DNA of 35,083 nt from positions 1 through 35,083 of the forward strand of contig CANSGE010000002.1 of the NCBI GenBank assembly GCA_947646295.1, read 5' to 3'. The notes under the pieces were generated by a model. It was given only the letters and a program-made list of their open reading frames with translations, was not told the origin of the DNA and made no database searches. This document shows, in pieces, positions 1 through 35,083 of the stretch (positions are counted from its first letter, which is position 1; each line of letters starts with the position of its first letter). Both the position numbers and the translations under genes were made by a program. This DNA is from an uncultured Bacteroidales bacterium. GTDB lineage: Bacteria > Bacteroidota > Bacteroidia > Bacteroidales > Muribaculaceae.

Positions 1-774
1 GATACCGAGACCGAGGATGTAGGGGATCTTGTCGACGATCTCGCTCCATGTGGTGCATGTGAGGGCGCCGATGAGCATACCCACTATGACGCCGAGCAAG
101 AGAGGCTCGCCGAGCACGCCGAATTTCTTCTTCATGCCTTCGGCGTCGATCTCGAGGCGTGAGATACCGGGGATTTTGTCGAGGCCTTTGTTGATAGCCC
201 ATGCGAAAGGCACGAAGCCTGCGCAGAAAGGCTGCGGGATGGAGATGCCGTCCATATCCTTGTAGAAGCTCTGGAAGCGCTTGGCGGTCATATCGGCTAT
301 CACGAGGGTGACGATGTAGCAGATCACCGCGCCGAAGAATCCCCATGCGATGGAGTCGGAGGCGAAATATATCACAGCACCGATGAATGCGAAGTGCCAA
401 TAGTTCCAGAGGTCGATATTGACAGTGCGGGTGGTGCGGGTGAGGAGCATGAGCAGATTGACGCCCAGGCATACCGGGATGATGAAAGCGCCCACTGCTG
501 TGTTGTAGGCCACCGATGCGGCTGCGGGCCAGCCCATGTCGAATACTTTAAGCTGCAGATCGTAGAGATCGACCACAGCATTGAGTGCGGGTCCGAGTGC
601 GGAGGTGAGCAGCGCGGTCACGATGGAGAGACCCACGAAGCCGACACCCACCTTGAGTCCGGCCTTGAGCGCGTCGCCGAATTTGATACCGATGCACACG
701 CCCAGGACGGTGAAGATGACGGGCATCATGACGGCAGCGCCGAGCCCGATGATGTAAGCGAATACTTGTTCCAT
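1..774 (-). CDS. PTS galactitol-type EIIC permease (partial, C-terminus off the left edge)
   Basis: The 258 visible residues match the N-terminal half of the galactitol EIIC family (EIIC-GAT, E. coli GatC, about 450 aa). The opening helix is followed by a KAGLKVGVGFVGLSIV stretch, then a GWPAAASVAYN segment, LLMLLTRTTRTVNIDLWNYW, and a KKFGVLGEPLLLG loop. Each has a clear GatC counterpart. It is a polytopic inner-membrane protein expected to pass a polyol or acid sugar. The ATG at 772-774 shares its A with the TAA of the upstream DUF4861 gene, so translation is probably coupled. No EIIA or EIIB gene is visible, and PTS systems are uncommon in Bacteroidales, so it may work as a facilitator or secondary carrier rather than a phosphorylating permease. 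The partner genes, if any, could lie beyond the edge. Substrate unknown; an unsaturated or keto uronate is an inference from context. Confidence 0.85.
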   Translation of the reverse strand, partial: MEQVFAYIIGLGAAVMMPVIFTVLGVCIGIKFGDALKAGLKVGVGFVGLSIVTALLTSALGPALNAVVDLYDLQLKVFDMGWPAAASVAYNTAVGAFIIPVCLGVNLLMLLTRTTRTVNIDLWNYWHFAFIGAVIYFASDSIAWGFFGAVICYIVTLVIADMTAKRFQSFYKDMDGISIPQPFCAGFVPFAWAINKGLDKIPGISRLEIDAEGMKKKFGVLGEPLLLGVIVGMLIGALTCTTWSEIVDKIPYILGLGI

Positions 775-1928
775 TATTTGAGAGAGATTTTGAGAGGTTG
801 GTCAATAGCAGCGGCGGCCTGGTCCACGAGGCGGCTCCAGGTGATAGAGTCGGGTACGAAACCCTTTGACCATCCCGAGCCCCATGCGTAGCTGAAGCTC
901 TCGCCGGGAGCCACGGTGCCCTCGGCCAGGATGTGTGCCACTGCCTCGCCGGCCGGGGAGGGCAGCGGCCGCAGAGCGAGCGAATCGGCCTGCGGGGCCA
1001 CCATTCCGAGCCAGATTGTGCCGTGACCCGCATCGGGATTGTCGGTGGGGTCGGCATAAGTGGCAGATTTAGTATATTGATTGAGACTGTAGATGTCGGC
1101 TGTGGCGCGGTGTACCACGATACCCGCGGCTATGGGAGCGGGATGGCTCAGGCCGCGGTAGCGCACTTCGGTGCGGTTGAGATCGGCAAAGGCGTCGAGG
1201 GTGATGATGCGCTCTTCCACGACGGAGTCGCCTGCAAATTGCACGGGATTGTAGGTGAGGCGCACGGCGAAACGCAGGGGGCCGTTGTCGAGTATTTCAT
1301 ATGATGCGAAGCTGCGGGGATATACGAGCGCACCGGTGGAGTCGACCAGCGCGGCTGTACCTCCGCCCAGTGTCGGGCCTACGGAGTAGACGTCCATGCC
1401 GTCGCCGTGATCCTCATGATAAGATACCGGGCTGGTGAGGTGTTTGCGATAGCGGCGCGCCACCACGGGATGCGCCACTGACTTTGTCCATACGTCGTAG
1501 CCGTATGCGTGCTCGCCGCGGGCCTGAAGCTCGGGGCCGTAGGCGCGGTAAGCGGCGCGGTCGTTTTCCCAGGCGAAGTCATCGTAGCGCTCGGGGTAGA
1601 AACCGCCGCAGGCGATTGTATCGGCCACGGCCGTCGAGGCGCCGGGCGCGATGGTGAACACGGCAGAGTCGCCGGCGGCGAGCTCCACTGCGAAAACCAC
1701 GAGGCTGTCGTGTGTGATCTGGTAAGGCACGCCGGCACCCTCGGCATCGGTGATGCTGAAGGTGTCGCCTGTGCGTGAGGTGATGTCGGCCAAGCTTACG
1801 CTCGCAAGCTCATGGCGGTCGAAAGCCGAAGGATTTTCGACCGTGAGCGTCAGGTCACGGCTTTTCTCACAGGAAGTGGCCGCGATGGTAAGCGCTATGG
1901 CTGCCGGCAGTAGGATTGACTGTTTCAT
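774..1928 (-). CDS. DUF4861 family lipoprotein
   Basis: A 384-aa protein with a lipoprotein signal ending in IAATSC (Cys20), followed by a long beta-rich region without membrane segments. The overall pattern (an N-terminal Ig-like part with LTVENPSAFDRHE, a middle YHEDHGDGMDVYSVGPTLGGG segment and a C-terminal GHGTIWLGMV and SYAWGSGWSKG segment) fits DUF4861. Family members are recurrent in Bacteroidetes uronate and pectin-like PULs next to GH88/GH105 hydrolases; I know of no settled biochemical role. It overlaps the upstream SDR gene by 4 nt (ATGA) and the downstream EIIC gene by 1 nt, so the three are almost certainly one transcript. The residues after Cys20 (EKSRD) are not the acidic export type, so a periplasm-facing location is more likely than the cell surface. 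It could be an enzyme acting on acidic oligosaccharides or a binding protein. Confidence 0.82.
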   Translation of the reverse strand: MKQSILLPAAIALTIAATSCEKSRDLTLTVENPSAFDRHELASVSLADITSRTGDTFSITDAEGAGVPYQITHDSLVVFAVELAAGDSAVFTIAPGASTAVADTIACGGFYPERYDDFAWENDRAAYRAYGPELQARGEHAYGYDVWTKSVAHPVVARRYRKHLTSPVSYHEDHGDGMDVYSVGPTLGGGTAALVDSTGALVYPRSFASYEILDNGPLRFAVRLTYNPVQFAGDSVVEERIITLDAFADLNRTEVRYRGLSHPAPIAAGIVVHRATADIYSLNQYTKSATYADPTDNPDAGHGTIWLGMVAPQADSLALRPLPSPAGEAVAHILAEGTVAPGESFSYAWGSGWSKGFVPDSITWSRLVDQAAAAIDQPLKISLK

Positions 1929-2725
1929 TTGGGCTGTTTACCGATATAGGCGAGGATGCCGCCATCCACGTAGAGCACGTGACCGTTTACGAAATTTGAA
2001 GCGTCGGAAGCGAGGAATACAGCGGGGCCCATGAGGTCTTCGGGCGTACCCCAACGTTCGGCTGGAGTCTTGGCGATGATAAACTGGTCGAAGGGGTGAC
2101 GCGAGCCGTCGGGCTGGATCTCGCGCAGGGGAGCTGTCTGTTCGGTGGCGATGTAGCCCGGGCCGATGCCGTTGCACTGGATATTGTTGGCACCGTATTC
2201 GGAGCAGATGTTGCGGGTGAGCATCTTGAGGCCACCCTTGGCGGCTGCGTAGGCGCTCACGGTCTCGCGGCCGAGCTCGCTCATCATCGAGCAGATGTTG
2301 ATGATCTTGCCGTGGCCCTTGCGGATCATGCCGGGGATCACAGCCTTGGCGCAGATAAATGGAACGATGAGATCGACGTCGACCACGCGGCGGAAATCTT
2401 CGACGTCCATGTTTTCCATGGGGATACGCTTGATGATACCGGCGTTATTGACGAGGATGTCGATGGTACCTACCGTCTTCTCGATATCAGCCACCATAGC
2501 GCGGACGGCTTCTTCATCGGTCACGTCGCAGAGGTAGCCCTTGGCGTCGATACCGAGTTCCTTATAGGCTGCGAGGCCACGGTCGACGGTTTCCTGACGC
2601 GAGCAGTTGAATACGATTTTAGCGCCGGCTTCAGCGAAAGCGCGGGCGATGGCGAGACCGATGCCGTAGGCGGCTCCGGTGACGAGGGCTACCTTGCCCT
2701 CGAGAGAAAAAGAATTGAGTATCAT
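1925..2725 (-). CDS. SDR oxidoreductase, gluconate 5-dehydrogenase / KduD-like
   Basis: A 266-aa classical short-chain dehydrogenase. The cofactor loop TGAAYGIG is at 16-23, NNAG at 93-96, and the catalytic Ser146-Tyr159-Lys163 set lies in SMMSELGRETVSAYAAAK. The C-terminus VNGHVLYVDGG is typical. The closest recognisable group is gluconate 5-dehydrogenase (IdnO-like); KduD-type 2-keto-3-deoxygluconate-forming enzymes are close relatives, and sequence reading alone cannot separate them. It is cytoplasmic and NAD(P)-dependent. In a PUL rich in lyases and GH88 enzymes, interconversion of keto- or deoxy-uronates made from the 4,5-unsaturated ends is the natural role (inference). The start is 2 nt after the stop of the GltD-like gene, and the stop overlaps the DUF4861 start by 4 nt. 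No KduI isomerase or KDG kinase is seen in the window. Confidence 0.9.
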   Translation of the reverse strand: MILNSFSLEGKVALVTGAAYGIGLAIARAFAEAGAKIVFNCSRQETVDRGLAAYKELGIDAKGYLCDVTDEEAVRAMVADIEKTVGTIDILVNNAGIIKRIPMENMDVEDFRRVVDVDLIVPFICAKAVIPGMIRKGHGKIINICSMMSELGRETVSAYAAAKGGLKMLTRNICSEYGANNIQCNGIGPGYIATEQTAPLREIQPDGSRHPFDQFIIAKTPAERWGTPEDLMGPAVFLASDASNFVNGHVLYVDGGILAYIGKQPK

Positions 2726-2727
2726 GA

Positions 2728-4029
2728 TCAGGAGTTTTGAGAGTCGATTTTTTCAAAAAGTTTTACAGCGTCGATATATGCGAGCATACCTTGTGCCACC
2801 TGACGGGCATTCTGCATCGCATGTACGACTGTGGCAGGGCGGTTTGTGACGTCGCCGCCTGCGAAAACGCCCTTGCGTGTGGTCATGCCGAATGGTTCGT
2901 CGCGGTTGATCACGTAGCCTTTGTCGTCGACGTCGATACCGGTAGTGGTGCTGACGATGCGTGCGGCAGGGGCGCTGCCGACGGCCATGAGCACACGGTC
3001 GGCAGGTTCGTTGTGGGGCTCACCGGCAGTCAGGGTGTTGATGGCGGTGACTTTGCCGTCGGTGCCGATGATTTCGGTGAGGGATGTATCCCAGCGGAAT
3101 TTCACGCCTTCCTCCACGGCAGCGTCGTACTCTGAGCGTAGGGCTGCCATGCGGGAGATGTCGCGGTGGTAGAGGATGGTGACCTCGGCGGCTCCGCAGC
3201 GTATGCAAGTACGGGCGGCGTCGATGGCGGTGTTGCCGCAGCCTATCACGAATACACGGTGGCCGGGCATCACGGTGACTTCCTCGCGGCTGATGTATCC
3301 GGCGTTGAAGAGGCTCACGCGGCGGAGAAACCAGATGGCCTGGCGCACGCCTTCGAGCTGATTGCCGGGCACGTCGAGCATCTTGGGTTTGCCCGTGCCG
3401 GTGCCGATGAATATGGCGTCGAATCCCTGGGCGAAAAGGTCGTCGATGGTGAAATCGCGTCCGATGGTGACACCATTGTGGATGGTGACGCCGAGGCGTT
3501 CGATTTTGGAAATTTCGTTGCGTACGACTTCTTTAGGGAGGCGATATTCGGGGATGCCGTACATGAGCACGCCTCCGGCTTCGCGTTCCATCTCGAAAAT
3601 CTCCACGGCCACACCTTTGCGGGCGAGTTCTCCGGCTATGGTGAGTCCTGCGGGTCCGCTGCCTATCACAGCAGCGCGTCCGCGTGTCTTTTCCATGATA
3701 TTTTCATGGGTGAGATTCATAGCGGCATCGAAATCAGCCACAAATTCCTCGAGACGGCCGATGCTCACGGGGCGGTCTTTGCGGCCCATCACACAGCTGC
3801 CCTCGCACTGGCGCTCATGGGCGCAGACGCGTCCGCACACGGCGGGAAGATTGCTTTTGGCATTGATGATGGAGAGCGCGTTGCCGAAATTGCCCATCGC
3901 GAGCTCGTGAATCCAGTCGGGGATATCATTTTCGACCGGACAAGCCTTACGACACTGGGGCACTTTGCAGTTGAGGCAGCGTTTGGCCTCAGCGATTGCG
4001 CGGGCGGGAGTGAGATCGGAGTTATGCAT
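2728..4029 (-). CDS. GltD-like NAD(P)H-dependent oxidoreductase (glutamate synthase small-subunit family)
   Basis: A 433-aa protein with the full architecture of the glutamate synthase beta subunit. The N-terminal Fe-S domain has two four-cysteine sets (Cys18, 21, 26, 30 and Cys65, 69, 75, 79). An FAD site, GSGPAG, is at 123-128. A second Rossmann motif, IGCGNTAIDAART, is near 262-274, and the C-terminal GGDVTNRPATVVHAMQNAR completes the FAD fold. Family members pass electrons from NAD(P)H through FAD to Fe-S clusters and normally to a large catalytic subunit. No gltB or other large partner is present here. The gene heads the minus-strand operon with the SDR, DUF4861 and EIIC genes, with gaps of 2 nt or less or overlaps. 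It could serve a distant glutamate synthase (nitrogen from amino sugars) or reduce another partner. Function in this locus is unresolved. Confidence 0.85.
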   Translation of the reverse strand: MHNSDLTPARAIAEAKRCLNCKVPQCRKACPVENDIPDWIHELAMGNFGNALSIINAKSNLPAVCGRVCAHERQCEGSCVMGRKDRPVSIGRLEEFVADFDAAMNLTHENIMEKTRGRAAVIGSGPAGLTIAGELARKGVAVEIFEMEREAGGVLMYGIPEYRLPKEVVRNEISKIERLGVTIHNGVTIGRDFTIDDLFAQGFDAIFIGTGTGKPKMLDVPGNQLEGVRQAIWFLRRVSLFNAGYISREEVTVMPGHRVFVIGCGNTAIDAARTCIRCGAAEVTILYHRDISRMAALRSEYDAAVEEGVKFRWDTSLTEIIGTDGKVTAINTLTAGEPHNEPADRVLMAVGSAPAARIVSTTTGIDVDDKGYVINRDEPFGMTTRKGVFAGGDVTNRPATVVHAMQNARQVAQGMLAYIDAVKLFEKIDSQNS

Positions 4030-4043
4030 ATTGTTTCAGAGTT

Positions 4044-4081
4044 AGAAAAAGAGAGGCCGCCGCGTCGACGCAGGCGGCCTC
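4044..4081 (-). terminator. Rho-independent terminator after the secreted-protein gene
   Basis: GAGGCCGCC (4053-4061) pairs perfectly with GGCGGCCTC (4073-4081). The loop is itself palindromic (GCGTCGACGC, 4062-4071). On the minus strand the hairpin is followed by TCTTTTTC (4050-4043). It lies about 64 nt downstream of the stop at 4145 and about 24 nt upstream of the GltD-like start at 4029, so it could also act as an attenuator for that operon. Confidence 0.8.
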
Positions 4082-4144
4082 AGGTCTAATGATGGAAAAT
4101 CTTTTTTACCTTAAAATTGCTTGGAACTGAGTGTTTAGAAGCTA

Positions 4145-5620
4145 TCAAATAATAATCTTAGTTGCTTTTCCGTTGCTCACGCGTATCACGAGGCCCATGC
4201 CATCGGCGGGCTGGATGCGGATACCGTTGAGGTTGTAGTATACTGCGTCGGCGTCGTCATCGGCTTCGATACCATCGATACCGGTGAGATCCTGCTGTGT
4301 TGATTCGATCACGAAGGCATTGCCGCTTTCAGGCTCAGGCATCTCGGTAAATGTACCGTTGGCGCTGCTGCCTACTTTCACGCTCATCTTGGCTGTGTAG
4401 TTGCCGGCTTCGATATCGGGCACTTCAAACACACCTGTGAGATGATAGGGCGCTATGGGTGTCACCTCTGCGGGAGCTTCTTCAGTATCGCCGGTGTCTT
4501 CACCTTCTGTCTCGGCAACTGGAGCGGCCAGATCGCTGTAACGGATCACCTGAGTGTGCAGAGTTTCTTCACCATTTTCAGCTGTCAATGCCACCTGCAG
4601 TGTCACTGCTCCAGCGAGTATATCATAATTGAGTACGTGCAGATCGTAATGGAATCTTGCGGTATTATTTTCAACTTCGATATTGGTGAAATTCTGCTTG
4701 TTTGCCACCAGGAGGAGTTTTGTCTTATCATTGAATTTGAGATCCCAACGAGCTACTTCAGATTTATCTTTGCCTTTACCGCTTACTGAAGCAGTAATAG
4801 TAAGATTAGCATTGATGCTGAGATTTCCGGGAATAGTGAGCTGACCATTTTCGATATTGACAGATTGAGATTCACCATCTTTGTCCTTATACGTCATTTT
4901 TCCGCTAAGAGTACCATCCTCTTCCCATTCGAAACGTATCACCTGACCTTCCACGAGGAAGTCGCCGGATTCGACGTTGCAGGTAGGCATGTTCCACTTA
5001 GGTTCAACTTTGGGAGTGCAGGTGAATTCCATACCGATAGCGTGGATTCGGTAATTAGTTGCTGTGGCATCCTCGAATTTATTGGTATTAGCATTTACAA
5101 TCTTGTAAACTGTGCCTGCAGTCTGATAGGCGCCGTCAATTTCGAATACGATGTCATCGTTGGCAGAGGCTACCGTGATAGAACCTATTTTTGTATCGCC
5201 GGCATAGACGTCAAATACAGCGTTTTTTGTGCTTCCGCTTGATTTGATTGCAAACTTGCTGCAGTTATAGCCGGGAAGTGTAAATTGAAGATATGCTCCA
5301 TTGTATGCGAGGATCTGATAAACATTGTTAGTAGAATTGTAGGCAGCGTCATAGCCGACGTACTGGACAGCAGCACCATCTTGTACGCTCCACTGAGCTG
5401 ACAAGGTACACTCTCCGGTTAGATGTTTATTATCGTTATGCTTGCCATTGCTGATTTTGTCATTTTTTCCGGCTGCTACGAAATCGTCGGAGATGGTGAT
5501 GGTGCCATCAGCGTTTTCAGTGATTACTTCTGCGGGGGTGGCAGTTTCTTCAGTCGCGTCTTGAGCGAAAGCCGGGAAGACCGCTGCTACGCAAGCGAGT
5601 GAAAGTAAAAATTTTTTCAT
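4145..5620 (-). CDS. Secreted beta-rich protein of unknown function with a C-terminal sorting-like tail
   Basis: A 491-aa protein I cannot assign to a characterised family. A signal peptide (about 1-20, ending FPAFAQ) is followed by an acidic T/E-rich linker, then a beta-rich region (about 45-205) that reads like a carbohydrate-binding jelly-roll (NGAYLQFTLPGYNCSKFAIKS, FDVYAGDTKIGSITV). One or two Ig-like segments follow (about 205-365), then an acidic spacer EGEDTGDTEEAPAE and another beta domain. The last ~35 residues (VYYNLNGIRI..., GLVIRVSNGKATKIII) resemble the short C-terminal tails shared by many secreted Bacteroidales proteins, which may direct sorting or surface attachment. No catalytic motif is visible. 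It starts 42 nt after the GH88 stop and is probably co-transcribed. Its base composition is visibly more AT-rich than its neighbours, which suggests separate acquisition. Confidence 0.75.
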   Translation of the reverse strand: MKKFLLSLACVAAVFPAFAQDATEETATPAEVITENADGTITISDDFVAAGKNDKISNGKHNDNKHLTGECTLSAQWSVQDGAAVQYVGYDAAYNSTNNVYQILAYNGAYLQFTLPGYNCSKFAIKSSGSTKNAVFDVYAGDTKIGSITVASANDDIVFEIDGAYQTAGTVYKIVNANTNKFEDATATNYRIHAIGMEFTCTPKVEPKWNMPTCNVESGDFLVEGQVIRFEWEEDGTLSGKMTYKDKDGESQSVNIENGQLTIPGNLSINANLTITASVSGKGKDKSEVARWDLKFNDKTKLLLVANKQNFTNIEVENNTARFHYDLHVLNYDILAGAVTLQVALTAENGEETLHTQVIRYSDLAAPVAETEGEDTGDTEEAPAEVTPIAPYHLTGVFEVPDIEAGNYTAKMSVKVGSSANGTFTEMPEPESGNAFVIESTQQDLTGIDGIEADDDADAVYYNLNGIRIQPADGMGLVIRVSNGKATKIII

Positions 5621-5662
5621 AGTTTTATTACGGTTAATTTTTTTTGTGCTATACGATCATTT

Positions 5663-6967
5663 TTACGAAATGAATTCTTCGACGGGAGCGAGGCCCTTCT
5701 TCACACGCGCGAGACGGTTGAGAGCTTCGAGGAAATAGTAGTCGGCATAGTTGAGCGGGGTATCGATCTCGGAGCCGTGGGGGAGTGAGCCTACAGAGTG
5801 CTTGAGCACGAAGCCGCAGTTGGTGCCCTGCTCGGCGAGATAGTCGGCTGAGGCGAGGCTGCGTAGGATCTGCTCGGCATAGTCGGTGTAGCGCTGTTCC
5901 TTGAGGATGTAGCCAAGCTCGATCATGCCTGAAGCGATCACGGCTGCTGCTGAAGCGTCGCGGGGGGTGTCGGCGCCGGCACGGGCATCGAGATCCCAAT
6001 AGGGTATTTTGTCGGCGGGGGTATTGCGTGCCATGATCATCTCGGCTACCGCTACGGCCTTGTCACGGAATTCGTCGACACCGGTCTCGCGGAAAGTCTC
6101 GGTGAAGCCGTAGAGAGCCCAGCCCTGACCGCGTGCCCAGGCGGAGTCGTCGTTTTTGCCCTGGAATGTACCTGCGCTCTCCACTGTGCCGTCAGCCTTG
6201 TAGCTCACCACGTGGTAGCAGGTGTGGTCGGGACGGAAGTGATGGGCGAGAGTGGTGCGGGCGTGCTTGATGGCCACGTCTTTGTATTTCGAATCGCCGG
6301 TGAGCTTTGTGGCATTGAAGAGGAGCTGGAGGTTCATCATATTGTCGATGATGACGGGATAGTTCCATTCGCCGAAGTCCCATGAGCGTATGCATCCGAT
6401 TTCGGGATTGAAACGCGCGATAAGATTGTCGGCTGTGCGCACCATCACCTCGCGGATGGAGTCGGCGGGAGCGAGACGCAGCGCATTGCCGTAGCTGCAG
6501 TTGATCATGAAGCCGAGGTCATGCGTGTCGGTCATGTACGATGCGGGGAGCATCTTATTGGTATAACGCACGGCGCGCTCGCGCAGAGTGGTGTCGCCGG
6601 TCATCTCGTAAGCGAGCCAGAGCGATCCGGGGAAGAATCCGGCCGTCCAGTCGGCGGCGTCGCAAAGACGCAGGGTGCGGTATTCGGCGAGCGAGGGATG
6701 CTCGAGGAGTTCTACTTTGAAATTGGAGTGTGCGGTCTGGAGCTGGTCTTCGAGCTGCTCGAGCGAATAGTCGGTCATGAGCGAGCGGGGGAAGAGACCA
6801 GTGGAGTCGACGTCGTCGGCCGTCTGACGGAGCTGCGCTACAGCAGTGGTCAGAGCATTGGCATACCAATCATCGGACTGCGCTTTCTCTGTACCCGCGC
6901 AACCGTAAGTGATTGCGACGAGGAGAGCGGCTCCTGACATGGCGAGTATAGATTTTGATACGTGCAT
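5663..6967 (-). CDS. GH88 unsaturated glucuronyl hydrolase, lipoprotein
   Basis: A 434-aa member of GH88, which removes the 4,5-unsaturated uronate left by polysaccharide lyases from oligosaccharide non-reducing ends through hydration of the double bond. Diagnostic motifs: DWTAGFFPGSLW (106-117), HDLGF with Asp150 and IDNMMN with Asp208 (equivalent to the two key aspartates of Bacillus UGL), WARGQGWALYGF, and the C-terminal LNYADYYFLEAL. The signal ends TYGC (Cys23), giving a lipoprotein without an acidic surface-export signal, so a periplasmic face is likely. Compared with the second GH88 in this window (33771 onward), it has about 34 extra residues between the PRS motif (61-62) and DW (106-107). 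It is the first gene of a minus-strand unit with the secreted protein at 4145-5620. Confidence 0.93.
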   Translation of the reverse strand: MHVSKSILAMSGAALLVAITYGCAGTEKAQSDDWYANALTTAVAQLRQTADDVDSTGLFPRSLMTDYSLEQLEDQLQTAHSNFKVELLEHPSLAEYRTLRLCDAADWTAGFFPGSLWLAYEMTGDTTLRERAVRYTNKMLPASYMTDTHDLGFMINCSYGNALRLAPADSIREVMVRTADNLIARFNPEIGCIRSWDFGEWNYPVIIDNMMNLQLLFNATKLTGDSKYKDVAIKHARTTLAHHFRPDHTCYHVVSYKADGTVESAGTFQGKNDDSAWARGQGWALYGFTETFRETGVDEFRDKAVAVAEMIMARNTPADKIPYWDLDARAGADTPRDASAAAVIASGMIELGYILKEQRYTDYAEQILRSLASADYLAEQGTNCGFVLKHSVGSLPHGSEIDTPLNYADYYFLEALNRLARVKKGLAPVEEFIS

Positions 6968-7007
6968 GATGTTTTGCGGTATATTGATTTAGAGATTTTC
7001 GATGTCG

Positions 7008-7015
7008 CAAAGTTA
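7008..7015 (-). promoter_or_regulatory. -7 promoter element upstream of the GH88 gene
   Basis: The minus strand reads TAACTTTG, a perfect match to the Bacteroidales -7 consensus TAnnTTTG, about 40 nt upstream of the ATG at 6967. No clear TTTG -33 element is found at the usual distance, so transcription may rely on an activator. Confidence 0.6.
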
Positions 7016-7068
7016 CATCATGGGGCCTCCGGAGCTGCCGCAGGGGTGTGTATACGTGTTTAGAAATT

Positions 7069-7097
7069 GTGCAAAAGTGATTAAAATGTGTGCAAAG
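7069..7097. promoter_or_regulatory. Candidate activator site: direct repeat GTGCAAA
   Basis: GTGCAAA occurs at 7069-7075 and again at 7090-7096, exactly 21 bp apart, or two helical turns. It lies about 55-80 bp upstream of the GH88 -7 element, a spacing suited to an AraC-type dimer on one DNA face. The assignment to the regulator encoded at 7531-11508 is inference. Confidence 0.3.
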
Positions 7098-7174
7098 ACG
7101 CGGAAAATACGATGTTTTCGGTGTTCATCGGACTACTTCGGGCGATGCGGCTGGCCGTAGAGGAGAGCGGATGG

Positions 7175-7470
7175 AAGACCAGAAAACATAAAAACTATAA
7201 GCTGACGCGCACGAGCCGGGACGCCATATTTTTTTGTTTTATGGGTTTATGGTCTTTAAGTGGCAGCGAGAACGAACGGACGACAAGAAATACATAAAAC
7301 AATAAGCTGACGCACATGAGCCTGCACGCCATATTTTTTTTGTTTTATGGGTTTATGGTCTTTGAATAGGCCTGGAGACCGGACAGATGACCAGAAATCC
7401 ATAAAACTATAAGCTGACGCGCACGAGCCGGGGCGCCAGCTTATTGGGGTTTTATGGGTTTAGGGTCTTT
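7175..7470. repeat. Three tandem ~84-bp palindromic repeat units (period 105-106 bp)
   Basis: Units at about 7175-7257, 7280-7363 and 7386-7470 share the order (A)GACCAGAAA-CATAAAA, then ATAAGCTGACGC, a GAGCC core, CGCCA, a T-rich stretch, and TTTTATGGGTTTATGGTCTT. The outer arms are imperfect inverted complements, so each unit can fold into a hairpin. Unit 3 keeps an inner perfect inverted repeat, ATAAGCTG (7409-7416) with CAGCTTAT (7437-7444), which is degraded to a poly-T tract in units 1 and 2. The 22-bp spacers between units are not conserved. The block fills most of the non-coding gap 6968-7530 between the GH88 and regulator genes. It encodes no convincing protein. It looks like an intergenic mobile repeat (MITE/REP-like) amplified in place. 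Confidence 0.75.
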
Positions 7471-7492
7471 GAAGCAGCCACGCGGCATCAGC

Positions 7493-7530
7493 CAATTGAA
7501 AATTGAAAACTGAAAATTGAAAATTAAAAA
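7493..7530. repeat. A-rich ATTGAAA heptad repeat at the 3' end of the regulator gene
   Basis: About five near-copies of (A)ATTGAAA directly abut the stop codon of the regulator. On its sense (minus) strand this reads as repeated TTTTCAA, a T-rich tract that may help transcription end. Such tracts are common after Bacteroidales genes. Confidence 0.6.
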
Positions 7531-10500
7531 TTACACTTTGGTGTAGTCGGATGGCTGGTTACCGAAGAATTTCTTGAAGCTCGTAGAGAAGTAGGATGGA
7601 GTGCCATAGCCTACCATGGCGCTCACTTCGGCCACGGTGTAGCGGCCGGATTTGAGCAGCTCCAGAGCACGGTTCATGCGGATACGACGGATAAATTCGT
7701 TGGCCGATTCGCCGGTGAGAGCTTTGAGCTTGAGGTGCAGGTTGCTGCGGCTCATGAGCATCTCGCGGGCAAAAGCGTCGGTTGTAAACTCGGAATCGTC
7801 GAGATGCGCCTCGACGGTCTTGAGCGCTCCGGCGAGAAATTCTTCGTCGAGCGGATTCATCGACATCTTGGCCGGCTCAAGGTCGGGCGTATCCGTATAG
7901 TAGCGGATAGCGCTGGCACGGGTGCGGAAGCGGTTGGCTATCTTGGCGCGCAGCAGCGACATAGAGAATGGCTTGGGCAGATAGTCGTCGGCACCAACTT
8001 TCATGGCGTCGAGCTGATCGCGCACATCGGATTTGGCCGAGAGCATCATCACGGGGATGTGTGAGGTGCGGATATTGCGCTTGATGGCGCGGCACAGCTG
8101 GAGACCATCGGTGCGCGGCATCATTACGTCGGTGATGATCATGTCGGGAGCTTCATCATCGAGCATCTTGAGGGCTTCCTCGCCGTCGCGGGCCATGATG
8201 ATGCGGTAATCGGCCGCAAGAGCCTCGCGCATGTATTTGAGTATGGTGTCGTTGTCGTCGACGAGCATGATTGTACGCCGGTCGCCGCCTTCGGCCGACT
8301 CGGGGGCTGTCTCGTCAGCAGTGGCGGTATCCGACTCGGGGATGTACTGCACGGCGGTGGCTGCCGGAACGGCATCGCCATCAGCCGCACGCTCTCCCGG
8401 GGCGTAGGCGTCGATGGATACCGGGAGGGTGATGGTGAATGCCGTGCCCTGATCCGGGGCGCTCTCCACGGAGATAGTGCCGTGATGTAGTGTGACGAGG
8501 CGCTGTACAAGCGACAGGCCGATACCGCTGCCGTAGCTGTTTTCGTCGACCTTGTAGAAGCGGTCGAAGATATGCGGCAGCTTGGCCGGATCGATACCGT
8601 AACCGGTATCGCTTACCTTGATAATGAGCGATTTGCCATCGTCGGAAAGCGACGATGAGAGCTTCACGGAGCGACCGTCGGGGGTATGCTTGAAGGCATT
8701 GGAGAGGAGATTGCCGAGGATTATCGACATGTATGTGGGGTCAAGCGGGAGCTTCCCGTCGCCTACGGTCGAATCGATGCGGCAGTCGATGTTGCTGTGC
8801 TGCGCCTTGGAGCGGTAATTGGCCAGCTCGCAGGCGAGCATTTCGTTGACGTCCACCGGGCGCACGCGCAGGCGGAACATGCCGTTCTCAGCACGCTGAT
8901 AGTCAAGTATCTGATTGATGATATTGAGGATACGCATCGTATTGTTGCGTATGGTCTGGAGCTTGTCGAGCACCTTGGGCTCGGAGCGTTTCTGCTCGAT
9001 AAGCTCCGTGACCGGGAGCAGGATGAGTGTGAGCGGCGTGCGGAGCTCATGCGACATATTGACGAAGAAGTTGACTTTCATGTCGTTGAGTTCCTGGCGG
9101 CGTTCGTAGTCGCGCTTTTCAAAGTCGCGTTTCTGCTCGCGGAGGCGACGGAGGGTGAAACGCCGGAGCAACATCCACACAGCGAATGCTATGATGAGGA
9201 TACCGATGAGCTGCGCCCACCATTGCTGATACCAATAGGGCATGACGCGTACCTCGATGGAACTAACCGGACTCCATACGCCGTCGCTGTTGGCCGACTG
9301 CACATCGAAGCGGTATGTGCCGGGGCTGAGGTCGCGGTAGGTGGCGGAGTGCTCGGCGCCTACCTCTATCCAAGTATTGTCGACGCCTTCGAGGCGGTAA
9401 CGGAAGTGTTCGCTGCCGTCGGTATGATAGTTGAATGCAGTAAAATCAAAGGTTATCATCGACTGGCCGGGCTGAAGTACGACCTTTGTGCCGGTTTCGA
9501 GGGTATTGCGCAGGATGTGGGTATCGTCGCCGGGCGCTACCGGCACTCCGAACAGGCGGATGCCATTGATGAGCGGCGCCGCCGATATGGTGTCGGACAT
9601 GATGTCGCCGGGACGGAAGGTGACAATGCCCCCCACCCCGCCGAAATATAGGCGCGAGCCATCGCCTACGGATGCAATAGCCTTGGCATTAAACTGGCGG
9701 ACGCCGAGGAAATCGGACGCTCCGTAATTATGGAAAGTGCTGTCGGCTGGATTGTATTGCGACAGTCCGAGGCTTGTGCTGATCCAGAGGCGGCCGCTGT
9801 CGTCGGCTATGGCGCCGAGTACGACATTGTTGGGGAGACCCTCAGCCACAGTGAAGTGGCGCACATGCTTGAGAGAAGCGTCGGCCACGTACAGCCCCTG
9901 ACGGGTGGAGATGTAGAAATCGCCGGTGAGAGGATATTCGTAAATGTTGTTGACATATATACGCGCGAGTGCCGAAATATCTTTGGGGAGGTCGAGCGGC
10001 CGCACCGTCGCACCATCCTCGGCACAGATTGCAAATCCGGATTCGCCTGAGAGCCAGAGGCGTCCGTGCGAGTCGCGGTATATCTCGGTGATATTCTCGA
10101 GCGGAGCTGCCACGGGCTCGGCTGTATTGGATGCGGGGGAGTAGAGATATAGTCCGTCGAGCGTGCCGAGCCATAGGTGCCCGTCCTGAGCAGGCAGAAT
10201 CGCATAGAGCTTGGCCGGCCCGGGAAGCTCACGAAGCAGTCGGCGCGACTGGAGATCGAACACTGACAGGCCGCCGAGATGCGCTCCCACGTACAGTCGC
10301 CGGGCCTCACGGTCGACGTATACGGCCTTGACATCGGCGGAACGGAGGCCATCGGAACGTGTGATGTAAGAGAATGTCTCGTCGGCTGTATTGTATATGT
10401 TGAGGCCGCCTGCATTGGTGCCTATATAAATGTAATCGTCTGAGGGGACGATACATGAAACGACGTTGTCGTTGAGCGGAGGCATGCCTATGTTGCGGAA

Positions 10501-11508
10501 ACGGTTGCGCAACGGATGGTAATAGTTGATACCGCCGTACCACGTACCGATCCACATGCCGCCACTGCGGTCGGCGAAGATACTGCGCACGGAAGCATGT
10601 GAGAGGGGCGCGGCTCCGGCCGCACGCGGAGAGGCTGTGGCCGTGAACGTGCGCAGATCGCCCGTAGCGGGATTGTACACCGACAGGCCGTCGACGGTAC
10701 CTACCCAGAGACGATAGCCATGGTCAATCTCGAGCGAACGCACAAAGGGCGAACAGATACGGATGCCATCCGCCCCATCGAAACGCTCTGTGCGTCCTGT
10801 AGCCGTGGAGTGGCGCCATACACCGGCACCCTCGGTAGCTATCCAAAGGGTATCATCATCGGTGAGAAAGGCATTGACCGGGGCTGCGAATCCGGCCAGG
10901 GCTACCGGATGCTGATCGCCCGGCTTAATAGCATACGCGCCCGCTGGCGTACCTATATAATATGTGTCGCCTATCACGGCGAGAGCATTCACACTGCAGT
11001 CCTTGACCAATGTGGTGAAGTTACGCGAGGGAATATCGAAAATGTATACTCCACGGCCAGAGCCTACAAGCAGGCGGGTGGAGTCGATTGGCTCAACGGC
11101 ATTGAATTCAGAATTGTCGCCGGCAGGCAGAGAATTCGGCTCAAATGTATCGAGGAGACGATCGTAACGTGTGAGACTGCTGTGGGAGAGAATCCACAGA
11201 TTGCCGGCGCGGTCGGTGACCACCCGCTTGATGACATTGTCGGGGAGTGTGCCGGCGCGTCCTCCGGCCGAACGATACACCTTGAAAGTATGGCCGTCGT
11301 ATCGGTCGAGACCATCATGTGTGGCGATCCAGATATATCCGAGAGAGTCCTGGGTGATGGAGGGGACCGTGGTGTGCGAAAGTCCTTCATCGATGCCTAT
11401 GTGCCGGAATGACACCCATGGCTCAGCCGCATTCATCGCCGCGGAGAAGCAGGACAGCACCACTGCAAAGAGTACAAATATGATAGAGGATTTAAGTCTC
11501 ATGGTCAT
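7531..11508 (-). CDS. Hybrid two-component system sensor/regulator (HTCS)
   Basis: A single 1325-aa protein combining a periplasmic sensor, histidine kinase, receiver and DNA-binding domain. Order: signal peptide (about 1-28); two seven-bladed-propeller-like sets of Reg_prop repeats (LWIATHDGLDRYDG-type motifs, about 30-640); a Y_Y_Y domain (about 670-755, FRYRLEGVDNTW); a membrane helix (about 765-784); HisKA with His820 in MSHELRTPL; HATPase_c (NLLSNAFKHT, DTGYGIDPAKL, GSGIGLSLV); a receiver with acidic pair Asp1084/1085, phospho-acceptor Asp1127 and Lys1179; and a C-terminal AraC-type HTH (about 1225-1325). In characterised HTCS systems the propeller binds an oligosaccharide product of its own PUL. 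It is divergent from the lyase 1-SusCD operon and upstream of the GH88 gene, so it probably controls both arms. An internal ATG at codon 3 is an equally possible start. Confidence 0.95.
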   Translation of the reverse strand: MTMRLKSSIIFVLFAVVLSCFSAAMNAAEPWVSFRHIGIDEGLSHTTVPSITQDSLGYIWIATHDGLDRYDGHTFKVYRSAGGRAGTLPDNVIKRVVTDRAGNLWILSHSSLTRYDRLLDTFEPNSLPAGDNSEFNAVEPIDSTRLLVGSGRGVYIFDIPSRNFTTLVKDCSVNALAVIGDTYYIGTPAGAYAIKPGDQHPVALAGFAAPVNAFLTDDDTLWIATEGAGVWRHSTATGRTERFDGADGIRICSPFVRSLEIDHGYRLWVGTVDGLSVYNPATGDLRTFTATASPRAAGAAPLSHASVRSIFADRSGGMWIGTWYGGINYYHPLRNRFRNIGMPPLNDNVVSCIVPSDDYIYIGTNAGGLNIYNTADETFSYITRSDGLRSADVKAVYVDREARRLYVGAHLGGLSVFDLQSRRLLRELPGPAKLYAILPAQDGHLWLGTLDGLYLYSPASNTAEPVAAPLENITEIYRDSHGRLWLSGESGFAICAEDGATVRPLDLPKDISALARIYVNNIYEYPLTGDFYISTRQGLYVADASLKHVRHFTVAEGLPNNVVLGAIADDSGRLWISTSLGLSQYNPADSTFHNYGASDFLGVRQFNAKAIASVGDGSRLYFGGVGGIVTFRPGDIMSDTISAAPLINGIRLFGVPVAPGDDTHILRNTLETGTKVVLQPGQSMITFDFTAFNYHTDGSEHFRYRLEGVDNTWIEVGAEHSATYRDLSPGTYRFDVQSANSDGVWSPVSSIEVRVMPYWYQQWWAQLIGILIIAFAVWMLLRRFTLRRLREQKRDFEKRDYERRQELNDMKVNFFVNMSHELRTPLTLILLPVTELIEQKRSEPKVLDKLQTIRNNTMRILNIINQILDYQRAENGMFRLRVRPVDVNEMLACELANYRSKAQHSNIDCRIDSTVGDGKLPLDPTYMSIILGNLLSNAFKHTPDGRSVKLSSSLSDDGKSLIIKVSDTGYGIDPAKLPHIFDRFYKVDENSYGSGIGLSLVQRLVTLHHGTISVESAPDQGTAFTITLPVSIDAYAPGERAADGDAVPAATAVQYIPESDTATADETAPESAEGGDRRTIMLVDDNDTILKYMREALAADYRIIMARDGEEALKMLDDEAPDMIITDVMMPRTDGLQLCRAIKRNIRTSHIPVMMLSAKSDVRDQLDAMKVGADDYLPKPFSMSLLRAKIANRFRTRASAIRYYTDTPDLEPAKMSMNPLDEEFLAGALKTVEAHLDDSEFTTDAFAREMLMSRSNLHLKLKALTGESANEFIRRIRMNRALELLKSGRYTVAEVSAMVGYGTPSYFSTSFKKFFGNQPSDYTKV

Positions 11509-11529
11509 TCAGATGGGATGTGTATGCTG

Positions 11530-11537
11530 CAAAGATA
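11530..11537 (-). promoter_or_regulatory. -7 promoter element of the regulator gene
   Basis: The minus strand reads TATCTTTG (TAnnTTTG), about 22 nt upstream of the start at 11508. No good TTTG -33 box is seen, in keeping with weak basal expression. Confidence 0.55.
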
Positions 11538-11600
11538 ATTAATATTCCTTAAAAATGGGGAATGACGGGGTGAGAAAGCCGATTTTTGGACAATTTTACC

Positions 11601-11654
11601 GTTTTATTACACAATATTATAAGAATTTCTTCGCTAATTCAATGATAATAAAAC
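11601..11654. promoter_or_regulatory. 9-bp inverted repeat in the divergent promoter region
   Basis: GTTTTATTA (11601-11609) and TAATAAAAC (11646-11654) are perfect inverted complements 36 bp apart, placed between the regulator promoter and the lyase 1 promoters. The region is AT-rich, so a chance match is possible. It is a candidate operator for the divergent units. Confidence 0.25.
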
Positions 11655-11685
11655 ATGTGAAGACCGGAAGTCAGAGATTGGTACT

Positions 11686-11719
11686 TAACTTTGCAAACAC
11701 AATTTTAGAGATAACTTTG
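11686..11719 (+). promoter_or_regulatory. Overlapping tandem promoters of the lyase 1-SusCD operon
   Basis: Two perfect -7 elements TAACTTTG lie at 11686-11693 and 11712-11719, 26 bp apart, each within TAACTTTGCAA. The TTTG of the first (11690-11693) sits 18 bp before the second and can act as its -33 element. The downstream promoter would give a leader of under about 10 nt before the ATG at 11734; the upstream one about 30-35 nt. Confidence 0.6.
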
Positions 11720-11733
11720 CAATTAACTACTGA

Positions 11734-14331
11734 ATGAATAGCCTTAAACTAATTACACTTGCCAGTGTATGTGTGAGTACTTGCCCGAACATCGTATCGG
11801 CGCAGGCCAATCTGCATATTGATGCCGTGAGCATGATGCACGAATCCCGCGAGACAGTACAACCCGCCTCGGGCAGCAGCACGGGTGACCGCTTTGTGTC
11901 GCTGCAATGGCCGCTCCCTGAAGAATTCCGCCAGATAGGCGCCCCGATGGACGGCTTCGAGAAAGAGCATCCCGCGCCCGACAAGACCAAGCTGAGATAT
12001 AAGGTACGGTTCGGCACCAATCCGGATCTTGCCGCGCCGTCCACCACGCGCGTGACTCTCTGGCCATTCTACAACGCTCACGAAATCACCGAGCCGGGCA
12101 CCTGGTATTGGCAATATGCATATACCGATGCGACAGGCCGCGACGAATGGAGCGAGGTATATTCATTCACCGTGGAGAAATCAGACAATCGCTACGCGCC
12201 GCCCTCGTTCGGCGAATTTATCTCGAAACTGCCCGCAAGCCACCCGCGCATCCTCACCGATGAAGCCCACCGCGACGCACTCATCGCCAATTCGCAGGGC
12301 AAAGCCGAGCGTCAATGGTACATCGAAGGGGCTGACAAGGTGCTCACCGTGCCGATGAAGACGCTCGACAACATCCCCACCGAGCATCTTGCCAATCTGT
12401 CAAACCAGATGCAGGTCAATTCATTCCTCACCCGCGAAAGCCGCAAGGTGATCGACGGCGAAGAGCGCAACATCGAGCTGCTCACCCGCGCATACGTGCT
12501 CACCGGCGAACGTAAATACGCCGACGAGGCACTCGCCCGCGTGCTGACCATGACACAATGGAACAACAATCCGCACGTGAAAGGCGACTTCAACGACGCC
12601 ACGCTGCTCTCAGTAAGCACGCTCGCCTATGATACTTTCCACGCCATGCTCACCGACGCCCAGAAAAAGACGCTGCTCAATACAATCAGCGACAAGCTGG
12701 GACATATGTACGCACATTACAACAATTACCTTGAGAATCATATCGCCGAAAACCATATCTGGCAGATGACTCTGCGCATCGCCACCTATGCGGCCCTTGC
12801 CACCTACGGCGAACTGCCCGAAAGCACTCTCTACGCCGACTATCTATATAATGTGTGGATAGCCCGCTTCCCCGGCCTCAACTCCGACGGTGCATGGCAC
12901 AACGGCGACTCGTATTATACCGTAAATACCCGCACACTCGTGGAACTGCCCTATATCATGGGACGCATCTCGGGTTTCAATTATTTCAGCGACCCGTGGT
13001 ACAACCGCAATGTGCTCTACGCCATCTATCAGCAGCCTCCCTTCTCAAAATCGGGCGGCAACGGCTCATCCCACCTCAAAGTGAAACGTCCGCTGCCGGT
13101 GCGTGTGGGTCAACTCGACGCTCTCGCCCGCATCTTGGACGATACTTATGCGGCCGATTACGTGCGCATCACCCAGGCTCAGGAACCTGAGATACTGAAG
13201 CGCACCCTCGGCGCCAAAGCCGGCGACCTGACATGGACTCGCCTGCAACTTGCCGCAGAACTGCCCCAAGGCGCCGGCCTTGCTGACCTGCCTGCCGGAC
13301 ATGTGTTCCCGCAGTCGGGCCTGGCTTCTTTCAACACCTCTCTGGGCGATACGCGCCACAATGCGATGTGGACATTCCGCAGCAGTCCCTACGGCTCGAC
13401 ATCCCACGCTCTGGCCAATCAGAACGCATTCAATACATTCTATGGCGGCGACCCGCTCTTCTACAGCAGCGGCCACCACATCGAATTCACCGACCTGCAC
13501 TCTATGACGAGCCACCGCGCCACCCGTGCCCACAATACCATATTGGTGGACGGTATGGGCCAGTGCATCGGTACGGAGGGATACGGTTGGATTCCACGCT
13601 CGTACACAGGCGAGGAAATAGGCTATGTGCTGGGCGATGCCTCAAATGCTTACGGAAAAGTGATATCTCCGCTGTGGATCGACCGCGGACGTCTCTCCGA
13701 CGTGGATTACACACCCGAAAACGGCTGGGATGAGAATCATCTCGTGAAATATCGCCGCCATATGGTGAATCTCGGCACGAGCGGGCTGCTGCTCATCTAT
13801 GACGAGCTGGAAGCTGACCGCCCCGTGGAATGGAGCTATCTGCTTCATACCGTGGAGCGACCCATGCAACTTGGCCGGGACGGCAGCCGCCTCCATGTGA
13901 CCGCGACAAACAGCACCGGCGCATCCGATGCGTGGCTCATAGGCTCGGGAAAGCTCTCCACTGACACCACCTCGCAATTCTTCAAACCGGCTGTCAACTG
14001 GCTCGTGCGCGAAGCCGACGGCACTTTCAAGCCGCTCCCCAACCACTGGCACTTCAAAGCCCGCAGCGAGAAGAGCCGCGGATACCGCTTCGCCACACTG
14101 ATCGACACCCATGACAAAGGTACGGCCGCACGTATCCCTGTGGACTCCGACGGCGCAGTGCGCTTCGGGGAGTGGACCGTGAGCGTGACCCTCGACCCTG
14201 AGGCAGCCCCGGCTTTCACCGCATCGCACCCCTCCGGCGCACGCATCGAATATCACGGCGAGGAAACACGTATCATCGACGGCGGCAAGGAATCGGTGCT
14301 CGTCGACGAGATACCCGAGCTGGAAATATAG
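11734..14331 (+). CDS. Heparinase II/III-like polysaccharide lyase 1
   Basis: An 865-aa secreted protein. Signal peptide (about 1-24, NIVSA); a fibronectin-III-like N-terminal domain (about 25-150) ending GTWYWQYAYTD...WSEVYSFTV; an alpha-helical toroid (about 160-480, DUF4962-like) with ENHIAENHIWQ (His336, His341) and DGAWHNGDSYY (His389, Tyr394/395); and a C-terminal beta-sandwich with STSHALANQNAF (His558) and SSGHH (581-582), then RAHNTILVDGMGQ. These are the positions where heparinase II-type lyases carry their catalytic Tyr and His residues, though exact residue matching is inference. Lyases of this group cleave uronate-containing glycans by beta-elimination. It is the first gene of the operon with SusC 32 nt downstream. 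The PL family (PL21, PL33 or another) and substrate cannot be fixed by reading. It is a close paralogue of lyase 2. Confidence 0.88.
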   Translation: MNSLKLITLASVCVSTCPNIVSAQANLHIDAVSMMHESRETVQPASGSSTGDRFVSLQWPLPEEFRQIGAPMDGFEKEHPAPDKTKLRYKVRFGTNPDLAAPSTTRVTLWPFYNAHEITEPGTWYWQYAYTDATGRDEWSEVYSFTVEKSDNRYAPPSFGEFISKLPASHPRILTDEAHRDALIANSQGKAERQWYIEGADKVLTVPMKTLDNIPTEHLANLSNQMQVNSFLTRESRKVIDGEERNIELLTRAYVLTGERKYADEALARVLTMTQWNNNPHVKGDFNDATLLSVSTLAYDTFHAMLTDAQKKTLLNTISDKLGHMYAHYNNYLENHIAENHIWQMTLRIATYAALATYGELPESTLYADYLYNVWIARFPGLNSDGAWHNGDSYYTVNTRTLVELPYIMGRISGFNYFSDPWYNRNVLYAIYQQPPFSKSGGNGSSHLKVKRPLPVRVGQLDALARILDDTYAADYVRITQAQEPEILKRTLGAKAGDLTWTRLQLAAELPQGAGLADLPAGHVFPQSGLASFNTSLGDTRHNAMWTFRSSPYGSTSHALANQNAFNTFYGGDPLFYSSGHHIEFTDLHSMTSHRATRAHNTILVDGMGQCIGTEGYGWIPRSYTGEEIGYVLGDASNAYGKVISPLWIDRGRLSDVDYTPENGWDENHLVKYRRHMVNLGTSGLLLIYDELEADRPVEWSYLLHTVERPMQLGRDGSRLHVTATNSTGASDAWLIGSGKLSTDTTSQFFKPAVNWLVREADGTFKPLPNHWHFKARSEKSRGYRFATLIDTHDKGTAARIPVDSDGAVRFGEWTVSVTLDPEAAPAFTASHPSGARIEYHGEETRIIDGGKESVLVDEIPELEI

Positions 14332-14363
14332 TAGAAATAAAATTTACACAAATAAACCATACC

Positions 14364-17300
14364 ATGAAGACAATAGTCTCGATAATTCTTTTTATTATAT
14401 GTATGCTTGCCCCGCCACAGGCGGCCTGCTTCAAGGTCTCGGGTGTCGTGAAAGACAACGAAGGCCTTGAAGTAATCGGCGGCAGCGTGACCATCAAGGG
14501 GGCGACGCAATCAGGCGTCATCACCGATATTGACGGTAAATATACCATCGAGGTGCCCTCGGCACAGAAATCCGTGCTCGTCTTCTCATCTGTGGGCATG
14601 ATGCCTGTGGAGGTGAAAGTCGATGGCAAATCGACAATCGATGTGACTCTTCAACCCAACAATCAGGTGCTGAATGAAGTGGTAGTGGTGGGCTACGGCA
14701 CCACACGCCGCAGCGACCTTACCGGCTCAGTGGTCTCCGTCAAGGCCAAAGACCTTGAGACAACACCCACCTCCGACCCTCTGCAGGCACTCGCGGGTAA
14801 AGCCGCAGGCGTGCAGATCACGCAGGACGACGGCGAACCCGGCGCCTCGATATCAGTGCGCGTGCGTGGCGGTATCTCTATCACTCAGAGCAACGAACCG
14901 CTCTACATCATCGACGGCTTCCCCTCCGAAGACGGTCTGGCAGGTATATCTCCCTCGGAAATCGAGACCATCGACGTACTGAAGGATGCCTCGGCCACAG
15001 CCATCTACGGTGCCCGCGGCGCCAACGGCGTCGTAGTGGTCACCACCAAGAAGGGCGCCGACTCTGATGCGACTCTTCAGGTGACTTTCGATGCTTACGC
15101 AGGCTTCCGCAAGGTATCGCGCAAGCTCGATGTACTCGACGTGCAGGAATTCCTCCTGCTCGACTACGAGCGCTCGCTGGCATTCAACGGCCAGAGCGGC
15201 GTGCTCGGATTCCAGAACCGCTACGGCTCATTCGCCGAGATCGCCACCAACTACGCCAACCGTCCCGGCATCGACTGGCAGAAGGAAGCCCTCGGGCGCA
15301 CCGCCTCCACCCAAAACTATCACGTAGGTATCACCGGCGGCGGCAAAGACCTGAAATACAATTTCAACTACAATTACAGCAAAGACCAGGGCGCTATGAT
15401 ATTGAGCGGTACCGACAAGCATACGGTATCATTGGGCGTACAGCAGAACAACCGCAAATGGCTCTCCCTCAACGTCAAGGCCACCTATACCGAACAGCGT
15501 ACATGGGGTATGGGCACATCTGACCAGAGCACCCGCTTCAACAAGATGGAGCACATACTGCAATATCGCCCCACCGCCGGCATCTACGGCGATGACAACA
15601 GCCTGCTCACCGGCAACGATATGCTCGAAGATGACGATCAGAACCCCATGCAGAGCCCTATCATCTCGGCTAACGAGGAAGAACGCGAACGCGTGACCCG
15701 CAATATCCTCATCAATGGCGGCGTGACCATCACGTTCAACAAGTATTTCACGTTCCGCAACAGCACCGGCTACCGCTACCAGATGGACCGCCGCGACGAG
15801 TTCTATGGCGAAAAATCCGTGATAGGCAAGCGCTCGAGCATCCAGAGCATCACGCAATACAGCGAAAGCTCCCAATTCCAGACCTCCAACGTGCTCACCT
15901 ACAACAACCGCCACAAATATCACAAACTGATAGTGATGCTCGGTCAGGAATGGGTGGACAACCGCGCCCGCTGGATGCGTGCCCTCGTGAAGAATTACCC
16001 CAACAACGATATCGGCTCCGCCGACGCTTCTCTGGGCACACCGGAGTCGGTGACATCAAATGTCAACTATGACAATAAGATACTCTCATTCTTCGGCCGC
16101 GTGAATTACAGCATCGGCGACAAATACCTCTTTACAGCTACAATGCGTGCCGACGGCTCGTCGAAATTCAGCAAACGCAACAAATGGGGCTACTTCCCCT
16201 CTGTATCGGCTGCCTGGCGCATCGGTCAGGAGGAAATCATAGAGCGCCTGGGCGTGTTCAGCGACCTGAAACTTCGCGCTGGTTACGGTCTGGCCGGCAA
16301 CAACCGCGTGGGCAGCTACCGTTCGCTCGATATTCTCACCTCAGCCGGATATCCCTCGGGCGACAACTGGCTCCCCGGCTACGCACCCTATGCCATCCCC
16401 GACGAAAACCTCAAATGGGAATCCAACGCGACTCTCAACGTAGGCCTCGATATGGGCTTCTTCAACCAGCGCCTTACCATCGCTCCGGAATTCTTCTACA
16501 ACCGCTCGTCGAACCTGCTGCTGAACTCCCGCGTGCCTACTTCATCGGGCTTCAAGAATATGCTCCGCAATGTGGGCCGCACCTCCAACCGCGGTCTTGA
16601 CCTGGCGATCAGCTCCACCAATATCGTGACTCGCGACTTCCAGTGGACCACCAACCTCAACTTCTCGGTGTACCGCAACCGCATCGAACAGCTCTCGGGC
16701 GAAGATTACTTCCTCGAAGAAGCCGCATTCGGCTACAACGACAAGACTCATATCATCGCCGTGGGCGGCCCCGTGGGTCAATTCTACGGATACCGCACGG
16801 TGGGTCTTTATCAGGTGGAAGACTTCAACTATGACCCTGCCACCAAGACCTACACTCTCAAAGATGACCAGCCGGTACCTCAATACAATACCGGCGTGCA
16901 GCCCGGTTACTGGAAATTCGAGGATACGGACGGCAACGGCGTGATCGACGAAAATGACAAGACTGTCATCGGCAATGCCAACCCGACCTTCTTCGGCGGC
17001 TTCACCAACACGTTCAACTGGCGTAATTTCGACGCATCCGTATTCTTCACGTTCAGCGTCGGAGGCAAGGTGCTCAATGCCACGAAGCTCACCAATTCAC
17101 AGGCCGGCAAGACCAACTACAACGTACTTGCCGTGATGGACAGCTCCAACCGCTGGATGACCATCGACGCCGCCGGCAACACCGTGACCGACCCCGCGAC
17201 TCTCGCAGCAATGAACGCCGGCAAGACCACCGCATCCATCTACGATACCGAGCAGGGTGACACATACATCCACTCATGGGCTGTGGAAGACGCCTCATAT

Positions 17301-17534
17301 CTGCGACTCAGCAATCTCACGGTAGGCTATACCATCCCCCGTAACATCCTGCGCAAAATCGCGATTGAAAAACTCCGCTTCTATTTCACGGCATCCAATC
17401 TCTTCGTGGTCACCGGCTACTCAGGCTTCGATCCCGAAGTATCGACCAAAGGCAATAATCTCACTCCCGGCGTTGACTTCGGTGCATATCCCCGCAACCG
17501 CTCATACGTATTCGGCTTAAATCTCTCATTCTGA
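14364..17534 (+). CDS. SusC-like TonB-dependent outer-membrane transporter
   Basis: A 1056-aa SusC-family importer of oligosaccharides. After the signal peptide comes a carboxypeptidase-D-like beta domain (about 24-105, FKVSGVVKDNEGLEVIGGSVTIKG, ITDIDGKYTI), the TonB-box region LNEVVVVGYG, a plug (DLTGSVVSV, LQALAGKAAGVQI, PLYIIDGFP, IETIDVLKDASATAIYGARGANGV) and a 22-strand barrel ending in NLSF with the terminal Phe typical of outer-membrane barrels. No STN domain precedes the plug, so anti-sigma signalling through this protein is unlikely, in agreement with control by the HTCS. The SusD start lies 1 nt after its stop. It takes up oligosaccharides made at the cell surface; the cargo is probably an acidic, sulfated fragment (from context). 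Confidence 0.96.
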   Translation: MKTIVSIILFIICMLAPPQAACFKVSGVVKDNEGLEVIGGSVTIKGATQSGVITDIDGKYTIEVPSAQKSVLVFSSVGMMPVEVKVDGKSTIDVTLQPNNQVLNEVVVVGYGTTRRSDLTGSVVSVKAKDLETTPTSDPLQALAGKAAGVQITQDDGEPGASISVRVRGGISITQSNEPLYIIDGFPSEDGLAGISPSEIETIDVLKDASATAIYGARGANGVVVVTTKKGADSDATLQVTFDAYAGFRKVSRKLDVLDVQEFLLLDYERSLAFNGQSGVLGFQNRYGSFAEIATNYANRPGIDWQKEALGRTASTQNYHVGITGGGKDLKYNFNYNYSKDQGAMILSGTDKHTVSLGVQQNNRKWLSLNVKATYTEQRTWGMGTSDQSTRFNKMEHILQYRPTAGIYGDDNSLLTGNDMLEDDDQNPMQSPIISANEEERERVTRNILINGGVTITFNKYFTFRNSTGYRYQMDRRDEFYGEKSVIGKRSSIQSITQYSESSQFQTSNVLTYNNRHKYHKLIVMLGQEWVDNRARWMRALVKNYPNNDIGSADASLGTPESVTSNVNYDNKILSFFGRVNYSIGDKYLFTATMRADGSSKFSKRNKWGYFPSVSAAWRIGQEEIIERLGVFSDLKLRAGYGLAGNNRVGSYRSLDILTSAGYPSGDNWLPGYAPYAIPDENLKWESNATLNVGLDMGFFNQRLTIAPEFFYNRSSNLLLNSRVPTSSGFKNMLRNVGRTSNRGLDLAISSTNIVTRDFQWTTNLNFSVYRNRIEQLSGEDYFLEEAAFGYNDKTHIIAVGGPVGQFYGYRTVGLYQVEDFNYDPATKTYTLKDDQPVPQYNTGVQPGYWKFEDTDGNGVIDENDKTVIGNANPTFFGGFTNTFNWRNFDASVFFTFSVGGKVLNATKLTNSQAGKTNYNVLAVMDSSNRWMTIDAAGNTVTDPATLAAMNAGKTTASIYDTEQGDTYIHSWAVEDASYLRLSNLTVGYTIPRNILRKIAIEKLRFYFTASNLFVVTGYSGFDPEVSTKGNNLTPGVDFGAYPRNRSYVFGLNLSF

Positions 17535-17535
17535 C

Positions 17536-19200
17536 ATGGAAATCAATAAATATCTCAGTCTCATCCCGATGATGGCAGCCGCGCTGCTCTCGGGCGGATG
17601 CACCGACATAATCACTGAAGACCCCGATTCGTATTACGAACGTGACGAGTTCTTCACCACTCCCCAGAAAGCCGAAATGGCTGTCCTGGGCATATACAAC
17701 GGCCTGCCCGCCATCTATGGTGAAAAAGACGGCATGTCGCTGCCCTGCTCGGATGATATCTATTACGTGAACGGCACTACCGCCGATAATGGGCGCCGCG
17801 ACGTGGGCCACTACGTAGTGCGCACCAACAATACCTGGGTGAGCGGCGTCTGGGACGGTAAATACAATATCATCAACCGCGCCAATTACACCATCTCCGG
17901 TATTGAAAGCATGCCGGGCTGGCAGAGCGACCCTACGCTGCTGCGTCTGATTGCCGAGGCACGCTTCCTTCGCGCACAGTCGGCTCTCGATCTGGTGCGC
18001 TACTGGGGTGATGTACCCTTCAAGACAAAGCGCACCTCCGGATACGAGGAGGCTTACGGCCCCCGCGTACCGCGTGAGCAAATCTACGATCAAATCATTG
18101 AAGACCTCAATTTTGCCAAAGAAAACCTGCCTTGGGCCGACGAAGTAGGCACGCCCGAGCGCGCTAGCCAGGGCGCGGCACGCGGTATGTTGATGCGCGC
18201 GTTGCTCTCCCGCGCCGGATACAGCCTGCAGGCCGATGGCAAGCTGAGCCGCCCCGATGGCAAGACCCGCAACGAATGTTTCCGCGGTGTGGTGGACGAG
18301 TGGCTCGCTTTCGAGGCCAAAGGCTACCACACGTTCTACCCCGAGGGTTTCGAGGCTCTTTTCAAATCATTCTCACAGGAAATCCTCAATACCACCGAAA
18401 GTATTTTCGAAGTTGCATTCCTCGCAGGTAAAAACAACGGCTACTGGGGCACATATATGGGCCCCGCCGTAGCCGCTCCGCAGATTTCGTCGACCGAATC
18501 GAGCAAATACATGGGCCGTGCCAATGCCGTTTTCCGTGCCGTGCCCGAATGGCGCGCCTTCTATGAGGAAAAAGATGAACGCCGCGACGTGAGCATCTGC
18601 ACTCACAGCTTTACCTGGGATGAAACTATCAACAACCACAAGCTTACAGAACAGAAAAGTCCACGTAACTGGTATCCCGGCAAGTGGCGCCGCGAATGGA
18701 TGCCTCTTGGATACATCGACCCGAACAAGACCGACGTGAATTTCTGCTTGCTCCGATATGCCGACGTCGTACTGATGGCTGCCGAGGCTTATGGCGAAAT
18801 CGGCAATACCACCGAGGCCTGGCGACTCATCAATCTCGTGCGAGAGCGTGCCGGCGCCACTCAGGTCAATTCTGGCAACTACGCATCGATATACAAAGCT
18901 CCCAAAGTGTACAACCTGCCCTACATCGCCGATGGCGACGAAGCCGGTCGCATCCGCACCGCTATTTATTGGGAGCGTGGCTTCGAACTGGCCTTCGAGG
19001 GCATACGTAAGTTTGACCTCCTGCGCTGGGGTGTGCTCGGCGATGCCCTCAAGCTCTTCGGCGAAAATGTCGACAGCCGTATAATAAGCTACGTGGCCGG
19101 ACAAAACTTTGTCAAAGGCAAGCACGAGCTTCTGCCAATACCTCAGGACGAAATGCAAGTGAATCCCTATCTCGAAAACACCAATAACCCCGGATACTGA
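17536..19200 (+). CDS. SusD-like surface glycan-binding lipoprotein
   Basis: A 554-aa SusD/RagB-family lipoprotein, with signal LLSGGC (Cys22) and the acidic TDIITEDPDSYY stretch right after, typical of outer-leaflet SusD proteins. The N-terminal NTWVSGVWDGKYNIINRANYTI and EARFLRAQSALDLVRYWGDVPF motifs mark the TPR part. FCLLRYADVVLMAAEAYGE, LINLVRERAG and WERGFELAFEGIRKFDLLRWG mark the C-terminal SusD domain, and it ends in LLPIPQDEMQVNPYLENTNNPGY. It caps the SusC barrel and captures substrate. Its stop TGA shares its A with the ATG of the downstream sulfatase, so the pair is translationally linked. Confidence 0.96.
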   Translation: MEINKYLSLIPMMAAALLSGGCTDIITEDPDSYYERDEFFTTPQKAEMAVLGIYNGLPAIYGEKDGMSLPCSDDIYYVNGTTADNGRRDVGHYVVRTNNTWVSGVWDGKYNIINRANYTISGIESMPGWQSDPTLLRLIAEARFLRAQSALDLVRYWGDVPFKTKRTSGYEEAYGPRVPREQIYDQIIEDLNFAKENLPWADEVGTPERASQGAARGMLMRALLSRAGYSLQADGKLSRPDGKTRNECFRGVVDEWLAFEAKGYHTFYPEGFEALFKSFSQEILNTTESIFEVAFLAGKNNGYWGTYMGPAVAAPQISSTESSKYMGRANAVFRAVPEWRAFYEEKDERRDVSICTHSFTWDETINNHKLTEQKSPRNWYPGKWRREWMPLGYIDPNKTDVNFCLLRYADVVLMAAEAYGEIGNTTEAWRLINLVRERAGATQVNSGNYASIYKAPKVYNLPYIADGDEAGRIRTAIYWERGFELAFEGIRKFDLLRWGVLGDALKLFGENVDSRIISYVAGQNFVKGKHELLPIPQDEMQVNPYLENTNNPGY

Positions 19201-20567
19201 TGAATAAAAACTTATTAACAGCCGCCTTAGGCGTGGCCGCCTCGGCTGCCACAGCAGTTAGCGCCGCCAACCAGCGCCCCAACATCATCTATATAATGAC
19301 CGACCAGCAGGCCGCCCAGGCTGTTGGTTATGCCAACGATGAGGTCAATACACCCAACATCGACCGTCTCGCTGCCCGCGGTGTGCGCTTCAACAACGCA
19401 TATTGCTCATTCCCACTCAGCGGACCGTCGCGCTCGGCGATGTTCACCGGCTACAACCCCGGTGCCGTGGGCCTGCGCATCAACGGCACTCCGCTCAACG
19501 ATACTCTCCGCGAAAACACTCTCGGACAGATCATGACCGATGGCGGCTACGAATCAGTATACGCCGGAAAATGGCACGTGCACACCAATCCTCTCCCCGC
19601 CAAGCATGCGTTCGGCTTCGAGCGTCTGCATGGCTTCGGCGACGAAGGCCTGGCTGAGAGCGTGGTGGAATATCTGCAACGCGACCACGAAAAGCCGTTC
19701 TTCCTGGTAGCATCGTTCAACAATCCTCACAACATCTGCCAATACGCACGATACCAGAATCTGCCCGACGGCGAAATCGAGGAGGTGCCCCTCGACTCCT
19801 GCCCCAACCTCCCCGCCAACTTTGCTGTGGCTCCCTACGATGCTGATGTCCTGCTCTCCGAAAAGAGCATGAGCTACCGCCTCTACCCAACTGAAAACTT
19901 CACACCCGATGACTGGCGCCGCTACCGCGGAGCATATTATAAGATGATAGAGAAAGTGGATGGCCAGATAGGTATGATCATAGATGAGATCGACCGACAG
20001 AATCTCTGGGAAAACACCGTCGTCATCTTCACCTCCGACCACGGCGACGGCATGGGCGCTCATCAGTGGAATCAGAAATCAGCACTCTATGAAGAGTGTG
20101 CCAACATACCTTTCGTGGTATGTGCGCCCGGCGGACGCAATGCAGGCACAGAGCTGCCTCAGCTCATCAACAACGGTATCGACCTCATGCCATCTATCTG
20201 CGACTGGGCCGGCATCGACGTACCCGGCGACCGCAGAGGTAAAAGTTTCCGCAAGATTGTGGAGCAGGCTCGCCCAGACGCACCGCATCAGGATTATGTG
20301 GTGACCGAGGCTCTCTTCGATCAGGGAGGCAGCACCCAGGGATGGATGGTGCGCACACCCGACTTCAAATATGTGCTCTACGATACCGGCAAAAACCGCG
20401 AGCAGCTCTACGACATGCGCAACGACCGCGGCGAGATGCGCAACCTCGCCGTAGAGGCTCGTTACCGCGACGAATTACAGCGACACCGCGACCTGCTACG
20501 CAAATGGATGACCGAAAACCCGCTCGACGGTAAAAACGCCCCTGTAAGCGTGATACCGCTGAAGTAA
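19200..20567 (+). CDS. Serine-type sulfatase 1 (S1 family)
   Basis: A 455-aa secreted sulfatase that hydrolyses sulfate esters or sulfamates. Signal peptide ends ATAVSA. Metal-site residues lie in IIYIMTDQQ (Asp35-Gln36). The formylglycine motif is Ser74-Gly-Pro-Ser-Arg78 (S-x-P-S-R), so it is a serine-type enzyme that needs the radical-SAM maturase anSME, which is not in this window. GKWH and TSDHGDGMGAH (Asp280, His281) complete the active site. It starts within the SusD stop codon and is the last gene before an AT-rich hairpin. The general look (TDQQ, TPNIDRLAARG, MGAHQ) is that of the glycan-active S1 subfamilies that include uronate-2-O and hexosamine-6-O sulfatases; I cannot tell which. 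Confidence 0.93.
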   Translation: MNKNLLTAALGVAASAATAVSAANQRPNIIYIMTDQQAAQAVGYANDEVNTPNIDRLAARGVRFNNAYCSFPLSGPSRSAMFTGYNPGAVGLRINGTPLNDTLRENTLGQIMTDGGYESVYAGKWHVHTNPLPAKHAFGFERLHGFGDEGLAESVVEYLQRDHEKPFFLVASFNNPHNICQYARYQNLPDGEIEEVPLDSCPNLPANFAVAPYDADVLLSEKSMSYRLYPTENFTPDDWRRYRGAYYKMIEKVDGQIGMIIDEIDRQNLWENTVVIFTSDHGDGMGAHQWNQKSALYEECANIPFVVCAPGGRNAGTELPQLINNGIDLMPSICDWAGIDVPGDRRGKSFRKIVEQARPDAPHQDYVVTEALFDQGGSTQGWMVRTPDFKYVLYDTGKNREQLYDMRNDRGEMRNLAVEARYRDELQRHRDLLRKWMTENPLDGKNAPVSVIPLK

Positions 20568-20586
20568 AGCCTCGTTTTTGGACATT

Positions 20587-20622
20587 TATAAAGTTTTTTT
20601 CATCAAAAATTAAAACTTTATA
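20587..20622 (+). terminator. AT-rich hairpin after sulfatase 1
   Basis: TATAAAGTTTT (20587-20597) and AAAACTTTATA (20612-20622) form a perfect 11-bp stem with a 14-nt loop, between the sulfatase 1 stop and the lyase 2 promoter. There is no T-tract after it, so it is either a weak terminator or an operator for the downstream promoter. Confidence 0.45.
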
Positions 20623-20656
20623 GCCTGTTTGGAACACCATTGCAAGTTTCTTGGCC

Positions 20657-20664
20657 TAACTTTG
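20657..20664 (+). promoter_or_regulatory. -7 promoter element of the lyase 2 operon
   Basis: TAACTTTG, a perfect TAnnTTTG match, lies 29 bp before the ATG at 20693. A TTTG at 20628-20631 is 25 bp further up, longer than the usual 19-21 bp spacing. The same TAACTTTGCA string is found before lyase 1. Confidence 0.55.
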
Positions 20665-20692
20665 CATCATCGACTTGAAGAACCTTAACCCC

Positions 20693-23308
20693 ATGATCAA
20701 CCAAGTAGCAAAAATAGTACTCGCAAGTGCGATCATCAGCCTCGCCCCCGTAAGCGCCTCCGCGCAGGACGACGCTGTGATCCGTCTCACCGATACATGC
20801 CTCATGCATGAAATGCGCGCGACACCTTCACCGGCCAACGGCTCGGTGGAGGCTGCCCGCAAGGTATCATTCCAATGGCCGCTTTCGGCCGACTGCCCCT
20901 ACGTGGATGCCCACAAGGCTTCGCGCAAAGACAAGACCTTGCTTCGCTACAAGCTCCGCTACTCCACCGACAAAGATATGAAAAATGACGTGGTGGAAGT
21001 CGAGACCCGCTGGCCGATGTTCAACCCCGACTCCGATCTCGCAGCCGGCACATGGTATTGGCAACACGGCTATGTGGTGCCCGACGACGGTTCGGTGATC
21101 TGGTCGCCGGTATTTTCGTTCACTGTCGAGAACGCCGACGGCAAATTCCTGCCACCTGCGTATAAGGAAATCCGCGCCAAAGTTCCGGCTGCCCATCCAC
21201 GCGTATACGTCGACGGCTCGACTCTCGATGCCTTCCGCACACGCAACGCCGGATCTATCGACGCCGAAATGTATCTGGCCGAGGCCGAAAAGCTCCTCAC
21301 CACGCCGATGAAATCGCCCGCCGATATCAAAAGCGACATGGCCGCGAAATTCGACAACGAAATGAAGCGCGATCAGATGATCACCCGCGAAAGCCGCCGC
21401 GTGATCGACCGCGAGGAGCAATCGCTCGACATCCTCGTGCGCGCATACATTTTATCGCAGGACGCCCGCTTCGCCGACGAGGCCATCAAACGCGCCGGAT
21501 ACATGCTCGAATGGGTAGGCGACAAAAATATAGCCGGCGACTTCAATTACGCCACATTCCTCTCGGTTTTCACCACAGTATATGATATGCTGAACGACCG
21601 CCTCGACGCCGGCATGAAGGGTCGCCTCGAAGATGCCATCCGCACTTCCGGAGCAGCAATGTACAAGGGCTTCAACAACCGTCTGGAAAACCACATCGCC
21701 GACAATCACGTATGGCAGATGACTCTGCGTATTTTCACGATGGGAGCGTTCACCATGCTCGACCATCTGCCCGAAGCCGAGGAATGGGCCGAATATGCCT
21801 ACAACGTATGGCTCTCACGTTTCCCCGGCCTCAACACCGACGGCGCCTGGCACAACGGCGACTCATACTTCGCCGTAAACTTCCGCACTCTCATCGAAGT
21901 GCCCTATTTCTACTCACGCATCTCAGGATTTGACTTCTTCTCAGATCCCTGGTACCACGCCAACGCTCTCTACACCCACTACGCACAGCCGCTCGGCTCG
22001 CACGCAAGCGGCCAGGGAAGTGCTCATGTGGATAAGGTCAAGCCCCACGCTACCCGTGCCGGATACATGGACGCCATTGCCAAAATGACAGGCGACCTCG
22101 TGGCAGCCGACTACACCCGCGGTTTCATCGGCAAAAATCCCAAAGCCATCCTGCGCGGCGCCACGGGCAAATCCAGCGGCCTCGAATGGTTCCGCCTCCA
22201 GTGCGACCGCCAGCTCCCCGAAGGCCAAGCACTCGCATCACTCCCTATGGGCTACATATTCCCGGAATCAGGCTTGGCTGTATTCAACACCAACAATGAG
22301 CGTGCATCACGCAGCGCACGCCTCACATTCCGCAGCTCTCCCTACGGCTCGACCTCTCATGCGCTGGCCAATCAGAATTCTTTCAACACATATTATGCCG
22401 GCAAGCCCATCTTCTACAGCTCGGGGCACCATACATCCTTCACCGACACCCACTCACTCCTGTGCGAACGCTCGGCGCGCGCTCACAATACCATCCTCGT
22501 CGACGGTATGGGACAGCGCATCGGCGTGGAAGGCTACGGATGGATACCCCGCTATTACGTAGGCGAGAAAATCGGCTACGTGCTCGGCGACGCTTCCAAT
22601 GCCTATGGACCCGTCACCTCCTCTCTGTGGCAGGATCGTGCCAAGAAAGCTGAAGTAGCCCTCACCCCTGAAAATGGCTGGGATGAAGTCGGCCTCAAGA
22701 CTTTCCGCCGCCACATTATCGAATTGGGCAAGACCGGCATGTCTGTAATCTACGACGAGCTGGAAGCCGACCAACCCCGCACATGGAGTTATCTGCTCCA
22801 TACAGTGCTCAATCCCATGGATGTCGACCGCACAAATCCGGCATTCGTGCGTGTGACCGGTAAGACCGATGTGGCCAAAAGCGACGCTTTCATCTTCTCC
22901 ACACTTGAGCTCACCTGCGATACCACCAGCACATTCTTTGCACCCGCCGACAACTGGCTCAAAGCCGATGCAAACGGCAATTTCGCAAAAAATCCCGATC
23001 ATTGGCATTTCTCGGCCACAACCCCTAAATCTAAAGTGTGCCGTTTCATCACGATCATCAATTCTTATCCCAATCCCAAAGAAGGACGCACCGCACCGGT
23101 ACCCCAGGTTCTGAAAGACGGCTCAATCAAACTCGGACGCTGGAATATCAAAGCCAACATCACAACTGAAGGTGCACCATCTTTCATAGTGAAAAATACC
23201 ACTCCTGAGGAAAATGTACGCGTGGAATATGATGGAGAGATCACCACTGTGATCGAAGACGGTAATGAATATGAACTCATAGACGACCTCCCCACCCTTG
23301 AAATCTAA
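20693..23308 (+). CDS. Heparinase II/III-like polysaccharide lyase 2
   Basis: An 871-aa secreted lyase closely related to lyase 1. The ATG at 20693 was chosen over the in-frame TTG at 20675 because the -7 element ends at 20664 and the ATG start gives a clean signal peptide (MINQVAKIVLASAIISLAPVSASA). Domain order is the same: an FN3-like N-domain (GTWYWQHGYV, WSPVFSFTV), a helical DUF4962-like part with ENHIADNHVWQ and DGAWHNGDSYF, and a beta-sandwich with STSHALANQNSF (His556), SSGHH and RAHNTILVDGMGQRIG. Whole blocks such as GYGWIPR and IGYVLGDASNAYG are identical to lyase 1, so the two arose by duplication and probably act on related linkages, perhaps differing in sulfation. It heads a transcription unit that continues into the fimbria-like genes 36 nt downstream. 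Confidence 0.88.
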   Translation: MINQVAKIVLASAIISLAPVSASAQDDAVIRLTDTCLMHEMRATPSPANGSVEAARKVSFQWPLSADCPYVDAHKASRKDKTLLRYKLRYSTDKDMKNDVVEVETRWPMFNPDSDLAAGTWYWQHGYVVPDDGSVIWSPVFSFTVENADGKFLPPAYKEIRAKVPAAHPRVYVDGSTLDAFRTRNAGSIDAEMYLAEAEKLLTTPMKSPADIKSDMAAKFDNEMKRDQMITRESRRVIDREEQSLDILVRAYILSQDARFADEAIKRAGYMLEWVGDKNIAGDFNYATFLSVFTTVYDMLNDRLDAGMKGRLEDAIRTSGAAMYKGFNNRLENHIADNHVWQMTLRIFTMGAFTMLDHLPEAEEWAEYAYNVWLSRFPGLNTDGAWHNGDSYFAVNFRTLIEVPYFYSRISGFDFFSDPWYHANALYTHYAQPLGSHASGQGSAHVDKVKPHATRAGYMDAIAKMTGDLVAADYTRGFIGKNPKAILRGATGKSSGLEWFRLQCDRQLPEGQALASLPMGYIFPESGLAVFNTNNERASRSARLTFRSSPYGSTSHALANQNSFNTYYAGKPIFYSSGHHTSFTDTHSLLCERSARAHNTILVDGMGQRIGVEGYGWIPRYYVGEKIGYVLGDASNAYGPVTSSLWQDRAKKAEVALTPENGWDEVGLKTFRRHIIELGKTGMSVIYDELEADQPRTWSYLLHTVLNPMDVDRTNPAFVRVTGKTDVAKSDAFIFSTLELTCDTTSTFFAPADNWLKADANGNFAKNPDHWHFSATTPKSKVCRFITIINSYPNPKEGRTAPVPQVLKDGSIKLGRWNIKANITTEGAPSFIVKNTTPEENVRVEYDGEITTVIEDGNEYELIDDLPTLEI

Positions 23309-23344
23309 ACCCTAAGCCAGTAAAAAATCATATCACATAAAACA

Positions 23345-24109
23345 ATGCGACTCAAATCCTTGCTAAGAAATATGCTGGTGGCGACAAGTGTTCTCGCCAT
23401 AAGTGCTCCCGGCATCGCCGTAGCAGCGGCTGCCCCGGACACTCAGCAGGTTTCGACACAGAACAAGCCTCAGCACTCGCGCACACGCCCCTCGAAGAAG
23501 AAAAAAGCTTCCACCGAGACCCCGGCGCAAAGCAGTGCCCCTCAATCTTCAGCGGCTGCAAAACAGAAAAAGAATAAAAAGAACGACAAAAAAGCAAAAC
23601 CTGCCACCGAAAGCGTATCGTCGAATTACCGCGCTTTCAAGATCAATGTCCCCTACGCAGCTTTTGCGATACAGAATCTCGCCTTCGAATGGCAGACCTC
23701 CCGCTCGATGACCGTCGATATCCCCGTGATGTGGAGCGTCAGCGACCTCACTGACCGCCATGGCATCCGCACTATTGCAATCCAACCCGAGGCCCGTTGG
23801 TGGCCCGGCGCCAATCCCGGCAACGGTCATTTCCTCGGAGCCAACATATCGGCCGGATGGTTCAACGTGCGCTGGCGCGACACCCGCTATCAAGCCGACG
23901 GCCTCCCCCTGCTCGGCGCAGGCATCAGCTACGGCTACCGTCTCAACTTTACTCCCAACTGGGGCGCCGAATTCAATATCGGCGCAGGCTATGCCTACAT
24001 GGAGTATGACCGATTCTACAATATCGACAACGGCGCCAAAATCGACCGTTGCTCACGTCACTATTTCGGACTCACCCGCGTAGGTGTGTCATTAGTTTAC
24101 CGTTTTTAA
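23345..24109 (+). CDS. DUF3575-like outer-membrane beta-barrel protein with a lysine-rich linker
   Basis: A 254-aa protein with a signal peptide (about 1-27), a long Lys/Ala/Ser/Thr low-complexity linker (about 40-92, with KKKK at 51-54 and a dense basic stretch at 73-85) and a C-terminal region resembling DUF3575. The features are NLAFEWQTSRSMTVDIPVMWS, IQPEARWWPG, GHFLGANISAGWFNV, LPLLGAGISYGYRLN and a final VGVSLVYRF ending in Phe254, as in outer-membrane barrels. DUF3575 proteins are regularly found in Bacteroidales fimbria (Mfa/FimA-type) gene clusters. Here the gene directly follows lyase 2 and precedes two fimbrillin-like lipoproteins. The basic linker is unusual; it could contact peptidoglycan, lipid phosphates or an anionic glycan. 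The exact role is unknown. Confidence 0.78.
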   Translation: MRLKSLLRNMLVATSVLAISAPGIAVAAAAPDTQQVSTQNKPQHSRTRPSKKKKASTETPAQSSAPQSSAAAKQKKNKKNDKKAKPATESVSSNYRAFKINVPYAAFAIQNLAFEWQTSRSMTVDIPVMWSVSDLTDRHGIRTIAIQPEARWWPGANPGNGHFLGANISAGWFNVRWRDTRYQADGLPLLGAGISYGYRLNFTPNWGAEFNIGAGYAYMEYDRFYNIDNGAKIDRCSRHYFGLTRVGVSLVYRF

Positions 24110-24120
24110 TGCCATAAGCC

Positions 24121-25158
24121 ATGAAGAAATTTTTACTCAAAAGTCTGTGCATGGCCGCCGTGGCCCTATCGACACAGTCGTGCATCTTCCAGCACCCCGA
24201 CATGACTGCCGACGGCGAAATGGGTATCGATCCCACTGAAGTAGCCGTAGCAGCCGATATCACGCTCGATCTCACCATCCCCTCCATCAACGAGGATGAA
24301 GAAAGCTTCATCCAGCCCACCACCGAAGGCACTTCGTACAAGCGTCGACTCATCGTGGAAGCTCTCACCGAGGGACGCCGCCCGGTATCGCGCACCATGC
24401 TCTTCGATATCGCAGAAGACGAGCGCGAAGTCACCGTCCCGGTCACACTCCGCCTCACAGCCCGCGACTATACTTTCGCCGTGTGGAGCGATTATGTGTT
24501 CACAACCGAAAACGGCACCGTCGACAGCACATATTTCTACAACACCGACCTCATCCCCAACATTTTCATGGGCACAGCTTACCGCGGCAACAATGCGTAT
24601 AAGGATGCGGCTTTCGGCTGCACTCAGCTTACTCTTTCACAATACCGTTCGCAATGGAATGCCCGTGTCAACCTTGAAATGCCTCTCCAGCGCCCCGTCG
24701 GTCGCCTCCAGCTCAAAGCTACCGACACCCGCGCTTTCCTCGACCGCATCTCCTCCGGCCAGCTCTCGGGCGAGTCGTTCGCAGTGCGTGTAAGCTACCC
24801 CGGCTATCTGTGCATGGGCTACAACGTCGAGACCCGCACTCCTCGCCACTCGCTGATGTACATGAGCTACGAACATACATTCAGCACCAAGCGCATGACA
24901 GCCGAGGAGCCTTTCCTGCTCACTTTCGATTATCTCTTTGCCGATACTGACCACAATACCGAAATCCCAGTGCAGCTCGAGATCCTCGACTCTACCAAAA
25001 CCATTGTCATCGCATCATGCTCATTCACGGCCTACTGCCGCGCGGGCTACTGCACCACCATCAATTACGGATTCCTCAATTCATCCGACGACTCAGGCAT
25101 CACATTCGATCCCGACTACTCAGGTAGCAGCACAGTCGTAATCGTTCCGAAAAAATAA
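24121..25158 (+). CDS. DUF6562/FimB-Mfa2-like lipoprotein
   Basis: A 345-aa protein with a lipoprotein-type signal (Cys21 in STQSC) and two beta-sandwich regions. The segment TFAVWSDYVFTTENGTVDSTYFYNTDLIPNIF...NNAYKDAAFGC matches the DUF6562 pattern (an xxWxDY strand, a YYNT-DL motif, then DAF/DAA-G), seen in minor or anchor fimbrial subunits. The later GRLQLKATDTRAFLDR and LTFDYLFADTDHNTEIPVQLEILDS segments form the second domain. The closest functional analogues are Mfa2/FimB-type anchor or regulator proteins (inference). It starts 11 nt after the DUF3575 gene, so it is co-transcribed. It is probably the cell-proximal subunit of a surface structure, with the 531-aa protein as the partner. 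Confidence 0.72.
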   Translation: MKKFLLKSLCMAAVALSTQSCIFQHPDMTADGEMGIDPTEVAVAADITLDLTIPSINEDEESFIQPTTEGTSYKRRLIVEALTEGRRPVSRTMLFDIAEDEREVTVPVTLRLTARDYTFAVWSDYVFTTENGTVDSTYFYNTDLIPNIFMGTAYRGNNAYKDAAFGCTQLTLSQYRSQWNARVNLEMPLQRPVGRLQLKATDTRAFLDRISSGQLSGESFAVRVSYPGYLCMGYNVETRTPRHSLMYMSYEHTFSTKRMTAEEPFLLTFDYLFADTDHNTEIPVQLEILDSTKTIVIASCSFTAYCRAGYCTTINYGFLNSSDDSGITFDPDYSGSSTVVIVPKK

Positions 25159-25186
25159 CTCTTAACACATAAATAATAATACCGAT

Positions 25187-26782
25187 ATGAAACATTCATT
25201 TCTTTCAATGCTCGGCGCAGCTGCCATCCTCGGTGGCGCTACCTCATGCAGCCAGCAGATCGACGGCCCCGCAATCTCATCCGACGGCCTCACAACAATC
25301 AGCGTAAACATCCCCCTGAGCGACGGCACATCCCGCGCCGTGCCTGAAATCCCCGAAGGCTACACCCTCCGATGCATCATGCAGCTCGTCGACGCCAATG
25401 GAAATCCCATCGCCGACAGCCGCGAAGTAAAAGCTGTGGAAGCCGGCAGCGAAAATGTCGACTTCACATTCATCGCTCCCGCCGACGGCTACCAGGGTGC
25501 TATGTTCTGGGCCGACTATGTAAAGAGCATCGACGCCGATTACATCTACACAACCACTGACCTCAAGTCAATCGGCTACAATACCACCAACGCAGCCGAC
25601 GCTTTCAACAACGAGGCAGCCGACGCTTTCTATGGCTATATGCTCGCCGGCAACAAGAGCATCGCCCTCACACGTCCCTTCACCCGCATTACTTTCAAAA
25701 ACGCCGATGCTGAATATGCATCTTACACCACTGTGAAAGTGACCGACATGGCCGCTCCTACATCATTCAACGTGATGACCGGCAATACTGACGGTTACGC
25801 CACCGACCTCGCAAGCAATGAGCTTACCATCGGGCAAGACGGCACATGGTTCAGCGCTTACCTCTTCGTAGGCAACAACGCTGGCGCAAACCTCGGCGAA
25901 GGCAACGACATCGCTGTGGCACTCGGCGGCGCTACTTCGACATCCGTGACCATCAGCGGTGCCGATATCCCCCTCACCCGCAACTATGACATCACCGCCA
26001 TGATCAGCGCCACCCCCGGCGACGTCACCAACGTGACCGTAACATTCCCCGGCGGTATGGTCGACCCCAACGCTCCCCGCGACATCGCTCTCGGTGACTT
26101 CGTGAACGCCGACGGTACATACTCCGCAACATACGACGCCGCCAAAGCCGTAGCTATCGTATACGCTCTCGGCAATGGCGCCACTGAAAGCGGCAAAACA
26201 GTGGCTGCTTACGCTTTCGCACTCGAAAACGCCGGCCGCAAACTCGTGGATCAGGACAAAAATCTCGTAGCTTTCGCCGGTACTGAAGCCATCTCGGCAG
26301 AAACATTCGCCGATCCCGTGGCTGGTCCCGCTGAATGGCTCGCCTTTGAAACTATCGCCGGCGACAACAATAACATGGTGACCACACTCGCTACCTGGGC
26401 GCAGGCTCATCCTCTCACCGGCAGCAACCTCTCGGCCTGGTACGTAGGTTCGGCTTGGCAGATGGCTAACCTCGTGGGTGTGCTCTTCAACGGCGGCGAA
26501 TGGACTGTTAAAAACGGTAGCAAGCTCGAATATGACTTCCCCGCACGCGTAACAGCAGTTTACGATGCATTCTACACAGCTGTCCCCGATGGCCAGTTCA
26601 CACACAACGGCACGGTAGCCAACTTCCTCTCTTCTTCTCTCGGCGTAGCTCAGACTGACAATGGTGCTGAAGGCAAGATCGCCTGCGTGCAGGTCGACGA
26701 TGCAAACCACACTTTCGGTATCCTCGTCTCGGGTCTTTCAGGCACTTGCGCCATCCGCCCCGTACTTACAATCTACAAATAA
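25187..26782 (+). CDS. Fimbrillin-like lipoprotein with a C-terminal lectin-like domain
   Basis: A 531-aa protein with a lipoprotein signal (GATSC, Cys21). The N-terminal half repeats the DUF6562 pattern of its neighbour (YQGAMFWADYVKSIDADYIY, TTDLKSIGYN, EAADAFYGYMLAGN), followed by a second Ig-like beta domain to about residue 290. The C-terminal ~210 residues read like the DUF1566/lectin-fold domain of pilus-tip adhesins: GKTVAAYAFALENAG, a WYVGSAWQMANLVGVLFNGG strand-helix block, FLSSSLGV, and a last strand CAIRPVLTIYK in the RPVLxF position. This suggests a stalk domain carrying a ligand-binding tip. It lies 28 nt after the preceding gene and is followed by a GC-rich hairpin that closes the trio. 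The ligand is unknown; the locus suggests the PUL substrate. Confidence 0.7.
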   Translation: MKHSFLSMLGAAAILGGATSCSQQIDGPAISSDGLTTISVNIPLSDGTSRAVPEIPEGYTLRCIMQLVDANGNPIADSREVKAVEAGSENVDFTFIAPADGYQGAMFWADYVKSIDADYIYTTTDLKSIGYNTTNAADAFNNEAADAFYGYMLAGNKSIALTRPFTRITFKNADAEYASYTTVKVTDMAAPTSFNVMTGNTDGYATDLASNELTIGQDGTWFSAYLFVGNNAGANLGEGNDIAVALGGATSTSVTISGADIPLTRNYDITAMISATPGDVTNVTVTFPGGMVDPNAPRDIALGDFVNADGTYSATYDAAKAVAIVYALGNGATESGKTVAAYAFALENAGRKLVDQDKNLVAFAGTEAISAETFADPVAGPAEWLAFETIAGDNNNMVTTLATWAQAHPLTGSNLSAWYVGSAWQMANLVGVLFNGGEWTVKNGSKLEYDFPARVTAVYDAFYTAVPDGQFTHNGTVANFLSSSLGVAQTDNGAEGKIACVQVDDANHTFGILVSGLSGTCAIRPVLTIYK

Positions 26783-26798
26783 GACTTATCAATTCCGG

Positions 26799-26832
26799 GA
26801 GGCTCCCCGGACCGCGGGGAGCCTCTCTTATA
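26799..26832 (+). terminator. GC-rich hairpin after the fimbria-like trio
   Basis: GAGGCTCCCCG (26799-26809) pairs perfectly with CGGGGAGCCTC (26815-26825) across a 5-nt loop. It is followed only by TCTTATA, a weak T-tract, and lies 27 nt before the lyase 3 start. It probably gives partial termination or 3'-end protection, with read-through into lyase 3, since I see no new -7 element. Confidence 0.65.
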
Positions 26833-26851
26833 AAAATACTCCATCTTTATC

Positions 26852-29356
26852 ATGTTGAATATCAGGCATATACACTCCATACTCGCGGCTCTTGCGATTT
26901 CTTTGGCCGCCTGCTCCGACGACACGCCCGTGCTACCCGACGAGCCCGTCACTCCCGAGCCCATGCCCGGCGACGAATTGCTCTACCACGACTATGTACG
27001 TGCCGATCTCTACCCCAAACTCAACAACGAGGTGTACCTCAACCCGCCGCCACTGCTCCTCCCTACCACGTGGCGCGGCGACTCCCTGGTGCAGTTTGAG
27101 GTCTCGGGAGATGCCGATTTCAGCAAAAACATCTTCATCAGCGAAGCCCGTCCCTGGTCGATGGCCTCACCACATAAGCGTCTTGAGCCCGGCCGCTGGT
27201 ACTGGCGCTACCGCAATATCGCCACCGATGGTACAGAAGGCCCATGGAGCGATGCCGTACCATTTGACGTTCCGGCCGATGCACCGGAGTTCGTCACCCC
27301 AACCATCGACGATTTCAACGCCGGTCTCCCCACCGGACACCCACGCCTCGACATATATATAAAGGACAATCTCGATGCCGCCCGCAGCAGCATCTCCGCC
27401 CACCCCGAATACAAGGCCATGATACAGCGTGCAAACGCCGCTGTGGCAGTCGATTTCTCTGATATTGCATCATATTACAACTCCAAAAACGGCACCGAGA
27501 CGCTTACTTACTCGGTATTGCATCTCTATACCGCCTGGATTCTGACTCAGAATGAGCAGTACGCAGCCAAGATGATGGAAATACTGGATATCATGATCCA
27601 GCGGCCGGCCACCGACGATGAGCTTTTCAAAGCCGACACAAACTTCCAGCCCATCAACATCGCACAGGCATACGCCCGCATCTACGACAGCCTCTTCGAC
27701 CGTCTCACACAAGGCCAGCGCGCGGCAGCCGAAAATCTCATGATACGCATCGTGCGTCGCCTCTTCAAAGCACAGTCCACCCAGGATGGCAACCTCTACG
27801 ACAGTCACTTCTGGCAGCACAACATGCTCGGAGTCTTCCAGTGCGCCTACATGCTGCACGATAAGCTTCCCTACCGCGACGAATGCCTCCGGGCGCTCGA
27901 CTATTACTATGAGCTGTGGTGCACTCGCGCTCCAGGCTCCGGCTACAACCGCGACGGAGTGTGGCACAACAGTGCCGCCTACTTCGACGCCAATATGGAC
28001 ACGCTCCATCTGATGCCTCTTCTCCTTTCTTACATCACCGGCTTCGATTTCCTCACACATCCGTGGTATCAGAATGCCGGCAAATCCATCCCCTACACAT
28101 GGCCCACCGGCTCCAAGAGCTGCGGGTTCGGCGACAACGCCGACGACGGCACACCATCACGCCTGCGCGCAGCAATGGCCGACTTCCTTGCCCGTCATAC
28201 CGGCGACGAATACGCCGGATGGTACGCCTATCAAAATGCTTCTCTGGTGCGGGCCGATTTCATATTCCGCCTCGACCGCATGGTCAACGGCTATGCTTAC
28301 TCAACAGCCATGCCCGACGACATCGCCAAACTCATATGGTACAAGGACACCGGCGAAGCCGTGATGCACAGCGACCTCTCCGACACCGACAATGACTTGG
28401 CCGTATCCTTCAAATCAAGTCGCTTCGGCTGCACACAGCATACTTACGCCAATCAGAACGCCTTCAATATCCTCTACCGCGGCCGCGAGGTATTCCGCAA
28501 CACCGGACACTACTTCCAATATGCATCGCCCCATCATATCATGGACTATCGTCACAGCCGCGCACACAATACCATCCTCGTCGATGGCATCGGCCAGGCT
28601 TTCGCGCCCGAAGCATACGGCAACATCGTCCGCGGCCTCGAATCCGACAATATCACCTACATCATGGGCGACGCCTCACACGCCTATACCGACAGCTGCT
28701 ACCTGCAGGTATGGATCAACAATTTCAAAACCGCAGGCCTCACCCAAAGCCGCGAAAACGGCTTCGGCACCACGCCCCTCTCCCGCTATCAGCGCCATGT
28801 GCTCATGCTCGGAAGCGAATTAGTGGTGATATACGACGATATCGAGACGTCATCACCAGCAGCAATCAACTGGCTGCTCAACAACCGCGAGGAGTTCTAC
28901 GTCGGCTCTGACGGCTCGACTTTCACCGTCGAAAACACCGAAAAGCGCTTTGCCGCCGACGGCCGCCTGCTCTCGTCCGTACCCTTCACCCCCTCATTCA
29001 GCACCGATTTCTACTATCCCACTCCGTCCAAACTCGAATATCCCGACCACTGGCACTATATGGCCACCACTGACCGCCGTCAGACCTTCCGCTTCCTCTT
29101 CGTGCTCAAGGTACGTGACCTCGACGAAGCTCCGGCCGTCATCGAGCCTGACGCATCCGGTGTGATCAGTATCGACGGATGGACTATCGCCGCCGGACTC
29201 GACGACAACACTCCCTCTCTCGAAATCGCTAACTCCGACCTTGGAGCCACATTCTCTCTCACGCCCTCTTCCGCTCGCGTACACGACCGTGTCGGCGGCC
29301 TCGCATCTGACCTTGAAACTAAAGATTACTTGCCAAAACATACCCGATCAAACTAA
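26852..29356 (+). CDS. Heparinase II/III-like polysaccharide lyase 3, surface lipoprotein
   Basis: An 834-aa, more divergent paralogue of lyases 1 and 2. The signal ends SLAAC (Cys21) and is followed by SDDTP, an acidic Bacteroidales surface-export type sequence, so unlike the other two it is probably displayed outside the cell. It keeps the FN3-like N-domain (GRWYWRYRNIATDG...WSDAVPFDV), a helical part with SHFWQHN and DGVWHNSAAYF, and the beta-sandwich with CTQHTYANQNAF (His530), NTGHYFQY and RAHNTILVDGIGQ. The first residues of the mature protein are a Pro/Glu linker. An outward-facing endo-acting lyase would make the first cuts before SusCD import (inference). Its stop is 2 nt before the PL8-like gene. 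Confidence 0.87.
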   Translation: MLNIRHIHSILAALAISLAACSDDTPVLPDEPVTPEPMPGDELLYHDYVRADLYPKLNNEVYLNPPPLLLPTTWRGDSLVQFEVSGDADFSKNIFISEARPWSMASPHKRLEPGRWYWRYRNIATDGTEGPWSDAVPFDVPADAPEFVTPTIDDFNAGLPTGHPRLDIYIKDNLDAARSSISAHPEYKAMIQRANAAVAVDFSDIASYYNSKNGTETLTYSVLHLYTAWILTQNEQYAAKMMEILDIMIQRPATDDELFKADTNFQPINIAQAYARIYDSLFDRLTQGQRAAAENLMIRIVRRLFKAQSTQDGNLYDSHFWQHNMLGVFQCAYMLHDKLPYRDECLRALDYYYELWCTRAPGSGYNRDGVWHNSAAYFDANMDTLHLMPLLLSYITGFDFLTHPWYQNAGKSIPYTWPTGSKSCGFGDNADDGTPSRLRAAMADFLARHTGDEYAGWYAYQNASLVRADFIFRLDRMVNGYAYSTAMPDDIAKLIWYKDTGEAVMHSDLSDTDNDLAVSFKSSRFGCTQHTYANQNAFNILYRGREVFRNTGHYFQYASPHHIMDYRHSRAHNTILVDGIGQAFAPEAYGNIVRGLESDNITYIMGDASHAYTDSCYLQVWINNFKTAGLTQSRENGFGTTPLSRYQRHVLMLGSELVVIYDDIETSSPAAINWLLNNREEFYVGSDGSTFTVENTEKRFAADGRLLSSVPFTPSFSTDFYYPTPSKLEYPDHWHYMATTDRRQTFRFLFVLKVRDLDEAPAVIEPDASGVISIDGWTIAAGLDDNTPSLEIANSDLGATFSLTPSSARVHDRVGGLASDLETKDYLPKHTRSN

Positions 29357-29358
29357 TC

Positions 29359-32300
29359 ATGAAACTGAAATTTCTTGCATTGCTCCTCTGCCTGTGCACA
29401 TTTGGCCGGATGCATGCCGAGGAAAAAATATTCGCCGACTATTTCGATATCCCCGTCGGCAGTCCGGAAGGCACCGAAGTGACAGGACGTATCAACCTCG
29501 AGCGCAACAAGGACGTGGCCACCAATCCCGTACCCAAATCGTACAACTTCGAGATTATCCGCCAGAAAGAGGGACAGGATTATTTCGCCATTGACACCGA
29601 ATTTGACTCGGCAGGTCACATTTTCGGCGTGATTTACGTCAAAGACGGTGTCACACTCCCCGCCGACCGCGCCAAATACACTATCACCGTTTCACTCAAC
29701 GACGGTAAAAAACGTATCCAGAAATTTCCTGTCAAAATCAATGCCGTCAAGGAAACTCTCTGGCAGACGCTGTACGACCGCTACGTGCCACAGGTGATCA
29801 AAAATCCGCGCATGTACGGCAAAAAGAAGCTTTCCGACGACGAAGTCGCAGCTGCCATCGCCGATCTCAAAGGCAACAATTACCGTTTCAGCGACGAAGT
29901 ATGCTACACAAAACATCCCTCGGAATACCCCGGCCGACTCGATGAGATCGATCACTGGAAGGGTGGCACCATCGACTATGACTTCATGCGTGTGTGCGAC
30001 CGCATCGGCCAGCTCGGTTACGCCTATGTGATGTCGCCCGTCTACGGACCCGAAGGCGATCCCGCCAAACACGCCGAACTCCGTGACGTCATCGTCGAGG
30101 CCATACTCGCATACACCGACGTATTCCCCATCGCGGGCACCGACATGCTCATCGACGGCAAGCCCATCGGCACATGCACCGGCGACGGCTTCAGCCTCCT
30201 GCAGAAATACAATCTCGCCGGACATGAGATACCCACTCACCAGTGGACTCTCACCGACCCTCTGATGGTACCCGTGCTGCACCTCATGCCCGACATCCTC
30301 GACGGCATATCGCAAGGCGACGAAAAGATGAAACGCCTCCACGAAGCCCTCACCCGCTACCTGCAGGTATTCACATCCATCGTCGAAAGTCGCCGCGCCA
30401 TCGATAATCCCAAGGAACGCTGGGGACTCATCTCTGATCCCAATTATTCCGCCGGCGCCTGGACCGATGCCAACCTCGGTCACCGCTCACGCACCATGCT
30501 CGCCCTCCCCATCATCTGGGCCGACTACAACCGCCCCATGACATACGTACAGTACTGGTATGAGGATTTCTACCCCGAAAAGCCTTACGAAGGATTCAAT
30601 TACGCACATGGCTGGAGCCCTCACGGTGTGGTAGCCGACGTCGCCCACAGGATGACCATGAGCAACATCCCGGCCCATCACTATGCACAGTCCGGCTACC
30701 AGCCCGACGGCACTATCTCTCACCACGTGGCCAACGGCACCGACGCTGCGATGGCGGCCTACGGCTTCGAGTGGCTCACCGACCTCAATACCGGCTTCAA
30801 TTACTTCAAGAACACTCCCTTCGAGGTGCCCGGCGAAAATCTTGAATTTGAGCTTGACCGCATGCTCGACATCTACCCCATATTTTTCTATAAACAAGGC
30901 ATGGACAACCTCATCTCAGGTCGCTCATTCCTGCAGGATCCCACTCAATTCGTGCTACGCACCTATACCAAGGGCGCATCTTCACTCCTCAAGGCCGTGA
31001 GCAAGCGCAGCAAGCTCCAGCGCGCCGATTCGCTCCGTGCCATGGTCAAGAGTCTCAAGGCCAACACCCACGAGATGACGGCCACAGTGCCCTTCTGGGT
31101 CAACGAATACATCGTGCACCGTCAGGGCAACGAGGATGGCAAACAGCCATTCTTCGTATCGCTGAAACTCAAATCCGAACGCACCGTAGGCGCTGAAGAC
31201 TTCGATAAAAAAGTCCGCAAATCATGGCACATGGGCTACGGCATCATGCAGACCAAAGTCACCGGCCACGAATACGACGTACCCGTCCTCGCTCAGTTTG
31301 ACTGGCACGCTCTGCCCGGTCTCACCGAGGAATGGCGCTCTGATCCCCTCCCCCTCAAAGGCGGCGCCCAGGCATCAAAGCCCGGCGCCAATAAGATTGC
31401 CGGCGTCTTGGCCGACGGCACTGTAGGTATGGCCATCTATCACCACCTCACAAAGGAAAAATATAGCTCAGCCCAGGCTTTCAAGAGCTACGGTTTCGTA
31501 GGCGAGCATGCCATCTCGCAAGGCTCTGCCATCAGCCGTCATCGTCAGGGCACAGGTGAGAATATCACCACTTTCATCGAGCAGGGCGCTCTCTCATCGC
31601 CCCTCACGATCTGCGTCGACGGCAAGACCACAGTCATCCCCGCCGGCAGCTCCGAAAATCTCACTTTCACGTCATGCGCCCCCATGTGGATGCATATCGG
31701 CGAAAGAGGTTATGTCGTCATTCCCGACGGCTCGGCCACTCTCCGCGTAGCCACCGGCGACCATATCAATGTCACCGACCCCGCTTATAAATTCAAAGGC
31801 AAACGCGGCCCCGGCTTTATCCTTGCGCTTGATCACGGTGTAAATCCTGCCGCAGGCACCGACTCATACACCTATGCCGTGCTCCCCAACGCCACAGCAG
31901 AGCAGATGCCCGCACTGGCAGCCGACTTCGCCGCCGACTTCACTTTCGCCCGCGACGGCTCCAACGCCCACGCTCTCTCGTCGGCCAAGAATGGTCTGCA
32001 CCAGTTCGCTTTCTTCGCTCCGTCGTCCATCGAGACCGGTGGTCTGAAAGCCTCCGCCGACGCTCCCGCCCAGCTTATGCTCCGCGAGACTCCCGACGCC
32101 TACATTCTCGCAGCCGGAAACCCCGCACCCGACGACAAGAACAAGACCCGGCTCACTTTCACCCTCTCAAAACGCCTCCCCGCCGGCACTTATTCCTACC
32201 GCGTAGGTGGCATTTATCCCCTCGATGGCGAGACTGTCACCGTGGCCGATGAGGGCAAAGGCTCCCGCATCACCGTTGAGCTCCCCGACTTCCGCGACGA

Positions 32301-32370
32301 AGAAAAATACAACTATCAGACCGAACTCTACAACGCCGTTCCGGTGGTAATCACTATCCCTAAGAAATAA
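29359..32370 (+). CDS. PL8-like polysaccharide lyase (chondroitinase/hyaluronidase type)
   Basis: A 1003-aa secreted protein (signal ends GRMHA) with the PL8 layout: an N-terminal beta domain (about 22-130), an alpha-toroid (about 130-490) with NLGHRSRTMLALP, NYAHGWSPHGVVADVAHR and QPDGTISHH, then a super-sandwich from about 560, including WHALPGLTEEW (the PGTT-like turn of chondroitinases), QGSAISRHRQG and a C-terminal region ending VVITIPKK. His455/456 and Tyr468 are the likely acid/base residues, but their spacing (12-13) is wider than the His-Tyr spacing I recall for chondroitinase AC (9) or ABC (7). Characterised relatives cleave chondroitin, dermatan, hyaluronan or xanthan by beta-elimination. 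It is directly between lyase 3 and sulfatase 2; its stop TAA shares the A of the sulfatase ATG. The substrate is not fixed by sequence. Confidence 0.8.
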   Translation: MKLKFLALLLCLCTFGRMHAEEKIFADYFDIPVGSPEGTEVTGRINLERNKDVATNPVPKSYNFEIIRQKEGQDYFAIDTEFDSAGHIFGVIYVKDGVTLPADRAKYTITVSLNDGKKRIQKFPVKINAVKETLWQTLYDRYVPQVIKNPRMYGKKKLSDDEVAAAIADLKGNNYRFSDEVCYTKHPSEYPGRLDEIDHWKGGTIDYDFMRVCDRIGQLGYAYVMSPVYGPEGDPAKHAELRDVIVEAILAYTDVFPIAGTDMLIDGKPIGTCTGDGFSLLQKYNLAGHEIPTHQWTLTDPLMVPVLHLMPDILDGISQGDEKMKRLHEALTRYLQVFTSIVESRRAIDNPKERWGLISDPNYSAGAWTDANLGHRSRTMLALPIIWADYNRPMTYVQYWYEDFYPEKPYEGFNYAHGWSPHGVVADVAHRMTMSNIPAHHYAQSGYQPDGTISHHVANGTDAAMAAYGFEWLTDLNTGFNYFKNTPFEVPGENLEFELDRMLDIYPIFFYKQGMDNLISGRSFLQDPTQFVLRTYTKGASSLLKAVSKRSKLQRADSLRAMVKSLKANTHEMTATVPFWVNEYIVHRQGNEDGKQPFFVSLKLKSERTVGAEDFDKKVRKSWHMGYGIMQTKVTGHEYDVPVLAQFDWHALPGLTEEWRSDPLPLKGGAQASKPGANKIAGVLADGTVGMAIYHHLTKEKYSSAQAFKSYGFVGEHAISQGSAISRHRQGTGENITTFIEQGALSSPLTICVDGKTTVIPAGSSENLTFTSCAPMWMHIGERGYVVIPDGSATLRVATGDHINVTDPAYKFKGKRGPGFILALDHGVNPAAGTDSYTYAVLPNATAEQMPALAADFAADFTFARDGSNAHALSSAKNGLHQFAFFAPSSIETGGLKASADAPAQLMLRETPDAYILAAGNPAPDDKNKTRLTFTLSKRLPAGTYSYRVGGIYPLDGETVTVADEGKGSRITVELPDFRDEEKYNYQTELYNAVPVVITIPKK

Positions 32371-33746
32371 TGAAAACCATACAATTTGCCGCTCTCACAG
32401 CCGCTATAGCTGCTCCCGCCGCAGCGCAGGCTCAATCTGCCGAACGCCCCAACATCGTCATACTTCTCACTGATGACCAAGGCTACGGCGACCTACGTTG
32501 CTACGGCAACCCCAAGGTGACGACTCCCAATATCGACCGACTCGCCTCACAAGGCACTCTGTATACTGATTTCTATGCCGGTGCCGCCGCATCTACACCC
32601 TCTCGGGCCGGGCTGCTCACCGGCCGCTACGCCGAACGCGTAGGTGTGCCCGACGTGGTCGATGATACTTCCGACAATGGTCTCAAAGCCGACGAGCTCA
32701 CTATAGCGGATTACCTCAAGCAGCACGGATACGCTACCGGCATGTTCGGCAAATGGCACCTCGGATATCAGCCCGAGTACATGCCCAACCGCCACGGCTT
32801 CACCGAATTTTATGGGCTGCCCTACTCCATGGATATGTGGCCCTTCCATCCGGCGCCCGACCATGCTTACCGTGCGCTCCCTCTCTACGAAAACGAGGAA
32901 GTGCTCGAATACAATCCTCCCGTGGATGAAATGACCACGCGCCTCACCGACCGAGCCGTCGACTTCATCCGCCGCAGCGCCGATGGCCCCTTCTTCCTCT
33001 ATCTGCCATACACACAGCCTCACGTGCCGCTGGGCGTTTCCGATAAATTCCGCGGAAAATCAGGCGAAGGACTCTATGCCGATGTGCTCATGGAAATCGA
33101 CTGGTCTGTAGGTCAGATCGTCAATGCCATTGACAGCCTCGGGATCTCCGACAATACTCTCATCCTCTTCACCTCCGACAATGGTCCCTGGCTCAGCTAC
33201 GGCGACCACGCCGGCTCCACTCTCGGCTTGCGTGAAGGCAAAGGCACAACCTTCGAGGGCGGACAGCGCGTACCTCTCGTGGCACGCATGCCCGGAACTG
33301 TACCCGCAGGCAAGACTGACACCCGCTTCTTCTCGGCCCTCGACCTCGCGCCCACTATCATAGCTATGGCCGATGCAGGCATGCCCGGCAAAAACAATAA
33401 TTTCGACGGTCAGGACGTCACCGGAATCCTCACCGGAAAGAAGGCTGCGGCTCACAAGCCCTTCTTCTTCGTATACAACGGCAAGGTCGAGGCTGTCCGC
33501 GACGGCAAATACAAGTGTGTGGCACCCCACGCTTACCGCATCGTCACCGAGCCGGGACGCGGCGGATGCCCCGGACGCCAGATCATCGACGGCGCAAGCA
33601 CCGGGCTCGCCCTTTTCGACCTCGAAAAAGATCCATACGAGAAAAACGACATTTCTGCCTCAAAACCCGAAATCACCGCACGCCTCAATGCGCTCATCGA
33701 CGGTTTCCAGAAAGAGATGGACCGCGAAATGCAGCAATACCGATAA
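32370..33746 (+). CDS. Serine-type sulfatase 2 (S1 family)
   Basis: A 458-aa secreted sulfatase. Signal peptide ends AAAQAQ. Metal-binding Asp35-Asp36 lie in ILLTDDQGYGD. The formylglycine motif is Ser75-Thr-Pro-Ser-Arg79 with the usual AGLLTGRY continuation; GKWHLG and TSDNGPW (Asp270, Asn271) complete the site. It resembles the arylsulfatase A/hexosamine-6-sulfatase branch of S1 (YGDLRCYGNP, TPNIDRLASQG, FEGGQRVPLVARMPG) and is clearly a different subgroup from sulfatase 1, so the two probably remove sulfate from different positions. Like sulfatase 1 it needs serine-to-formylglycine maturation by an enzyme encoded elsewhere. It is translationally coupled to the PL8-like gene by a TAATG overlap, and the second GH88 follows after 24 nt. 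Confidence 0.94.
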   Translation: MKTIQFAALTAAIAAPAAAQAQSAERPNIVILLTDDQGYGDLRCYGNPKVTTPNIDRLASQGTLYTDFYAGAAASTPSRAGLLTGRYAERVGVPDVVDDTSDNGLKADELTIADYLKQHGYATGMFGKWHLGYQPEYMPNRHGFTEFYGLPYSMDMWPFHPAPDHAYRALPLYENEEVLEYNPPVDEMTTRLTDRAVDFIRRSADGPFFLYLPYTQPHVPLGVSDKFRGKSGEGLYADVLMEIDWSVGQIVNAIDSLGISDNTLILFTSDNGPWLSYGDHAGSTLGLREGKGTTFEGGQRVPLVARMPGTVPAGKTDTRFFSALDLAPTIIAMADAGMPGKNNNFDGQDVTGILTGKKAAAHKPFFFVYNGKVEAVRDGKYKCVAPHAYRIVTEPGRGGCPGRQIIDGASTGLALFDLEKDPYEKNDISASKPEITARLNALIDGFQKEMDREMQQYR

Positions 33747-33770
33747 AAAATCTGATTTATCGATACAAAA

Positions 33771-35083
33771 ATGAATTTTTCGAAGCAAATATTATCCCGT
33801 ATTATTATATGTGTGGCTGCCTTGGGGCTCTCTCTCCCCTCGGCAGCGGTAACTCCTGACTGGGTCGAGAACGCCTACCGCACTGCCGAGGCCCAGTCGG
33901 AGTATATGTACGACCGCGTGAAGACCGAGGGAAAGCTCCCCCGGTCTATCAAGCGCGGCTTAGTCGACCCGCAGGACTGGTGCACAGGCTTCTTCCCCGG
34001 CACCCTCTGGCTGCTGTACGGACATACAGGCGACAGCATCTGGCAGCAGCGCGCCCGCAACGCCTGCCATCTCATCGAGAACGAGCGCTTCAACGCCTTC
34101 GACCATGACCTCGGCTTCAAGATGCAATGCTCTTTCGGCACCGGCGTGTCACTCGTGCCCGATGAACACTACCGTGAAATCCTCTACCGCTCCGCCCGCA
34201 CTCTCGCTTCGCGATACAATCCTCGCGTAGGGCTTATCCAATCGTGGGAGGCTGATACGGCACGCGACTGGAAATTCCCTGTCATCATCGACAATATGAT
34301 GAATCTCGAATTGCTCATGGAGGCATGGAAACACACCGGCGACACAGCCCTGCGCGACATCGCCCTCGCTCATGCCGACAAGACCATGCGCTGCCACTAC
34401 CGCCCCAATATGTCTTGCCCGCACGTGGTCGACTACGACCCCTTGACAGGTGAGGTACGCAAATTCGACTGGAATAATGGCTCCGACGACGTCACCGTCT
34501 CCACATGGGGACGCGGACAGGCTTGGGGACTCTATGGCTTCACAATGATGTACCGCGAGACCGGCGACCGCCGCTATCTGCGCCATGCCGAGCGCATCGC
34601 CGACTTCCTCATCAGCCATCCGGGGCTGCCCGATGATATGGTACCTTACTGGGACTATACCGGAGCCGACCGCTCCCAGATCCGCGATGCGGCGGCTGCA
34701 GCTGTAATGGCTTCGGCACTTATGGAGCTGAGCTCCTGGTCGGTCGACGGACAGAAATATTTCGAAGCAGGCGAACGCCAGCTCAAAAGCCTCGCGTCGC
34801 CCGAATATCTTGCCACACCCGGAACTCACGACGGTTTTATAATCAAGCACGCTATAGGCAACTATCTGTGGAATAGCGAGCTGGAGGGAGGACTGTCATA
34901 TGCCGACTATTATTTCATGGAAGCTCTCGACCGCTACCTTAAGCTCATCAATGGCCGCACCCTCTACAATTCCGGCCGCATGTTGCACGCATCCAACGGC
35001 AATTGGTTCATTGAAGCACACGATCCCGCCACCACTGTGACTGAGCACGACGGCATGTTCGATATCACCACTCCCAAAGGATT
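33771..35083 (+). CDS. GH88 unsaturated glucuronyl hydrolase with an extra C-terminal domain (partial, right edge)
   Basis: The open frame from the ATG at 33771 runs 437 codons to the window end without a stop. Signal peptide about 1-26 (SLPSAA, not a lipoprotein). GH88 motifs: LPRS, DWCTGFFPGTLW (69-80), HDLGF with Asp113, IDNMMN with Asp174, STWGRGQAWGLYGF, and YADYYFMEAL near 380. Normal GH88 proteins end about here, but this one continues with GRMLHASNGNWFIEAHDP...EHDGMFDITTPKG, which looks like the start of a beta-sandwich domain of the DUF1961/DUF6250 type seen in other Bacteroidetes glycan proteins (inference from a short stretch). It is the last visible gene of the plus-strand unit. 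It lacks the ~34-residue insertion of the GH88 at 5663-6967, so the two enzymes probably differ in linkage or sulfation preference. Confidence 0.9.
   Translation, partial: MNFSKQILSRIIICVAALGLSLPSAAVTPDWVENAYRTAEAQSEYMYDRVKTEGKLPRSIKRGLVDPQDWCTGFFPGTLWLLYGHTGDSIWQQRARNACHLIENERFNAFDHDLGFKMQCSFGTGVSLVPDEHYREILYRSARTLASRYNPRVGLIQSWEADTARDWKFPVIIDNMMNLELLMEAWKHTGDTALRDIALAHADKTMRCHYRPNMSCPHVVDYDPLTGEVRKFDWNNGSDDVTVSTWGRGQAWGLYGFTMMYRETGDRRYLRHAERIADFLISHPGLPDDMVPYWDYTGADRSQIRDAAAAAVMASALMELSSWSVDGQKYFEAGERQLKSLASPEYLATPGTHDGFIIKHAIGNYLWNSELEGGLSYADYYFMEALDRYLKLINGRTLYNSGRMLHASNGNWFIEAHDPATTVTEHDGMFDITTPKG

Follow-up and report, generated by a model that had tools for sequence, protein, structure and literature searches.

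Tip pilins with a C-type-lectin-like (C-lectin) domain are known, and almost nothing is known of what the type V pili of Bacteroidales bind (PMC12632263). One such tip pilin is 4EPS, described in the literature as coming from Bacteroides ovatus and carrying a C-lectin domain (PMC10743442). The C-terminal domain of the Legionella pneumophila protein Lcl is likewise C-lectin-like, lacks the calcium motif and binds glycosaminoglycans (GAGs), heparin and chondroitin-4-sulfate among them, through a basic surface (PMC11162425). Of the enzymes that act on such polymers, the exo-heparinase type combines DUF4962 with heparinase II/III (PMC7904915). Here, we report the analysis of a 531-amino-acid (aa) lipoprotein encoded inside a glycan PUL on a 35,083-nucleotide stretch of DNA from an uncultured Bacteroidales bacterium of the gut (the window).

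Our preferred reading, to which we assign a probability of roughly 0.6, is that this lipoprotein acts as an adhesin resembling a type V tip pilin and resident in the PUL, belonging to a stalk-poor tip/anchor pair that captures GAG for the PUL. It draws on computational observations: domain homology, a conserved operon, the distribution of a Ser-Arg-Ala motif, a C11 protease and strict co-occurrence with a lyase.

The gene and its two domains

The gene (Table 1) is an intact, real open reading frame with an ATG start. An orthologue (65% identity) is present in a second genome of its genus, and remoter relatives (28-31% identity, i.e., down to about 30%) were found in 10 named contigs. A 315-aa open reading frame lies antisense to it (25763-26710, minus strand), with a similarly long one opposite the G128 orthologue; both are probably codon-usage artefacts.

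Table 1. Features of the tip gene, its product and the neighbouring genes (window coordinates)
Feature	Position	Strand	Basis
SusC/SusD pair of the PUL	14364..19200	+	
PL15_2-like exo-heparinase-type lyase, upstream of the trio	20675..23308	+	Pfam DUF4962, E 2e-169
254-aa outer-membrane protein (DUF3575), always the first gene of the trio	23345..24109	+	Pfam E 1.1e-36, synteny
DUF6562 lipoprotein, 345 aa, anchor-like partner	24121..25158	+	Pfam E 2.3e-65, alignment, motif test
531-aa lipoprotein, type V tip-pilin-like: fimbrillin-like N-domain and C-type-lectin-like C-domain	25187..26782	+	
Signal peptide and lipobox ending in Cys21 (GATSC21)	25187..25249	+	Sequence, alignment
Ser49-Arg50-Ala51, putative Arg-specific (clostripain-type) pilin maturation site	25331..25339	+	Motif test
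N-terminal DUF6562/fimbrillin-like domain, residues 56-266	25352..25984	+	Pfam, hhalign, Foldseek
C-terminal DUF1566/C-type-lectin-like domain, residues 298-531	26078..26779	+	Profiles, bridge sequences
WYVGSAWQM block, residues 418-426, counterpart of GWYLPSxxQL	26438..26464	+	Alignments
SSS turn, residues 482-484, counterpart of YWSS	26630..26638	+	Sequence, alignment position
RPVLTIYK terminal strand, residues 524-531, counterpart of RVRxVLxF	26756..26779	+	Alignments, model pLDDT 85
Lipoprotein lyase, DUF4962/heparinase II/III type (PL I), constant downstream neighbour	26852..29356	+	

The original prediction had described the N-terminal half as fimbrillin-like, and this is upheld by Pfam, where DUF6562 matched with E = 2.9e-9, and by hhalign of the N-domain against the DUF6562 partner (96.8%). 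Foldseek, run with a full-length AlphaFold model of low confidence (pTM 0.36, alignment of only 12 rows), returned 3r4r (two chains), 4h40, 4gpv and 4jg5 as its best five PDB matches, all of them Bacteroidales fimbrial or adhesion proteins. The fimbrillin-like character of this half appears supported, the Foldseek matches not amounting to proof. PDB sequence searches with the whole protein, the C-profile and the N-profile gave no match.

Direct searches of Pfam (E ≤ 10), NCBIfam, PHROGs and the PDB gave nothing convincing for the C-terminal part. The gathering cut-off of Lcl_C/DUF1566 (PF07603) was not reached by the 531-aa protein, nor by any protein in a search of its own genome. A profile seeded with six C-parts retrieved close relatives and, beyond these, fimbrillins whose tails are DUF1566-like (L027, E = 1.9e-13; L036, E = 1.6e-7; others to about 1e-5); several of these fimbrillins carry Mfa_like_1 N-domains. 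Some of these tails scored against Lcl_C/DUF1566 below the cut-off (E = 2e-4 to 8.5e-4), and 11 of 24 tails matched Pfam Lcl_C at E ≤ 0.01 (best, 1.7e-5), again below the gathering cut-off. Aligned with hhalign, 12 C-domains matched 26 DUF1566-like fimbrillin tails at 98.0% (E = 2.9e-13), against 0.1-0.3% for reversed and five column-shuffled control profiles. With 4eps added to the target tails, 205 columns were aligned, up to the last strand (E = 1.8e-13). The tail profile found 4eps_A in a PDB search (E = 3.4e-25) and matched the Lcl C-terminal domain (8q4e) weakly (E = 0.002). A single-row hhalign of the C-profile against 4eps alone was weak (8%), so the link to 4eps is transitive; the 531-aa protein itself scores only 16 bits with the C-lectin tail HMM, as a divergent member.

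The SAWYLPS-like block, SSS turn and RPVLTIYK strand that had suggested the class were located as given in Table 1 and aligned to the equivalent motifs of the tails (SGWYLPSxxQL, YWSSxE and RVRxVLxF). W418, Y419, Q425, R524 and P525 are invariant in the alignment of 12 relatives. The boundaries needed correction: the stretch first proposed as a C-terminal domain of about 210 residues (25980-26782) is real and comprises residues 265-531 (267 residues), of which the first 33 or so still belong to the N-terminal domain. The C-domain shared with the homologues begins at about residue 298 (26078).

A locus in another family, in genome G651, bridges the gap in similarity. Its PUL runs SusD, sulfatase, DUF3575, DUF6562, four tandem tip homologues and PL I-type lyases, the same gene order as in the window. 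The N-parts of the four paralogues match the N-profile of the 531-aa family (E = 1e-32 to 1e-44), and the tails that form their C-parts are of the canonical DUF1566/C-lectin kind (E = 1e-34 to 1e-42), with the motifs SGWYxPAxGQL, YYWSST and RPILTF; one of the four C-parts is incomplete, cut by the edge of the sequence stretch compared. With both domains present, one locus therefore joins the base of the window protein to a recognised lectin head. This single PUL (L081/L082, G651:C8) carries four PL I-type lyases beside the four paralogues, and in three of the four tips the Arg site stands at about the usual place.

The predicted DUF1566/C-type-lectin-like class is thus borne out by profiles and intermediate sequences, and as a fold class for a diverged domain at residues ~298-531 it is well supported. 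Structure prediction with a fold search, the check proposed with the original prediction, gave a model of the C-part alone with a pLDDT of 52 (12-row alignment) and no meaningful Foldseek match. In this low-confidence model, alpha and beta elements are mixed, and the core and the last strand (85) are firmer; the plain Ig-like or disordered C-terminus that was to speak against a lectin-like fold was not seen.

The PUL and its conserved block

From the lyase at 20675 to a PL8 gene that starts at 29359, downstream of PL I, the genes run head to tail with gaps of 2 to 69 bases. The upstream lyase is related, via shared matches, to a paralogue at 11734, which matches the exo-heparinase-type structure 6lja (E = 7e-242). 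The PUL also holds SGSH-type sulfatases besides PL8, and from this content we infer a heparin/heparan- or chondroitin-type GAG as its substrate.

The block DUF3575, DUF6562, tip gene and PL I lyase recurs in all relatives with enough flanking sequence (DUF3575 of L014 was confirmed by tblastn), and SusC and SusD adjoin it wherever the contig of a relative reaches. The position inside a glycan PUL, part of the original prediction, is confirmed and conserved across bacterial families. Within the window's family, the tip gene is present in 5 of 149 genomes and PL I in exactly those five, which has a chance of about 2e-9 if genomes are independent; the genomes do share ancestry, though, and the five include the window's own. 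An order-wide profile search gave no strong member outside the own genome; such strong-match tallies undercount, because G651, without a strong match, holds four diverged paralogues at its lyase locus. Between the window and G128, the trio is the fastest-changing part of the PUL (65-68% identity, versus 74-88% for lyases, sulfatases and SusCD). The window's own genome holds the module a second time, split over contig ends (the end of G000:C87, and G000:C223; L002, L003, L038) and apparently with two tandem tip genes, as in L010.

Pilin features and partner proteins

Cys21 of the lipobox is invariant among the relatives, which points to a lipoprotein precursor, as in type V tip pilins. In each of the 11 relatives, a Ser-Arg-Ala motif follows the lipid Cys at a distance of 27 to 31 residues, and so provides a candidate Arg site about where type V tip pilins have theirs (~25-30 residues after the Cys). 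Also as in those pilins, a domain of predicted ligand-binding type follows the pilin domain. None of the other 31 lipoproteins encoded in these loci has the motif, the eight DUF6562 partners among them; the window's own partner has a lipobox and no Ser-Arg-Ala site. This distribution fits a tip pilin that is cleaved and an anchor that is not. The genome encodes a C11 protease (clostripain).

The DUF6562 partner and its relatives share a conserved C-terminal extension (FLTS..DGG..IDPDYDG...VDLG), which could be a donor strand. No stalk pilin was found in any tip-gene locus compared, and Mfa_like_1 (PF13149), as a candidate stalk, was not matched in the window's genome (83% complete).

The family also has operons outside any PUL in which DUF3575 and DUF6562 are followed by Ser-Arg-Ala-type lipoproteins with different C-termini (LRR, GLUG), so that the trio of the PUL has the look of a common pilus-type operon that was copied and specialised. 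In these non-PUL loci (L064-L072 and L077-L080), DUF3575 and a DUF6562 anchor precede one or more long Ser-Arg-Ala-type lipoproteins; the N-part of these is often DUF6562, and the C-part differs from one to the next (LRR_5, GLUG or unknown). The layout is a widespread and apparently undescribed type V pilus-like operon type. No paper naming DUF6562 turned up in a literature search, and none of the titles and abstracts brought up by a search for fimbriae, PULs and heparan sulfate described a case of this kind.

Proposed function, alternatives and known systems

Under the preferred reading, the 531-aa protein would be exported as a surface lipoprotein, and a clostripain-type protease of the cell would probably cut off the lipid-bearing N-terminal strand after Arg50. 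The cut would open a groove in the fimbrillin domain of the tip, to be filled by strand exchange with the C-terminal strand of the adjacent DUF6562 lipoprotein. That partner, having no cut site, would keep its lipid and so act as the anchor. DUF3575 presumably takes part in some role. The C-type-lectin-like domain would project outward and hold the polysaccharide digested by the operon, presumably a GAG, near the SusCD importer and the surface lyase of the adjacent gene. Capture of GAG at the cell surface is suggested by the operon. The C-domain is acidic in 12 of 12 relatives (11 Lys/Arg versus 23 Asp/Glu in the window protein), which speaks against a basic-patch binding mode like that of Lcl.

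Across its genera, the main clade keeps a conserved stretch, ATGSxxF...FDRDPxATVNYxS...NxxGNxSG, and this points to a fixed ligand. The window clade has lost this stretch, and its C-domain diverges faster than its N-domain (54% versus 77%), suggesting a changed ligand or relaxed constraint.

We put forward only tentatively the idea that the pair is a minimal, stalkless, two-subunit type V pilus derivative (anchor and clostripain-matured lectin tip) that serves as the glycan receptor of the PUL in place of SusE/F, with tandem tips (two or four) widening the range of sugar epitopes caught. If so, pilus machinery would have become part of nutrient uptake. Somewhat less probable is that the pair forms no pilus any more and is a repurposed fimbrillin-fold surface glycan-binding protein in a SusE/SusF role. 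The stalkless loci and the strict link to a surface lyase agree with this, as do two Bacteroides loci (L012 and L013), where the PUL, bounded by HTCS and ribosomal genes, encodes no further candidate for surface glycan binding; however, the Arg maturation site is kept throughout the relatives, the anchor-like partner and DUF3575 are always retained, and ordinary non-PUL operons have the same trio layout.

In another alternative, the protein is a genuine type V pilus tip that attaches the cell to host tissue or mucus, shares only its regulation with the PUL and binds a protein or another glycan unconnected with feeding. This would suit the acidic C-domain and a class of tip pilins whose ligands are largely unknown (PMC12632263). 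We consider it improbable, given the conserved place beside lyase genes in several families, the motif face conserved across genera of the main clade and the failure to find any high-scoring homologue of the tip gene outside this PUL. That the C-domain is a ligand-free structural or oligomerisation module, as the remark of the Lcl authors that DUF1566 could promote trimer formation might suggest (PMC11162425), is very doubtful, since its terminal position on a pilin and its fast divergence in the window clade agree better with a binding head exposed to the outside.

If the preferred reading is right, a tip pilin tied to a PUL for GAG degradation in several families would come with a concrete candidate ligand and link attachment to feeding. 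The isolate species Bacteroides xylanisolvens and B. congonensis make the capture idea genetically testable.

With SusE/SusF-type proteins the window protein shares its setting, that of a surface lipoprotein in a PUL beside SusCD and a surface enzyme; its domain architecture is unrelated, and it has a pilin-type maturation site. The FimB/Mfa2 anchors and FimA/Mfa1 pilins of Porphyromonas gingivalis resemble the pair in lipoprotein precursors, division into anchor and tip and an Arg-type maturation site, but belong to other sequence families, and the window operon has DUF3575 and no recognisable stalk. The Lcl C-terminal domain (DUF1566, PF07603) falls in the same domain superfamily by transitive profile evidence; Lcl is trimeric and collagen-stalked with a basic surface, whereas the window domain is acidic and below the Pfam cut-off. 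Closest is the 4EPS tip pilin of Bacteroides ovatus, alike in its fimbrillin base and C-terminal C-lectin domain, with tails homologous by profile. Unlike 4EPS, the window protein has a DUF6562 base, WYVGS for WYLPS, no stalk gene and a setting in a probable GAG PUL. C-lectin tip pilins being already known, what is notable here is this fixed place in such a PUL.
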